A DNA stretch of 64,000 nucleotides from Prochlorococcus marinus str. MIT 9201 (GTDB lineage Bacteria; Cyanobacteriota; Cyanobacteriia; PCC-6307; Cyanobiaceae). The position numbers and the translations under genes are program-made. Numbering within the stretch: the stretch's first letter is position 1; each line of letters starts with the position of its first letter. Below are positions 1-64,000 of the stretch, one piece after another. The notes beneath the pieces are model-generated. The model worked only from the letters and a program-made list of their open reading frames with translations, searched no databases and was not told where the DNA came from. Location of the stretch: positions 62,001 through 126,000 of the forward strand of contig NZ_JNAL01000018.1 in NCBI RefSeq assembly GCF_000759955.1, written 5' to 3'.

Positions 1-384
1 TCAACTTTAATAAATAGAGGTATCAATATCGTGAGTGGAGGAACTGATAACCATATTGTTTTACTCGATTTAAGAAGTATCAATATGACTGGCAAAATTG
101 CTGACTTGCTTGTAAGTGAAGTGAATATTACTGCAAATAAAAATACCGTTCCATTTGACCCTGAATCACCTTTTGTAACCAGCGGACTTAGGTTGGGAAC
201 TGCCGCTTTAACTACTAGAGGCTTTAATGCGGATGCTTTTGCTGAAGTTGGCGAAATTATTGCTGATAGATTACTAAACCCAGACGATTCACTAATTGAA
301 AGTCAATGTAAAGAAAGAGTATTAACCTTATGTAATCGTTTTCCTCTTTATGAAGGCAAACTTGAAGCATCAATTAAATCCTAA
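1..384 (+). CDS. glyA: Serine hydroxymethyltransferase, C-terminal part (5' end outside window)
   Basis: Interconverts serine and glycine with tetrahydrofolate, supplying one-carbon units in the cytoplasm. Only the last 127 codons are present; the frame is open from base 1. The segment carries the family signature SGGTDNH followed by LLDLR, and the substrate-carboxylate arginine motif [15 protein letters not shown] of the small domain. PLP lysine and most of the large domain lie upstream of the window. The end overlaps the proposed start of cinA by 35 bases, which suggests translational coupling or a later cinA start. Identification is secure from these motifs. Confidence 0.95.
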
Positions 385-1645
385 CTCCAAGGGAGTTGAA
401 ATTCTTTCTATTGGAACAGAGCTACTCTTAGGAAATATTATAAATACAAATGCTCAATGGATTTCTGAACAGTTATCTCAATTAGGCTTAAATCACTTTA
501 GGCAATCAACTGTAGGTGATAATTATGATCGAATTATAAAAGTAATCCAAGAAATATCGAAAAGAAGTAATCTTTTAATCACAACTGGCGGCTTGGGACC
601 CACCCCAGATGACCTAACTACTGAAGCAATAGCCAAATCTTTTAATGTAACTCTGTTTGAAAGACCGCACTTATGGGAGGAAATTAAACAAAAACTACCA
701 AACTCAAAACTCCAGGAAGATTCATCTAGCTTAAGGAAACAATGTCTCTTCCCAAAAAATGCTCAAATAATTAATAACCCAAGGGGTACTGCCCCAGGAA
801 TGATATGGGAACCAATAAAAGGATTTACTATTCTTACTTTCCCCGGAGTACCAAGTGAAATGAAAACTATGTGGGAAGAGACGGCGTATGATTTCATTAA
901 AACCAAATTCTCAGATAATTATTCCTTTTTTTCAAATACTCTTAAATTTGCAGGTATTGGAGAATCTAGTGTTGCAGAAAAGATTAACGATCTTCTAAAT
1001 CTTAAAAACCCTACTGTTGCTCCTTATGCAAACTTAGGAGAGGTTAAACTAAGAATCACAGCGCGAGCAAAGAATCATCTAGAAGCAAAAAATATAATTA
1101 AACCTGTAAAAGAAAAATTAAAAAAAAAGTTTTCGAAATTTATTTTTGGAGAGGATCATGATACTCTTCCTAGCGTTGTAATAAAAGAATTAACCAAGAG
1201 GAACCAAACTATTGTTTTTGCTGAATCTTGCACCGGAGGTCTTCTATCTTCATCACTAACATCAATATCAGGCTCATCTAAAATTTTTAAAGGTAGCATT
1301 GTTTCCTATAGTAATGAGCTAAAAAATTCATTATTAAATATTTCAAAAGAAAAGCTAACAATACATGGAGCTGTTTCCAAAGAAGTTTGTGAGGCCATGT
1401 CAATTAATGCAAAAGAGAAATTAGAAGCAGATTGGGCAATAGCAATTAGTGGAATCGCTGGTCCTAGCGGAGGCAGTAAAGATAAACCTGTTGGACTTGT
1501 CTATATTTCTATTTCAGGACCTAATAATCATATTACTAACATCAAAAAAATATTTAACTCAACTCGCAATAGAATTGAAATTCAAACACTAAGTGTAAAT
1601 GTGTGTTTGAACAGTCTAAGATTAATCTTATTATCTAATAGTTAG
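350..1645 (+). CDS. cinA: CinA-family protein (molybdopterin-binding-like domain plus PncC amidase domain)
   Basis: 431 residues, the usual length for full CinA. Residues about 17-180 form the MoCF-like domain, with [14 protein letters not shown] at about 22-35 and [11 protein letters not shown] at about 77-87. The C-terminal PncC (NMN deamidase) domain starts near residue 280 with the AESCTGG nucleophile motif at 291-297 and [12 protein letters not shown] further on. Family role: recycling of nicotinamide mononucleotide and ADP-ribose-type pyrophosphatase activity; a competence role is not implied here. The ATG at 350 lies inside glyA; the homology-rich region begins only near residue 14, so a TTG at 362 or another later start is possible. 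Confidence 0.92.
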
Positions 1646-1660
1646 TAATTTTTTTACAAA

Positions 1661-3067
1661 TTGAGTCAAGATACCTTATTTGACAAAGTTTGGGATTTAC
1701 ACAAAGTTTCAAACCTTCCTGGTGGCTCAGATCAAATATTTATTGGTCTTCACCTAATCCATGAAGTGACAAGTCCTCAAGCATTTGGTGCTTTAAAAGA
1801 CAAAAACTTAAAAGTAAAATTCCCTAATAGAACTGTTGCTACAGTCGACCATATTGTGCCAACAGATAATCAGAGCAGGCCTTTCAAAGATAATCTTGCG
1901 GAACAAATGATTAGCACACTAGAGAAGAATTGCTTGCAACATAAAATAAGATTTTTTAATATTGGTAGTGGTAATCAAGGAATAGTACATGTCGTAGCAC
2001 CAGAATTGGGGCTAACACAACCAGGAATGACAATCGCTTGTGGGGACTCACATACTTCAACTCATGGAGCTTTTGGGTCAATTGCTTTTGGGATAGGGAC
2101 AAGCCAAGTAAGAGATGTTCTCGCAACTCAAACAATAGCCATGAACAAATTAAAGGTGAGGCAAATTTGGTGTGAAAACCAATTGTCTAACGGGGTTTAT
2201 GCTAAAGATTTAGTACTTCATATTATTAATAAACTTGGGGTGAAGGCAGGGGTAGGTTTTGCGTATGAATTCGCAGGTCCTGCGATCAATGCATTATCAA
2301 TGGAAGAAAGAATGACTATATGCAACATGTCTATAGAAGGAGGAGCAAGATGCGGCTACATAAACCCCGATGAAAAGACCTACAGTTACCTTAAAAATAA
2401 ATTATGTGCTCCCAAAAATGAGCATTGGAATAAAGCGCTCGCATGGTGGAAATCATTGAAAAGCGATGAAAATTCAATCTATGATGATGTAGTTAAATTA
2501 GATGCTTCTAAAATTGAACCAACCGTAACCTGGGGGATTACTCCCGGACAAAGTGTAGGAATCAATCAACAAATACCTCTTTTAGATGACTTGTCTCCGA
2601 ATGATAAATTAGTTGCTGAAGAGGCTTATGAATATATGAGTTTTAAGCCAGGACAATCAATAAAAAATACTCCTGTAGAAGTTTGTTTCATAGGCAGTTG
2701 CACAAATGGGAGAATCAGTGACTTAAGAGTTGCAACTGAAGTATTAAAAGGTAAAAAAGTATCTAAGAATGTAAAAGCATTTGTGGTTCCAGGTTCAGAA
2801 CAAGTAGCCAGTGAAGCCAAACAAGAAGGTCTTGATAAGATATTTAAGGATTCAGGATTTCAATGGCGGGAGCCTGGCTGCTCAATGTGTTTAGCAATGA
2901 ATTCAGATAAACTAATCGGTAATCAAGTCAGTGCTAGTTCTAGCAATAGAAATTTCAAGGGCAGGCAGGGATCTCCCAGCGGTAGAACACTTCTTATGAG
3001 TCCAGCGATGGTTGCTGCTGCCGCAATTAATGGCAAAGTCAGTGACGTTCGAGAATTCATCAACTAA
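1661..3067 (+). CDS. leuC: 3-isopropylmalate dehydratase large subunit
   Basis: Isomerises 2-isopropylmalate to 3-isopropylmalate in leucine biosynthesis together with LeuD. 468 residues with the three [4Fe-4S] cysteines at positions 347 (GSCTNGR) and 407 and 410 (GCSMC), the classical spacing. [14 protein letters not shown] is the conserved aconitase-family segment. The start is a TTG at 1661, the only sensible start for the conserved N-terminus ([11 protein letters not shown]). The stop overlaps the leuD ATG by one base (TAATG), so the two subunits are translationally coupled. Confidence 0.97.
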
Positions 3068-3690
3068 TGCAATCAGCGTTTACCCCACCAAGTGGAAAAA
3101 TTTCTCAAATAAATGGACAATGCATCTCATTGATTGGCAACGACATTGATACAGATCGAATAATTCCAGCTCGTTTCTTGAAGTGTGTTGACTTTGATTC
3201 ATTGGGTGAATCTGTTTTTGAAGACGATAGAAAAACTTTAAAGGGAAAGCATCCTTTCGATCTAAAGGAAAACAAAAAAGCCTCAATACTTATAGTTAAT
3301 AGCAATTTTGGGTGTGGTTCCAGTAGAGAGCATGCTCCACAAGCACTTATGAGATGGGGTATTAAAGCAATTATAGGAGAGAGTTTCGCTGATATTTTTT
3401 ATAGTAATTGTATTGCTATTGGAATTCCATGTTTTACTCTTCCTAAAAATTCAATACAAAAAATTCAAAAATACGAAGATAATAAATTTTTATTCTTAGA
3501 AATTGATCTTAAAAATTCTATAGCAAAATCAAAAGATTTAAATTTTAATCTTGAGATTAAAGAAAGCTCTAGAAAAATGTTTTTATCAGGCGAATGGGAT
3601 GCAACTTCAACACTACTTGCTAATGAAAATCTTATTGAAAATAAATTGAACGATTTACCTTATCTAAAATTTAATAATCATTTGTTGTAA
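3067..3690 (+). CDS. leuD: 3-isopropylmalate dehydratase small subunit
   Basis: Swivelling-domain partner of LeuC. 207 residues; GNDIDTDRIIPARFLK near residues 23-39 and NFGCGSSREHAPQAL near 80-94 are the conserved LeuD motifs for substrate recognition. It follows leuC with a one-base overlap. Its stop codon ends at base 3690 and the stop of the opposing DUF3769 gene begins at 3691, so the two convergent genes have no space for a terminator between them. Confidence 0.96.
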   Translation: MQSAFTPPSGKISQINGQCISLIGNDIDTDRIIPARFLKCVDFDSLGESVFEDDRKTLKGKHPFDLKENKKASILIVNSNFGCGSSREHAPQALMRWGIKAIIGESFADIFYSNCIAIGIPCFTLPKNSIQKIQKYEDNKFLFLEIDLKNSIAKSKDLNFNLEIKESSRKMFLSGEWDATSTLLANENLIENKLNDLPYLKFNNHLL

Positions 3691-5646
3691 CTATTTAAAT
3701 CCAAATAAATTGAAAGAAATTCCTCCTACTTGGTTATGAGGTTTATAAAAAATACCAAATTCATAAGATCTTTTTTTCCAAAATAAAGAAATTTTGGAGT
3801 CTATAAATTCACCATAATCAGCTGAATCTTTTTTTAAGTTTAAAGTACCAAAACTTTTGAGGATAATCGGTCCAAACAGTTGCTGATCAAAAGCAATTTC
3901 TAATGTAAAATTCTCATAATTGTTGTCAAATTTAAAAACACTCTCTCCACTATCAAATTTATAGAAGGGTAAAAGACTGACACGAGTATAATCAAAAGTT
4001 TTATTTTTAAAATTACCCAATATTAGTTCTGGGCCTATACCTAGACCTAAATATTCTTGATGATCACCATTCTCATAGAAAGAATATGATGCTTCTAATC
4101 TTGTATTAAGACTAAAGCCTTTGGTGATTGGTTCATGAATATACCTATGAGAAATATCAATAGATTTATCTTCAGGTTCTTCAACACTTATTGGAAATTT
4201 CTGCTCAAGAGAATAAAAAAAGTTGCCTTTCAGATTGGAATACAGACTCTTTGAATCTAATGCCTCTGCAGTTAAATTAGCTAAACCAAATGATAAAATT
4301 TCAGTCTTCTTAATACCATTAAAATTCCAAGTTTTTACTTTTTGTAATCTTGAACCATAACCTGAGTAAATTTCTGCTTCACCCAATGAACCATTCCAGA
4401 TCCTTTCTCTATAAATTCCGTAAAAGATCTTCTCCCATTTTGAATCAAAAAAATTAAATTCTTTACTTAATTTAGTTTTTAATCTAAATGCATCGGAAAA
4501 TTTATTAAAGTCTAAAGAATTTAAATTTTTATCTATTTCTAAGTCCCAATTATTAATTCCTCCCTTTATCTGAGACTTTAATGCAAAAAAATCTTCAGAA
4601 ATTGTACTTCTCTTGACCTTATCTGAAGTTGGCGATTCCCCCTTCTTTACAAAACTTTTTGTATACCCTTTAAGTGAGCGTTGGATTAATAATTGCGGCT
4701 CCAAATCAAGTACAAAATCATCAAATAAATCTATTGAGTTAAATTTCCTGCCGATAAAATAGCCATCCTTATCTAAATTTTCATATCCAAATTTCCATCT
4801 ATTTTCAAGTTCAGAATCATTAAGATTCAAAGCTCTATCACCCATCCAAAAAGGTATTGATACTTTATCTTCAAGAATTAAATAATTCAATGAAGACTTA
4901 AATCGTAATTCTTCAGAAGAAGGGATAACTTCTAATGAGTTAATTGCTAATTTTACTTGCTTTAACTCTAGTAAATCATTACTAAATAAAGCCTTCTTAC
5001 TTGTCCACTTTTTACCATCAATGTTTATTTTATCTGTAAAAAATAGCCAATTTTCAACTTTATTAGGAGTATTTAAAACTTTCTCATTATTTAATTTAAG
5101 TACACTCCCTAACTTTTGAGAATCTAATAAGCTGAAATTTGACGATAAATCATTAATCAAGCTATTTGTATTGATAAAACCCTCGACATCTAAAAGATAA
5201 CCTTTCTCACTAATAAAGTTATATTCAAGTTGTGAAACTCTAAATAGTTGATCACTTAATCTTAAGGTTATATTTCCTTTAGCACTAATGTTTTTATTTA
5301 GTTTATCGTAAATTAAATTATCAGCTTCAAGCAGTTTGCCTCTGTACGAAACAGATACATTACCCTCCGCATAAATAACATCATTTATTTCCGATTGTTT
5401 GTCAGACTGAATTACTAACTCTTTTTGCTTATCAGTATTAACAGCTGAATATAATTCTGAATTTTTTGCCGAATTCGAGTAAGTTGTGTTTTTTATTGAT
5501 TTTTTACTATTTAGTTGAATATGTTGATAAAATCCTCTCTCATTAACTCTACGTGATTCAGCAGATTTTGATGGCTGTATAAAATTAATAAACAAAAAAG
5601 AAGTAAGTATTACTTTTTTTGAAATTCCAGAAATCAAAGCAATCAA
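3691..5646 (-). CDS. DUF3769 protein, LptD/OstA-like outer-membrane protein
   Basis: 651 residues. The N-terminus has a signal peptide (hydrophobic stretch at about 11-25, then SKSAES). Residues about 80-160 resemble the LptA/OstA beta-jellyroll (DVIYAEGNVSVSYRGKLLEADN, with AKGNITLRL repeating the pattern). The rest is rich in alternating polar/hydrophobic residues and aromatic ends, and terminates in GGISFNLFGFK, typical of an outer-membrane beta barrel. In cyanobacteria this family stands in for LptD, the lipopolysaccharide exporter of the outer membrane; that role is inferred from family knowledge. It lies 12 bases downstream of psbI on the same strand and probably shares its transcript. 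Confidence 0.8.
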   Translation of the reverse strand: MIALISGISKKVILTSFLFINFIQPSKSAESRRVNERGFYQHIQLNSKKSIKNTTYSNSAKNSELYSAVNTDKQKELVIQSDKQSEINDVIYAEGNVSVSYRGKLLEADNLIYDKLNKNISAKGNITLRLSDQLFRVSQLEYNFISEKGYLLDVEGFINTNSLINDLSSNFSLLDSQKLGSVLKLNNEKVLNTPNKVENWLFFTDKINIDGKKWTSKKALFSNDLLELKQVKLAINSLEVIPSSEELRFKSSLNYLILEDKVSIPFWMGDRALNLNDSELENRWKFGYENLDKDGYFIGRKFNSIDLFDDFVLDLEPQLLIQRSLKGYTKSFVKKGESPTSDKVKRSTISEDFFALKSQIKGGINNWDLEIDKNLNSLDFNKFSDAFRLKTKLSKEFNFFDSKWEKIFYGIYRERIWNGSLGEAEIYSGYGSRLQKVKTWNFNGIKKTEILSFGLANLTAEALDSKSLYSNLKGNFFYSLEQKFPISVEEPEDKSIDISHRYIHEPITKGFSLNTRLEASYSFYENGDHQEYLGLGIGPELILGNFKNKTFDYTRVSLLPFYKFDSGESVFKFDNNYENFTLEIAFDQQLFGPIILKSFGTLNLKKDSADYGEFIDSKISLFWKKRSYEFGIFYKPHNQVGGISFNLFGFK

Positions 5647-5658
5647 TAAATGAGAAGC

Positions 5659-5787
5659 TTAATCTTGAGGACTTTCTAGGTCTTTTCTATTTGGTGTTCT
5701 TGTTGGATCACTTGCTAAAAATCCAAAAAGAAAAATTCCTACGAAGAAAAATACGATAGTGTAAACAGAAATTTTTAGAGCAAGCAT
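5659..5787 (-). CDS. psbI: Photosystem II reaction centre protein PsbI
   Basis: 42 codons plus stop, read on the minus strand from ATG at 5787. The protein begins [19 protein letters not shown], has one transmembrane helix and ends with [17 protein letters not shown], the standard PsbI sequence pattern. It is a one-helix subunit bound to D1 and CP43 that stabilises photosystem II assembly in the thylakoid. It sits between psbN upstream and the LptD-like gene 12 bases downstream. Too short for most gene callers but unmistakable. Confidence 0.95.
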
Positions 5788-5915
5788 GGAAATAGTTTAG
5801 CTGACAGGTTTATATCTTATTAAATTTATATTTAAATTACGGTAAAAGGTTTACTTTTTGTATTTTTGGTAAATTTTGAAATACTTTATTAGAAGATTTT
5901 TAAATAACAAGTAAT

Positions 5916-6068
5916 TCAATCATCATGATCATCCCAAGGGTCGGTCAGCTTTGCTGCTTTGGGACCAAAAGCAGTCCAAAGACCAAAACCTGTTAAAGCT
6001 AGTAGTAGTGCCAGTATTGTTGCTGCGATAGAAACTGCAGGATCTGGAGCTGATGATAAAGTTTGCAT
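5916..6068 (-). CDS. psbN: Photosystem II assembly protein PsbN
   Basis: 50 residues from ATG at 6068. One transmembrane helix (AATILALLLALTGFGLWTAFG) followed by the family tail GPKAAKLTDPWDDHDD. PsbN is not a stable photosystem II subunit but is needed for assembly of the reaction centre. It is divergent from psbH, the classic psbN/psbH opposite-strand arrangement of cyanobacteria and chloroplasts, with 80 bases between the two starts. psbI follows 128 bases downstream on the same strand. Confidence 0.95.
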   Translation of the reverse strand: MQTLSSAPDPAVSIAATILALLLALTGFGLWTAFGPKAAKLTDPWDDHDD

Positions 6069-6148
6069 CAATTTTGCTAAGTTTGTAAACAAATTATGTA
6101 TAAGTTCTTATACAATAGCGAAATAATAATCGATTTAGTGAATTCATC

Positions 6149-6349
6149 ATGGGTCAAAAAACCGCTTTAGGAAGTCTTTTAAAGGCAATTGGCAATTCTG
6201 GTCAAGGTAAAGTTGTTCCAGGTTGGGGAGCTGTTCCTATTATGACTGTAATAGGGTTGCTTTTATTAGTTTTTCTTGTAATACTCCTTCAAATTTATAA
6301 TCAATCCCTACTACTGCAAGGTTTTTCAGTAGATTGGAATGGAAACTAA
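6149..6349 (+). CDS. psbH: Photosystem II reaction centre protein PsbH
   Basis: 66 residues with a short soluble N-terminus ([20 protein letters not shown]), the [10 protein letters not shown] segment and one transmembrane helix. It is a small thylakoid subunit near CP47 and the QB site. Like other cyanobacterial forms it lacks the long phosphorylated N-terminus of plant PsbH. The upstream region shared with psbN contains a -10-like TACAAT at 6111-6116, giving a leader of roughly 25 bases; I see no convincing -35 element. Confidence 0.96.
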
Positions 6350-6494
6350 ATTTTTAAAATTAGTTACGATATATCATTAAGCTTATGTGAATATTCCTAA
6401 AGCAATAATTTTCTGAGAATTTTTGTTTTAATTTACTCAGTTATATTGTGTTTATATTTATAACTCTCAATGAAAAGAGATTTACGAATAAATA

Positions 6495-7097
6495 ATGAAT
6501 GAAATATATTTAATTGGATTAGGAAATCCAGGTAAAAAATACTCGCAAAGCAGGCACAATATAGGTTTTTTAATACTTGAAAATCTATCAAAAAAATATA
6601 ATTCAAATTTTTTATTAAAGGATAAACTTAAAAGTTCCTGCTCAGAATTCAAAATTAATGATTCCACTTACAGGTTATTTTTACCAAACACATTTATGAA
6701 TAATAGTGGGGAGGCTGTCCGAGCAATAGTTGATTGGTACAAAATTAATTTAGATCAAATTTTTGTAATAGTAGATGATAAAGATCTCCCCCTTGGGAAA
6801 ATAAGATTTAGAAAAAAAGGAAGCTCAGGTGGACATAACGGTCTTAAAAGCATTATTGAAAAATTACAAACTCAAAATTTCAATAGAATAAGAATTGGTA
6901 TCGGTTCTCCACTATCAATTGAAGGAAAGAATAATTACAACACTATTTCTCATGTCTTAGGCAATATTTCTTCAGAAGAAAAATTATTATTGGATAAAGT
7001 ATATAAAAGGGTAATAGAATCGCTCGAACAAATAAATATAAAAAAAGAGGAATATATCATGAATGAATTAAATTCTTTTGATAAAAAACAAATTTAG
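6495..7097 (+). CDS. pth: Peptidyl-tRNA hydrolase
   Basis: Releases peptidyl-tRNA that drops off ribosomes. 200 residues; begins LIGLGNPGKKYSQSRHNIGF with the catalytic histidine at residue 21, then FLPNTFMNNSG and IVDDKDLPLGKIR, the conserved substrate-binding Asn and Asp motifs, and GSSGGHNGLKSI. The gene is followed after three bases by the DUF3146 gene, so they likely share a transcript. Confidence 0.96.
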   Translation: MNEIYLIGLGNPGKKYSQSRHNIGFLILENLSKKYNSNFLLKDKLKSSCSEFKINDSTYRLFLPNTFMNNSGEAVRAIVDWYKINLDQIFVIVDDKDLPLGKIRFRKKGSSGGHNGLKSIIEKLQTQNFNRIRIGIGSPLSIEGKNNYNTISHVLGNISSEEKLLLDKVYKRVIESLEQINIKKEEYIMNELNSFDKKQI

Positions 7098-7100
7098 CAA

Positions 7101-7358
7101 ATGCAGCCAAAACCAGAGACAATAGCTAACGTGAGTATTAAAGAATATTGCTTTTCAAAAAAGCAAATAAAGGGAGTTGTAAAAGCTAGTAAATTTGAAT
7201 GGACTTTTACATGGTCATTTAATAAAGGATTATTATTAGTAAATCCTCCTTTAGGAAGGGCATTAATTGCGGATGCATTACTAAGGTTTTTATTGAAAAA
7301 AGATTATGCACTAGAAGCTGGCAGTGAATATACGTTCACTATTTTAGCCAAGTTTTGA
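7101..7358 (+). CDS. Small DUF3146-type conserved cyanobacterial protein
   Basis: 85 residues, no signal peptide or membrane segment. The pattern VKASKFEWTFTWSF, then PPLGRALIADALLRFL and a C-terminal YTFTILAKF matches the small cyanobacterial DUF3146 family as I remember it; no function is known to me. It directly follows pth (three-base gap) and its last 20 bases overlap the 3' end of the convergent YqgF-like gene. Confidence 0.75.
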   Translation: MQPKPETIANVSIKEYCFSKKQIKGVVKASKFEWTFTWSFNKGLLLVNPPLGRALIADALLRFLLKKDYALEAGSEYTFTILAKF

Positions 7359-7785
7359 AATCTATATTTTTTATATTTGGATTAAAAGTAAACTTCATTT
7401 TGCAAAAATCCTCTAAAATGACCAAAGCAGATATTGCATCGAGATTTTTATTCAGAACAAAAATCTCTCTGGGGATTAAACATTGCAGACCGCTTATTGG
7501 AAAAAGTTCAAAATATCTCGCTTTGGCTCTATAAGTGGTATTTTTTTCTTCAAAAATTTTTATTTCTTTTTTAAAAAAGTCCAGTTTTTCTCTTATTTTT
7601 CTACTAGTTGTACCGTTACCAATAATAATTTTTGATATATCTTCAGTAGTATTTATATTTCTAATATAATCCTCAATTAATTCGCTTTTTATAACGATAG
7701 CTCTGTAAACTTTTTTTTCACTAATTTCAGCTAAAACTAACCCACATTTATATTTACCAGGATCAATAGAAATGTATTTAAACAT
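7339..7785 (-). CDS. RNase H-fold resolvase-like protein, YqgF/RuvC type
   Basis: 148 residues. The N-terminal ISIDPGKYKCGLVL is the first acidic RNase H-like strand (Asp-Pro-Gly-x-x-x-x-Gly), KIIIGNGTTSR is the second conserved strand and the C-terminal region NLDAISALVILEDF supplies the last acidic residue. This is the pattern of YqgF/RuvX proteins, which process the 5' end of 16S rRNA precursor, but similarity is distant and some cyanobacterial relatives are called only resolvase. It follows the DUF3084 gene by six bases on the same strand. The 3' end overlaps the DUF3146 gene. Confidence 0.7.
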   Translation of the reverse strand: MFKYISIDPGKYKCGLVLAEISEKKVYRAIVIKSELIEDYIRNINTTEDISKIIIGNGTTSRKIREKLDFFKKEIKIFEEKNTTYRAKARYFELFPISGLQCLIPREIFVLNKNLDAISALVILEDFCKMKFTFNPNIKNIDFKTWLK

Positions 7786-7791
7786 AGATCA

Positions 7792-8751
7792 CTATAATTC
7801 AGAAATGTTCAATTCAACAATTATTGGGTCTGCAGTCCTACTATCTTTTAAAGATAAAACTTCTAAAAGATATTTTTTATTTTGACTTTTCTTTACCGAA
7901 TCTCTAATTTTTTTAATAAAGTCTTCTCTTGTAGTGATTTCGTTAACAATAGAGCCTCTAAACTTGATCTTATCTCTAGTTTTTCCTAAAAGAGTTTTTA
8001 GTTTTGAGTTGATATTTTTATTATCAAGATCTTTTTTTTCAAGAATTTCGCTCGTAATAACTTCTCCTCTTCTTACAACGATTTTATTCTTAAACAATTC
8101 TGGGTAAACAAAAACAAAATTATCACCTCTTAAGACATTAGCTGCCGATTTAATCAACATAATCCAATCCCCACCTTCTGCAGTGATCTCTTCAATTTCA
8201 GAAATATCGCTAGATCTAAAAAAAAGAATATTTTTTATTTCTTTTTTATTAGGGATTACAATTTTCTGAACATATTTATCTGCACTATTATAAATCTTTC
8301 CCAGATCTAATTTTATATTTGAATTAGATGTAACTTCTGCAATAAACAAGGTTTGTCCTCTTTTTATAACTACGTTTCCTCTTCTAAATTCCTTAACATT
8401 TTTTTTAAGCGCATTTAATTCCTTTTCCTTATTCATAATCTTATCTTCAAGTTTCTTCCTTTCTTCCTGCAAAGGAAGAAGCGCCTTTTTACTGTCATCT
8501 AATGTTTTTTGCAAAAAAGGAATATCGACAAAAAGTCTTTGCCTAAATTCTTCGCTAACTAAAAGCAGTAATCCTATAGAAATTGCACTAATAAAGCCTC
8601 CAGTTATTATCGTTACAATTGTTGCCGTTTTCTTGGGTCTTAGCCTTAGTATGCTAAATCTTGCTTTACCTATCTTTGTGCCGAGAAGATCCCCAAATGG
8701 TGCAATTAATCCTCCAAGTATTATTAAAAAAACAATTAAAATCCCAGCCAC
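7792..8751 (-). CDS. DUF3084 membrane-anchored coiled-coil protein
   Basis: 319 residues. Two N-terminal membrane segments (residues about 1-22 and 45-67) flank a conserved basic linker (GKARFSILRLRPKKTA). A coiled coil follows at about 80-120 (KTLDDSKKALLPLQEERKKLEDK...), then a soluble domain with FRRGNVVIKRGQTLF and VFVYPELFKNKIVVRRGEVI. This is the architecture of the cyanobacterial DUF3084 family; its function is unknown. It lies between ntcA upstream (39-base gap) and the YqgF-like gene downstream. Confidence 0.85.
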   Translation of the reverse strand: MAGILIVFLIILGGLIAPFGDLLGTKIGKARFSILRLRPKKTATIVTIITGGFISAISIGLLLLVSEEFRQRLFVDIPFLQKTLDDSKKALLPLQEERKKLEDKIMNKEKELNALKKNVKEFRRGNVVIKRGQTLFIAEVTSNSNIKLDLGKIYNSADKYVQKIVIPNKKEIKNILFFRSSDISEIEEITAEGGDWIMLIKSAANVLRGDNFVFVYPELFKNKIVVRRGEVITSEILEKKDLDNKNINSKLKTLLGKTRDKIKFRGSIVNEITTREDFIKKIRDSVKKSQNKKYLLEVLSLKDSRTADPIIVELNISEL

Positions 8752-8790
8752 ACTTTTTCATATTCTCAACACATCATAATTAATGATGAA

Positions 8791-9525
8791 TCAATTAAAC
8801 CGTTTTGCAAGAGCTATTGGGTCAAATACTGTAATCTTTTTTCTTTCAATATTGAGGAGACCTGAATCCTTTAAATCTCCTAATAATCTTGTAATTGTTA
8901 CTCTTGTTGAACCAATAGCTTCAGCAATAGCTTGTTGTGAGAGTCTCAAATCTATAGTTATTCCTTTTTCACTTGCAACTCCAAAGTCTCTACAAAGAAC
9001 CATTAAAAAACTTACTAAACGAGAAGACATATCTCTATGGGTAAGAGTTTCTATCATTGTTTCTGTTTGCAGGATCCGACTTGAAAGACCCTGTAACAAC
9101 AATAGTCCTACTGATGCATCTTCTTCTATTGCTCTTAAAACAGAATTCGCTGGAGCTGTTATCATTTCAACTCTTGTGAATGCAATAGCATGATAAAAAC
9201 GATCAGATCTATGGCCTGTTAGTAGAGACAAAACACCAAAAAGGCTATTCTCTCTTAAAAGAGCAACAGTTATTTCTTCACCAGACTCATAAACTCTTGA
9301 CAACCTAACTGCTCCCCTTCTAATCAAATAAACCCTCTCAGCAGGATCCCCAGGAAAGAAAATTGTTTTAGATCTCTCGACCATTTCTGTACTTGCACCC
9401 TCAAGACCTTTAATTACTTCCATTAAAGTTCTATTGATTGGGAAACGTTCTCCAACAGAGTTGATTTTACTTTGTCCGGACTGTTGAGGACTAAAGCGGC
9501 TGAATCCTCGAGACGAAGGTATCAT
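8791..9525 (-). CDS. ntcA: Global nitrogen regulator NtcA (CRP/FNR family)
   Basis: Activates nitrogen-assimilation genes in response to 2-oxoglutarate. 244 residues, longer at the N-terminus than the roughly 223-residue freshwater forms. The effector domain contains [37 protein letters not shown] in broken form, including the [11 protein letters not shown] and [17 protein letters not shown] motifs; the helix-turn-helix at about 190-215 is [20 protein letters not shown], identical in type to other NtcA proteins. Its own promoter carries an NtcA-type site (9573-9588), consistent with autoregulation. It is divergent from the CobO-like/dcd/thyX operon. Confidence 0.97.
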
Positions 9526-9545
9526 AAATATCTTTACTATTAGAA

Positions 9546-9588
9546 AATTTAAGAAGACACCCTAAAATTTCTTGTATCAACTGTAACA
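9546..9588 (-). promoter_or_regulatory. NtcA-activated promoter of ntcA
   Basis: On the minus strand the sequence GTTACAGTTGATAC (within TGT-N10-ACA, 9573-9588) matches the NtcA consensus GTA-N8-TAC with one mismatch. Exactly 22 bases downstream is TAAATT (9546-9551), fitting the TAN3T -10 element of class II NtcA promoters. A start near 9539 would give a leader of about 14 bases before the ntcA ATG. Seen directly in the sequence; NtcA binding is inferred. Confidence 0.65.
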
Positions 9589-9666
9589 TTTTCCAAATGT
9601 TATAAGTTTCTTTATGCACTTCTTATTGTTAGTTTCAAATTTCTCAACTCTTTTTTAAGTAAAATT

Positions 9667-9713
9667 ACACTATATGCAGTGTAATTGAATTCAAATTATA
9701 CTGCATGTAGAAA
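9667..9713 (+). promoter_or_regulatory. Paired NrdR-box-like operator over the promoter of the CobO-like/dcd/thyX operon
   Basis: ACACTATATGCAGTGT (9667-9682) matches the NrdR box consensus ACACWATATATWGTGT at 14 of 16 positions. A weaker copy, ATACTGCATGTAGAAA (9698-9713), starts 31 bp later, i.e. three helical turns, the spacing expected for tandem NrdR boxes. Viewed another way, 9670-9686 and 9694-9710 are 17-base inverted arms with 15 matches around a 7-base spacer. A -10-like TATACT lies at 9697-9702 inside the second box, so a bound repressor would block transcription. NrdR itself is not in the window. Confidence 0.55.
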
Positions 9714-9727
9714 AGGAATCTAAAATA

Positions 9728-10309
9728 ATGGGAATTAGTTCAGCTAATAGTTATTCCAAAAGTGACATCAATGTTGTGAATATAAATAGCGCTGACAAAA
9801 CAAACTCAAGAAAATTTATACAGAACGGGCAAATCCAAATCTATCAATCTTCATTCAGAGGCAGTTATTCTTCTATTATTAGTGATTCATTAAGAAATGC
9901 TGCTCTTGGTAGAAAAGTACTTTTAGTTCAATTTATGAAAGGAGGGGTTAAACAAGGGGTTGCTAATGCAGTTAACCTTTGTGGAAATTTAACTTGGGTG
10001 AGATCATCACATTCCTTTGATCAATACAATCCTGAAGAAATTGAAAATAATAAAAATTTAAAAGAGTCTATTCAAGAATCTACACTTGAATTGTGGAATT
10101 TTAGCAAACAAGAATTACTTTCTGGAGAAAATGATCAAATCATACTTGATGAAATTTTCCTTGCTATTGAAATGAAGATAATCGATAAAGATGACTTGAT
10201 TTCAACACTTGAAAACCGATTTATATCAGGAGATGTAATCCTTACTGGTACAGACATACCTAAAGATCTATTAATGATGGCCAATCAAGTAACCGAACTT
10301 CGCTCATAA
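9728..10309 (+). CDS. CobO/BtuR-like P-loop-fold protein with degenerate Walker A
   Basis: 193 residues. From about residue 32 the protein aligns by eye with corrinoid adenosyltransferase (CobA/CobO/BtuR): ALGRKVLLVQFMKGG corresponds to GHGKKVGVVQFIKG, QIILDEIFLAIEM to the LDE Walker B strand, and DVILTGTDIP...VTELR to the C-terminal VIITGR...VSELR. The nucleotide loop GNGKGKTT is replaced by SSFRGSYSS, so the Walker lysine is absent. It may bind corrinoid or nucleotide without being a normal adenosyltransferase. An AAGGA ribosome site lies at 9713-9717. dcd starts five bases after its stop and thyX follows, suggesting a nucleotide-metabolism operon. Confidence 0.7.
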   Translation: MGISSANSYSKSDINVVNINSADKTNSRKFIQNGQIQIYQSSFRGSYSSIISDSLRNAALGRKVLLVQFMKGGVKQGVANAVNLCGNLTWVRSSHSFDQYNPEEIENNKNLKESIQESTLELWNFSKQELLSGENDQIILDEIFLAIEMKIIDKDDLISTLENRFISGDVILTGTDIPKDLLMMANQVTELRS

Positions 10310-10313
10310 AACA

Positions 10314-10907
10314 ATGCTTAAAAATGATCTTTGGATAAATCAAAAAGCTTCTGAAGGAATGATTAACCCCTTCCAATCAAATTTAGTGCGGCATCTTGAT
10401 CCTGATAAGCTACAAAAACCAGTTTTAAGCTATGGATGTTCTTCTTATGGATATGATTTAAGACTTTCATCAAAAGAATTCCTAATTTTTAGACATATCC
10501 CTGGCACTGTAATGAATCCTAAAAAGTTTAATCCTAATAATTTAGAAAAAACAGTTCTTCACCATGATGACGATGGAGAATTTTTTATTCTTCCTGCTCA
10601 CTCTTATGGTTTAGGAGTGGCTTTAGAAAAGATGAAAGTTCCAGAAAATATAACTGTAATTTGCATTGGGAAAAGTACTTACGCCCGACTTGGAATTATT
10701 GTTAACACAACTCCTGCAGAAGCAGGATGGGAAGGCCACCTAACTTTAGAGTTTAGTAATAGTTCAGGGGCAGATTGCAGAATTTATGCGAACGAAGGCA
10801 TCTGCCAACTACTCTTTTTTGAAGGTGATCCTTGCTCTACAACTTATGAAGATAGAAGGGGTAAATATCAAAATCAACCTGAGAAGGTAACTCTTGCAAA
10901 AATCTAA
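10314..10907 (+). CDS. dcd: dCTP deaminase
   Basis: Converts dCTP to dUTP, the precursor of dUMP for thymidylate synthesis. 197 residues; contains SYGYDLRLS (substrate-binding), FILPAHSYGLGVALEKMKVP, the catalytic GKSTYARLGI motif and TPAEAGWEGHLTLEFSN with the conserved catalytic Glu, all typical of the trimeric Dcd/dUTPase fold. It sits four bases after the CobO-like gene and one base before the thyX ATG, so production of dUMP and its methylation are encoded together. Confidence 0.96.
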   Translation: MLKNDLWINQKASEGMINPFQSNLVRHLDPDKLQKPVLSYGCSSYGYDLRLSSKEFLIFRHIPGTVMNPKKFNPNNLEKTVLHHDDDGEFFILPAHSYGLGVALEKMKVPENITVICIGKSTYARLGIIVNTTPAEAGWEGHLTLEFSNSSGADCRIYANEGICQLLFFEGDPCSTTYEDRRGKYQNQPEKVTLAKI

Positions 10908-10908
10908 A

Positions 10909-11541
10909 ATGAGCAAAGTTGAACTAATTTCGCTAACTCCTGAAGCAGAAAAAACAATGGCTTACATTGCAAGAGTAAGTAATCCAAACAATCAGAAAAA
11001 TGAAGATTATTCAAAATTATTAAGTTATTGTATTAAACATGAACATTGGAGTGTCTTTGAGCAATCATTTATGACCTTGCAAATAGAAACTAACAGAGGA
11101 ATTGCAGCTCAAATTTTAAGACATAGATCATTTACTTTTCAGGAATTTTCACAAAGGTATGCAGATAGTTCTCAATTGGGAAATATTCCTTTACCTGAGT
11201 TAAGAAGACAAGATTTTAAGAATAGGCAAAATTCTATTCCTGATCTTTCTGATGATTTAAAAAAAAGATTTAATGCAAAAATTGCTTCACATTTTAAAGA
11301 CGCTTCAAAATTATATGAAGATTTACTAAACGAAGGAATAGCTAAAGAATGTGCGAGATTTGTTTTACCATTGGCAACGCCAACTAGAATCTACATGTCT
11401 GGATCGTGCAGGTCGTGGATACATTACATTCATTTACGATCAGCTCATGGAACTCAAGAAGAACATAAATCTATTGCCCAAAGTTGCAAATCTATTTTTA
11501 AAGAGAGTTTTCCGATTGTTTCAAAATCTCTAGATTGGTAA
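10909..11541 (+). CDS. thyX: Flavin-dependent thymidylate synthase
   Basis: Methylates dUMP to dTMP using methylene-tetrahydrofolate and FAD/NADPH. 210 residues from the ATG at 10909; a TTG at 10894 would add five residues but lies inside dcd. The ThyX signature RHRSFTFQEFSQRY begins at Arg71, and EHWSVFEQ and ECARFVLPLATPT are further family motifs. No thyA is in the window. Its stop is three bases from the stop of the convergent txlA-like gene. Confidence 0.96.
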   Translation: MSKVELISLTPEAEKTMAYIARVSNPNNQKNEDYSKLLSYCIKHEHWSVFEQSFMTLQIETNRGIAAQILRHRSFTFQEFSQRYADSSQLGNIPLPELRRQDFKNRQNSIPDLSDDLKKRFNAKIASHFKDASKLYEDLLNEGIAKECARFVLPLATPTRIYMSGSCRSWIHYIHLRSAHGTQEEHKSIAQSCKSIFKESFPIVSKSLDW

Positions 11542-11544
11542 AAA

Positions 11545-12090
11545 TTATCCATGACTACGAGGGGTAATTTCATAATTTTTATTTTCCTTTATTACTGAAA
11601 ATTCATTTTTATCGATTTCGGGATGCAATTTTCCTTCAATATCTATTTGTTCGATAGAATCTCTTATCTTGAATTCATCTTGTTTACCAATAAAGGTAGA
11701 TAACAAATCACCTTTTCTATCAAAAATATTAATTTGAGGGATTCCATTTACACCAAATTTTTGAATATACCTATCCCACTTTTGATTATCCACATTTAAA
11801 AAAACAAAATTAATATCTTTTTCGTATTCCTCTTTTAAGTTAGACACTTTTGGAGCCATTTCTTTACACACTTCACACCACTCAGCATAAAACTCAAGAA
11901 AGGTGGGCTTATTGTTTTCAAAAGCTATTTCAGGATCAACGGATAATTCTCCAAAACTCTTAAGAATGTAAGTTGATTGAAAAAATAGATTTCTAAATAA
12001 CACCAATGTAATAAATACAACGGTAATAAGTAAGAATAGTGCTGCTTTTAAATTTATATTTAGTTTTGCCTCTACACTTTTAAATTGCAT
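11545..12090 (-). CDS. txlA: Membrane-anchored thioredoxin-like protein, TxlA/HCF164 type
   Basis: 181 residues: an N-terminal membrane anchor (about residues 16-36) and a thioredoxin fold with the active site AEWCEVCKEMAP, cysteines at 72 and 75, and the cis-proline in GVNGIPQINIFD. The WCEVC motif is that of TxlA and plant HCF164, thylakoid proteins that carry reducing power into the lumen for cytochrome b6f assembly. Orientation in the membrane is inferred. Convergent with thyX (three-base gap). Confidence 0.85.
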   Translation of the reverse strand: MQFKSVEAKLNINLKAALFLLITVVFITLVLFRNLFFQSTYILKSFGELSVDPEIAFENNKPTFLEFYAEWCEVCKEMAPKVSNLKEEYEKDINFVFLNVDNQKWDRYIQKFGVNGIPQINIFDRKGDLLSTFIGKQDEFKIRDSIEQIDIEGKLHPEIDKNEFSVIKENKNYEITPRSHG

Positions 12091-12226
12091 TATGAATAAA
12101 AACTTGCTAAAAGCATCATAAATGAGTTGAACAAATAAAGAGAATTTAAATAGGTTTTCTTTTAATCAACTGATAAAGTAAGAATTAAATAATAATAAAA
12201 ATTTCTTCGATTCCTAAAATTTAATT

Positions 12227-13579
12227 ATGCAATCAATCTTTGGAACTGATGGGATAAGAGGAAGATTTAATAAAGAGATAAATTATTCTCTGGCCTACAA
12301 AGTTGGTTATGCTTTAGGTTCGAATTTAGAAAACAATAATCCAATATTAATTGGAAGAGATACAAGGGTCAGCGGAGATATTTTGCTTCAGGCAATAACA
12401 GAAGGTATAAATGCAAGTGGCAAAAAATTTATAAACCTAGGAATCTGTCCTACCCCTGCTATTCCTTTTTTAATCAAACAAGAAAAATTCAGTAGCGGAA
12501 TAATGATATCTGCCAGTCATAACCCGCCGGAATACAATGGCATAAAAATATTTGATCATACTGGCCAAAAAATTAGCAAAAATTTTGAAAATAAAATTCA
12601 AACATTAGTTGAAGAACAAAATCAAAATCAATCATTTTCTAAAAAAGAGATCTCTTTAAAAACAAATAAGGAGCTTTTGGATTTATATATGCAAAGCCTA
12701 ATCCAAACAATGGACGGAGTAAATTTAAGTAATATGAAAATAATTTTAGACACATGCTATGGATCAGCAACAACCTGCGCAAAAAAAATTTTTCAACATC
12801 TAGGAGCTAATGTAAGAGTTATAAATAATTCAAAAAATGGTTTGAAAATTAATTTGAACTGTGGATCCACTAACCTGGAACCATTAAAAAAAGCATTAGA
12901 AGAAAATACTGCAGATATGGGATTTAGCTTCGATGGTGATGCTGATAGGGTAATTGGACTAGATTCTAAAGGCAATATATTGGATGGAGATCATATTCTT
13001 TTTCTTTGGGGTAGAGAACTTATGGAACAAAAGATACTTACAAATAATTTACTGATATCTACACAAATGGCAAATTTAGGTTTTGAAAAAGCCTGGAATA
13101 AAGTTGGTGGGATTTTATATAGAACTGAAGTAGGAGATAAATACGTACATAAGGCATTAAAAGAAAAAAAAGCAGTTTTAGGAGGTGAGCAGTCAGGTCA
13201 TATACTTTCAAAAATTAATAACTTTTCTGGAGATGGGATATTGACTGCACTTCAAATAGCTAAATATTGTAAAAAGAAAAATATTACTTTAAATAATTGG
13301 CTTAAAAGTAGTTTCGAACCCTTTCCTCAGAAAATAACCAGCATCAATTTAGATTTTAATAACAATAAAATAAAACCAAAAACCAAAAGCTTAATTAATA
13401 AAACCTTAGAGAGCTGCCAATTAAACAACTCAGATAATTGTAAAGTTTATATAAGACCTAGCGGAACAGAACCTGTAATTCGAGTTCTTGTTGAGGCCAA
13501 AAATCAAAGAGAAGTTCATTCTTTATCAAGCGAAATAACATACAAACTCTCTTTAGCAATTAATAAAATAATAAAATAA
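12227..13579 (+). CDS. glmM: Phosphoglucosamine mutase
   Basis: Converts glucosamine-6-phosphate to glucosamine-1-phosphate for UDP-GlcNAc and cell-wall synthesis. 450 residues; starts with [11 protein letters not shown], phosphoserine loop [13 protein letters not shown] with the catalytic serine at residue 97, metal loop [10 protein letters not shown] at about 234-243, sugar loop GEQSGHI and phosphate-binding [15 protein letters not shown] at the C-terminus. Complete and canonical. The stop is seven bases from the end of the convergent trmB. Confidence 0.95.
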
Positions 13580-13586
13580 TTATTTA

Positions 13587-14216
13587 TCAAATTTTCATAT
13601 AAATCCTCTTATAAACTTCAAGTTGGTTAACAATTACATACTTCTCTCTATTAGTTTTAACTTCACATGGATTAAAACTCTGAGAATAATTAAAATTTTT
13701 TGCATCAATTTTTTTAAAGTTCAAATTACTTGATATAGTGCAATCCATATAATCAAATAAATCCTTTACATCAGTTTTGATAAAAATTAAGGATCCTTTT
13801 TGCAGGGAATTTGAGAGAATATTAATAAATTCTGGCTGAACTACACGCCTTTTATAATGCCTTTTCTTAAACCATGGATCAGGAAAGTTGAAAGAAATAC
13901 TTTTTACATTTTTGATAATAAATTTATTTTGGACATCATTCAAAATGTTATAGGCATTGCCAAATACAAAATATAAATTATTGATTTCTCTTTCACGAGC
14001 TTTTAATTTTGCAGTTTTAACTAATTTCTCACGTATTTCAATTCCTAAATAATTCCAACTGGTATTAACTAAAGCTAAATTGAATAGAGACTGACCAGCA
14101 GCACAACCTATATCTAAATGAAGATTCAATCTGGGGTCGTCAAACATTTCAATCAGAGGAGGGATTCTCTCAATTTGATTGAAATTTATACTAAGAGGAT
14201 TAACATGCTGTCTCAT
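13587..14216 (-). CDS. trmB: tRNA (guanine-N7-)-methyltransferase
   Basis: Methylates G46 of tRNA. 209 residues with a Rossmann SAM-binding motif [14 protein letters not shown], the acidic strand end GIEIREKLV, and the TrmB signature [20 protein letters not shown]. The length is normal for the family. Convergent with glmM, separated by seven bases. Confidence 0.95.
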
Positions 14217-14339
14217 ATATTTATTAATCTATTCCCACGGTAATTATATAAAGATGAATAATATTCATAACTATGACAATAGTAAGTTAAAAAGGAACAG
14301 TTTGATGTTTAATTATTATGTATTTAAAAAGAAAAAGTT

Positions 14340-14963
14340 TTGAACGTTTTTAATCAACTTTCTATTTGGCTATCCTTTCGACTTTCGATAATTTTCCTTA
14401 TTGGCATTCCTGTCACATTATTTTTTTGGTCAATCAAAAAAAGTAATAAAGCTGTTAATAAACTTCTATCAATTTATTGGAAAATATCCCTTTTATTTTT
14501 TATAAGCCTTTTACTTTTAATAGGTAAGTATAATTATGCTCTTATTGTTACAAATATTTCAACATTATTAATGACAATTTCAGTTTGGTTTTGGAACGAT
14601 ATTAATGATGAATTAAAAGAATATGATTTTTCTAACTCCCTTATCTCAACAACAAAAATATGGAGATGGTCGCTAACTTTTATATCATTTAATTTCTTAA
14701 TCCAAAGTTTACGAAACTTTAATTGCTTCTCTTTTATTAATTCAGCTGCTTGTGAAATGTGGCTTCAGCCCTCTACGAATTTATATATTATTATCAAAAA
14801 TTTATTTAATTTTTTCTTCGGAGCTAACTTTACTCAGCCGATAGCAAAATTTTTAGGATTATTTTCATTATTAATCTATACCTTAGGATTGATTCAATGG
14901 TCAATAATTAAATTTCCTAAAAATGGAAGAAACTCATGCTTCTCTGAAAATGGAAGAAGTTAA
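14340..14963 (+). CDS. DUF3177-type membrane protein
   Basis: 207 residues with about five hydrophobic helices (around 15-31, 46-62, 66-84, 110-125 and 163-185). The conserved parts WFWNDINDEL and FNCFSFINSAACEMWLQPS resemble the cyanobacterial DUF3177 family, of unknown function. The proposed start is TTG at 14340; no in-frame ATG precedes the first helix. It overlaps the next gene by 41 bases if that gene starts at 14923, or by 14 if at 14950. Confidence 0.7.
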   Translation: MNVFNQLSIWLSFRLSIIFLIGIPVTLFFWSIKKSNKAVNKLLSIYWKISLLFFISLLLLIGKYNYALIVTNISTLLMTISVWFWNDINDELKEYDFSNSLISTTKIWRWSLTFISFNFLIQSLRNFNCFSFINSAACEMWLQPSTNLYIIIKNLFNFFFGANFTQPIAKFLGLFSLLIYTLGLIQWSIIKFPKNGRNSCFSENGRS

Positions 14964-15258
14964 TTTATTAAATAATTTAGAAAAAATAAGTTCCCTAATA
15001 CCCAATAGAGTTCTTAAAGTAGAAGGTTCAATTTTTAAAAAAAATCAAACAGAACATTTAGAAATAATTATTTTTAAAGGTTTCAGTAGCTCTACCACTC
15101 ATCCAATTGAAATAGATTTAGAAAAAAAAGTTGTAGGAAATAGATTTGTACTTTCAAACTTTAAACTTTATAAGGCACCTTTAACAGAAAACAAGGATAA
15201 CTTCATTAGAGAAAGTAAAAACTCTATTTATTTTTTTGATAAAAAAAACTGGATTTAA
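14923..15258 (+). CDS. Small conserved protein of unknown function
   Basis: Up to 111 residues; an in-frame ATG at 14950 ([12 protein letters not shown]) would remove nine residues and reduce overlap with the DUF3177 gene. No membrane segment or known motif. A central segment, [19 protein letters not shown], followed by a hydrophobic/basic alternation, suggests a compact beta-rich domain. Its stop codon overlaps that of the convergent ileS by four bases. I do not recognise a function; small proteins of this kind occur beside DUF3177 in picocyanobacteria, which is only an impression. Confidence 0.6.
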
Positions 15259-18161
15259 GTAAATTCAAGATTAATAATATTTGCACATCTTTTGCATAAT
15301 TTTGTATTTTGCATTCCGCTATAAGTCTCTTTTTGATAATGCCAACATCTATCACATTTTTGGCCATGAGCTTTTAGGATTTGAATTTTTCCAAGTTTAT
15401 TGTTATCGATAATTAAATAGTTCTCTGCCAAATCAGAAACCATTTGAAAATTTGAAACTATTAGCCAATCCCTAAATAAATCTACATCTTGATTACCAAA
15501 TTTCTTTAGCCAATTCAGAGAATCTTTTACAACTTTATCTTCAGGAAAATAATTCACTTCTGTTTCTAAAGCTGCTCCAATTATTTGTTTATTTCTACAT
15601 CCCTCGATGGCTTTGTTAATTTCAACTCTCAAACTTCTTAAATTTGATATGTGACCATTAAGAATAGTATTTTTCCATGACTGCGAAAAAATTGGCCATC
15701 CTCTTTGAAATACTGATTTTTCTTTGGTTGAATATGGAATATTTTGCCAAATATCTTCAGCCATATGAGAAAGTACTGGGGAGATAAGAACAGCTAAATT
15801 TTCAACAATTTTAGACATAACAAACTGACAAGATTTTCTCCTATATTCTGATTTAGAACTTACATACAACCGATCTTTTGCAATATCCAAATAGAAATTA
15901 GATAGATCTACAACGCAAAAACTTTGTAAGATTTGAAAAAATTTAGAAAATTCATAATTTTCATAAGCATCTGATATTTGATCTGTTACGTCCAGTAATC
16001 TTCCAAGCATCCATTGATCTAAGAGAGGCAATTGATCAATATCAAAGCTATCAACTTTAGGGTCATAATCATGAATATTCCCAAGAAGATATCTCGCGGT
16101 ATTACGAACTTTTCTGTAAACATCTGATAGTTGCTTGAGTATATTTGAACCAATTGGAACATCTACTGAATAATCTACAGAGCTTACCCATAGCCTTAAA
16201 ACATCAGCCCCATAAGCAGGTTCAGTTTTTTTATTATTACCTCCATTTATAATGATATTTGGATCAACAACATTCCCTAAAGATTTACTCATTTTTCTAC
16301 CATTTTCATCAAGTGCAAAACCGTGAGTTAAAACTTTCTTATATGGAGGTTTATTATTCACAGCAACAGATGTTAGCAAAGAAGACTGGAACCATCCTCG
16401 ATGTTGATCTGAACCCTCTAAATAAAGATCAGCTGGATACTTTAATTCACTTCTTAGTTCACACACTGCAGCCCAGCTAGATCCTGAATCGAACCAAACA
16501 TCCATTGTATCTGTACCTTTTTCCCAAAGATCAGATTCTTTTACATAATTTTCCGGCAATAGATTCTTAACATCCCAATCCCACCAAATATCTGCTCCAT
16601 GTTCATTAAAAAGTTCTTGAATATGATTAATTATCTCACTGTTAAGGAGAATGTCATTGCCATTTTTTTTATAAAAAACTGGAATTGGAACTCCCCACGA
16701 CCTCTGTCTAGAAATACACCAATCCCCTCTACCAACAACCATTGAATAAATTCTTTTTTTTCCAGTTTCTGGCATCCATTCAACATCTTCGATTGCCTTT
16801 AATGCAGATGATCTAAAGCCATTTACGGATGCAAACCATTGTTCTGTCGCCCTAAAAATAGTTGGTTTTTTGGTTCTCCAATCATAAGGATATCTATGTT
16901 TATATTTTTCTTGTAATAGAAGCAAATTATTTTCTTTTAAATACCCAATAATTAAATCATTTGCTTCTTTTAGGACATTTGATCCTTTGAATTGACCAGA
17001 ATATTCATTTAAGTTCCCTTTTTCATCAACAACACATGTTATCGGTAAATCATATTTTTGCCCCACATTAAAATCATCTATACCATGACCAGGTGCAGTA
17101 TGAACAATTCCTGTACCTGATTCTGTAGTGATGTAATCTCCCCCAATTACAATTTTGCAATTTTTATTCTTAGTTGGATGTTGATATTCAATATTTTCCA
17201 ATTTAGAGCCTTTAACCTCTAAAAGTATCTTGAAATCCTTATTAAATTTATTACGCAATTCAGAAGATAAATCTCCTGCAAAAAGGTATATTCTTTTCTC
17301 TTCGTCGATAGCAAAAACATAGTTTATTTTCGGATTTACTGCAACCGCTTCATTTGCAGGGATAGTCCAAGGGGTTGTGGTCCAAATAGTTATAAAAGAA
17401 TTATTTTGAAAAAAATCTTTTTCGATATTAAGATTTTCTTGGTAGAAATTCGATATAATTTCTTCAGATAATTTAGTGATTTTTAAAGAAACATAAATAC
17501 TTTTTGAATAATGTTCATCAGGATATTCTAATTCTGCTTCTGCAAGAGCAGTCCTAGAACTTGGACTCCAGTGAACAGGTTTGAGACCTCGATATATATA
17601 GCCATTTAAAAACATCTTCCCAAACACTCCAATCTGAGCAGATTCATAACTTTTCTTAAGAGTTAAGTAAGGATTATCCCAATCTCCCCATATACCCCAT
17701 CTTTTGAAACCCGCCATTTGATTATTAATTTGAATATGGGCATAAGCTGTTGCTTTTTTTCTCAAATTCAAAGTATCAAGATTTTTTCTTTCATCAGACT
17801 TTAAATTTTGAAGTACTTTTAGTTCAATAGGTAATCCATGACAGTCCCAGCCAGGCACATAATGAACTCTAAATCCTCTTAAGGTTTTGTACTTATTTAT
17901 TATGTCTTTTAAAACTTTATTAAGAGCATGACCCATATGAAGAGCTCCATTTGCATAAGGGGGGCCATCATGTAATGTAAATATTTCGCCTGAGTTACTT
18001 GAACCTAGTTGGAAATCAATATTATTATTAGCCCAAAAATTCTGAATTTCAGGTTCTCTTACCACTGAGTTAGCACGCATTGAGAAATCAGTTTTAAGTA
18101 AATTTAAAGTTTCTTTATAAGAAAATTCTGATTTTTTTTCTTCGCTATTTTGAGATTTCAT
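15255..18161 (-). CDS. ileS: Isoleucyl-tRNA synthetase
   Basis: Charges tRNA-Ile. 968 residues, class I bacterial type. The HIGH motif appears as [12 protein letters not shown], the ATP motif as [16 protein letters not shown], the editing domain contains [12 protein letters not shown] and [14 protein letters not shown], and the C-terminus has the zinc finger CDRCWHYQ...CKRC. Complete. Its last four bases overlap the stop of the convergent small gene. Confidence 0.97.
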
Positions 18162-18282
18162 ACGACTATATTAAAAATATTGGGATCAAAAGAATTATTT
18201 AAATAAATCTAATTCATTATATTCTTTCTTAATTAACCTGTAGTTTTTTTTGGGATGTTTCAATTAACCAATTGATTTGATT

Positions 18283-18732
18283 TCAGACTTTTATATTATC
18301 ATTTTTATCATTTCTTACCCACTTTTTTTGAGTTGAATTTTTATTATTGCTTGCAAAATTAAATAAATTTAAAGTTTTAGTAAAATTACCAACTCCCAGA
18401 TTAATAGCTTCTAATATTTTCGAAAAGTTTTTTTTAAATTCTAAAAAGGTAGTTAGTTTTTCCTTTTCGGTATCTGTCAATTGATACCATCTAGAAGAAA
18501 AAAGCTCTAATATATAAAAAATAACGAGTAGAGTTAATAAAATTAAAATTACAAAAAATGATTGATCTATTGTTTTATTTTTAATTATTAATATCAAACC
18601 CATTAATAAATTTAAAAAAGCTTTTATCAAGTCTTTTGGTCTGCCGAGCTCAAGATAAAGTATCGGTACAGATAAAAATATAGTCCCAATTACTATATAA
18701 AAAAATCCCAAATACAATATTAAACTATTCAT
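18283..18732 (-). CDS. Small membrane protein, possibly Ycf66-like
   Basis: 149 residues with an N-terminal block of hydrophobic helices (about 1-27, 37-50 and 58-78) and a basic, Asn/Lys-rich soluble tail. The motif YLELGRPKDLIKAFLNLLMG is reminiscent of the Ycf66 N-terminal domain (helix, then Arg-Pro and a second helix), but the match is weak and I would not rely on it. It lies alone between ileS and tRNA-Leu, 121 bases downstream-flanked by ileS on the same strand. Confidence 0.5.
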   Translation of the reverse strand: MNSLILYLGFFYIVIGTIFLSVPILYLELGRPKDLIKAFLNLLMGLILIIKNKTIDQSFFVILILLTLLVIFYILELFSSRWYQLTDTEKEKLTTFLEFKKNFSKILEAINLGVGNFTKTLNLFNFASNNKNSTQKKWVRNDKNDNIKV

Positions 18733-18804
18733 TAAATTGATTAATTAATTAAATTATAGGAAGTTGATATAGATAAACAAACCATCTATCAGAATTCTCT
18801 TAAG

Positions 18805-18886
18805 TGCGGTCGGGGAGACTTGAACTCCCACACCCGAAGATACGAGTACCTAAAACTCGCGCGTCTACCAATTCCGCCACGACCGC
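18805..18886 (-). tRNA. tRNA-Leu, anticodon UAG
   Basis: On the minus strand an 82-base cloverleaf: acceptor GCGGTCG pairs with CGACCGC, a D-arm with GGTAGACGC, an anticodon stem CGAGT/ACTCG enclosing TTTTAGG-type loop with anticodon TAG, a variable arm typical of class II tRNA-Leu, and a T-arm GGGAG/CTCCC with TTCAAGT. The 3' CCA is not encoded. It lies between the small membrane protein gene and crtR, on the opposite strand to crtR. Confidence 0.95.
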
Positions 18887-19054
18887 TCAAGTAAAATAAT
18901 AATTGAAAGAGGTATATTTTAAAAAATTTTTTAACTTAAGATAATTAATTTGACACATTAAATAAGATTAAGTATCTTTTAAAAAATTTTTTTTTATTTG
19001 ATCATGCAATCACCTTAAAATATCAGTTATATTGTTTAAAGAATATAAGAAACG

Positions 19055-20074
19055 ATTTCAAACTTAATCAGTAAAAATACAACAAAAAATACTAATTCTT
19101 CAAAAACATTTAATTGGCAAAAAGAGATTAAAAATTACGTAGATCCGCCAAGTTTTTGGAATCCAACATTAGGTTTATTTTTTGGCGGTTATTTTCTTGC
19201 TTTTCTTAGCATATGGCAATGGTATAGGGGTGTTTGGCCTTTACCATTACTTGTAGCCACTGCTTTTTTAGCTTTACATATTGAAGGTACCGTAATTCAT
19301 GATGCCTGTCATAAAGCTGCTCACCCTATTCCTTGGATAAATCAGGCAATGGGTCATGGCTCAGCAATTCTATTAGGGTTTAGCTTCCCAGTCTTTACAA
19401 GAGTGCATTTACAACATCATATTCATGTAAATCACCCAAAAAATGATCCAGATCATATTGTCAGTACTTTTGGGCCAATATGGCTAATTGCTCCAAGATT
19501 TTTTTATCATGAGATATTTTTCTTTCAAAGAAAACTTTGGCGAAAATATGAGTTACTACAATGGGGAATCGAAAGATCAATCTTTATAACGATAATCTTG
19601 GCAGGTATAAAATTTGACTTTATGAATCTCATCTATAATTTATGGTTTGGACCAGCGTTAATGGTTGGAGTTACTCTGGGTATATTTTTTGATTATCTAC
19701 CTCATAGACCTTTTCGATCCAGAAATAAATGGATAAATTCTAGAGTTTACCCAAGTAATTTTATGAATTTAATAATAATGGGTCAAAATTATCATCTAAT
19801 TCATCACCTCTGGCCTTCTATACCTTGGTTTGAATACAAAATAGCTTATGAAAAAACTAAGCCATTATTAGATTTGAAAGGATCTCCTCAAAGAGTTGGA
19901 ATATTTGAAAGCAAAGAAGACATTTTTAATTTTATATACGATTTGTTAATAGGGGTAAGGAGCCATAGCAAAAAAGGAGGGAAGATAAGAAAAATCATTA
20001 ATCTCTTTCCAGGCTATAAGATAAAAAAATATTTACTAAAAATTGTCAATAAAACATTTATAGGAAGCAGCTAA
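19055..20074 (+). CDS. crtR: Beta-carotene hydroxylase, with non-standard start codon
   Basis: Adds hydroxyls to beta-carotene to make zeaxanthin; membrane di-iron enzyme of the fatty-acid-desaturase type. Three histidine clusters are present: HDACHKAAH, HLQHHIHVNH, and HLIHHLWPSIP. The first lies upstream of the first in-frame ATG (19349), so that ATG cannot be the start. The frame is open back to a TAA at 19046, with no ATG, GTG or TTG in between. ATT at 19055, preceded by AAGAAACG, is my choice (339 residues); ATC at 19067 is an alternative. The stop is one base from that of convergent gatC. Confidence 0.88.
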   Translation: MSNLISKNTTKNTNSSKTFNWQKEIKNYVDPPSFWNPTLGLFFGGYFLAFLSIWQWYRGVWPLPLLVATAFLALHIEGTVIHDACHKAAHPIPWINQAMGHGSAILLGFSFPVFTRVHLQHHIHVNHPKNDPDHIVSTFGPIWLIAPRFFYHEIFFFQRKLWRKYELLQWGIERSIFITIILAGIKFDFMNLIYNLWFGPALMVGVTLGIFFDYLPHRPFRSRNKWINSRVYPSNFMNLIIMGQNYHLIHHLWPSIPWFEYKIAYEKTKPLLDLKGSPQRVGIFESKEDIFNFIYDLLIGVRSHSKKGGKIRKIINLFPGYKIKKYLLKIVNKTFIGSS

Positions 20075-20075
20075 A

Positions 20076-20369
20076 TTAATCGTTCATAATTTTTGGAACT
20101 TTAAAGTATTTATCTTCTCGAGATGGTCCTAATTCTAAAAGTTCTTCAGTACAATCAGAATTTTTCTTTTCGTCTTTTCTAAGTACATTCAGAACCTCTA
20201 TTGCTCTGGTGGTAGAGGGAACATCATCTGTATCAATTTTTTCAAGTTGTCTTATATAATCCAAAATCTTTTCTAATTGTTCTGCGTGATTACTAATTTC
20301 ATTCTCGTTAAGTTCTAATCTCGCCAAATGAGCAACTTTTTTTACTTCCTCTTTAGTTATTTTTGTCAT
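20076..20369 (-). CDS. gatC: Asp/Glu-tRNA amidotransferase subunit C
   Basis: Small stabilising subunit of GatCAB, which converts misacylated Glu-tRNA-Gln or Asp-tRNA-Asn. 97 residues; KEEVKKVAHLARLELNENEI near the start, ILDYIRQLEKIDTDDVPST in the middle and the C-terminal LRKDEKK / GPSREDKYFKVPKI blocks are all typical. gatA and gatB are elsewhere, as usual in cyanobacteria. Convergent with crtR. Confidence 0.95.
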   Translation of the reverse strand: MTKITKEEVKKVAHLARLELNENEISNHAEQLEKILDYIRQLEKIDTDDVPSTTRAIEVLNVLRKDEKKNSDCTEELLELGPSREDKYFKVPKIMND

Positions 20370-20543
20370 GCCAGTAGTGTTTACTCTTGTTAAATAATAG
20401 TTTATTTAAAACATTTTTTTCAATTATATATTTTGAATTTAAATAAATATAAAAAAATAATAACAACTTTTTGCAAATCAATATCAATTTATAGCCTTAA
20501 TTATTTTTCTCAGCTTAATATAAAATTAGATAAATAATAAAAA

Positions 20544-21128
20544 ATAGAAGAAGAATTATTTCCAAAAAACTTTTTTTATCGGCACTCTAAACATGTGGCT
20601 CCTGATTTAATAGGCTGTTATCTTATAAAAAAAAATAATGGTACAGATAAAGTTAAGGGGGTAATTGTTGAAACTGAAGCTTATTCACAGGAAGAAGAAT
20701 CCTGTCATGGCTACCGCAAAATGACTAAATCAAATAAAGCATTATTTGGCAAACCTGGAACATTTTATATTTACAAATCTTATGGAATTCATCATTGTTT
20801 AAACATTGTTACTGATAAAGAAAATTTCGCAAGTGGTGTATTGATAAGATCAGTTTTTATCTCTAAAAAAAATGAAAGATTAGCTTCTGGACCTGGCCTA
20901 GTTACTAAGTCATTCAATGTAGATATTTCATTTAACTCTCTTGAAGTTCTAAATAACAAATCTTTATGGATTTCTCCAAGAGACTCAACCCTTAAAGAAA
21001 AAGATCTTATTCAAACCACGAGAATTGGCATATCAAAGGCAAAAAATATAAAATGGCGATGGTATCTCAAAAATAGTAGGAGTGTCAGTAAAAGATTAAT
21101 AGGTGATAGAACACCTAAATTTGAATAA
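20544..21128 (+). CDS. 3-methyladenine/alkyladenine DNA glycosylase (AAG/Mpg family), non-standard start
   Basis: Removes alkylated purines in base-excision repair. Family motifs: IVETEAYSQEEESCHGYR with the catalytic Glu, GTFYIYKSYGIHHCLNIV, SGPGLVTKSFNV. A GTG at 20595 gives 177 residues, but the frame upstream codes for ELFPKNFFYRHSKHVAPDLI, which is the conserved N-terminus of this family. No ATG, GTG or TTG exists between the TAA at 20538 and 20595; ATA at 20544 stands where an ATG would be expected (ATA GAA GAA GAA). I therefore give 20544, with 194 residues. pyrB follows 21 bases after the stop. Confidence 0.85.
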   Translation: MEEELFPKNFFYRHSKHVAPDLIGCYLIKKNNGTDKVKGVIVETEAYSQEEESCHGYRKMTKSNKALFGKPGTFYIYKSYGIHHCLNIVTDKENFASGVLIRSVFISKKNERLASGPGLVTKSFNVDISFNSLEVLNNKSLWISPRDSTLKEKDLIQTTRIGISKAKNIKWRWYLKNSRSVSKRLIGDRTPKFE

Positions 21129-21149
21129 TCATTTATCTTTTTAAGCATA

Positions 21150-22166
21150 ATGCAAATTTGGTCTCATAAACATATCCACACACTCGCTAATTTTTCAATT
21201 CAAGATTATGAGTCAGTATTTGAATTAGCTAATAGATTTGATGCACTAAAGAATACAGGAACGAAAAAGATACCTGCCTTACAAGGGACTTTGGTAACTT
21301 CTTTATTTTTTGAAGCAAGTACAAGAACAAAAAATAGTTTTGAGCTTGCAGCAAAAAGGCTTTCTGCTGATGTCCAAACTTTTGCGCCATCCTCTAGTTC
21401 TTTAACAAAAGGCGAAACAATAATTGATACAGCCATAACTTACTCTGCTATGGGGGCAGATACATTAGTTATCAGACATTCATCAAGCTATATAACTTTT
21501 GAAATTGCTAAAAAATTGGATGCAATAAATTCCAAGACTTCGGTTCTTAATGCTGGAGATGGATTACATAGTCATCCTAGCCAAGGATTGCTTGACATCT
21601 ATACATTGATAAAATTCTTTTCCACAAAAACACTGAGTCCAGAGGTTTTAAATTCCAAAAAAATTTTAATAATTGGAGACGTTAATCATTCAAGGGTTGC
21701 CAGATCAAATCTTTGGGCTTTGAGTGCGTTCGGCGCAGACATAATCTTATGTGGTCCAAAGACATTAATACCTGATGAATTTATCAATTTTTTAAAAGTC
21801 CCCGGGCCAAATCAAAAAGAAGATCCCGTTAAATCAAGAGGGTCTATTACAATCTCTAGATCATTGGAAGAATCAATAAAAATTGCAGATGCGATTATTG
21901 TTTTAAGACTCCAGAAAGAGAGAATGATGGAGAATTTACTAAGTAGCATTGATTCATATAGTTCGGATTATGGCTTAACCCCAGAGAAATTATCTTTGAA
22001 TAATAGAGAAATTCCAATTCTTCATCCTGGACCTATTAATAGAGATATTGAAATAAGTAGTAAAGTAGTAGATGAATATCCTAATTGCTTAATTAATGAT
22101 CAAGTTTCAAATGGTATTCCTATAAGAATGGCTTTGCTTTATCTATTACAGAAATACAACAAATAA
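21150..22166 (+). CDS. pyrB: Aspartate carbamoyltransferase catalytic subunit
   Basis: Second step of pyrimidine synthesis, carbamoyl phosphate plus aspartate. 338 residues; carbamoyl-phosphate loop STRTKNSFE begins at Ser56, SSSSLTKGE supplies the 80s-loop residues, [12 protein letters not shown], and [11 protein letters not shown] near the C-terminus are the expected conserved segments. The stop lies two bases from that of the convergent DUF565 gene. Confidence 0.97.
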
Positions 22167-22168
22167 AT

Positions 22169-22510
22169 TCATAGCAACTTAAGACTTTCAGTGAAGAAAC
22201 CATAAAATAATCCTAATCTTAAAGAATCTAATAAAAGTACTAAAAATTTCTTTTTACTTTCAAATCTGAAATTTCTTCTTAATACTATTAATATTTCAAT
22301 AAAAACTACTGATAAGAAAGCAGCAACAGGATCCATGAGTTCCAACACCGCACTTACCATACCAAGTGAACTCCCAAAAAAATAGCCAATTAATAACGTT
22401 ATAAATGATATTGAGTATCTACGCCAAGGGTTACTAGCCCAAATACTTAATGTATGAATATTTTCCACGATCTTAAGCTGAAATTTGGTCTTTTGAGGTC
22501 TAACAACCAT
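22169..22510 (-). CDS. DUF565/Ycf20-family membrane protein
   Basis: 113 residues; the pattern SNPWRRYSISFITLLIGYFFGSSL, followed by a second and third hydrophobic stretch and the ending LLLDSLRLGLFYGFFTESLKL, is that of the DUF565 (Ycf20) family of cyanobacteria and plastids. Plant relatives have been connected with non-photochemical quenching; the role in this organism is not shown. It follows the 66-residue gene by 12 bases on the same strand, so the two are probably co-transcribed. Confidence 0.82.
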   Translation of the reverse strand: MVVRPQKTKFQLKIVENIHTLSIWASNPWRRYSISFITLLIGYFFGSSLGMVSAVLELMDPVAAFLSVVFIEILIVLRRNFRFESKKKFLVLLLDSLRLGLFYGFFTESLKLL

Positions 22511-22522
22511 TTTGCATTTAAT

Positions 22523-22723
22523 CTAAGCAGCTTCGGAATTTGATTCAATCTTAGTATTTCCTTCTATTAATTCAAGTAATACTTCCAACTGAGCCATTAA
22601 TCCTCTTAATTCTCCTGGTTCAGGGAAAAGGTCATCTTCTTTTATTCCTAAATGCATTTCTCTGAGCTCTTGTCTTAAATAGCGAATGTGACTAATAACT
22701 TGTTCTCTTTTGGTTTGCGACAT
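22523..22723 (-). CDS. Small conserved cyanobacterial protein, unknown function
   Basis: 66 residues, highly charged and predicted to be mostly helical (REQVISHIRYLRQELREMHLG, then an EPGELRGLMAQLEVLLELIEG helix). No signal peptide or membrane segment. It is immediately upstream of the DUF565 gene. Function is not recognised; the regular helical amphipathic spacing suggests a small coiled-coil or adaptor protein. Confidence 0.7.
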   Translation of the reverse strand: MSQTKREQVISHIRYLRQELREMHLGIKEDDLFPEPGELRGLMAQLEVLLELIEGNTKIESNSEAA

Positions 22724-22943
22724 GATATGAATTTTGGCATTACCATTTTAAGAAAGAATATTTCTGAAAAGGAGAGTTTGCATATTTATGACTGAGAATG
22801 AACATAAATGATCTAACAATAATTTTTAAAAATCATGCATATTGATAATCTTCATATCCTGGAAAATTATGTACTTAATACCTCTGTCAATTTTAAATAA
22901 TTACTTGAGGCTTTATTATTAGATTATATTGGCTTTACTCAAT

Positions 22944-23165
22944 ATGAAATTCATTACTGAAAATAAAATAAGTGAGGAATTAGTAAATTCTTTTGATGAA
23001 GAAATGACCCTTGAGCTTGCAAAAAGACTAGAGGAAGATGATTATAATACTTCGTTTGCTGGTTTAAAAGACTGGCACTTACTGAGGGCTCTTGCAATAA
23101 ATAGACCAGAATTAACAACTAATTACATCCATCTCCTCGATCAGGAACCTTTCGATGAAAACTAA
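22944..23165 (+). CDS. DUF2555-family small protein
   Basis: 73 residues from ATG at 22944. A TTG at 22929 would add five residues but overlaps a -10-like TATATT (22925-22930). The conserved core, ELAKRLEEDDYNTSFAGLKD, then WHLLRALAINRPEL and YIHLLDQEPFDE, matches the cyanobacterial DUF2555 family. Function is not known to me. The last 11 bases overlap the coaBC start, so expression is probably coupled. Confidence 0.82.
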   Translation: MKFITENKISEELVNSFDEEMTLELAKRLEEDDYNTSFAGLKDWHLLRALAINRPELTTNYIHLLDQEPFDEN

Positions 23166-24411
23166 AATTACGTACTCCAAAATAAAGGTTCTTTTATTAA
23201 TCACCGGGAGTATTGCAGCTGTAAGAATTCCATTATTAGTAAGTCAATTGTTGAAAGAAAATTATGAAATAAAATGCGTTTTATCTAAAAATGCTGAAAA
23301 ATTTATAAAGCCGCTTTCTCTCTCTATTCTAAGTAGAAACCCTTGCATTTTAGAAAATGATCAATGGTCAAATAGTCAATCAACACCTCTTCACATAGAA
23401 CTAAGCAATTGGGCTGATATTTTAATCATTGCCCCTTTAACAGCGACAACATTAGCGAAATGGGTAACTGGAAATGCAGAAGGATTGATTCCAAGCATAT
23501 TAATTGCAAATATCAAGCCAATTATTGTTGCACCAGCAATGAATACCCAAATGTGGCTAAATAAAGCTGTTCAAAAAAATTATGAGAATTTACAGAATTA
23601 CGAAAATGTTTTGTCTTTACAACCAAGTGAAGGCCTTTTAGCGTGTGATGCTATTGGCATCGGTAAGATACCTCCTAATGATCTTATTCAATTAGCTCTT
23701 GAATTTATAGCTTCACACAAACAAAATTCATTTCGCAAAGATTTACTTAATAAGGAAATATTAATAACTGGAGGTTGCACCTTAGAGAAAATTGATGCAG
23801 CAAGACACATCACTAATAAAAGTTCTGGAGCTATGGGCTTACTCCTTTCTCAAGTTGCAAGGTTCAGAGGCGCACGAGTAAAGTATGTCCATGGTCCTCT
23901 GAAAATAGACCAAAATCTTACTGATGGAATAAAAAGGTATGAAATTGAAAATAGTGTTGATTTAATTAGGGCACTTAATAATGAGATATCAAATTGCGAT
24001 TATTTTTTCATGAATGCAGCAGTATCCGATTTCAAGATAACCTCAGATACTTCAGCCAAAATTCCCAAAAATAAAATTAATGATCATTTAAATAAAAATT
24101 TTGAGCTAGTACCGGATATTTTAAAAACAATTAGTAAATCAAAAAAAGATAACCAAGTTTTTGTGGGTTTTTGTGCGTTTACAGGATCTATTGAAGAAGC
24201 TCGAGTAACAATTAAAGAAAAGATTATTAAAAAGGGTTGTGATTATCTATTCGCTAATCCAATTGATCTTGAAGGCCAAGGTTTTGGCTTTTTGGCACAA
24301 AATGAAGGTTGGCTGTTTGATACAAAAAATATGGAACAATACATTAACAAAACATCAAAAATTGATTTAGCAAATAAATTAATATCGCAAATTATTTCAA
24401 TAAAAAAATAA
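23155..24411 (+). CDS. coaBC: Bifunctional phosphopantothenoylcysteine decarboxylase/synthase
   Basis: Coenzyme A synthesis: adds cysteine to 4'-phosphopantothenate, then decarboxylates it. 418 residues. N-terminal flavoprotein CoaC half with TGSIAAVRIP, PLTATTLAKWVTGNAEGL, PAMNTQMW, and the substrate-flap cysteine in LLACDAIGIGKIP; C-terminal CoaB half with ITGGCTLEKIDAARHITNKSSG and KIPKNKIN. It overlaps the DUF2555 gene by 11 bases. Confidence 0.95.
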   Translation: MKTKITYSKIKVLLLITGSIAAVRIPLLVSQLLKENYEIKCVLSKNAEKFIKPLSLSILSRNPCILENDQWSNSQSTPLHIELSNWADILIIAPLTATTLAKWVTGNAEGLIPSILIANIKPIIVAPAMNTQMWLNKAVQKNYENLQNYENVLSLQPSEGLLACDAIGIGKIPPNDLIQLALEFIASHKQNSFRKDLLNKEILITGGCTLEKIDAARHITNKSSGAMGLLLSQVARFRGARVKYVHGPLKIDQNLTDGIKRYEIENSVDLIRALNNEISNCDYFFMNAAVSDFKITSDTSAKIPKNKINDHLNKNFELVPDILKTISKSKKDNQVFVGFCAFTGSIEEARVTIKEKIIKKGCDYLFANPIDLEGQGFGFLAQNEGWLFDTKNMEQYINKTSKIDLANKLISQIISIKK

Positions 24412-24624
24412 AAAAATTTCTTTATTTGTATTTTTTTGTAATCTTAATCATTAAAAATAATGTGATAGCTTAAAATAATTCCAGTTTTTAAATATCTAAA
24501 AAGCTACGGGTTATTTCGAGTATTTAAAAGTACTAACTTTTATGGTCCTTTCCCTTGTAATATCCGTACTGAACTTTATGTGATTACTTATCATTCGTCA
24601 CTCAACTTTACTGCAACTTTAATT

Positions 24625-25419
24625 ATGAGAATTCGTTCTTTCTTAGCTTTTGTTATTTCTCTATGTATAACTTTTGCTTTTGTACCTGTTAAAACATTTG
24701 CTTTTTCTGAAAGAGGAAATGCACAATTCACAGATGTTGTTAATACAGGAAAAGCTAATGATTGTCCGACATTAGACTCATCTCTTGTTGGATCAATATC
24801 CCTAGGAAATGGAGATAGCCTCAAAGGAATATGTATGCATCCAACAGAAGTTTATGTAAAAGTGCCAGGAACGAAAAGAAAAGCTGCAGAATTTGTTTCT
24901 ACAAAAATTATTAGTCCTAGAAATAACACCACAGTTACAGAAGTTTATGGGGATATAGACTCAGGAACTTTCACAGAAAAAGGTGGTATTGATTTTCAAC
25001 TTATTACTGTCTTAACTCCCGGCGGCTTAGAGGTACCATTTGCATTCTCAGCAAAAGACCTTACAGCTGATTTACCTTCATCTATTGAACCAGGAACTGA
25101 GGTTAGTGGTTCAACATTTACACCTAATTACAGAACTGGTGATTTTTTAGATCCCAAAGCAAGAGCTAAAAATACTGGTGTTGAATATGCTCAAGGTTTA
25201 GTTGCATTAGGAGGCGATGACGAAGAACTTGCAAAAGAAAATATTAAAGTTGATGTAAACGGTACTGGCGTTATTACTCTTTCAATCAACAATGTAGATT
25301 CTGACACAGACGAATTTGCTGGTACTTTTGAAGCAATCCAACCTTCAGATACAGATATGGGTTCAAAGGATCCACTTGATGTAAAAATAATTGGGGAGCT
25401 TTACGGAAGAAAGGCATAA
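24625..25419 (+). CDS. psbO: Photosystem II manganese-stabilising protein
   Basis: Extrinsic lumenal protein that stabilises the Mn4CaO5 cluster. 264 residues from ATG at 24625; an in-frame GTG at 24580 exists but the signal peptide MRIRSFLAFVISLCITFAF begins exactly at the ATG. The mature part has the conserved disulfide pair (NDCPTL and KGICMHP), ISPRNNTTVTEVYGDI and GGIDFQLITVLTPGG, and ends with IGELYGRK. Preceded by a -10-like TAATAT at 24558-24563 and followed by a strong terminator. Confidence 0.96.
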   Translation: MRIRSFLAFVISLCITFAFVPVKTFAFSERGNAQFTDVVNTGKANDCPTLDSSLVGSISLGNGDSLKGICMHPTEVYVKVPGTKRKAAEFVSTKIISPRNNTTVTEVYGDIDSGTFTEKGGIDFQLITVLTPGGLEVPFAFSAKDLTADLPSSIEPGTEVSGSTFTPNYRTGDFLDPKARAKNTGVEYAQGLVALGGDDEELAKENIKVDVNGTGVITLSINNVDSDTDEFAGTFEAIQPSDTDMGSKDPLDVKIIGELYGRKA

Positions 25420-25433
25420 ATCCTACTTAAGAG

Positions 25434-25462
25434 AAAAAGGGGGTTAAACCCCTTTTTTTTTT
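25434..25462 (+). terminator. Rho-independent terminator of psbO
   Basis: AAAAAGGGG pairs with CCCCTTTTT around a GTTAAA loop, followed by a run of ten T. It starts 15 bases after the psbO stop and precedes the sat gene, which begins at 25490, so sat must have its own promoter or rely on read-through. Confidence 0.9.
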
Positions 25463-25489
25463 CAAAATTTTTCTTTAACAATTTAAAAA

Positions 25490-26665
25490 ATGGAATTACA
25501 ACAAAAAAGTAAAACAGATACTAATGGACTAATACCGCCTTTTGGAGGAGAACTAAAAAATTTAATTATCAAAGATAAAAACCTTAAAAATGATCTTATC
25601 TCTAATGCTACTTATGAGTTTGAATGCAGCGAGAGAAATGCATGCGATGTAGAACTTTTGATGGTTGGAGCTTTTTCTCCATTGGAAGGATTTATGGATG
25701 AAAATAACTACAATTCTGTAATTAAAAATAATAGAAATACAAATGGGTTACTTTTTGGCTTGCCTATAGTATTTGATTCAAATAAAGAAAAAGTAAAAGC
25801 TGGAGAGACAATATTGCTTACTTATAAAAAACAAAAAATAGCAGTTCTAGAAGTTAGCTCTATATGGGAGCCTGACAAATCCTTAGAAGCTGAACTTTGT
25901 TATGGTACTAATTCTTTAGATCATCCTGCTGTTAAGATGATTTTTAACGAGAGAGGGAGATTTTATATAGGAGGAAGAGTTTATGGTTTCGAACTACCAA
26001 TTAGAGAGTTCCCCTGCAAAACCCCAGAAGAAGTTAGATCTTCACTGCCATCAAATCATGATGTAGTTGCATTTCAATGCAGAAATCCAATTCATAGAGC
26101 ACATTATGAATTATTTACGAATGCCTTACTTTCAGATAATGTCTCATCTAACTCAGTTGTTTTAGTTCATCCAACTTGTGGGCCAACGCAACAAGATGAT
26201 ATCCCTGGAAAAGTTAGATATTTGACCTATAAAGAATTAGAAGAGGAAATATCTGATGAAAGAATAAAATGGGCTTTTTTACCTTATTCAATGCATATGG
26301 CAGGGCCAAGAGAAGCTCTTCAACATATGATAATCAGAAGAAATTATGGCTGCACCCACTTTATTATTGGAAGAGATATGGCTGGTTGTAAGTCTTCATC
26401 TACTGGTGAAGATTTTTATGGTCCATATGACGCCCAGAATTTTGCGAATGAGTGTGCAGATGAATTGATGATGCAAACTGTTCCTTCAAAAAATTTAGTT
26501 TATACGAAGGAAAAAGGATATATAACAGCTGAAGAAGCTAAAGAATTTAATTATGAAATTATGAAACTTAGTGGTACTGAATTTAGAAAAAAATTGAGGA
26601 ATGGCGAACCAATTCCTGAATGGTTTGCATTCAAAAGTGTAGTAGATGTTCTAAGACGCTCTTAA
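25490..26665 (+). CDS. sat: Sulfate adenylyltransferase (ATP sulfurylase)
   Basis: Activates sulfate to APS. 391 residues; nucleotide-binding FQCRNPIHRAHYEL (QxRNPxHxxH) at about 199-212, HPTCGPTQQDDIP, PYSMHMAGPREALQHMIIRRN and FIIGRDMAG are the catalytic motifs of the homo-oligomeric ATP sulfurylase type. Complete. The gene follows the psbO terminator by 27 bases and ftsH begins 46 bases after its stop. Confidence 0.96.
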   Translation: MELQQKSKTDTNGLIPPFGGELKNLIIKDKNLKNDLISNATYEFECSERNACDVELLMVGAFSPLEGFMDENNYNSVIKNNRNTNGLLFGLPIVFDSNKEKVKAGETILLTYKKQKIAVLEVSSIWEPDKSLEAELCYGTNSLDHPAVKMIFNERGRFYIGGRVYGFELPIREFPCKTPEEVRSSLPSNHDVVAFQCRNPIHRAHYELFTNALLSDNVSSNSVVLVHPTCGPTQQDDIPGKVRYLTYKELEEEISDERIKWAFLPYSMHMAGPREALQHMIIRRNYGCTHFIIGRDMAGCKSSSTGEDFYGPYDAQNFANECADELMMQTVPSKNLVYTKEKGYITAEEAKEFNYEIMKLSGTEFRKKLRNGEPIPEWFAFKSVVDVLRRS

Positions 26666-26711
26666 TATTGTTTTATTATTAGTATTATAGTTTTATTAAA
26701 GATTTTTTATC

Positions 26712-28565
26712 GTGAACAAACGTTGGAGAAACGTAGGACTTTATGTCCTAGCCGTTATAACTGTAATTTTCATTGGTACTTCAGTTTTTGATAAACCAAG
26801 TACTGAAAGTTCTATAAAGACCTTGAGATATAGTGATTTTATAGAGGCAGTACAAGATAAAGAAATCAGTAGAGTTTTAATATCTCCAGATAATGCCACA
26901 GCTCAAGTTGTTGAAAATGATGGGAGCAGGTCAGAGGTCAATTTAGCTCCTGACAAAGATTTATTAAAAATACTGACTGAGAATAATGTAGATATAGCTG
27001 TAACTCCTACAAAATTAGCCAACCCATGGCAACAGGCTCTAAGTAGCTTAATTTTCCCAGTACTTTTGATTGGAGGCCTATTTTTCCTTTTCAGAAGATC
27101 CCAAAGTGGTAATGCTGGTGGTGGCAACCCTGCCATGAGTTTTGGCAAAAGCAAAGCTAGACTGCAAATGGAACCATCTACACAAGTAACTTTTTCAGAT
27201 GTTGCTGGTGTTGAAGGTGCAAAATTAGAACTTACTGAAGTTGTAGATTTTCTTAAGAGTCCAGATAGATTTACTGCAGTCGGAGCAAAAATTCCAAAAG
27301 GAGTTCTTCTTGTAGGCCCTCCTGGTACAGGAAAAACATTACTAGCGAAAGCAGTCGCTGGAGAAGCAGGTGTACCTTTTTTCTCAATATCTGGTTCAGA
27401 ATTTGTAGAGATGTTTGTTGGGGTTGGAGCTAGTAGAGTTAGAGATCTTTTTGAACAAGCTAAAAAGAATGCACCCTGTATTGTATTCATTGACGAAATA
27501 GATGCAGTTGGAAGACAAAGAGGAGCTGGTATGGGTGGAGGAAATGATGAAAGAGAACAAACATTGAATCAACTCTTAACCGAAATGGATGGTTTTGAAG
27601 GTAATTCAGGAATAATAATAGTTGCTGCAACCAACAGACCAGATGTCTTAGATTCAGCTTTAATGCGTCCTGGAAGATTCGATAGACAGGTAACAGTAGA
27701 TCGACCAGATTATGCTGGAAGATTGCAGATATTAAATGTTCATGCTAAAGATAAAACTCTTTCAAAAGACGTTGATTTAGATAAAGTTGCCAGAAGAACA
27801 CCAGGATTTACTGGTGCAGATTTAGCTAATCTCTTAAATGAAGCAGCAATACTAGCAGCTAGAAAAGATTTAGATAAAGTAAGTAACGATGAAGTTGGTG
27901 ATGCCATCGAAAGAGTTATGGCTGGCCCTGAAAAGAAAGATAGAGTCATCAGTGATAAGAAAAAAGAATTAGTTGCTTATCACGAAGCTGGTCATGCACT
28001 CGTTGGAGCATTAATGCCTGATTATGATCCAGTAGCAAAAGTTTCAATCATTCCAAGAGGTCAAGCTGGGGGTCTAACCTTCTTTACTCCAAGTGAAGAA
28101 AGAATGGAATCTGGTCTTTACTCTCGTTCTTACCTTCAAAATCAAATGGCTGTAGCTCTAGGTGGAAGAGTTGCTGAAGAAATAGTCTATGGCGAAGAAG
28201 AGGTAACAACCGGAGCTTCAAATGATTTACAACAAGTTGCCAATGTAGCAAGACAAATGATCACTAAATTCGGTATGAGTGACAAAATAGGACCAGTCGC
28301 TCTAGGCCAATCACAAGGTGGAATGTTTCTCGGAAGAGATATGAGTTCTACAAGAGACTTCTCTGAAGACACAGCCGCAACAATTGATGTAGAAGTTTCA
28401 GAACTTGTTGATGTTGCCTACAAGAGAGCTACAAAAGTTTTAACAGACAATAGAAATGTTCTTGACGAAATGGCTCAAATGCTAATTGAAAGAGAAACTA
28501 TAGATACCGAAGATATCCAAGACTTGCTCAACCGCTCAGAAGTAAAAGTTGCAAACTATATTTAA
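26712..28565 (+). CDS. ftsH: ATP-dependent zinc metalloprotease FtsH
   Basis: Membrane AAA protease; in cyanobacteria members degrade damaged D1 during photosystem II repair. 617 residues from a GTG start at 26712. Two transmembrane helices (about 6-22 and 111-127), Walker A GPPGTGKT at about 202-209, Walker [14 protein letters not shown] region [20 protein letters not shown], and the zinc site HEAGHA at about 424-429. Which of the several cyanobacterial FtsH paralogues this is cannot be fixed from sequence alone. Confidence 0.95.
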
Positions 28566-28585
28566 CGCTGAATTTTAAATTTTTA

Positions 28586-29212
28586 ATGAATAATAAAGAA
28601 GATTCTTTTTCGGAGTACCTGAAAATTGAGTCTTTTTTTTTATTAATAAAACCTGAAGAAAATATTTACTCAAATATCTCTCTAAGAAATTCATTTTTTG
28701 AAGAATTAGAAAACTTAGTAAAATTAGGATTAAAGAATATTGAAATAAGTTGGTCTAACAACGAAAATTGGTTCGAATTTGTATCCGATATCAAAATTAA
28801 ATATCCAAGAATCAATTTAGGCTCTGCCTCCATAGTTAATAAGCAATCAATAGAAGATTCTTTAAAAATTGGATTAAATTTTTCGATGATGAAATTTTGG
28901 GATAAAGATCTTTTCAATTATGCACAGTCAAAAAATTATTTATTAATTCCTGGAATTAATAATTTAAAAGATCTTAAGGAAGCGATAGATTTAAATTGCA
29001 ACATTATCAAAATTTACCCAATAAAAAGTAAAGATAGTTCGATAAATATACTCAACTATAAAAATGTTGATTTCATTGCTGCCGGAGGACTATCAATCAA
29101 TGATTTAAAAACTTATAAATCTTTAGGGTATAAAGCGGTTGTAATTGGAGATAAAGGTTTTATAAATAAAAAATTTGATCCAAAAATATATGAATGGCTC
29201 AAAAATAATTAA
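28586..29212 (+). CDS. KDPG/KHG aldolase-like protein (Eda family)
   Basis: 208 residues, TIM-barrel aldolase pattern: LGLKNIEISWSN (catalytic Glu on the second strand), GSASIVNKQSIEDSLKIGLNF, LIPGINNLKDLKEA, NIIKIYPIK with the Schiff-base lysine, and FIAAGGLSINDL. Eda cleaves 2-keto-3-deoxy-6-phosphogluconate in the Entner-Doudoroff route. Differences from the E. coli type: the Arg four residues after the catalytic Glu is Ser here, and the Thr of the GAGTV motif is Ser, so substrate choice may differ. It follows ftsH by 20 bases. Confidence 0.8.
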   Translation: MNNKEDSFSEYLKIESFFLLIKPEENIYSNISLRNSFFEELENLVKLGLKNIEISWSNNENWFEFVSDIKIKYPRINLGSASIVNKQSIEDSLKIGLNFSMMKFWDKDLFNYAQSKNYLLIPGINNLKDLKEAIDLNCNIIKIYPIKSKDSSINILNYKNVDFIAAGGLSINDLKTYKSLGYKAVVIGDKGFINKKFDPKIYEWLKNN

Positions 29213-29246
29213 GTTAAGGATAAATATTATTTATTCAACAAAAATA

Positions 29247-30344
29247 CTACTTATTTATTAAGTCACATTGAGCATGATTTAGAAGCAAATGATCAGCAAG
29301 TACTAAAGCTACCATAGCATCAACCATGGGAACTGCTCTTGGTAGAACGCATGGATCGTGTCTCCCTTTTGCTTTCATAAGTACTTCTTTACCTTCAGCA
29401 TTTACTGTTTTCTGTTCTTTCCCGATTGTTGCTGTAGGTTTAAAAGCTATCTTCATCTCGATATTTTCACCATTACTTATTCCGCCCTGTATACCTCCTG
29501 AATTGTTTGATGTTGTTCTTAACTTACTAATATCATCAGACTTGATGAAGGCATCATTATGTTCGCTTCCTTTTAAATAAGTTCCAGAGAAACCTGAACC
29601 TATTTCAAAGCCTTTTGTGGCAGGCAAAGACATCAAAGCCTTTGCTAAATCAGCTTCTAATTTATCAAAAACAGGCATTCCAAGACCAGAGGGGACATTT
29701 CTTACTAGACATTCAATAACACCTCCGCAAGAGTCTCCTTGACGCTTTAATTCCTTAATTCTCTCGATCATTTCTGTTGATACTTTTTCATCAGGACATC
29801 TAACAATATTAGAATCTATTTTTTTGATAGAAATCTTCCCTTTATTTATATCAGAATCAATATCATGTATACGCTTTACCCAAGATAGTATTTCAGTGTT
29901 ACAGAAGGTTTTTAATAATTGTTTTGCTACAGCACCAGCAGCTACTCTCCCAATTGTTTCTCTAGCAGAAGCTCTTCCACCGCCAGAACTTGCCTGAATT
30001 CCATACTTCAGATGATATGTACCATCTGCATGAGAAGGTCTAAATACCTGCTCCAAATTATTATAATCTCCCGGTCTTTGATCCTTATTTCTTACCAACA
30101 TTGCTATTGGAGTTCCAAGTGTTAACCCCTCCTTTATCCCACTTAATATTTCAATTTTATCTTCTTCATTTCTGGGTGTTGTAATGTCACTTTGGCCAGG
30201 TCTGCGCCTATCTAATTCATTTTGAATCAGATTTATATCTATTTTTAACTTAGGTGGACATCCATCAAGAATAACTCCTACTGCACCACCATGTGATTCT
30301 CCAAAAGTACTAACACGAAAAATTTTTCCAAAACTACTACTCAT
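29247..30344 (-). CDS. aroC: Chorismate synthase
   Basis: Last step of the shikimate pathway, FMNH2-dependent. 365 residues; [18 protein letters not shown] at the N-terminus, [44 protein letters not shown] and [13 protein letters not shown], and C-terminal [18 protein letters not shown] are the family signatures. Complete. It ends 34 bases from the convergent Eda-like gene. Confidence 0.97.
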
Positions 30345-30403
30345 AGAAATATCAAATGTTTTATCTATATATAAACATTATATGAAACCAATTGAAAATT
30401 AAA

Positions 30404-30431
30404 CAAAAAAAAGCCCCCAAAAAGGGGGCTT
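30404..30431 (-). terminator. Rho-independent terminator of psbA
   Basis: Read on the minus strand: AAGCCCCC, a TTTTT loop, GGGGGCTT, then a T-run from the A-tract at 30404-30410. It begins 22 bases after the psbA stop and separates psbA from aroC. Confidence 0.93.
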
Positions 30432-30452
30432 GTTAGTTTAAGAACTTTAAGC

Positions 30453-31535
30453 TTAACCGATAGCTGGAGCTGAAAGAGCTACTGTTGTAGACTCAGCTGC
30501 TGCTAGATCAAGTGGGAAGTTATGAGCGTTACGCTCGTGCATTACTTCCATACCTAGGTTTGCTCTGTTAAGAACGTCACCCCATGTAGGAACAATCTTA
30601 CCGTTTGCATCAACAACTGACTGGTTGAAGTTGAAACCGTTAAGGTTGAATGCCATTGTGCAGATACCCATTGAAGTTAACCATACACAAACAACTGGGA
30701 ATACAGCTAGGAAGAAGTGAAGACTTCTGCTGTTGTTGAAACTTGCATATTGGAAGATCAAACGACCGAAGTAGCCATGAGCTGCAACGATGTTATATGT
30801 TTCTTCTTCTTGTCCAAACTTGTAACCATAGTTCTGAGATTCTGTCTCAGTTGTTTCTCTGATTAGAGATGAAGTAACAAGTGAACCGTGCATAGCTGAG
30901 AATAAAGATCCTCCGAACATACCAGCAACACCAGCCATATGGAATGGGTGCATAAGAATGTTGTGCTCTGCCTGGAAAACAAACATGAAGTTGAATGTTC
31001 CAGAGATACCTAAAGGCATTCCGTCAGAGAATGAACCTTGACCGAATGGGTATACAAGGAATACTGCGAAAGCTGCTGAAACTGGTGCAGAGTATGCTAC
31101 ACAGATCCAAGGACGCATACCTAGACGGTATGAAAGCTCCCACTGTCTTCCCATGTATGCTGAGATACCAATTAGGAAGTGGAAAATTACAAGCTGGTAA
31201 GGACCACCGTTGTATAACCACTCATCTACAGTAGCTGCTTCCCAAATTGGGTAGAAGTGTAGACCAATAGCGTTAGATGAAGGAACAACTGCACCTGAGA
31301 TGATGTTGTTTCCATATAGGAATGAACCAGCAACTGGCTCTCTAATTCCGTCGATGTCTACTGGTGGTGCTGCGATGAATGCAACGATGAAGCAAGCCGC
31401 TGCTGTAAGAAGGCATGGAATCATTAAGACGCCGAACCAACCAACATAAATTCTGTTGTTAGTTGATGTTACCCACTCACAAAACTGTGGCCAACCTTTT
31501 AACAGCGAAGAACGCTGTTGCTGAATAGTTGTCAT
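30453..31535 (-). CDS. psbA: Photosystem II D1 protein
   Basis: Reaction-centre core subunit that binds P680, pheophytin, QB and the Mn cluster. 360 residues. Recognisable segments: [71 protein letters not shown], and the C-terminal [13 protein letters not shown] with Mn ligands, after which the 16-residue extension is removed. The residue equivalent to position 130 is Gln, as in low-light D1:1 types. The gene is visibly GC-richer than its neighbours, as expected for a very highly expressed gene. Its leader (31536-31610) is shared with the divergent 42-residue gene. Confidence 0.99.
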
Positions 31536-31610
31536 GAGTTCGTAAAGTATGTCTCTAAAGTGAGACGTGTAAATAAAAACGGAAAATAAATCTCCGCTTC
31601 GAAGATTTTA
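31536..31610 (-). promoter_or_regulatory. psbA promoter and leader hairpin
   Basis: On the minus strand a -10-like TAAAAT lies at 31605-31610, implying a leader of about 60 bases. GTCTC (31551-31555) and GAGAC (31562-31566) form a five-pair hairpin around TAAAGT, 16 bases before the ATG. No Shine-Dalgarno sequence is seen near the start, so translation may depend on leader structure. The -35 region is unclear. Confidence 0.45.
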
Positions 31611-31725
31611 GACCAAAATCGCTAAAAATGTGTAAATATTTTTTCTTTAAGTAAACTTATTTTTTGAAAAACAGGAGAAAAGAACTTCCATGTCTTAAGA
31701 TTTTCTTTGTTATTGAGGATTCAAC

Positions 31726-31854
31726 TTGGTAATAATCGAATGGCTTCTTAACGGAAAAAGATCAAGAGAGGTAGTTTCCATAAGAGAGGCTAAGCATAGA
31801 CGACTGCAATTAGAGGCTTTTGGAGCTATTATTTATTGGAGTGAAAGAATTTAG
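31726..31854 (+). CDS. Unrecorded 42-residue protein beside psbA
   Basis: TTG start at 31726 with GAGGA at 31715-31719 seven bases upstream; TGA at 31714 closes the frame, so no longer version exists. The product begins MVIIEWLLNGKRSREVVS and ends AFGAIIYWSERI, a charged, non-membrane sequence with a plausible helix in the middle (IREAKHRRLQLEAFG). It reads divergently from psbA. The biased, low-stop-risk composition (Arg/Lys/Glu with hydrophobic core) and the good ribosome site are the evidence; no function is known to me. Confidence 0.55.
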   Translation: MVIIEWLLNGKRSREVVSIREAKHRRLQLEAFGAIIYWSERI

Positions 31855-31971
31855 GTTTTTAAGGTTTTAAAATGAGAAAAAAAAATAAAAGTATTAAATA
31901 TTAAATAAACTTATCTATAAAATAAAAAATCCTTATTAATTTTCAACGATTTATTGTTCCTGTTTCTTAAT

Positions 31972-32877
31972 TTAAAAACATTCAAACTCTTGAACCCATC
32001 GTTTTTTGGAGCAAATCACTTCTTTTTTTGTGTAGCTCATGGCAATTTTTTTTTCCTTATAAGCAACTTCTCCAATAAAAACAGGCCAAATCAATTGGTC
32101 CCGTTCATATTTGTGGATTATTCCATGGCTATCCAGAAATAATGGATCTCCTTTTTTAATCATTTTCCAATCTTGGTTTATTCTCTCAGGATGAATTATG
32201 CCATCAATATCTCCCTTTTTATTTCTTGGATAATCTATACTCTCTTGGTGAACGTGAACCACTAATTCCTTCGGAAGTTCTATAAGTTTATTTTTTAATT
32301 TTTCTATCTCTTCCCTAATGGAGCTAATTATTAGAGAGAATCTATTTATAATATTCTGATCATAAAAATTTTGTGCGACAGCTCCTATTTCAATAACTAA
32401 ACCACATGGCCAAGCTTCTACAAGAAAGCCTGTTTGGGCTTTATCTTTTTCGTGCAAATAAATAGGCAATCCAAATTTGTTCTGCAGTAATGCAGCTAAA
32501 CAAAAATCTTTTGATCTCCTCCCATACATAACAATGCTTGTTCCCATATTTGCAGTAGTAGTGTGCAAATCGATTGCAATTTGACAGGGTTTAGATCCGT
32601 CAATTCCAAATTCATCTACTAAAAAATTGGCTCTATTAATTTCATAAAAGCTATTCTTGTATTGATCAAAATTCTCACTTTCTTTAAAAGATCTATTTAA
32701 ATCTACATCTATATATCTGCACCCTTTTTCATAGGCAGCAGGATTACCTATGATGTACTCATACTCAATACCATTATTTAAACTATTTTCCTTTCTATTA
32801 AATTGCTTAACAGCCCAAACGGGATTAATTTCATTCCCATGAGTGCCTGAAACGATAAGTATTCTTTGAACAGTCAT
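31972..32877 (-). CDS. Probable aspartoacylase (AspA/AstE family)
   Basis: Zinc hydrolase of the carboxypeptidase-like AspA/AstE family; the family deacylates N-acetyl-aspartate or succinylglutamate. 301 residues; VSGTHGNEINP with the first zinc His and Glu, VDLNRSF, DLHTTTANMG with the second zinc His, and GLVIEIGAVAQNFY with the catalytic Glu. The natural substrate here is not known. It is convergent with the 42-residue gene and divergent from the GST-like gene (23 bases). Confidence 0.82.
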   Translation of the reverse strand: MTVQRILIVSGTHGNEINPVWAVKQFNRKENSLNNGIEYEYIIGNPAAYEKGCRYIDVDLNRSFKESENFDQYKNSFYEINRANFLVDEFGIDGSKPCQIAIDLHTTTANMGTSIVMYGRRSKDFCLAALLQNKFGLPIYLHEKDKAQTGFLVEAWPCGLVIEIGAVAQNFYDQNIINRFSLIISSIREEIEKLKNKLIELPKELVVHVHQESIDYPRNKKGDIDGIIHPERINQDWKMIKKGDPLFLDSHGIIHKYERDQLIWPVFIGEVAYKEKKIAMSYTKKEVICSKKRWVQEFECF

Positions 32878-32900
32878 TTTTTCTTTAAAAATAAAATTTT

Positions 32901-33854
32901 ATGCAAAATAAATACCTTATAAAAGCCTCCAGAAAATTCTGGTTTTGGTTTTGGACCCAATTAATGAATGGCTTCGCGCCATCAGATTTACATGGTAATT
33001 ATAAAAGGCCTAAAGGTATAACCATTAATAGTAAATACGATATTAATAATGAGAATGGACAAATTTATTTATTAGTAGGTCATTCTTGTCCATGGTGTCA
33101 AAGAACTTTACTCGTGCACGAAATAAAAGACTTATTTAAAAAAGTTAACGTAATTTTTTTAAAGGCAGATATTGAGCATGGCGAATGGATTTTCAATACA
33201 AAGATTAAGGGATGTATAAGACTTTCAGAACTTTACAAAAAAGCTAATAAAAAGATTATCTTTAGAGCGACATTACCTCTTTTAATTAGCTTTGTAAAAG
33301 ATGAAGTAAATATTCTGTCTAATGAAAGTTCACAGATTATAAAACTACTCAATTCAATAAAAAGCGAATCGAAATATCAGGCATTAAGTATTAAAGATAG
33401 TAATCAAAAATTTTTAGATTTAATTAATAACAGCATTAATGATGGCGTATATAAATGTGGCTTCGCCAGAAACCAGTCAGCTTACGAAAAAGCAAGTAAA
33501 AATCTTTTTGCAGCTTTAAATGAAATTGAAAATTTACTACAGAAAAACAAAGGAGACTGGATATTTGGCGAAGAGTTAACCTACGCAGATATTTACCTTT
33601 TCCCAACGCTTATAAGATGGGAATTGATATATAGCAAACTATTCAAATGTACTGAACAAGAACTATCAAGTTTTGAAAAGATTATTGAATGGAGATTAAA
33701 ATTCTTTAAATTATCTAACGTAAATAGGACATGCTTCGACAATGAATGGAAAAAAGATTACTACAAAGTTTTATTCCCTTTAAACCCAAATCAAATAACC
33801 CCAGTTTTACCATCGCTAAAGGAAATAATGAAATTAGATACCTTAAATAAATAA
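32901..33854 (+). CDS. Glutathione S-transferase-like protein, Xi class (glutathionyl-hydroquinone reductase)
   Basis: 317 residues. The N-terminal thioredoxin-fold domain has HSCPWCQRTLLVHEI; Xi-class enzymes normally have a CPWAHR motif, so the second position Cys is unusual and gives a dithiol CPWC. The C-terminal helical domain has NDGVYKCGFARNQSAYEKA and EELTYADIYLFPTLIRWE, which are the typical Xi-class segments (NGVYKxGFA, TxADxxLFPTLxR). Family role: reduction of glutathionyl-hydroquinones; a glutaredoxin-like role is possible here. Confidence 0.78.
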   Translation: MQNKYLIKASRKFWFWFWTQLMNGFAPSDLHGNYKRPKGITINSKYDINNENGQIYLLVGHSCPWCQRTLLVHEIKDLFKKVNVIFLKADIEHGEWIFNTKIKGCIRLSELYKKANKKIIFRATLPLLISFVKDEVNILSNESSQIIKLLNSIKSESKYQALSIKDSNQKFLDLINNSINDGVYKCGFARNQSAYEKASKNLFAALNEIENLLQKNKGDWIFGEELTYADIYLFPTLIRWELIYSKLFKCTEQELSSFEKIIEWRLKFFKLSNVNRTCFDNEWKKDYYKVLFPLNPNQITPVLPSLKEIMKLDTLNK

Positions 33855-33968
33855 ATCAATTTCAAAAAAAATGATGTTGTAATGAACACTTATATAGTTC
33901 ATAGATAATGCAATTTCATTAGAAATTAACTATGTTATGTATGTCTACTAAAGTACGAAAAGCTTAAA

Positions 33969-34187
33969 ATGAAATCCATTGACGAACACATCCAAAAAGA
34001 TCAATCGGAAATCGAATCTGCAAAAGCAGAGGGCAATCTTCCAAAGGTCAGACATTTAACTGAAGAGCTTAAAGAACTCGAAGAATATAAAGATCATCAT
34101 CCAGATGATAAGCATGACCCTAATGCTTTGGAATTATTCTGCGATGCCAACCCGGATGAACCAGAATGTCTTGTTTATGATGATTAA
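33969..34187 (+). CDS. CP12, regulator of the Calvin cycle
   Basis: 72 residues, acidic and predicted disordered, ending FCDANPDEPECLVYDD, the C-terminal cysteine loop that binds GAPDH. CP12 bridges GAPDH and phosphoribulokinase and shuts down carbon fixation in the dark. The central helix (HLTEELKELEEYKDHH) is present, but the usual N-terminal cysteine pair is absent: the first cysteine is in the C-terminal loop. It is followed by a strong terminator. Confidence 0.9.
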   Translation: MKSIDEHIQKDQSEIESAKAEGNLPKVRHLTEELKELEEYKDHHPDDKHDPNALELFCDANPDEPECLVYDD

Positions 34188-34214
34188 GCTTTTATTTGAT
34201 AGATAATGCACAAT

Positions 34215-34242
34215 AAAAAAGGGCTTTAGAGCCCTTTTTTTT
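34215..34242 (+). terminator. Terminator between cp12 and the small minus-strand gene, possibly bidirectional
   Basis: AAAAAAGGGCT, loop TTAG, AGCCCTTTTTTTT. The A-tract before and T-tract after the stem let it serve cp12 on the plus strand and the 60-residue gene on the minus strand, whose stop is 17 bases away. Confidence 0.85.
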
Positions 34243-34258
34243 ATTTTTTTAAATTCTA

Positions 34259-34441
34259 TTAGTAATCTCTATTAAAGTCGGATGGACTTCCTGTAAGGGA
34301 ACATACAACAGATTCCTCATTTTTCATTTCCTTGACTTCTACAATCGGTCTTCCCATTTTCTTCAAAACCTCAATATCTTGAATGGTTTGACATCTAGCA
34401 ATTATTTTTCCTTGTTGATCAAAGCAAGTATAGAAATTCAT
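34259..34441 (-). CDS. Small conserved protein, unknown function
   Basis: 60 residues; MNFYTCFDQQGKIIARC, then a CQTIQDIEVLKKMGRP helix and a VVEV strand, followed by a tail with SLTGSPSDFNRDY. It resembles small soluble picocyanobacterial proteins beside cp12, but I cannot name a family. Three cysteines are notable. obgE begins elsewhere upstream, so the gene is monocistronic in appearance, using the shared terminator. Confidence 0.6.
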   Translation of the reverse strand: MNFYTCFDQQGKIIARCQTIQDIEVLKKMGRPIVEVKEMKNEESVVCSLTGSPSDFNRDY

Positions 34442-34526
34442 ATAGTGTTTAAAGAAGTATCTTATTTATGACTAATTTTCATTATTAAATCAAGTGTTTT
34501 TTTTACAATAAAATTTTTAATTTAAG

Positions 34527-35510
34527 TTAGATCCTTTTCCATACTTCAGAAAGCAGTGAAGATAAACCTTTTTTTAAAGATGAAGAAATAACTAAAACTT
34601 TCTTTTTAGATAAATCTTCTAATTTTTTTGAAATTATTTTCAAATAATCATCATCTACTAACTCCATTTTATTCAATACTATTATTCTCTCTTTATCTAA
34701 AAGACCTTGCCCATATTTTTTTAATTCCTGCTCAATTATCTCAAAATCATGTAAAGGATTTTCTGCAATTGCATCAATTAAGTGAATAAGTATCTTCGTT
34801 CTTTGGATGTGTCTTAAAAAATCATGCCCTAAACCTACTCCATCAGCTGCCCCTGATATTAATCCAGGAATATCCGCAAAAAGGCAACCATTCCCATCAA
34901 TTTTTCTTACTACACCTAAGTTAGGTATTAGAGTTGTGAAAGGATAATTCGCGATTTTTGGACGGGCAGATGACACAACGGAAATTAAAGTACTTTTCCC
35001 AGCATTTGGTAGACCTATTATCCCAACCTCTGCAAGAAGTTTTAGTTCTAATTGAACCTCCCATATCTCACCATCTTTTCCTTCAGTGAATGATTCTGGG
35101 GCTCTATTTTGATTACTTAAATAGTAAGCATTACCATGTCCACCTCTTCCTCCAATTGCAATAGTTAAACTCTGTTTATCTTTAGTTAAGTCTCCTAAAA
35201 TAATGCCGGTCTTAATATCCCTGATTTCTGTACCGCAGGGTACTTTAAGGATTGTATCCTCACCTGAAGCACCTGATCTCTTATTAGGACCTCCTTTGCA
35301 TCCATTTTCAGCAATTATTTCACGTTTGAATTTGAAATCTAATAATGTTTGAAGATTATTATCAGCCATCAAAATAACTGATCCCCCTCTGCCACCATTT
35401 CCGCCAGAAGGTCCTCCAGCAGGAACGAATTTTTCTCTTCTAAATGAAACTATTCCATTCCCACCTTTTCCAGCTTTAAGAATAATGTTGGCTTGATCAA
35501 TAAATTGCAC
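34527..35510 (-). CDS. obgE: GTPase ObgE/CgtA
   Basis: Large-subunit ribosome assembly GTPase that also responds to stress. 327 residues: Obg glycine-rich fold ([41 protein letters not shown]), then the G domain with [10 protein letters not shown] (G1), ADIPGLI (G3, DxPG) and NKMEL (G4). The C-terminal OCT domain of longer Obg proteins is absent, as common in cyanobacteria. It is 41 bases downstream of mutS2 on the same strand. Confidence 0.95.
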
Positions 35511-35551
35511 TTAATACGTTTATTAAAATTATTTTCTAGGTATTTTAAATT

Positions 35552-37963
35552 TTATTTTATCCACGCAATACTGCAACCAGGGCCTCCCTCATTGTTGGCT
35601 GCATCTTCAATCTTATCAACATAATTTAAGCCTGATAACCAATTTCTTAGTCCTTTCTTTAATTTTCCTGTGCCAATTCCATGAACAATCCATAACGGTC
35701 CATGAAATTTTCTAATTTTCTCCTCAATAATTATTTCGGCTTCATGAACTCTTAACCCTCTTACGTCAATTGTATTTTTACTCGTTCTAATTTTAGAAAA
35801 AGAAAAATCTTCTCTTTTAGCCTTGATCTCAATTTTTGACCTTTTGAAATTAGGCTTTTCTCCATTAATACCTTCAAAGTCATTTACAGATAATATGCTT
35901 CTAAATGAACCACATTTAATTTCATAAAAACCACCTTTTTCATCTAAATTTACAATTTGTCCCGTACTATTTAGACTTTTAATCTTTACTAAATCGCCTA
36001 CCTGAGGGTTCCATGATATTGACTTTTCAGATTTTTTCTGGGTTAAATGTTCCGTCTCAATTTCCTTTAATCTTTTTCCAATAATTCTCGTATCTTCTCC
36101 ATTAACATTTTTATCTCTTAATTTTTTAATCAAATCTATCACCTCTTTTTTAGCGGATACAATATGTTTTGATAATTTAGACCTTTCAATTTCCTGGATT
36201 TTTTGAGCATTTATTTTTTGATATTCATAATTTCTTTTCAGTTCATCATGCAATATTTCAGTCCTTGCAATCAATTCTGCAGCAGCTTCTGCAGAATTTT
36301 GTTGTTTAATCCTCTCTTCCTCGAGTCCTTTAATAATAGAGTTTATATTGTCAACTTCTTTTGGCTTTAGATAATTTGCTGCTTCATTGAGTATGCTTTC
36401 ATCGAGACCTATTCTCTTTGAAATCGACAAAGCATTACTTCTCCCAGGAATACCCCAGTTGAGTATATATTTTGGCTTCAAAGATTCCTCATCAAAGGCA
36501 ACTGATACGTTTTCAAATCTGGAGTCATTATATTTTAAAGCCTTAATATCTCCATAATGTGTAGTTGCCAAAGTGATATCAGATTTATTTGCAAATTCTT
36601 TTAATAAAGCCATCGCAAGAGCACTTCCTTCAAGAGGATCTGTGCCAGATCCAATCTCATCTAACAAAACTACTGATAATCCTTTCTTGTAATCAAGTAA
36701 ATCTAATATCTCTTTTATGCGGGATATGTGCCCACTGAAGGTAGATAAATTTTCTTCTAATGATTGATTATCTCCTATATCCACATATATATTTGGACAA
36801 AAAGGGATAATAGGATTATTAGTTGAAGGTATCAATAATCCTGCTCTAGCCATAAGCAAAGACAAGCCCAAACCCTTTAAAGCTGCTGTTTTGCCTCCAG
36901 TATTTGGACCTGTAATAGCTACAACCTTAATATTTCTATTTATATAAAAATCGACAGCTACTGGTGGAGGGGCTCCTTTTTTCTTATGTTCCCAAATCAA
37001 TAATGGATGAGAAAAACCAATTAAAGAAATAATAGGATTTTTCTCAAATTTAGGAGTTTTACCTCCAATCCATTTCGAATATCTTGAACGAGTTAGGGCA
37101 TTTTCTAATCTTAATAAAATGGATGCCATTTCAATAAGATTTTTTGAATTATCACTAACAACCTGAGACCATTTCTTAAGTAATTTAAATTCTTCTGCTG
37201 TGATCCTAGCCTCTAAAGAAGCAATCTTATTACCTTTAGTTACTACACTTTCAGGCTCAAAATATACTGTATTTCCTGAAGATGAAGAGTCATGAATTAT
37301 TCCTTTAAATTTATCTACATAATTAACTTTCACTGCCAAAACAGGCCTTCCATATCGATCTCCAATAGTAGTATCTTGCAAATAAGCTAAATTCTTTTGA
37401 ATAAATTTCTCAACTAATATTTTTCTTTCAAGTTTCTTAGATAAAAATTCTTTTCTAAGAATAGATAGTTCATTACTAGCATTGTCTGAAATCCTTCCAT
37501 TTGATTCAATGCCTTTTTTAAAAATGGTTTCGATATTCTGATGGTCAATTAAATTTTTTGTGAATGATGAAATATAAGGCCTTTGTTCAAAATCTAATAA
37601 GATTTTTTTTAAATTTCTTGCTGCAGCAATTGTTTTCGCTATTTCTAACAATTCAGAAGATGAAATTACACCTCCCTTCGAACAAATTTCGATATTTCTA
37701 CTAATATCAAAAACACCAGAAAAACTAATTGATTTATCTAAATTTTTTTCTAGCTCATTAATTTCAACAGTTTCATGTAATAGTCTTTTAGAGGCTTCGT
37801 ATTTTGAAGGTATAGCAAAACTTAAAATTGATCGTTTACCCATTTCCGTTGAGGCGAATGAAGATAAATGCGTTTTTAATGAATCCCACTCTAAAAGGTT
37901 TATAGATTCTTCTTCTAAGGTTTTATCTGAATATGATTTTTTAGAATAACTTTTCTCTTGCAT
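35552..37963 (-). CDS. mutS2: MutS2 endonuclease/ATPase
   Basis: Branched-DNA and collided-ribosome factor with a Smr nuclease domain. 803 residues: MutS core and clamp domains, Walker A TGPNTGGKTAALKG, Walker B VVLLDEIGSGTDP, a coiled-coil region at about 520-600, and a C-terminal Smr domain (IDVRGLRVHEAE, VHGIGTGKLKKGLRNWL). No mismatch-recognition N-terminal domain, which distinguishes it from MutS. It starts 12 bases after the VOC gene in the same direction. Confidence 0.94.
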   Translation of the reverse strand: MQEKSYSKKSYSDKTLEEESINLLEWDSLKTHLSSFASTEMGKRSILSFAIPSKYEASKRLLHETVEINELEKNLDKSISFSGVFDISRNIEICSKGGVISSSELLEIAKTIAAARNLKKILLDFEQRPYISSFTKNLIDHQNIETIFKKGIESNGRISDNASNELSILRKEFLSKKLERKILVEKFIQKNLAYLQDTTIGDRYGRPVLAVKVNYVDKFKGIIHDSSSSGNTVYFEPESVVTKGNKIASLEARITAEEFKLLKKWSQVVSDNSKNLIEMASILLRLENALTRSRYSKWIGGKTPKFEKNPIISLIGFSHPLLIWEHKKKGAPPPVAVDFYINRNIKVVAITGPNTGGKTAALKGLGLSLLMARAGLLIPSTNNPIIPFCPNIYVDIGDNQSLEENLSTFSGHISRIKEILDLLDYKKGLSVVLLDEIGSGTDPLEGSALAMALLKEFANKSDITLATTHYGDIKALKYNDSRFENVSVAFDEESLKPKYILNWGIPGRSNALSISKRIGLDESILNEAANYLKPKEVDNINSIIKGLEEERIKQQNSAEAAAELIARTEILHDELKRNYEYQKINAQKIQEIERSKLSKHIVSAKKEVIDLIKKLRDKNVNGEDTRIIGKRLKEIETEHLTQKKSEKSISWNPQVGDLVKIKSLNSTGQIVNLDEKGGFYEIKCGSFRSILSVNDFEGINGEKPNFKRSKIEIKAKREDFSFSKIRTSKNTIDVRGLRVHEAEIIIEEKIRKFHGPLWIVHGIGTGKLKKGLRNWLSGLNYVDKIEDAANNEGGPGCSIAWIK

Positions 37964-37975
37964 ACAAAAAAAGAA

Positions 37976-38362
37976 TCAAACATTCGATTGAATCCCTTCG
38001 GGAGGAACATAAAGCATCTCAAGCCAGTTTCCTTCAGTATCCTTCATATAAAAAGATGCTGTTCCATCTCTGTGCTCATGTAAAGGACCAACTTTTACAC
38101 CAGAATTTTTTAAATCATTTTGAATATTTTCTACTTCTTTTTTATTTTCAAAATGAAAAGCAAAGTGAGGTCCCGCAGCTTTGTAGCTAGGTCCTAACAA
38201 CGCAAGTCCATCTTTCCCTTTACCTGCCTCTAAATAAGACCAATCTTTATCATCCCAAATCAAATTCATACCCAGCTTAATATAAAAAGATTTCGCCCTT
38301 TCGAGATTCTCTACTCTAAGTGCAATGTGACCAATCCTATTTACTCCTTGTGAAAACTTCAA
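37976..38362 (-). CDS. VOC-family protein (glyoxalase/dioxygenase fold)
   Basis: 128 residues; begins INRIGHIALRVENLERAKSFY-type motif (H as first metal ligand), ends with ASFYMKDTEGNWLEMLYVPP, where the Glu is the second ligand. This is the vicinal-oxygen-chelate superfamily, which includes glyoxalase I, extradiol dioxygenases and resistance proteins. A specific substrate cannot be assigned. It lies between hemB (62 bases upstream on the same strand) and mutS2. Confidence 0.75.
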   Translation of the reverse strand: MKFSQGVNRIGHIALRVENLERAKSFYIKLGMNLIWDDKDWSYLEAGKGKDGLALLGPSYKAAGPHFAFHFENKKEVENIQNDLKNSGVKVGPLHEHRDGTASFYMKDTEGNWLEMLYVPPEGIQSNV

Positions 38363-38424
38363 AACAAAGCAATTAATTTATTACTCATCTAAGAATAAAC
38401 CAAATTTTTGTTAATAATGAGTTT

Positions 38425-39426
38425 TTAAGTATCCTGCAACCATTGAGATGCATCACAAGCATGATAAGTGAGTATTAATTTTGCTCCTGCTCTTTTAAAA
38501 CTAAGCAATGTCTCTAAAACAATATCTTTTTCGTTAATCCAATTCTTCATTGCAGCAGATTTTACCATGGAATACTCCCCACTAACGTTGTATGCAGCTA
38601 TTGGCTTATTTGAAAATGTGCTTAGTCTATAAACAATATCCAAATATGAAATTCCTGGTTTTACCATCAAAATATCAGCTCCTTCATACTGATCCAATGC
38701 AGATTCAATTAAAGCCTCTTTTGAATTGGCAGGATCCATTTGATATGTAGACTTATTGTCTGGGATTATTTTTTTACTATTTTCTCTAGGAGCCGAATCT
38801 AAAGCAGTTCTGAATGGGCCATAATAAGCAGATGAATATTTTGCTGTGTAACTAATAATACCTACATCACTAAATCCTTGACCATCAAGAACAGTTCTAA
38901 TTGCTCCAACTCTCCCATCCATCATGTCACTAGGGCCAATAAAATCTGCTCCAGCTCTCGCTTGTGTTAAAGCTTGTTTTTTTAAAATTTCGATTGTTTC
39001 ATCGTTCAATATTTTTCCAGTTTCATCAACTAATCCATCATGACCATCACAAGAGTATGGGTCCAAGGCAACATCTGTCATTATTGCCATTTCTGGAATC
39101 TCTTTTTTTAATATTCGAATAGCTTTAGGTATTAAACCGTCTTCATTAAAACATTCTGCTCCATCTTCAGACTTTAAGCTATCGTTAATTTTTGGGAAAA
39201 GAACCACACACCTTATTCCCAATTTCCATGCCCTGGTAACCTCCTTTATCAAGCCATTTATATCCCATCTATAAGTTCCGGGCATTGCTGAAATTTCCTC
39301 TTTAAAATCCTTTTCATGGATAAACAAAGGATATATAAAGTCAGATGCAATTAGGTGGTTTTCTCTAACCATTTCTCTAATTGCCTCAGTTCTTCTTAAT
39401 CTTCTAGGACGAATAATCGAATTCAT
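38425..39426 (-). CDS. hemB: Delta-aminolevulinic acid dehydratase (porphobilinogen synthase)
   Basis: Condenses two 5-aminolevulinates into porphobilinogen for chlorophyll, heme and B12. 333 residues; active-site lysines in SYTAKYSSAYYGPFR and MVKPGISYLD. In the metal region the sequence reads DVALDPYSCDGHDG: the three zinc cysteines of the E. coli type (C-x-C-x7-C) are Ala, Asp and Asp, so this is the Mg/plant-like form. The gene is alone in direction from the carbon-uptake operon, with 223 bases between them. Confidence 0.95.
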   Translation of the reverse strand: MNSIIRPRRLRRTEAIREMVRENHLIASDFIYPLFIHEKDFKEEISAMPGTYRWDINGLIKEVTRAWKLGIRCVVLFPKINDSLKSEDGAECFNEDGLIPKAIRILKKEIPEMAIMTDVALDPYSCDGHDGLVDETGKILNDETIEILKKQALTQARAGADFIGPSDMMDGRVGAIRTVLDGQGFSDVGIISYTAKYSSAYYGPFRTALDSAPRENSKKIIPDNKSTYQMDPANSKEALIESALDQYEGADILMVKPGISYLDIVYRLSTFSNKPIAAYNVSGEYSMVKSAAMKNWINEKDIVLETLLSFKRAGAKLILTYHACDASQWLQDT

Positions 39427-39608
39427 TTGAATATTATTTAAGTTTAAAATATTTATCTAATAGATTAATCGCTTGCCTCGCACATAAATTAATCAGAGAC
39501 TACTTTTGTTCAGGAAAATTAACTAAAATTTATCTTAATTAAGAGAAAAAAAGTTACAAAAATATTTTGCACAAACTTCATTTTTCACAAATTTACGTCA
39601 TTAAGAGA

Positions 39609-39644
39609 TAATATCTTCTAGTTAAGTATTAATTTTAAGGAGAG
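39609..39644 (+). promoter_or_regulatory. Promoter -10 element and ribosome site of the carbon-uptake operon
   Basis: TAATAT at 39609-39614 is the best -10 element before the operon, inside the short palindrome AGATAATATCT. A strong Shine-Dalgarno AAGGAGAG at 39637-39644 lies five bases before the TTG start at 39650 and decides that start. The -35 region is not clear, which would suit an activator-dependent promoter. Confidence 0.45.
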
Positions 39645-39649
39645 CATTT

Positions 39650-41302
39650 TTGAAAATAATTAATGGATTTCACCTGAAAAATGTAAGAGGCGATATTCTT
39701 GGAGGCATCACAGCCGCAGTGGTGGCGTTACCTCTCGCTCTTGCTTTTGGTAATGCTGCGTTAGGACCTGGCGGAGCAATTTATGGCCTGTATGGAGCAG
39801 TAGTAGTAGGTTTTTTAGCAGCATTATTCGGTGGAACACCTGCTCAAGTTAGTGGACCTACTGGTCCCATGAGTGTAACTGTTGCAGGTGTAGTAGCAGG
39901 CTTAGCAGCAGTGGGGGTTCCAAGAGATCTTTCTGCAGGACAAATTTTACCTTTAGTTATGGCAGCGGTAGTCATTGGTGGCTTACTGCAAATATTATTT
40001 GGGATTTTAAAATTAGGTAAATACATTACTTTAGTTCCTTATTCTGTCGTTTCAGGATTTATGTCTGGTATTGGCGTAATAATCATTGCTCTTCAGATTG
40101 GACCATTACTTGGAATTAGCACTCGTGGTGGAGTAGTCGAATCTTTAACTACTGTATTTTCAAATTTCCAGCCCAATGGAGCTGCTATTGGAGTAGCAAT
40201 AATGACACTAGGTATAGTATTTCTCACTCCTAGAAAAATAAGTCAATGGGTTCCTTCTCCTCTCTTGGCCCTATTGATAGTTACCCCAATATCAATATTA
40301 ATTTTTGGAGATGGAGCTATTGATAGAATTGGAGAAATTCCAAAGGGAGTTCCATCTTTAAATTTCCCAAGCTTTAATCAATATTTCCCAATTATTTTCA
40401 AAGCAGGATTAGTCCTAGCAGTACTTGGCGCAATTGACTCATTACTGACATCTCTAGTAGCAGACAATATCTCTCAAACAAAACATAATTCTGATAGAGA
40501 ACTTATTGGTCAAGGAATAGGAAATGCTGTTGCAGGGCTGTTTTCAGGTTTACCTGGAGCAGGAGCAACCATGAGAACAGTTATAAATGTCAAATCTGGA
40601 GGATCAACGCCCATTTCTGGTATGGTTCACTCGGTTGTGTTGTTAATAGTTTTAGTTGGTGCAGGACCTTTAGCTGAGCAAATACCAACTGCATTGCTAG
40701 CAGGAATTCTCATAAAAGTTGGCCTAGATATTATTGATTGGGGATTCTTAAGGAGGGCTCACAAATTATCTTTAAAAACTTCAGTAGTAATGTATGGCGT
40801 ACTTTTAATGACTGTTTTTTGGGATTTAATTTGGGCAGTTTTAGTTGGTGTATTCATAGCAAATATGCTCACTATTGATTCAATAACCGAAACTCAACTA
40901 GAAGGTATGGATGAAGATAATCCTTTATCAGAAGATGATCAAGCTAAAAATTCATTACCTGCTGATGAAAAAGCACTACTAGATAGATGTTCAGGAGAAG
41001 TAATGTTATTTAGACTTAAAGGACCACTTAGCTTTGGAGCAGCTAAAGGTATATCTGAAAGAATGATGCTAGTAAGAAACTACAAGGTTTTGATATTAGA
41101 TATCACTGACGTGCCAAGACTTGGTGTAACCGCAACTCTCGCAATTGAGGATATGATGCAAGAAGCAAAAAATAATTCCAGAAAAGCATTTGTTGCTGGG
41201 GCAAATGAAAAAGTAAAAGATAGATTAGCTAAGTTTGGAGTTGAAGGCATCATTGAGACAAGAAAAGAAGCTTTAGAAACCGCTCTAAATGAAATAGCAT
41301 AA
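39650..41302 (+). CDS. SulP-family bicarbonate/sulfate permease, BicA-like
   Basis: 550 residues from a TTG start with a strong ribosome site. The membrane part (residues about 10-410, 10-14 helices) has the SulP signature GGITAAVVALPLALAFGNAALGPGGAIYGLYGA and GLPGAGATMRTVINVKSGGSTPISG; a cytoplasmic STAS domain follows from about 440 to 550 (VMLFRLKGPLSFGAAKGI). Cyanobacterial BicA is a Na+-dependent bicarbonate transporter of this family. Location directly before sbtA and sbtB supports bicarbonate rather than sulfate as the substrate, but the sequence alone does not prove it. Confidence 0.85.
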   Translation: MKIINGFHLKNVRGDILGGITAAVVALPLALAFGNAALGPGGAIYGLYGAVVVGFLAALFGGTPAQVSGPTGPMSVTVAGVVAGLAAVGVPRDLSAGQILPLVMAAVVIGGLLQILFGILKLGKYITLVPYSVVSGFMSGIGVIIIALQIGPLLGISTRGGVVESLTTVFSNFQPNGAAIGVAIMTLGIVFLTPRKISQWVPSPLLALLIVTPISILIFGDGAIDRIGEIPKGVPSLNFPSFNQYFPIIFKAGLVLAVLGAIDSLLTSLVADNISQTKHNSDRELIGQGIGNAVAGLFSGLPGAGATMRTVINVKSGGSTPISGMVHSVVLLIVLVGAGPLAEQIPTALLAGILIKVGLDIIDWGFLRRAHKLSLKTSVVMYGVLLMTVFWDLIWAVLVGVFIANMLTIDSITETQLEGMDEDNPLSEDDQAKNSLPADEKALLDRCSGEVMLFRLKGPLSFGAAKGISERMMLVRNYKVLILDITDVPRLGVTATLAIEDMMQEAKNNSRKAFVAGANEKVKDRLAKFGVEGIIETRKEALETALNEIA

Positions 41303-41308
41303 TAATTG

Positions 41309-42307
41309 ATGGAAATAAATCCAATTCTGCAAAATGTATTAGCCCCGCCAGTTCTTTTCTTTTTGATTGGAACAATATCAGTACTCTTTAAATCTGATTT
41401 AGAAATACCAGCTCCCTTACCTAAACTCTTCTCCTTATATCTTCTCCTTGCTATTGGTTTTAAAGGAGGTATAGAGATACAGAAAAGTGGGTTTACTGAT
41501 CAGGTATTGCCGACTTTAAGTGCTGCAATTCTGATGTCTCTTGTAATCCCGCTGATTGGATTCTTAATTTTAAGATTAAAATTTGATGTCTTTAATTCAG
41601 CAGCAATAGCAGCAGCATACGGCTCAATAAGTGCTGTTACATTTATTTCTGCAGAAAGTTTTTTAGAAAGTCAAAAAATAGCTTTTGATGGGTTTATGGT
41701 TGGCGCCTTAGCTTTAATGGAATCTCCTGCAATCATTGTTGGATTATTACTTGTGAAATTTGCAGCTCCAAAAAATAGACCAAAATCAAGAAAAATGCAC
41801 CTAAGCGCAATACTACATGAATCTCTTTTGAATGGATCAGTTTATTTATTACTTTCAAGCTTAATTGTGGGATTTCTTACTGCTTCCAGTAATCCCTCAG
41901 GAATTGCAAAAATGGAGCCTTTTACTGGACAATTATTCTATGGAGCAGAATGCTTCTTCTTATTAGATATGGGAATAGTTGCCGCTCAAAGATTGCCGAG
42001 ACTGAAAAATGCGGGTTCGTTCTTGATTGGCTTTGCTATTTTTATGCCTTTATTTAATGCATTTATTGGTGTTTTCATTGCAAGATTTTTATCTTTAGAG
42101 CCTGGCAACGCCCTTTTATTTGTGGTTTTATGTGCAAGCGCCTCTTATTTAGCAGTTCCTGCAGCCATGAGGATGACAGTTCCAGAGGCTAAGTCTAGTT
42201 ATTATATTTCAACTACACTTGGTCTAACTTTCCCATTCAATATAGTTCTCGGCATTCCAATATATATGAGTTTGGTAAATACCATTATCCCACTTTCCCC
42301 TTTATAA
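41309..42307 (+). CDS. sbtA: Sodium-dependent bicarbonate transporter SbtA
   Basis: High-affinity Na+/HCO3- symporter in the cell membrane. 332 residues from ATG at 41309 (a TTG at 41306 precedes it directly), about ten hydrophobic helices in two inverted halves. Recognised segments: LLLAIGFKGG, AAAYGSISAVTFISAESFLE with the substrate-site serines, and C-terminal PAAMRMTVPEAKSSYYISTTLGLTFPFN. It starts seven bases after the permease stop and sbtB follows after two bases. Confidence 0.92.
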   Translation: MEINPILQNVLAPPVLFFLIGTISVLFKSDLEIPAPLPKLFSLYLLLAIGFKGGIEIQKSGFTDQVLPTLSAAILMSLVIPLIGFLILRLKFDVFNSAAIAAAYGSISAVTFISAESFLESQKIAFDGFMVGALALMESPAIIVGLLLVKFAAPKNRPKSRKMHLSAILHESLLNGSVYLLLSSLIVGFLTASSNPSGIAKMEPFTGQLFYGAECFFLLDMGIVAAQRLPRLKNAGSFLIGFAIFMPLFNAFIGVFIARFLSLEPGNALLFVVLCASASYLAVPAAMRMTVPEAKSSYYISTTLGLTFPFNIVLGIPIYMSLVNTIIPLSPL

Positions 42308-42309
42308 AA

Positions 42310-42591
42310 ATGAAAAGATTAGACTTGATATTTAGTGAAAGAGAACTTGATGCAATTATTAAAACATTAGAAAAAGCTAATGTTCCTGGATATACAGTTA
42401 TGAAACATGCCACTGGCAGAGGGCCTGAAAGAGTTGTTACTGAAGATATGGAATTTACTGGATATGGATCAAATGCTCATGTAATTGTTTTTTGTGAACA
42501 AGAATTAATAGATAAAATGAGAGATAACATTAGGGACGATTTAAGCTACTACGGAGGAGTCGCTTATATTTCTGAGGCAACCCCCCTTTAA
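42310..42591 (+). CDS. sbtB: PII-like signalling protein SbtB
   Basis: Small trimeric PII-like partner that controls SbtA according to adenine nucleotides. 93 residues; KRLDLIFSERELDAIIKTLEKANVPGYTVMKHATGRGPERV shows the beta-alpha-beta fold and a T-loop-like stretch (split here at the T-loop, residues about 36-48). It ends at ISEATPL and lacks the C-terminal redox loop with a CGPxGC-type motif found in freshwater forms. Two bases after sbtA, so it is certainly co-transcribed. Confidence 0.88.
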   Translation: MKRLDLIFSERELDAIIKTLEKANVPGYTVMKHATGRGPERVVTEDMEFTGYGSNAHVIVFCEQELIDKMRDNIRDDLSYYGGVAYISEATPL

Positions 42592-42613
42592 AGTAAAGAA
42601 AAAATATTTATTC

Positions 42614-43570
42614 TCAAGAATGAATCCAATCAACTCTTATATTTTTTCTACTATTCAAATATCTATCAATTGACATCGCGGCAATACATCCATCAGAAGC
42701 TGCGACGACTGCTTGCTTAAATGGCGTATTTCTTATATCTCCAATAGCCCATACTCCATCAGAGTTTGTAGACATAAAATCATCAACAATGACTCCTCCG
42801 TCTTCTTTTAAAGCAATTTGATCCCCTAAAAAATCAGTAATCGGCTTTGAACCACTCATATAAACAAAAACTCCATCTAAATTTAAATTGATAGGATTTT
42901 CTTCTTGCTTATTTTTTACAACAACCCCATTAACGCCCATATCATCACCCAATATTTCCAATAATCTTGTTCTACTCCAATGTTTTATATTTGAATTATC
43001 CATCAATTCCATAGCTTCTTCATTATCTGATTTAGGATCACTTGATGTAATCCAATGCACAGTTGAAGCAAATTTAGTGAGAACAGTTGCCTCTTCAATT
43101 GCCTCCTTGTTCACTCCAACAACGGCAACTTCTCTGTTTTTATAAAAAGCTCCATCACATGTAGCACAATAACTTACTCCTTTGCCAAGAAAATCCGCTT
43201 CACCCTTAAATGATGCAGGCCTACCCATAGCTCCACTTGCAAGAACAAGTGCTTTTGCCTTGAAAGTTCCCTCTGGTGTATAAACCGTTTTCCATTCTCC
43301 ACTAGCATCTATTCCAAACACTTGAGCTCTTCTATAGTCTGCACCATATTGCACAGCCTGTTCTCTCATTAGAGTAAGTAATTTCTCGCCACTTATATCA
43401 ACTGGAACTCCTGGATAATTAGCTATTTGATGAGTTATTGCTAAAGCGCCAACAGATGGATTTTTATCTAAAATTACCGTCTTTAAGTTTGAACGAGATG
43501 TATAAAGTGCGCAAGTACATCCTGCCGGACCACCTCCGATGATAACTACATCTGACTCAATGATTTCCAA
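42614..43570 (-). CDS. trxB: Thioredoxin reductase-like flavoprotein
   Basis: 318 residues; FAD motif VVIIGGGPAGCTCALYTSRS at the N-terminus, the redox centre SYCATCDGAFY with cysteines near residues 135 and 138, an NADPH-domain region after it, and the FAD-binding ending VWAIGDIRNTPFKQAVVAASDGCIAA. The protein may serve as thioredoxin reductase or, as in some cyanobacteria, a ferredoxin- or NADPH-linked relative; I cannot choose. It is convergent with the sbt operon (22 bases). Confidence 0.88.
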   Translation of the reverse strand: MEIIESDVVIIGGGPAGCTCALYTSRSNLKTVILDKNPSVGALAITHQIANYPGVPVDISGEKLLTLMREQAVQYGADYRRAQVFGIDASGEWKTVYTPEGTFKAKALVLASGAMGRPASFKGEADFLGKGVSYCATCDGAFYKNREVAVVGVNKEAIEEATVLTKFASTVHWITSSDPKSDNEEAMELMDNSNIKHWSRTRLLEILGDDMGVNGVVVKNKQEENPINLNLDGVFVYMSGSKPITDFLGDQIALKEDGGVIVDDFMSTNSDGVWAIGDIRNTPFKQAVVAASDGCIAAMSIDRYLNSRKNIRVDWIHS

Positions 43571-43825
43571 TTTAATAAAACTCCTTTTTAGTAGTTAATT
43601 ATGATGAGTTTTTGGTTAGAAGATATCTTTAATTTTAATACCTAACCTGTATATAGATATAAGTTAAAAGAAAAAAAAGAAAAAAGCATAATATAGAAAC
43701 AAACTTACATAGGAAAAACAAAAAAAATTCATTATCAAAATGATCAGTTAGGTGAAATGTTCTGTATTGATCTATTATTGATTCATGTCGAGTAAATTAT
43801 TTGCCATAGAAACATTATATTTTTC

Positions 43826-44134
43826 ATGACCAACTCTGACTACCTTTTAAAAGCTGCCATTAAGAAAGTAACCGAAAAATTAAACGATATATTGGTTGAA
43901 AAAATTGAAGAAGCAACAAATATTGCTCAGGATACTCCAGACATTCTCAAAAAAGAATTTAATAGTTTAAAAGAATCAATAATCGAAGAAGCCTTAAGAA
44001 TGGAGAAAGCCGAAAATATTCAAGAAAATGAGTCAACAAATACTTATCAAGATTCCAAAATAAAAAAAGCTTTAAATGAAATTGAAAGTATCAATAAGCA
44101 AATTGATCTCTTTAATTCAACTATAAATAATTAA
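43826..44134 (+). CDS. Small coiled-coil protein of unknown function, beside UbiB-like kinase
   Basis: 102 residues, Lys/Glu-rich with heptad-like hydrophobic spacing (LLKAAIKKVTEKLNDILVEKIEEA, then LKKEFNSLKESIIEEALRMEKA in split form), so a helical coiled coil. No signal peptide or membrane segment. It ends six bases before the UbiB-like gene and is very likely co-transcribed. Function is not recognised. Confidence 0.65.
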   Translation: MTNSDYLLKAAIKKVTEKLNDILVEKIEEATNIAQDTPDILKKEFNSLKESIIEEALRMEKAENIQENESTNTYQDSKIKKALNEIESINKQIDLFNSTINN

Positions 44135-44139
44135 ATTAA

Positions 44140-45807
44140 ATGAGTTATCACATTCTTCATTATCGTTTAAAAAAATTGAGAAGGGCCTTTCTTATTTGGA
44201 TAACTCTGATTACGCTTCTACTAAATTTGTGGATAGATAATATTAGATTTACAATTTTCCAAACTAAGAGTAATGAAAAAATTAGGGCCCAAAATAAAAG
44301 AGCTAGGTGGTTTACTAATCAATTAATAAAGCTAGGTTCAGCATTTATTAAAATTGGACAATTGTTATCAGCGAGACCTGATTTAATTCCTAATACCTGG
44401 ATACAGGAATTGTCTAAATTACAGGATCAAGTTCCTAATTTTTCATTTGCGCAAGTTGAAGAAACTATCAAAGAAGAACTAGGATCGAGTTTCAATGAAA
44501 TAGATCAAATAATACGCAATCCGGTTGGATCAGCATCACTAGCTCAGGTTCATAGGGCGACTTTAAAAGATGGAAAGAAAGTAGTATTTAAAGTTCAAAG
44601 ACCAAATTTAAAAGAATTGTTTATTATCGATTTGGGCATAATGCAGCAAATAGCAGGATTATTGCAGAAAAATAAGAATTGGAGTCGAGGTAGAAACTGG
44701 GTTGAGATTGCTAAAGAGTGTAGGAAAGTTCTCATGAAGGAGCTTGATTTTAATTGTGAAGCACAATATGCAGCAAGATTTAGGCAGCAATTTATTGATG
44801 ATGAAAATGTTGAAGTTCCTGAAGTGATTTGGGATATGAGCAGTGAAAAGGTGCTTTGTTTGAGTTATCTTGAAGGAACAAAAATAAGCGATTTAGAAAA
44901 ATTAAAATCACAAGAAATTGATTTACCTAAAATTGCAGAAATAGGTGCCATCAGCTATTTAAAACAATTAGTAAATTACGGTTTTTTTCATGCAGACCCT
45001 CATCCAGGGAATCTAGCAGTTTCAAATGAAGGTAAATTGATTTTTTATGATTTTGGAATGATGGGCAACATTTCAAATAATCTTCAAACAAGACTAGGGG
45101 GGATGGTTAAGGCTGCTGCATTAAGAGACGCCTCATCACTTGTTAGTCAATTACAACAAGCTGGGTTAATTTCAAAAGATATTGATATAGGACCAGTCAG
45201 AAGATTAGTCAGACTGATGCTTAAAGAAGCCTTAACTCCACCATTTAGTCCAAATATTATTGAAAAGTTATCTGGAGATTTATACGAACTTGTTTATGAA
45301 ACTCCATTTCAACTTCCCGTAGATTTAATCTTTGTAATGAGAGCTTTATCAACTTTTGAAGGAGTTGGTAGAATGCTTGACCCAGGGTTTAACCTTGTAT
45401 CAGTGACCAAGCCTTATTTAATAGAACTTATGACTTCAAATAATCAAACTCCCAACGATTTAATTAACCAATTTGGAAGACAAGTAGGTGAACTAGGATC
45501 TAAAGCTGTTGGGATTCCCAAAAGAATAGATGAAAGTTTAGAAAGATTAGAGCAGGGCGATTTACAATTGCAAATAAGAATGGGAGAGTCTGATAGGCAA
45601 TTCAAAAAAATGTTCACTGCTCAAAAAACTTTAGGCCATTCAATCCTTATAGGAAGCTTATCAATTGCCTCTGCTTTACTCGCAACGAATAAACAAAATA
45701 ATTTTGCATTGTTGCCGCTTATTTTTGCACTACCAATAAGTATTGATTGGATAAAATGCCAATTAAGTATGAGAAAAGGCTCACGTTTAGAAAAACTTAA
45801 GCGATAA
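44140..45807 (+). CDS. ABC1/UbiB-family atypical kinase
   Basis: 555 residues; ABC1/ADCK motifs: the KxGQ N-terminal signature KIGQLLSARPDLIPNTW, the Ala-rich nucleotide loop GSASLAQVHRATLKDGKKVVFKVQRP with the lysine, catalytic segment GFFHADPHPGNLAV and metal DFG-type motif YDFGMMG. UbiB proteins support quinone (here plastoquinone) metabolism or lipid homeostasis. A membrane segment is at residues 19-36 and another near the C-terminus (about 500-525). Confidence 0.9.
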   Translation: MSYHILHYRLKKLRRAFLIWITLITLLLNLWIDNIRFTIFQTKSNEKIRAQNKRARWFTNQLIKLGSAFIKIGQLLSARPDLIPNTWIQELSKLQDQVPNFSFAQVEETIKEELGSSFNEIDQIIRNPVGSASLAQVHRATLKDGKKVVFKVQRPNLKELFIIDLGIMQQIAGLLQKNKNWSRGRNWVEIAKECRKVLMKELDFNCEAQYAARFRQQFIDDENVEVPEVIWDMSSEKVLCLSYLEGTKISDLEKLKSQEIDLPKIAEIGAISYLKQLVNYGFFHADPHPGNLAVSNEGKLIFYDFGMMGNISNNLQTRLGGMVKAAALRDASSLVSQLQQAGLISKDIDIGPVRRLVRLMLKEALTPPFSPNIIEKLSGDLYELVYETPFQLPVDLIFVMRALSTFEGVGRMLDPGFNLVSVTKPYLIELMTSNNQTPNDLINQFGRQVGELGSKAVGIPKRIDESLERLEQGDLQLQIRMGESDRQFKKMFTAQKTLGHSILIGSLSIASALLATNKQNNFALLPLIFALPISIDWIKCQLSMRKGSRLEKLKR

Positions 45808-45811
45808 AAAA

Positions 45812-47107
<1,296 letters not shown>

Positions 47108-47365
47108 TTAATTATTACTATTTAAATCCTATTAATAGCTGAACTATTTGGCTAATATCTGAAATATATATGTTAACCAAATATAATTTTTTAATTTAGG
47201 ACAACTTAGATAAGAATTCAAAGTTTTTTTAATTCCAAAGTGCACATAACCCCTTTAATAACATATTTTTAAATTTCATCTTACAATTTAAAAATTATTG
47301 GATGATTATTAGTGCAAATCCTATTTAGAATATTAATTAATAATCAACTATATTTTTTATAGTTT

Positions 47366-50122
47366 ATGAGAGAAACTCTTACATCCAAGCCTGAACTTTT
47401 TAGCGATATAAGTTGGAATCTTCTTCTATTAGGGGAAGAAACCGCAAAAAAATGGGATCATAGCGAATTTAATATTGAACATATAATTCATACATTGTTC
47501 TCATCAAGTGAATTCTTTGCTTTTATTGAAAAATTATCTATCGACCAAGATACAGTTTTAGATATAACAGAGGATTTTTTAGAGGAGACACCGACAAATG
47601 AGTCAGATATTTTTACTATCGGAGAAGATTTAGAAATTTTACTAGATAATGCAAATCAGATTAAAATTCAATGGGGATCAAGATTAATAGAAATTCCGCA
47701 TTTACTAATTGCTCTTGGAAGAGATTTAAGAATTGGTAATTATGTTTTTGAAGAAGGCAATCTCTCAATGGAAAAATTAGAGGAGGAATTAAAGTTTTTC
47801 CCAAATATTAATCAAACAAAAGATTCTTCTCATTATAAGAACGTAATTGAGATAAATAATCAATCTAATTTTGAACCAAACAAAGAGACATTAGGTAAAG
47901 AGGAAAAATTTGAAAAAGCTATTGTTCCATTACCTAAAAGTGAACTTCAAATTGAAACCAAAAAACAAGTCAGAAAAGATGAGAATGCTCTTTTAATTTA
48001 TGGGAAAGATTTAACAGAATCAGCTAAAAAAGGCTTACTAGATCCCGTAATAGGTAGAGAAAATGAGATCAATAATTTAATGAGGGTACTCTGTAGAAGA
48101 AACAAAAATAATCCCATACTTATTGGCAATCCTGGAGTTGGTAAAACCTCTATTGCAAAATTACTTGCACAATTAATTGTTAACAAAAAAGTTCCTGATT
48201 CTTTAAAAGACTTTAAAATTATTTCACTTGACTTAGGTGCATTAGTTTCTGGGACAAAATTTAGAGGCCAACTAGAAGAAAGACTAAGCTTGATACTGCA
48301 GGAACTAAACGATCCAAGCCAAGGAATGATTTTATTTGTTGATGAAATTCACTCAATATTAAGTTCTGACAGATCTTCTACCGACATAAGTAATATATTA
48401 AAGCCTTTACTAGCTGAAGGAGAACTTAGATGTATCGGCACAACAACACCCGAGAAATTTCGTGAAACTATTGAAAAAGATCAGGCATTGAATAATTGTT
48501 TTCAAAAGATAGCTGTTAATGAACCTTCAGTAGAATTAAGCGCAAAAATACTGCAAGGCATCAAAAAGAAATATGAATCACATCATGGCATAAGAATTTC
48601 TGAAGAGGCTGTCAATTATTCTGCAAAATTAGCCGATAGATACATCAGTGATAAATGTCTTCCTGATAAAGCAATAGATTTAATTGATGAAGCAGCTGCA
48701 CAGTTAAAAATTGAGTCTAATAATAAGCCTCAAATAATCCTCCAACAAGAAAAAAAGCTTCAAACTATTGATGAAAAACTGAATAATCTGCAAGGAGAAG
48801 ATATCGAAGCTCAAGAAAAACTATTAAATATGAGACTAGAATCAGAGTCAAAATTGAACATTCTGCTAGACAATTGGAATAATTTGCGCGAAGAAATGGA
48901 GCAATTATTTATTTTAATGAAAGAAGAAGATAAGCTAACCAAACAAATTAAAAATAAATCTAATTCAGGGATTGCAAATGATATAGATTTTTTAGAAAAA
49001 CTTGAAGAGGAGTTAATTGAAATAAAGGATGAAATACAAAAAGTTGAAGAGAACTTTAAAAAAATAAAGAAAAATAGAAATTTTACTTTTAAGTATCAAG
49101 TTGAGCCTGATGATATTGCTGATGTCATCTCAAAAATTACAGGCATTCCAATTTCTAAAGTAGTTTCAAATGAACGCAAGAAATTAGTCAATCTAGAAGC
49201 AGAATTAAGTGAAAAAGTTATTGGGCAAGAAAAAGCTATAGAAGCTGTTTCTGCTGCAATAAGAAGAGCTCGCGTTGGCATGAAAAGTCCTAAAAGACCT
49301 ATTGGATCGTTTTTATTTATGGGTCCAACAGGTGTTGGCAAAACAGAATTAGCAAAATCTCTTGCAACAGCCTTATTTGATGAAGAAGACGCACTTTTAA
49401 GATTAGACATGAGTGAATATATGGAGAAAAATGCCGTAGCAAGACTTTTAGGAGCTCCTCCAGGTTATGTTGGTTATGAAGAGGGAGGTCAATTAACTGA
49501 AGCCGTAAGACGCAAACCCTATTCAGTAATACTTCTTGATGAGATAGAAAAAGCACATTCAGAAGTGTTTAATATCCTTTTACAAGTCTTAGATGAAGGA
49601 AGATTAACTGACTCCCAAGGAAGGACAGTAGATTTCAAAAATACCGTAATTATTATGACAAGTAACCTAGCTGGTAAATCTATACTGGAGTATTCACAAA
49701 AGATTTCTAAAAGTGAGGATAAGTTAGAAATACATCAACAAACTCTAGATGATTCCATTAGCAATACATTGTCTTCAATTTTTAGACCTGAATTTTTAAA
49801 TAGAATTGACGAAGTAGTTAAGTTTGATCCATTATCTATTGATGAACTTCAAAAAATAATCATTTTACAAACAGAAGATTTAAAAAACCTGCTACTTGAA
49901 CAAAACATAAATATCGCTATAGACAAAAAAGTTATAAATAAAATTGCCAACGATTCTTACGAACCTAAATATGGTGCTAGGCCACTCAGCAGGGAACTTA
50001 GAAGACAAATAGAAAATCCCTTGGCTGCAAAACTTTTAGAGGATAATTTTAAAAACAAAAAAAATATCACAATTAAACTTAACCCTGCTAAAAAAGATGA
50101 TATTATTTTCAAACCTAGCTGA
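47366..50122 (+). CDS. clpB2: ClpB-family disaggregase, divergent ClpB2 type
   Basis: Hsp100 AAA+ protein of 918 residues. N-domain about 1-150 is divergent from ClpB1. NBD1 Walker A IGNPGVGKTSIA near 252-263 and Walker B FVDEIHSIL; a middle coiled-coil domain at about 450-580; NBD2 Walker A GPTGVGKT near 652-659, Walker B LLDEIEKAH and the finger region FRPEFLNRIDE. In NBD1 the ALERRFQ arginine-finger motif is ALNNCFQ (Asn376, Asn377, Cys378), so both trans-acting arginines are absent. ClpB2 sits upstream of secE in other cyanobacteria; the secE gene starts 61 bases downstream here. Confidence 0.9.
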   Translation: MRETLTSKPELFSDISWNLLLLGEETAKKWDHSEFNIEHIIHTLFSSSEFFAFIEKLSIDQDTVLDITEDFLEETPTNESDIFTIGEDLEILLDNANQIKIQWGSRLIEIPHLLIALGRDLRIGNYVFEEGNLSMEKLEEELKFFPNINQTKDSSHYKNVIEINNQSNFEPNKETLGKEEKFEKAIVPLPKSELQIETKKQVRKDENALLIYGKDLTESAKKGLLDPVIGRENEINNLMRVLCRRNKNNPILIGNPGVGKTSIAKLLAQLIVNKKVPDSLKDFKIISLDLGALVSGTKFRGQLEERLSLILQELNDPSQGMILFVDEIHSILSSDRSSTDISNILKPLLAEGELRCIGTTTPEKFRETIEKDQALNNCFQKIAVNEPSVELSAKILQGIKKKYESHHGIRISEEAVNYSAKLADRYISDKCLPDKAIDLIDEAAAQLKIESNNKPQIILQQEKKLQTIDEKLNNLQGEDIEAQEKLLNMRLESESKLNILLDNWNNLREEMEQLFILMKEEDKLTKQIKNKSNSGIANDIDFLEKLEEELIEIKDEIQKVEENFKKIKKNRNFTFKYQVEPDDIADVISKITGIPISKVVSNERKKLVNLEAELSEKVIGQEKAIEAVSAAIRRARVGMKSPKRPIGSFLFMGPTGVGKTELAKSLATALFDEEDALLRLDMSEYMEKNAVARLLGAPPGYVGYEEGGQLTEAVRRKPYSVILLDEIEKAHSEVFNILLQVLDEGRLTDSQGRTVDFKNTVIIMTSNLAGKSILEYSQKISKSEDKLEIHQQTLDDSISNTLSSIFRPEFLNRIDEVVKFDPLSIDELQKIIILQTEDLKNLLLEQNINIAIDKKVINKIANDSYEPKYGARPLSRELRRQIENPLAAKLLEDNFKNKKNITIKLNPAKKDDIIFKPS

Positions 50123-50182
50123 GGAGCAAATCAATAAGCTAAAATAAAAACAAAGCGTAACGCTTAATTCCAAAAAAATTTT

Positions 50183-50425
50183 GTGACAAGTCCTACTACT
50201 AATAAAGAACCTCTTAAAAAGGATTCCCCTGAAGTAAAAGAGCCTAAAAAAAAGAATAATTTTTTTAAATCTACCTACGATGAGCTAAAACTTGTCGTTT
50301 GGCCTAACAAACAACAACTTTTTAGTGAATCTGTAGCAGTTATAATTATGGTATCCTTCTCTGCGGCAGCCATAGCATCTGTCAGCAGATTCTATGGATG
50401 GGCAGCCTCGCTTATTTTTGGTTGA
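50183..50425 (+). CDS. secE: Preprotein translocase subunit SecE
   Basis: 80 residues from a GTG start at 50183. Charged N-terminus, then FFKSTYDELKLVVWPNKQQL, the SecE signature, and one transmembrane helix (about 54-75). It is the essential small subunit of SecYEG. nusG follows 53 bases later, the standard secE-nusG-rplK order of bacteria. Confidence 0.94.
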   Translation: MTSPTTNKEPLKKDSPEVKEPKKKNNFFKSTYDELKLVVWPNKQQLFSESVAVIIMVSFSAAAIASVSRFYGWAASLIFG

Positions 50426-50478
50426 ATTATCCCTGAATATAATTTTAAAAAGATCTTAATTAAGCTTCCAGAAACAAA

Positions 50479-51090
50479 ATGAGTAATGAATTGACTACAA
50501 ACCTCGCTTCTTCAAAAGCAAATACTAGCATCGCAAGATGGTATGCCGTTCAAGTAGCATCAAGCTGCGAAAAAAAAGTAAAAGCGACTCTTGAGCAGAG
50601 ATCAGTAACTTTAGGTGTTAATAATCGAATTATTGAAATTGAAATTCCTCAAACTCCTGGAATCAAATTAAAAAAGGATGGAAGTAGACAAACTACTGAA
50701 GAAAAAGTTTTCCCAGGTTATGTCCTCGTGAGAATGATTTTAGATGAAGACACAATGATGGCTGTAAAAAGCACTCCAAATGTAATTAATTTTGTTGGTG
50801 CTGAAGACGGCAGAGGCAGTGGAAGGTCGCGAGGTCATATCAAACCTCGACCATTATCCAGACAAGAAGTTAATAGGATCTTTAAGCGTGCATCAGAGAA
50901 AAAAGCTGTAATCAAATTAGATATTGAAGAAAAAGATAGAATCATAGTTACTAGTGGTCCATTCAAAGATTTCCAAGGAGAAGTTATAGAAGTTTCTGGG
51001 GAAAGAAATAAATTAAAAGCATTACTTTCAATATTTGGGCGCGAGACTCCTGTAGAATTAGAATTCTCCCAGATCAATAAACAAAATTAA
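50479..51090 (+). CDS. nusG: Transcription elongation/antitermination factor NusG
   Basis: 203 residues; NGN domain with RWYAVQVASSCEKKVKATLE and PGYVLVRMIL, then a C-terminal KOW domain with VTSGPFKDFQGEVIEVSGERNKLKALLSIFGRETPVELEF (broken: FKDFQGEVIEV and SGERNKLKALL). It couples RNA polymerase with ribosomes or Rho. A 32-residue low-complexity N-terminal tail precedes the NGN domain. rplK follows after 67 bases. Confidence 0.95.
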   Translation: MSNELTTNLASSKANTSIARWYAVQVASSCEKKVKATLEQRSVTLGVNNRIIEIEIPQTPGIKLKKDGSRQTTEEKVFPGYVLVRMILDEDTMMAVKSTPNVINFVGAEDGRGSGRSRGHIKPRPLSRQEVNRIFKRASEKKAVIKLDIEEKDRIIVTSGPFKDFQGEVIEVSGERNKLKALLSIFGRETPVELEFSQINKQN

Positions 51091-51157
51091 TTTCTAATTG
51101 TTCTTGTTTATCGAGTAAAATTATGATTTTCTACTTCAGCTTAAATTCTCTAATCTA

Positions 51158-51583
51158 ATGGCAAAAAAAATTGTTGCAGTTATCAAGCTTGCTCTGCAAG
51201 CAGGCAAAGCAAATCCTGCTCCTCCTGTAGGTCCAGCTTTAGGACAGCATGGTGTCAATATCATGGCATTTTGTAAAGAATACAATGCAAGAACACAAGA
51301 TAAAGCAGGTTTTGTAATTCCAGTTGAAATTTCTGTTTTTGAAGATAGAAGCTTTACTTTTATCACAAAAACACCTCCTGCTTCCGTCTTAATAACAAAA
51401 GCAGCCGGTATAGAAAAAGGATCAGGTGAATCTGCAAAAGGTTCTATTGGGAACATTAGTAAAGCTCAATTAGAAGAAATAGCCAAAACTAAGCTTCCTG
51501 ATCTAAACTGTTCTAGTGTTGAATCAGCAATGAAAGTAATTGAGGGTACTGCTCGTAATATGGGCGTCTCTATTACTGATTGA
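51158..51583 (+). CDS. rplK: 50S ribosomal protein L11
   Basis: 141 residues; [30 protein letters not shown] at the N-terminus (two pieces), the [13 protein letters not shown] hinge and the C-terminal RNA-binding domain ending [13 protein letters not shown]11 forms the GTPase-associated centre. Gene order secE-nusG-rplK-rplA-rplJ-rplL is the bacterial standard. Complete. Confidence 0.98.
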
Positions 51584-51610
51584 ATTCAAGACAAAATTGC
51601 TCACTATTTA

Positions 51611-51640
51611 GGGGAGGTTAGTTCATAACCGTTTGCACCC
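51611..51640 (+). ncRNA. Structured leader before rplA, possible L1 autoregulatory site
   Basis: GGTTA (51616-51620) and TAACC (51626-51630) pair around a GTTCA loop; an outer GGG (51611-51613) and CCC (51638-51640) close an asymmetric internal loop containing GTTTGCA. The element ends ten bases before the L1 start codon. L1 binds an RNA helix with an asymmetric internal loop in other bacteria and archaea, so autoregulation is plausible. Not demonstrated; hairpin seen directly. Confidence 0.4.
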
Positions 51641-51649
51641 AAAATTTCT

Positions 51650-52357
51650 ATGAAAAAACTATCAAAAAGAATGGCGGCTCTATCAACAAAGATAGAGGAT
51701 CGCATTTACGCACCTCTTGAGGCTCTTAGTATTATCAAAGAAAATGCCAACGCTAAATTTGATGAAACTATTGAAGCGCATATACGTTTAGGTATTGATC
51801 CAAAATATACTGATCAACAATTGAGGACCACTGTTACATTACCGCATGGTACTGGCCAAACCATCAAAATCGCAGTAATCACTAGCGGTGAGAATGTTTC
51901 GAAAGCTAAGGCTGCTGGTGCAGATTTATTTGGCGAAGAAGATCTTGTAGAAAGCATCAACAAAGGAAATATGGAGTTCGACCTACTCATTGCGACTCCA
52001 GATATGATGCCAAAGGTTGCAAAATTAGGACGAGTTTTAGGACCTAGAGGTTTAATGCCTAATCCTAAAGCTGGGACAGTAACTAACGATATTGCTAATG
52101 CGATAAAAGAATTCAAAGCTGGCAAGCTCGAATTTAGGGCAGATAAAGCGGGTATCGTTCATGTACGCTTTGGAAAAGCAAGTTTCACAAAAGAGGCTCT
52201 ATTTGACAACTTAAAAACCTTACAAGAATCAATTGATAAAAATAAACCAACTGGAGCCAAAGGAAAGTATTGGAAAACTTTTTATGTGACTTCAACAATG
52301 GGGCCTTCAGTTCGTTTAGACATAAATGCCATACAAGATTACCAACCTGAAGGTTAA
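51650..52357 (+). CDS. rplA: 50S ribosomal protein L1
   Basis: 235 residues; [32 protein letters not shown], and the [18 protein letters not shown] signature in domain II. L1 forms the stalk that releases E-site tRNA and often represses its own operon. A structured leader lies between rplK and this gene. Confidence 0.98.
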
Positions 52358-52390
52358 CCCTTTGTAGTATAATTTTAATTGCAATAATAC

Positions 52391-52541
52391 GGCCAAAGAA
52401 AGTAGGTTAATTTAGTTATCCTAAATTTTTAATTCCTACCGAGGACTCGTCTAAAATTATTTCTTTTTGGATCTAATAAAAGCGGCCTCTTTAAAAGAAC
52501 TTTGCCGCATTTCCTGCTCTCCCTAAATTACGATCCAAAAA
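52391..52541 (+). ncRNA. Ribosomal protein L10 leader
   Basis: GGCCAAAGAAAGTAGG pairs at GTAGG (52402-52406) with CCTAC (52435-52439), followed by CGAGGACTCGTC, the conserved L10-leader core; TTTAG/CTAAA makes an inner stem. Downstream, a GCGGC...GCCGC hairpin (52482-52508) is enclosed by a perfect ten-base long-range pair, TTTTTGGATC (52464-52473) with GATCCAAAAA (52532-52541), which ends six bases before the rplJ ATG. L10 (or L10-L12) binding to this leader regulates rplJ-rplL in many bacteria. Confidence 0.8.
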
Positions 52542-52547
52542 AAAACA

Positions 52548-53075
52548 ATGGGCCGAACACTAGAGAATAAGCAACAAATCGTTACTGAGATTAAATCTCT
52601 GTTAAACGACTCGGAAATGGCTGTAGTTCTTGACTATAAAGGTTTAACTATCAAAGAGATGTCTGATTTGCGATCTAGATTGCAAACAACTAACGGCATT
52701 TGCAAAGTTACTAAAAATTCATTGATGCGTAAAGCCATTGATGGAAATAGTAATTGGAATGATCTTGAATCTTTACTGACCGGAACAAATGCTTTTGTCT
52801 TAATCAAAGAAGATGTTGGCGGTGCTGTAAAAGCGATCCAATCTTTTCAAAAAGACACCAAAAAATCCGAAACCAAAGGAGCTTTATTTGAAGGCAGACT
52901 TCTTAGCGATTCTGAAATAAAAGAAATTGCAAGTCTTCCATCTAAAGAAGTATTGATGGCAAAAATTGCTGGCGCTATAAATGGCGTTGCAACTAAAATC
53001 GCGATCTCTATTAATGAAGTACCTTCTGGACTTGCTAGATCACTGAAACAACATTCTGAAAAATCAGAATCCTAA
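52548..53075 (+). CDS. rplJ: 50S ribosomal protein L10
   Basis: 175 residues; the N-terminal domain has [18 protein letters not shown] and [14 protein letters not shown], the RNA-binding part; the C-terminal helix anchors L7/L12. There is no Shine-Dalgarno sequence before the ATG at 52548; the leader ends in an A-rich tract instead. rplL follows 28 bases later. Confidence 0.97.
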
Positions 53076-53103
53076 ATTCAAAACCTAATTCACTTTTAAG
53101 AAA

Positions 53104-53499
53104 ATGTCCGCAAAAACTGAAGAAATTCTTGAATCATTAAAATCTCTCTCACTTTTAGAAGCATCTGAGCTTGTAAAACAAATTGAGGAGGCTTTTGGAG
53201 TATCTGCTGCAGCTTCTGCAGGGGTAGTAATGGCAGCTCCAGGAGCAGCTGCTGGTGATGGAGATGGTGGAGCTGCTGAAGAGAAAACTGAATTTGATGT
53301 AGTTCTCGAAAGCTTTGATGCAGCTGCAAAAATCAAAGTCCTTAAAGTTGTAAGAAATGCAACTGGTCTAGGTCTTGGTGATGCGAAAGCACTTGTTGAA
53401 GCAGCACCGAAAACTGTAAAAGAAGGAGTAGCTAAAGCAGACGCTGAATCTTTAAAGAAAGAGATTGAAGAAGCTGGCGGTAAAGTTACACTTAAGTAA
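53104..53499 (+). CDS. rplL: 50S ribosomal protein L7/L12
   Basis: 131 residues; N-terminal dimerisation domain ([19 protein letters not shown]), an Ala/Gly-rich hinge with [15 protein letters not shown], and a C-terminal domain with [19 protein letters not shown] and [20 protein letters not shown]. The flexible stalk recruits translation GTPases. Complete and canonical. Confidence 0.98.
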
Positions 53500-53513
53500 G
53501 AGTACATTTTTTA

Positions 53514-53538
53514 AAGCCGATAACTTTAATATCGGCTT
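53514..53538 (+). terminator. Hairpin between rplL and rnhA, weak terminator or processing site
   Basis: AAGCCGATA (53514-53522) pairs perfectly with TATCGGCTT (53530-53538) around a seven-base loop. It is followed by CAAAAATT, not a T-run, so it is not a standard terminator; it may reduce read-through from the ribosomal operon into rnhA, whose ATG is eight bases later. Confidence 0.4.
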
Positions 53539-53546
53539 CAAAAATT

Positions 53547-54275
53547 ATGAATAGTGATAGTATTGCAATTGAAGCTGCATCAGATGGAGCCTGCAGTGGC
53601 AATCCAGGTCCAGGCGGTTGGGGAGGTTTAATAATATTTGATGATAATAGTGAATTAGAAATAGGTGGTTCTGAGCAAAATACCACTAATAACAGAATGG
53701 AATTGACTGCTGCTATAAAAACTCTTGAAAAATTAAAAACCTATAAATTAAAAGAGAACTTTAAATTGCGAACTGATAGTAAATATGTCATTGATGGGTA
53801 TACAAAATGGATTATTAATTGGAAGAGAAATGGATGGAAAACAAGCGCGGGAAAATCAGTCCAAAATCTTGATTTATGGCAAAAAATTGATCAATTAAGA
53901 ATTAATGGCCTAATTATGGAATATGTTAAGGGTCATAGCGGTGATAAACATAATGATCGGGTTGATAAAATCGCTACTAATTACAGCAAAGGTATATCTA
54001 TAGTAGGTGATTCAAAAGAAGTCGAATCTGCAGTTGACTTTTTTGACCAAAATGCACCTGCTGAAATTCAAGAATTATTTTCAAGAAATCAATTAATACT
54101 AAAATTTGCAGAAAAAAAGTACTTATTAAGCTCACTAGAACTAAGTAAATTATTGAGTGAAGAAAACCACTTAAAAATAAAACAATATTTACTTTTTGAA
54201 TGGCGCAATTGGAGATTTATTCCTAAAGATAAAAAATATTGGATAATAGAAAAAAAGAATCCTGATTTTTTATGA
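53547..54275 (+). CDS. rnhA: Ribonuclease HI with C-terminal extension
   Basis: Degrades RNA in RNA/DNA hybrids. The catalytic domain occupies residues about 1-150 with SDGACSGNPGPGGWGG (first Asp), NNRMELTAAI (Glu), RTDSKYVIDG (Asp) and KGHSGDKHNDRVDKIA (His and Asp). The 242-residue protein is longer than the usual ~155: about 90 extra residues follow, ending FEWRNWRFIPKDKKYWI, not a hybrid-binding domain I recognise. The stop overlaps the pyrD start (ATGA). Confidence 0.92.
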   Translation: MNSDSIAIEAASDGACSGNPGPGGWGGLIIFDDNSELEIGGSEQNTTNNRMELTAAIKTLEKLKTYKLKENFKLRTDSKYVIDGYTKWIINWKRNGWKTSAGKSVQNLDLWQKIDQLRINGLIMEYVKGHSGDKHNDRVDKIATNYSKGISIVGDSKEVESAVDFFDQNAPAEIQELFSRNQLILKFAEKKYLLSSLELSKLLSEENHLKIKQYLLFEWRNWRFIPKDKKYWIIEKKNPDFL

Positions 54276-55441
54276 AAGAACAAAAGGGCGTATTTAAAAA
54301 TCTTTATAAAAACTTAATGACCCCTATTTTAAAAAAAGACTCTGGAATGGATGCAGAATATTTAACTAACTTATCTCTTAGCCTTCTATCATTCAGCTCA
54401 AGAAAACACAATTGGCCTGTAGTTTCATCAATTCTAAAAAATATAAATGAAGAATTTTCAATTCTTGATAAAAGATTAAGTCAGAACATATGTGGAATAA
54501 ATTTCTGTAATCCAGTTGGTTTAGCTGCAGGTTTTGACAAAAATGGAAATGCTGCAAATATATGGAAAAATTTTGGATTTGGATTTGCTGAACTTGGTAC
54601 AGTAACCAAATTTCCTCAAAATGGTAATCCTAAACCAAGGTTATTTAGATTAGCAAAAGAAGAGGCAGCATTAAATAGAATGGGTTTCAATAACAATGGT
54701 GCGGAAAATCTAGTTAAAAACTTTCTTGAACAAGGTATTGATTTTAAAAAAGACAGGAAGGATATTTGTTTAGGAATAAATTTCGGCAAATCTAAAATTA
54801 CAGATTTATCTCAAGCAAAAGATGATTATTTAACTTCTCTAAAATTGTTAATTCCATATTGTGATTACGCGGCAATAAACGTAAGTTCTCCAAATACTGA
54901 AGGTCTCAGAAAGTTGCAAGATCCAATTCTTCTGAAAGAACTTCTCGAAGAAATTAAAAACTTACCTAAATGTCCCCCATTATTTGTAAAAATTGCGCCA
55001 GATTTAAGCCTTAAAGATATTGAAGATATTTGTCAATTAATAATCGAGGAAAATATCGATGGAATAATTGCTACTAACACTAGCATTGATAGATTAGGTC
55101 TTGACAATAGAAAAATCAAGCAAACTGGACTATTACTATCAGAAGAGAATGGAGGATTAAGTGGAAGGCCCCTACAAAAAAAAGCAAATCAAATATTAAA
55201 ACATATCCATAATATTGATAAAGATATCATATTAATTGGTGTTGGTGGAATCGATAGTCCTGAATCAGCTTGGGAAAGAATTTGTTCTGGAGCATCATTA
55301 ATTCAACTTTATACAGGATGGATATATAAGGGTCCACAATTAGTACCGGATATACTTGAAGGAATAATAAAGCAACTCAATAAACATCAATTATCTAATA
55401 TAAAAGAGGCCATTGGATCAGATTTAAAATGGATTGAATAA
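54272..55441 (+). CDS. pyrD: Dihydroorotate dehydrogenase, class 2
   Basis: Oxidises dihydroorotate to orotate with a quinone acceptor at the membrane. 389 residues, the length and membrane-associated N-terminal part of class 2 enzymes. FMN-barrel motifs: NPVGLAAGFDKNG, GFAELGTVT, CLGINFGKSK, NVSSPNT with the catalytic serine, KIAPDLS, and LIGVGGIDSPESA. Start ATG at 54272 overlaps the rnhA stop by four bases. Confidence 0.96.
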   Translation: MKEQKGVFKNLYKNLMTPILKKDSGMDAEYLTNLSLSLLSFSSRKHNWPVVSSILKNINEEFSILDKRLSQNICGINFCNPVGLAAGFDKNGNAANIWKNFGFGFAELGTVTKFPQNGNPKPRLFRLAKEEAALNRMGFNNNGAENLVKNFLEQGIDFKKDRKDICLGINFGKSKITDLSQAKDDYLTSLKLLIPYCDYAAINVSSPNTEGLRKLQDPILLKELLEEIKNLPKCPPLFVKIAPDLSLKDIEDICQLIIEENIDGIIATNTSIDRLGLDNRKIKQTGLLLSEENGGLSGRPLQKKANQILKHIHNIDKDIILIGVGGIDSPESAWERICSGASLIQLYTGWIYKGPQLVPDILEGIIKQLNKHQLSNIKEAIGSDLKWIE

Positions 55442-55457
55442 AATTAAAGTATGAATA

Positions 55458-56582
55458 ATGAATAAATCAGAACCTAATGATTACTCAAAAGAAGCCCTGC
55501 AAATATCAAACTCACAGCATGGAGGAAATGTATATACAAATGCAAAAAAATTAAATTTATTACCCTCTGAAATCATTGATGCAAGTGCCTCATTAGTACC
55601 CTTTGATCCCCCTCAAATCCTGATAGATTCATTAAACAAAGAAATTAAGAATCTTGGATTTAGATATTACCCTGATAGAAACTTGAGTGATCTAAAAGAA
55701 ATAATAGGGAAATTTCATGGGATAAATCCAGAGAATATATTGCCTGGCAATGGAGCTTCTGAGCTTATAACCTGGGCAGGTTATGAAGCATCCAAATATG
55801 GAAAAAGTTGTGTTCCCGCTCCATCCTTTCTAGATTATGAAAGATCCTTAAATTGTTGGAATAGTAATTTAATACATTGCGAATTACCAAAAAACTGGAA
55901 TAATATTTTCCCTCAATCATTTCCGCTTCATCCAAGAGGTGACGTCATATGGATAACAAACCCACATAACCCAACCGGCCAATTATGGGGAAAAAATTCA
56001 TTAGAAGAAATAGTGAAAAAATATAAATTAGTTATCTGTGATGAGGCTTTCTTATCAATAACACCCAATGGAGAAAGGGAATCTTTAATACCATTAACCC
56101 AAAAGTATGATAATTTATTAGTCTTGAGAAGCTTAACTAAAATATTCAATATTCCTGGTCTTAGATTAGGTTACGTTATTGGCTCATCGAAAAAACTTAA
56201 GCAATGGAATATCAATAGAGATCCTTGGCCCTTAAATTCCTTTGCAATTAAAGCCGGAATTGACTTACTAAGTAATAAGAAATTCTATGAAAAATGGATA
56301 AAACAGATTCACCGCTGGATAAATATTGAAAGAGAGAGGGTATTTGAAAAATTATCAAAAATAGAAAACCTTAAAGTTCACAACTCTTCAACCAACTTTT
56401 TTTTAATAGAAAGTAAAACATCCTTATCACCCAATATAAAATACTTAGAAAATAAAGGCATATTACTTAGAGAATGTACTTCATTTAGATTTCTTGACGA
56501 AAAATGGGCAAGAATAAGTTTACAGAGTAAGAAAAATAACACTCTTTTATGTAAAGAAATTCATAATTCCTTTAAAAAGTAA
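55458..56582 (+). CDS. PLP aminotransferase-fold protein, CobD-like (threonine-phosphate decarboxylase)
   Basis: 374 residues; N-terminal HGGNVYTNAKKL and IIDASASLVPFDPP, typical of CobD (the HGGN motif), then GNGASELITW, TNPHNPTGQLW, DEAFLSI and the PLP lysine in RSLTKIFNIPGLRLGY. CobD makes aminopropanol phosphate for cobalamin or pseudocobalamin. Histidinol-phosphate aminotransferase is the alternative, but the HGGN start favours CobD. The last 22 bases overlap murG from the opposite strand. Confidence 0.82.
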   Translation: MNKSEPNDYSKEALQISNSQHGGNVYTNAKKLNLLPSEIIDASASLVPFDPPQILIDSLNKEIKNLGFRYYPDRNLSDLKEIIGKFHGINPENILPGNGASELITWAGYEASKYGKSCVPAPSFLDYERSLNCWNSNLIHCELPKNWNNIFPQSFPLHPRGDVIWITNPHNPTGQLWGKNSLEEIVKKYKLVICDEAFLSITPNGERESLIPLTQKYDNLLVLRSLTKIFNIPGLRLGYVIGSSKKLKQWNINRDPWPLNSFAIKAGIDLLSNKKFYEKWIKQIHRWINIERERVFEKLSKIENLKVHNSSTNFFLIESKTSLSPNIKYLENKGILLRECTSFRFLDEKWARISLQSKKNNTLLCKEIHNSFKK

Positions 56583-57652
56583 TTAAGAAATTTTTTAATC
56601 TCAATTTTAGATTGCATTTTATTATTATTTTCCATATTCTTCTTCATAAGCTCTAATATTTCAAAGTAATTTTTTCCGTTTTTTGATTCTATATTAAAAA
56701 TTCTTTCTAAGGTTTCCTCAAAAACTTCTTTGGAAATTTTATTTTGATTTATTAAAACTGATCCTCCAATCTCGGCAAGGATCATTGCATTTTTCTCTTG
56801 GTGATTATTTTTTGAATAAGGAAATGGAATTAAAATTGAAGGTTTTTCAGTCTGTATTAGTTCATTTATTGTTCCCGCACCAGATCTCGATATTACAAGA
56901 TCACAGTTTTGAATTAAAGCTGCGATTTCATTAGTAAATTTCTTTTGAACATAATATTTGGAATTTTTTACATTAAAGAACAGTTCATTAAATTCGCCAA
57001 TAATATGGACTACCCGAAACTGTTTTTTCATTAAAAATTCCAGTGATTCGTCAAGAATTTGATTTATAGCTTTTGAACCTTGACTTCCTCCCATAACAAT
57101 CAAAAGAGGTCCTTTCCCTTTTGGAACCCAATCCGGCAAGGGATTAGAATTATAGAATTGCTCTCTTAAAGGAGTACCAGTAAAAATAGTTTTACAATTT
57201 CTTAAATAAGAATTTGTTTTCGTAAATCCTAAAAAAACATAGTTACACAAAAAACCAAAATATTTCGTGACCATTCCTGGAATTAAATTGGATTCATGAA
57301 TAATGACAGGTATACCAAGAATTTTTGAAGCAACAATCGTAGGGGCAGATATATAACCTCCAGTAGTAAAAACCAAGGTAATTTTTTTTTCTTTTAAGAT
57401 CCTAATTATTTGGAAAGTGGACATTAAAATTTCTAAATATTGATAAAACAAAAAAATATTTTTTCTTGGTGTCTTTATATTTAAAGTCCTCAAATTATAT
57501 TTTTTGGGAATTAAATTTGCATCAAGTCTTTTGTGAACCCCCAACCAATGAATATTCCATTCATCCTCTACCTCTTTACAAACTGCTAAAGCTGGGAAAA
57601 TATGGCCTCCTGTTCCACTAGCTGCAACTAATAAATTATTTTTTTTAGACAT
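56561..57652 (-). CDS. murG: UDP-N-acetylglucosamine transferase MurG
   Basis: Adds GlcNAc to lipid I to make lipid II on the inner face of the membrane. 363 residues; first glycine loop ASGTGGHIFPALAV, TTGGYISAPTIVA, HESNLIPGMVTK, GGSQGSKAIN and the UDP-GlcNAc site SRSGAGTINELIQTEKPSILIPFP. Convergent overlap of 22 bases with the CobD-like gene. Confidence 0.95.
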   Translation of the reverse strand: MSKKNNLLVAASGTGGHIFPALAVCKEVEDEWNIHWLGVHKRLDANLIPKKYNLRTLNIKTPRKNIFLFYQYLEILMSTFQIIRILKEKKITLVFTTGGYISAPTIVASKILGIPVIIHESNLIPGMVTKYFGFLCNYVFLGFTKTNSYLRNCKTIFTGTPLREQFYNSNPLPDWVPKGKGPLLIVMGGSQGSKAINQILDESLEFLMKKQFRVVHIIGEFNELFFNVKNSKYYVQKKFTNEIAALIQNCDLVISRSGAGTINELIQTEKPSILIPFPYSKNNHQEKNAMILAEIGGSVLINQNKISKEVFEETLERIFNIESKNGKNYFEILELMKKNMENNNKMQSKIEIKKFLNYFLKEL

Positions 57653-57693
57653 AAAAACGCAAATTAGTAAAATGAAAATAATAAATAATAAAT

Positions 57694-58419
57694 ATGTTTA
57701 ATTTAAACTTATTCAAAAATATTGGAGTCACTCTCTACTTATTTATTTATCTCATTATTCCTTATTCAGCAATAACGCAAACTTTAAAAGTTGATTTCAT
57801 AAGAAATCTAGAAATCTCTTTAAATAAGAGAGACTTAGAGTTTATAAAAAAAAATTTTAGAAATGATGAAAAACAAAATATCCCAAAACAGTTTTCAAAA
57901 ATTGTCAATGATTTCCCTGACAGCAAATGGAAGATCAAAAGATTAAAATCAAATGTTCCAAATAAAGAAATTTTGAGAATAAAAGTTTCAGGGGAAAAAA
58001 TGGTAAATGGAGAAATGTATACACTCAATTCCAATTTTGATTATTTATTTTCTATTGTAAATGGGAAAATAGATCAGGGAATTGTCAAAAATTTATTCAC
58101 AACAATAAGAAATGATGATAAAAAAATAGATATTAGTTTTAAAATTCCAGATAAAGTTCTAACTGGCTCAAAATATGATATCGACATTATTCTAAATAAA
58201 CCTCTTGAAGAAGTTATTATTGCTGGTGCTATAAAACCACATCAAGTTAATTCATTTTTTGAACAAGAAATATTATTGGAGCCATTATCATCAGGGGGGA
58301 TTTTCAAAATAACAAGAGCCCCTTCAACACCAGGGATCCAAATATGGTCAGGGATTATAGCTCATCCTGAGGGAATGATTACTTTCACAAAGAGTATTGA
58401 TATAGTTGATAAGTTATAG
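57694..58419 (+). CDS. Predicted exported protein of unknown function
   Basis: 241 residues. N-terminal signal peptide (hydrophobic residues about 12-27, then AITQT) suggests export to periplasm or thylakoid lumen. No known domain; a possible beta-sandwich is indicated by KIDISFKIPDKVLTGSKYDIDIIL in split strands and APSTPGIQIWSGIIAHP. It sits between murG (divergent) and pgk (convergent, one base between stops). No function is assigned. Confidence 0.6.
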   Translation: MFNLNLFKNIGVTLYLFIYLIIPYSAITQTLKVDFIRNLEISLNKRDLEFIKKNFRNDEKQNIPKQFSKIVNDFPDSKWKIKRLKSNVPNKEILRIKVSGEKMVNGEMYTLNSNFDYLFSIVNGKIDQGIVKNLFTTIRNDDKKIDISFKIPDKVLTGSKYDIDIILNKPLEEVIIAGAIKPHQVNSFFEQEILLEPLSSGGIFKITRAPSTPGIQIWSGIIAHPEGMITFTKSIDIVDKL

Positions 58420-58420
58420 C

Positions 58421-59629
58421 CTAAGCGTCGTTTAAAGCAGCTACACCAGGTAAAGTTTTACCTTCTAAAAGTTCTAAACTAGCCCCACCACCAGTAGATA
58501 TATGAGACATTTTCTCAGCTAATCCAGCTTTCTCTACTGCTGCAACTGAATCTCCACCACCGATTATTGTACAAACTTCAGAAAAAGCACTTAAATCCGC
58601 AAGAGTAGTAGCGACTGCATTTGTACCTTCTGCGAATTTATCAAATTCGAAAACGCCCATAGGTCCATTCCAAATTATTGTCTTACATTCTGCAAGAGCA
58701 TTTTGAAAAACTTTAATAGAATCTGGACCAATATCAAGACCCATCCAGTTGCCACTAATTGAATCAATTTGAGATATTTTACTTTCGGCGTCAGGAGAAA
58801 ATTCATTAGCCAAAACAACATCAGTAGGCAATAATAATTCGACTCCTTTTGCTTTTGCTTTTGCCTCTAAATCTTTAGCGAGTTCAAGTTTATCTTCTTC
58901 TACTAAGCTCTTTCCTACATCTAGACCTCTAGCTTTATAAAAAGTAAAAATCATACCTCCACCTATCATAATTTTGTCGCATTTATCTAGTAAAGAGTCG
59001 AGCACTCCGATTTTGCTACTAACCTTAGATCCTCCAACTATTGCTGCCAACGGACGCTTAGGGGAATCTATTGCTCCTTGCAAGTATTTTAATTCTTTTT
59101 CTAAAAGGAATCCAGCTACTGATGGACTTAAGTAATTAGTAACTCCCTGAGTTGAAGCATGAGCTCTATGAGCAGCGCCAAAAGCGTCATTTACATACAT
59201 ATCTGCATGTGATGATAAATTTTTAGCAAAATCCAAGTCGTTCTTTTCCTCTTCACCAAAAAAACGAACATTTTCAAGTAAAAGAACATCCCCATTAGAT
59301 AAGCTATTTGATTGTGCAACTGCTTCATCACCAATACAACTTTTAGTAAGAGCAACATTTTGACCCAATATTTCACTTAATCTTGCTGCTACTGGAGTTA
59401 ATCTCATTTTTTCATTTACTTGACCCTTTGGTCTACCAAAATGAGCAGCTAAGATAACTTTTGCAGAATGATTAATGAGATATTTAATAGTTGGGATCGC
59501 TGCACGAATACGTGTATCGTCTGTTATTTGACCATCTTCATTTAATGGAACATTAAAATCTACTCTGACAAGAACTTTTTTTCCTTCTAAATGCGTCTTG
59601 TCAAGACTGGAAAGAGATAATTTTGACAT
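58421..59629 (-). CDS. pgk: Phosphoglycerate kinase
   Basis: Calvin-cycle and glycolysis enzyme. 402 residues; [18 protein letters not shown], the 3PG-binding HFGRPKGQ, the [13 protein letters not shown] segment, [24 protein letters not shown] and C-terminal [14 protein letters not shown] and [14 protein letters not shown] are all present. Convergent with the exported protein, with one base between stops. Confidence 0.98.
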
Positions 59630-59841
59630 TAAATAAGCTTAATTTTTAATCTTAAGACCCTAACGTTAATTTGGGCTTATTGGGTTAAAAAGTAGTTACT
59701 GTTACTTATGCCTTAATAAATTTTAAGAATTAACGTTTATAAAAATTTTTTAGTTATTAAATTTATACTAAACTTTAGAAGTAAATACTTTTGAAACTTA
59801 GAAAACTAAAAGGAATACAAAATTTTATTTAATTTATTTAA

Positions 59842-60714
59842 GTGGACATACCCAAAATTCAATGGTACCCAGGCCATATTGCAAAAGCAGAAAAGAAATT
59901 ATCTGAAGTTATCAATAAAGTAGACTTAGTTATAGAAGTCAGAGATGCACGAATTCCTTTGTCAACAGGACATCCACACTTAAATAAATGGATAAATAAT
60001 AAAAAACATATCCTTGTTATTAATAGATCAGACATGATCTCTCCTAAAACAATCAATAGTTGGAATAAATGGTTTAATGCTAAAGATCAATACCCTCTTT
60101 GGTGTGATGCAAAACGAGGAATAGGTATTAAAGAAATTTGTAAGTCCGCCAAAGAGTCTAGATCGTCAATCGACGAAAGAAGACTCTCTAGAGGAATGAG
60201 AATCAGGCCAATTAGAGCCCTTACACTTGGTTTTCCAAACGTAGGGAAGTCAGCATTAATTAATAGAATTGCAAAAAAAAGAGTAGTAGATAGTGCTAGG
60301 AAAGCAGGCGTAACCCGTAATTTAAGATGGATAAAATTAGAAAGTGGTATAGATCTGCTAGATGCTCCTGGTGTTATACCTCCAAATTTAGAAGATCAGA
60401 AATCAGCACTTAATCTTGCACTATGCGACGATATTGGTGAAGCTGCTTATGAAATAGAGAATGTCGCAATTGGATTTATCAAAATTATTTCCACCCTCAA
60501 CAAAGATAAGAATGCGAATATCTCAGTAAAACAAATATCTAATAGATATGGAGTTGATATTACAAAAGGCTTTAAGAGTCCATCTGCTTGGATAGATGAA
60601 GCAGCTTCAAAACATACCTCAGGCGATAAAAGGAGAATGTCTCATAAATTATTGGAAGATTATAGAAATCAAATGCTTGGTAAAATTGCTTTAGAAGTCC
60701 CAAAATGGAATTAA
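59842..60714 (+). CDS. Ribosome-biogenesis GTPase YlqF/RbgA-type
   Basis: 290 residues from a GTG start at 59842 (MDIPKIQWYPGHIAKAEKKL). Circularly permuted GTPase: the NKxD-like motif comes first as VINRSDM, then the G1 loop GFPNVGKSALINRI and DAPGVIPP (DxxG). The family assists 50S assembly. It shares a ten-base overlap with the pseudouridine synthase downstream, suggesting a ribosome-maturation pair. Confidence 0.92.
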   Translation: MDIPKIQWYPGHIAKAEKKLSEVINKVDLVIEVRDARIPLSTGHPHLNKWINNKKHILVINRSDMISPKTINSWNKWFNAKDQYPLWCDAKRGIGIKEICKSAKESRSSIDERRLSRGMRIRPIRALTLGFPNVGKSALINRIAKKRVVDSARKAGVTRNLRWIKLESGIDLLDAPGVIPPNLEDQKSALNLALCDDIGEAAYEIENVAIGFIKIISTLNKDKNANISVKQISNRYGVDITKGFKSPSAWIDEAASKHTSGDKRRMSHKLLEDYRNQMLGKIALEVPKWN

Positions 60715-61664
60715 ATAATCAAAATTCTTTCGGCATTGGAGAGGGTGAGCTTATAGAAATTATTTATGAGCTACCACTTCCTATGAGGCTAGACAGATGG
60801 TTGGTAAGTAAAAGACCAGAACAAAGTAGAGCAAGAATTCAACACTTTATAAATTCAGGATTAGTACTTGTAAATTATAAGACCGCGAAAGCAAAGACTC
60901 CATTAAAAAATGGCGACAATGTTCAAATATGGATGCCTCCTCCAGAACCTCTTATTTATTTGAAACCTGAAAAAATAGATTTAAAAATCCTTTTTGAAGA
61001 CGAGCACATCATAGTAATCAATAAACAATCAGGACTAATTGTTCATCCAGCCCCTGGACACAAATCTGGAACTTTAGTTAATGGATTACTTTTTCACTGT
61101 AATGATCTACCTGGAATTAATGGAAAACTAAGACCTGGTATTGTTCACAGATTAGATAAAGATACCTCCGGATGTATGGTGGTAGCAAAAAGCCAAGAGG
61201 CATTAGTAAATCTACAGAAACAAATTAAAGAAAAAATAGCATCACGCGAATATATTGCAGTAATTCATGGAGCACCAAATTGTGAAGAAGGCCAAATCGT
61301 AGGACACATTGGAAGAGATAAATTAAATAGGTTGAAATATAAAGTTGTTGAAGAAAATTCAGGGAGGTTTGCCTGTACCTATTGGAAATTGGAAGAAAGA
61401 TTTGGCAATTACTCATTAATGAGTTTCAAACTAGATACGGGGAGAACGCATCAAATAAGAGTTCATTGCGCTCACATTAATCATCCAATTGTGGGTGATC
61501 CATTATATGGAAGATGTAAAAAACTACCGTGTAAATTAGAGGGCCAAGCATTGCACGCTATTAAGCTTGGACTTATACATCCAATAAATGGTAATAAAAT
61601 GATATTTGAAGCAGAGTTACCATCAGATTTTCAAAAATTACTAAGTGTTCTTAAAGTTAAATAA
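60705..61664 (+). CDS. RluA-family 23S rRNA pseudouridine synthase, RluD-like
   Basis: 319 residues: N-terminal S4 domain (MRLDRWLVSKRPEQSRARIQ, in split form) and catalytic domain with the Asp motif RPGIVHRLDKDTSGCMVVAK, TGRTHQIRVHC and GDPLYG. RluD modifies the 1911-1917 region of 23S rRNA; assignment to RluD rather than other RluA members rests on the S4 domain and length. Overlaps the previous gene by ten bases and the following ABC gene by eight. Confidence 0.9.
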   Translation: MELNNQNSFGIGEGELIEIIYELPLPMRLDRWLVSKRPEQSRARIQHFINSGLVLVNYKTAKAKTPLKNGDNVQIWMPPPEPLIYLKPEKIDLKILFEDEHIIVINKQSGLIVHPAPGHKSGTLVNGLLFHCNDLPGINGKLRPGIVHRLDKDTSGCMVVAKSQEALVNLQKQIKEKIASREYIAVIHGAPNCEEGQIVGHIGRDKLNRLKYKVVEENSGRFACTYWKLEERFGNYSLMSFKLDTGRTHQIRVHCAHINHPIVGDPLYGRCKKLPCKLEGQALHAIKLGLIHPINGNKMIFEAELPSDFQKLLSVLKVK

Positions 61665-63255
61665 GATTTAAAGAGGAATTTATAAGCGATTTTGTATAAG
61701 TGTTCTTAGTTTTAGAGAATATTGTAGAACTTTCTCCTTCATCAACTATCTTTCCCTGCTTCATAACTAGCAACCTATCACAAAATCTTTTAGCAATACC
61801 TAAATCATGAGTAATAAAGATAATGGTTAACTCCATTTTTTCTTGCAAGATTCTAAGTAATTCAAGAATTTCTATTTTTACTGAAGCATCTAACATATTT
61901 ACACTCTCATCACAAATCAAAATTTTTGGTTTCAACAATAGTGCCCTTGCTAGTGAAATTCTTTGCAATTGACCACCAGATAGTTGGCTAGGATAAGAAT
62001 TAAAAAAATCATTCTTTAAGGGAAGATTTAAATTTTTAAACATTAATTTTATTTCCTTTTCAATTTTTCTTTTATCTGAAATTTTTTGAATAAAAAATAT
62101 ATCTTCCAAAATATTTTTAATTTTCATTTTCGGGTTCAAACTTGAAAAAGGATCTTGAAAAATAATTTGCATATTTTTATGTTTTTTAAAAGATTTATTT
62201 TTTTTCAATGCATGCTTTGTATCATAAATTTTTATTTCACCACCTCTTACTTTTAAAAGTCCAATTAAAGCCCTACATAATGTACTTTTACCGCTACCTG
62301 AAGAACCAACTATTCCAAGAGTCTCATTTTTATATAATTTGAAACTAACTTCATTTAAAGCCTTATTCCATTTATTCGTAAACATTGAAGAATTTAATTT
62401 ATACCAGTGTCTTAAATTATTTACCTCTAGAATGACCTCATCTCGAACATTATTTTTAGTATTTGGTTCTAATACTATTTTTGAGGCATTTACTAACTTT
62501 TTACCAATATCTGATTTTGGTGATTGAAAAATATCTAATATATTTCCTTTTTCGACGATCAATCCTTTTTCAATTATTGCAACTTTTTTACACCACTTTG
62601 CTGCAAGATTAATATCGTGACTAATTAAAATTAAAGTAGTATCGAATTCATTACATAACTGAATTATTTCTTGCATAATTTCAAAACTTGTTCTGGTATC
62701 TAAGCTTGTTGTAGGTTCATCAGCTATCAATAATTTAGGTTTTAAAGCAAGAGCCATTGCTATACAAACTCTCTGTCTCATTCCACCGCTAAATTGATGA
62801 GGGTAAGAATCCAGTCTGCTTTCTTCAATTCCTACTTTTTGAAAAACTTCTTTTACTAATTTTTTAATAAGTACAGATGATTTAGTTTGATCATGAGTTT
62901 TAAATAATTCATATAAGTGATCCCCAACTCTCATCAGTGGATTAAGTTTTTTTATGGAATCTTGATAGATAAATCCAAAATTTTTTCTTCTAAATAATTG
63001 TGCTTCTTCGTTATTTATGTTCCTAGGATCTATACAGGAAATTGATAGATACCCTTTAGAAGTTGCATTTTCAGGCAATATATTTACTAATGTTTTTGCA
63101 AAAGTAGTCTTTCCGCATCCAGAGGGGCCTATTATGGCCAAGTGATCGCCTCTATCTATTTCAAGATTAAAATTTTTGATGATAGGTTGCTCTTTTAAAC
63201 CATATTTCACAGTAAGATTTTTAACTTCAAGAATTTTTTCTTTATTTATTTCCAT
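61657..63255 (-). CDS. Fused dual ATP-binding ABC protein, peptide/nickel importer type
   Basis: 532 residues with two complete ATPase modules in one chain: first Walker A IGPSGCGKTTFAK and signature FSGGMRQRVCIAMAL, second Walker A VGSSGSGKSTLCR and signature LSGGQLQRISLARAL, each with Walker B (LLIADEPTTSLD, ILICDESVNMLD) and switch histidine. The arrangement is that of DppD-DppF fusions such as YejF. No permease or binding protein is in the window. The second Walker B Glu is retained (CDES), so both sites look usable. Confidence 0.9.
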   Translation of the reverse strand: MEINKEKILEVKNLTVKYGLKEQPIIKNFNLEIDRGDHLAIIGPSGCGKTTFAKTLVNILPENATSKGYLSISCIDPRNINNEEAQLFRRKNFGFIYQDSIKKLNPLMRVGDHLYELFKTHDQTKSSVLIKKLVKEVFQKVGIEESRLDSYPHQFSGGMRQRVCIAMALALKPKLLIADEPTTSLDTRTSFEIMQEIIQLCNEFDTTLILISHDINLAAKWCKKVAIIEKGLIVEKGNILDIFQSPKSDIGKKLVNASKIVLEPNTKNNVRDEVILEVNNLRHWYKLNSSMFTNKWNKALNEVSFKLYKNETLGIVGSSGSGKSTLCRALIGLLKVRGGEIKIYDTKHALKKNKSFKKHKNMQIIFQDPFSSLNPKMKIKNILEDIFFIQKISDKRKIEKEIKLMFKNLNLPLKNDFFNSYPSQLSGGQLQRISLARALLLKPKILICDESVNMLDASVKIEILELLRILQEKMELTIIFITHDLGIAKRFCDRLLVMKQGKIVDEGESSTIFSKTKNTYTKSLINSSLNLI

Positions 63256-63310
63256 GATTTTATAGCAAATTTTTCAAGACCTAAATAAAATACATCTAAA
63301 GCAATATAAA

Positions 63311-64000
63311 ATGTCTGAGGCAGCTGCAAATTCAAAAGAAAAAAAAGAAATTGAAGTTTCCAAAATTATTTTGCCTGAAAATAAAAAATATGAAAGTGAA
63401 TCTTTGGATTATCAAATAAATATTCCCAATTGGCTTCTTAAAGATATTAATAATTTTGAAAAATCAATTAAACAAAATGATGATGATCAAAACCTTGTAG
63501 TAAAGGCTTTTAAACTTGCTTATAAAGCACATGATGGACAATTCCGAGCGAGTGGCGACCCATACATTATCCACCCAGTTGCTGTAGCAAACCTCCTCAA
63601 AGAAATAGGTGCTAGTTCATCTGTTATTGCTGCAGGACTTTTACATGATGTTGTTGAAGATACTGGCATTGAATTATCCGAAATAGAAACAAATTTTGGA
63701 TTAGAAGTAAAAATACTTGTAGAAGGTGTAACAAAATTAGGAGGGATTCACTTTAACAACAGGACTGAAGCACAAGCTGAAAATCTTAGGAAAATGTTTT
63801 TGGCTATGGCAAGCGATATAAGAGTTGTTTTAGTAAAACTTGCAGATCGACTTCATAACATGAGAACAATTGAATGGTTAAATGATGAAAGAAAACAAAG
63901 AATAGCAAGAGAGACAAGAGAGATTTATGCACCGTTAGCTAATCGACTAGGAATTAATAGATTTAAATGGGAATTAGAAGATTTAGCTTTTAAATTCTTG
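63311..64000 (+). CDS. RelA/SpoT-family (p)ppGpp synthase/hydrolase, N-terminal part
   Basis: Open to the window end (230 codons from ATG at 63311). An N-terminal disordered tail of about 75 residues precedes the HD hydrolase domain: FKLAYKAHDGQFRASGDPYIIHP, AAGLLHDVVEDTGI with the HD pair, then KLGGI and LVKLADRLHNMRT. The synthetase domain lies outside. It is divergent from the ABC gene (55 bases). Likely the single bifunctional Rsh of this organism, but that is inference. Confidence 0.92.
   Translation, partial: MSEAAANSKEKKEIEVSKIILPENKKYESESLDYQINIPNWLLKDINNFEKSIKQNDDDQNLVVKAFKLAYKAHDGQFRASGDPYIIHPVAVANLLKEIGASSSVIAAGLLHDVVEDTGIELSEIETNFGLEVKILVEGVTKLGGIHFNNRTEAQAENLRKMFLAMASDIRVVLVKLADRLHNMRTIEWLNDERKQRIARETREIYAPLANRLGINRFKWELEDLAFKFL

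Follow-up and report, generated by a model that had tools for sequence, protein, structure and literature searches.

What controls the genes that lie divergently from ntcA in the stretch of Prochlorococcus DNA analysed here (64,000 nucleotides, hereafter the window, from a genome of 1.67 Mb), and can the regulator be NrdR, when the operon concerned encodes a CobO-like protein (its gene is called cobO below), dCTP deaminase and ThyX rather than a ribonucleotide reductase (RNR), as classical NrdR targets do? All three downstream genes had been named by the first-pass annotation of this DNA, and all three are indeed found (table 1); the gaps between them measure only 4 bp and 1 bp, so a single transcript is likely. 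The two palindromes that precede the operon are most probably (we would put it at roughly 85%) an NrdR operator, by which NrdR, when loaded with ATP and dATP, would repress dcd-thyX along with nrdJ, and dnaE as well in relatives.

Box 1 (ACACTATATGCAGTGT) is the sole plus-strand site of the window with at least 14 of 16 matches to ACACWATATWTWGTGT, which we take to be the NrdR consensus and which agrees with the Escherichia coli boxes extracted here. Exactly 31 bp after its start begins box 2 (ATACTGCATGTAGAAA), which overlaps a predicted -10 element, TATACT; no good -35 can be read by eye upstream of TATACT in the window sequence. Both boxes had been pointed out before, the former as a 14/16 match and the latter as a degenerate copy 31 bp further on that covers the -10, and both descriptions hold. 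The C-N8-G frame is present in box 2 too, and in either box C occupies position 4, G position 13 and AT the centre. Box 2 matches the consensus at just nine of 16 positions and is poorly palindromic at its ends; at nine of ten positions its 10-bp core agrees with that of box 1 in reverse complement. In NrdR boxes C4 and G13 are highly conserved according to the accessible text of PMC9110341, and the spacers accepted by NrdR are given as 14–17 bp and 24–27 bp in that of PMC12051234; the window has the C4/G13 palindrome and a spacer of 15 bp. An NrdR operator would also overlap the promoter, and box 2 covers a predicted -10.

Table 1. Positions in the window of the two boxes, the genes around them and other features of the ntcA–cobO region.
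Feature	Position	Strand	Remarks
Box 1, ACACTATATGCAGTGT	9667..9682	+	16-bp NrdR-type palindrome, central AT
Spacer between box 1 and box 2, 15 bp	9683..9697	+	4/15 columns invariant
Box 2, ATACTGCATGTAGAAA	9698..9713	+	degenerate; opposite in orientation to box 1; C4, G13 and central AT
-10-like element, TATACT	9697..9702	+	inside/overlapping box 2; read by eye, predicted
CobO/BtuR-like protein without P-loop, first gene	9728..10309	+	PF02572, 80 bits; below NCBIfam cut-offs
dcd, dCTP deaminase	10314..10907	+	TIGR02274, 120 bits
thyX, FAD-dependent thymidylate synthase	10909..11541	+	TIGR02170, 169 bits
ntcA, divergent neighbour	8791..9525	-	TIGR03697, 361 bits
Conserved block near ntcA, separate from the boxes	9572..9592	-	18/21 columns invariant

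Could such a pair arise by chance? In first-order Markov sequences as long as the window, 0.23 sites with at least 14 of 16 matches are expected, and a pair (C/G positions present in both boxes, 30–32 bp apart, one box with at least 13/16 and its partner with at least 9/16 matches) was met in one of 60 simulated windows. Under a matrix derived from nrdJ boxes, box 1 scores 15.1, second in the window after a site at 52972 (16.9), and the pair scores 3.5, third among the pairs of the window, two others outranking it because box 2 is weak under this matrix. The best single score of 30 simulated windows has a mean of 10.3 and a maximum of 20.3, and their best pair score a mean of 0.06 and a maximum of 11.3; the window pair lies inside this range and is therefore proved by conservation, not by score alone. 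The palindrome at 52972–52987, high-scoring and NrdR-like, is single, lies within the gene of a ribosomal protein (L10 by eye) and probably is a product of chance.

That conservation is pronounced. When 29 intergenic regions from the same genus were aligned (a thirtieth, L030, was dropped since its contig is too short), 15 of the 16 columns of box 1 proved invariant, the exception being position 14 (T or C, once G), as did 10 of the 16 columns of box 2; the intergenic stretch up to position 9660 has 42 of 135 columns invariant in the same alignment. The named relatives matched by the window dcd are Prochlorococcus (e.g. MIT 9107, MIT 9314 and many single-cell genomes). Among their 80 loci box 1 is present in all 78 whose contig reaches it, two of them with one change, the contigs of the remaining two ending before it. 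The 31-bp pitch to box 2 is kept in 76 of 76 matched named loci and in both one-change variants. Box 2 retains both C4 and G13 in 73 of these 76 loci and in 25 of the 29 aligned sequences, G13 being the position changed in three and four cases, respectively. Conservation of the boxes in the ntcA–dcd region, which the first-pass annotation had suggested as a check on its reading, is borne out by these figures. The exact sequence ACACTATATGCAGYGT is found once per genome in 34 of the 300 genomes searched from the family, 22 of them from the window's genus (of 24) and 12 from genus g79, and the same sequence reversed, as a control, gave no match in the 300 genomes; those of the 22 places in the window's genus that are shared with aligned or searched loci adjoin cobO–dcd. 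A chance resemblance, with which the expected number of single sites and the unexceptional matrix score of the pair would be compatible, is refuted by the alignment, given that the pair is conserved across the genus and box 1 across the family, and its probability appears negligible.

Elsewhere in the same genome, 27 loci were examined of the 43 listed with sites at two or fewer mismatches. Besides the cobO site, only one of these (L044:1501-1547, at C10:9283) is intergenic with a C-N8-G partner at a pitch of 31 bp (AAACTATATGTAGTAT and ACTCTCTAGCTAGCGT); it is a possible further NrdR target, and the gene of about 110 codons downstream of it has no Pfam match at cut-off. A scan of eight genomes, with a pattern drawn from boxes already seen and thus not blind, placed the cobO site best or tied best in all eight. 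Another observation concerns two near-perfect, apparently intergenic boxes in a further genome (L266, about 1480–1516; G111 C1:1280007-1280042), which stand 20 bp apart, an unusual pitch for NrdR. A search of Rfam (E up to 1, three loci) assigned no family to the cobO leader.

An NrdR is encoded in the genome that carries the window (TIGR00244, 193 bits), and is related to NrdRs of solved structure. By eye, it has kept R17 and the six DNA-contact arginines named in the accessible part of PMC9110341, and D15 is replaced by E. The same script that scored the window pair at 23 of 32 positions, with a pitch of 31 bp and all four C/G positions present, scored the pairs of E. coli K-12 nrdH, nrdD and nrdA at 24, 26 and 24 of 32, likewise at 31 bp (for nrdA a 32-bp frame ties with the 31-bp one) and with four of four C/G positions.

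If NrdR is the regulator, comparable boxes might be sought at nrdJ, as the first-pass annotation had proposed, and a like pair is indeed present there. A search of the window's own genome with PF02867 returned no match for nrdJ; TIGR02505 found the gene. Outside the window's genus (50 loci from 48 genomes, three of 53 having been dropped for want of an anchor and six of 29 matches, partial or second, left unused), a C-N8-G pair with a pitch of 31–32 bp precedes nrdJ in 46 of 50 loci, representing 28 genera. Shuffled sequences gave 2 in 1000, for a test pattern that was drawn from boxes already seen. A first look had left nrdJ of the window's own genus without boxes; this was overturned by comparison with the other genera, which showed a pair, drifted but at 31 bp, in 18 of 18 loci (AACCGTTAAATAGTGG and ACGCCACAGGTAGAGT in 17 of them, a variant in one). 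At one nrdJ locus (L070:653-714, minus strand) a glutamine-II riboswitch, whose 67.6 bits exceed the gathering score, follows the gene downstream on its own strand.

With a position weight matrix built from the nrdJ boxes of 22 other genera, 44 of 50 cobO loci and 19 of the 27 dnaE loci scored prove to carry a box before the gene; at most 5 in 100 resampled controls did as well. The cobO set leaves out three of 53 loci, which were without the motif; two of them (L160 and L161) were later scored and have the box, and L167 was not found again. The dnaE set leaves out three of 30 loci without an anchor, and five of the 27 come from one genus, g79. At cobO outside the window's genus a second element was found in 43 loci, at a pitch of 41–42 bp to box 1 in 41 of them and of 32 bp in two. 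It falls on the apparent -10, and C and G are both retained in just 17 of the 43, which weakens our earlier candidate, a full box four turns away; the element may amount to a half-site or simply be part of the promoter. The element is fuller in two genomes of genus g32 (G192 and G150), where it reads GCGCTACATTCAGAGT and a one-base variant thereof.

At dnaE, one genome (G112) has ACACTATATGTAGTGT and ACACTTTATCTTGAGT 31 bp apart, and genus g79 carries the exact box 1 sequence directly before this gene and not at cobO, with a partner 30 bp upstream. Five of the 12 exact-box places in g79 were opened, all five lying before dnaE; the copies in L089-L092 fall near 1600–1700, and that in L093 is on the other strand. 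Recurrence of the boxes before dnaE and nrdJ speaks against the notion that they serve the divergent ntcA, or bind NtcA or PipX, for which the intergenic region common to ntcA and the operon is the argument. Furthermore, the box stays by cobO in other genera where the starts of ntcA and cobO are about 0.9–1.2 kb apart, and a separate conserved block is located near ntcA (table 1). This block is probably the gene's own promoter or, going by the NtcA consensus, its NtcA site, and we hold a role of the boxes in ntcA control to be highly improbable.

The dnaE promoters of the window's own genus have boxes in none of the five loci scored. In Prochlorococcus MED4, which we assume to belong to this genus, dnaE is expressed periodically according to the accessible text of PMC2663038, and NrdR is therefore not needed for the timing of dnaE. 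The nrdR gene itself is preceded in this genus by a pair at 32 bp in six of six genomes examined (one of 21 nrdR promoters was dropped without an anchor), the second box overlapping the start codon; at L001:1462-1509, for instance, ACTCTACTATTAGAGT and TCACCACATGCAGTGT extend over the start codon at this pitch. This pair is weaker evidence because the right half of the box is dictated by Met-Gln-Cys codons, and autoregulation of nrdR in the window's genus is possible.

The distribution of nrdR, a match to which was found in 103 of 111 family genomes, provides a further line of evidence, clear in genus g32. Three genomes of 95–99% completeness in which nrdR was not found (G084, G067 and G122) have boxes neither at cobO nor at nrdJ, and in G084 the dnaE box is absent as well. 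The nrdJ pair is missing in three of six loci without a found nrdR (those of the same three genomes) versus one of 43 with nrdR (G205 being untallied). Within genus g32, the genomes with nrdR (G192 and G150) keep the cobO box, ACACTACCCYTRGYGT, and those in which it was not found (G067 and G122) have lost the box and kept a -35, CTTGAC, and the downstream sequence; the fifth genome of g32 (G173), having no dcd match, falls outside the comparison. Decay of box 1 beside a retained -35 argues against the conserved block being simply the core promoter and leader of the operon. That idea draws on the location of TATACT inside box 2 and on the second cobO element of other genera, an apparent -10 often without G13. 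However, box 1 is a near-perfect palindrome upstream of the -10, and like boxes stand before dnaE and nrdJ amid different promoter sequences, so we deem this explanation very unlikely.

Not all genomes conform to the correlation. The cobO box is kept in G075, G141 and G156 (81–88% complete) and the nrdJ pair in G075, G177 and G217 (80–93% complete), with nrdR not found; we read its absence from these five incomplete genomes as assembly gaps. Conversely, some nrdR-bearing genomes have no boxes at one target, no clear cobO box being seen in G077 and G108 and no nrdJ pair in G150. Such cases, and the drift of cyanobacterial boxes from the consensus (TGGTG and GTGGCG in nrdJ boxes), might indicate that a different regulator of DNA-synthesis genes binds a similar palindrome and NrdR is a bystander. 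Against this stand the C-N8-G frame, the pitch of 31–32 bp and the nrdJ target, which together make up an NrdR signature, as well as the lack of boxes in those members of g32 and g48 that have no nrdR match; we consider a different regulator unlikely.

How might NrdR act on the operon? In the accessible text of PMC9110341 and PMC12176259, NrdR with ATP and dATP is described as a tetramer that bridges two boxes at a distance of about three turns, introduces kinks in them and acts as a repressor. For the window we infer the binding of NrdR and the direction of regulation, and also the nucleotide dependence, by analogy with what is known biochemically of NrdR from other bacteria. At high dATP, NrdR carrying ATP and dATP would assemble into the tetramer, whose two zinc-ribbon pairs would grip box 1 and box 2, presumably presented on the same DNA face by their spacing of three helical turns. 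Since box 2 lies on the -10, bound NrdR should exclude RNA polymerase, and the CobO-like/dcd/thyX operon would be off. As replication consumes dATP, NrdR would be released and the supply of dUTP/dTMP would go up with nrdJ and, in other genera, dnaE.

The first-pass annotation had further linked the operon to adenosylcobalamin through its first gene, and this link is not supported. The CobO-like protein belongs to its namesakes by family only: its homology to the ATP:corrinoid adenosyltransferases (CobO/BtuR) 4hut and 1g5r is weak (residues 32–192, E about 1e-6), and where CobO/BtuR proteins have the P-loop GxGKGKT/S for ATP, it has none, SFRGSYS or a variant standing at that place in 17 of 17 aligned Cyanobiaceae sequences and also opposite GNGKGKT in the alignment with the CobA structure 4hut. 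With the P-loop replaced and its lysine absent, it is unlikely to be an active ATP:corrinoid adenosyltransferase and probably has another function. What ties the operon to the B12-dependent reductase is the like type of operator at nrdJ, not the CobO-like protein. The earlier idea of NrdR control is supported by the encoded nrdR, the conserved pair and the like pair at nrdJ, and lacks support as regards adenosylcobalamin.

The open literature on NrdR in connection with Prochlorococcus, Synechococcus, cyanobacteria, thyX, dnaE or replication, as far as its accessible text goes, describes no such operator; the founding NrdR paper of 2005 and the RegPrecise table of cyanobacterial NrdR lie outside this scope, and a prior listing is possible. 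The former, by Rodionov and Gelfand, may list further targets. NrdR boxes are known as a kind of operator; new, as judged from sequence, would be a two-box putative NrdR operator on a dNTP/dTMP operon and the candidate boxes at dnaE in relatives. On balance we lean, with some reserve, towards a wider role of NrdR in marine picocyanobacteria, not confined to RNR: sensing ATP/dATP, it may jointly set nrdJ, dcd-thyX and dnaE, and also nrdR in the window's genus (whose dnaE is boxless), in a circuit from dNTPs to replication that would help to time the daily S phase. If true, the most abundant photosynthetic cells would have in NrdR a general regulator of their DNA-precursor supply, and one nucleotide-level sensor might set several steps of DNA synthesis. 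In Prochlorococcus MED4, NrdJ had the largest daily protein swing of 312 genes measured (18.1-fold for mRNA, 8.5-fold for protein; accessible text of PMC3430701), and the candidate operators may be a part of the control behind it.

It remains to compare the window with known NrdR systems, for which we draw on the accessible portions of the respective papers. NrdR is described there as RNR-specific, the topA gene of Pseudomonas being a debated exception with a single box (PMC9110341, PMC4409342, PMC12051234). The operators of E. coli nrdHIEF, nrdDG and nrdAB (PMC12176259) resemble the window in having 16-bp palindromes with C4 and G13, a 15-bp spacer and a position near the promoter, and the central AT of the window is mostly present in them as well; the E. 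coli targets, however, are RNR operons, whereas the window operon is dcd-thyX. In Streptococcus pneumoniae (PMC12051234), where the targets are again RNR operons, the boxes have spacers of 24–26 bp and a four-turn arrangement, like the cobO pitch of 41–42 bp in other genera of Cyanobiaceae; the far element of these relatives differs in the incomplete retention of C and G noted above, and the window itself shows the three-turn spacing. The topA gene of Pseudomonas aeruginosa (PMC4409342) is, like the window operon, a non-RNR target related to DNA replication, but it has a single box through which NrdR seemingly activates, while the window has two, one of them over the predicted -10, as would suit repression.
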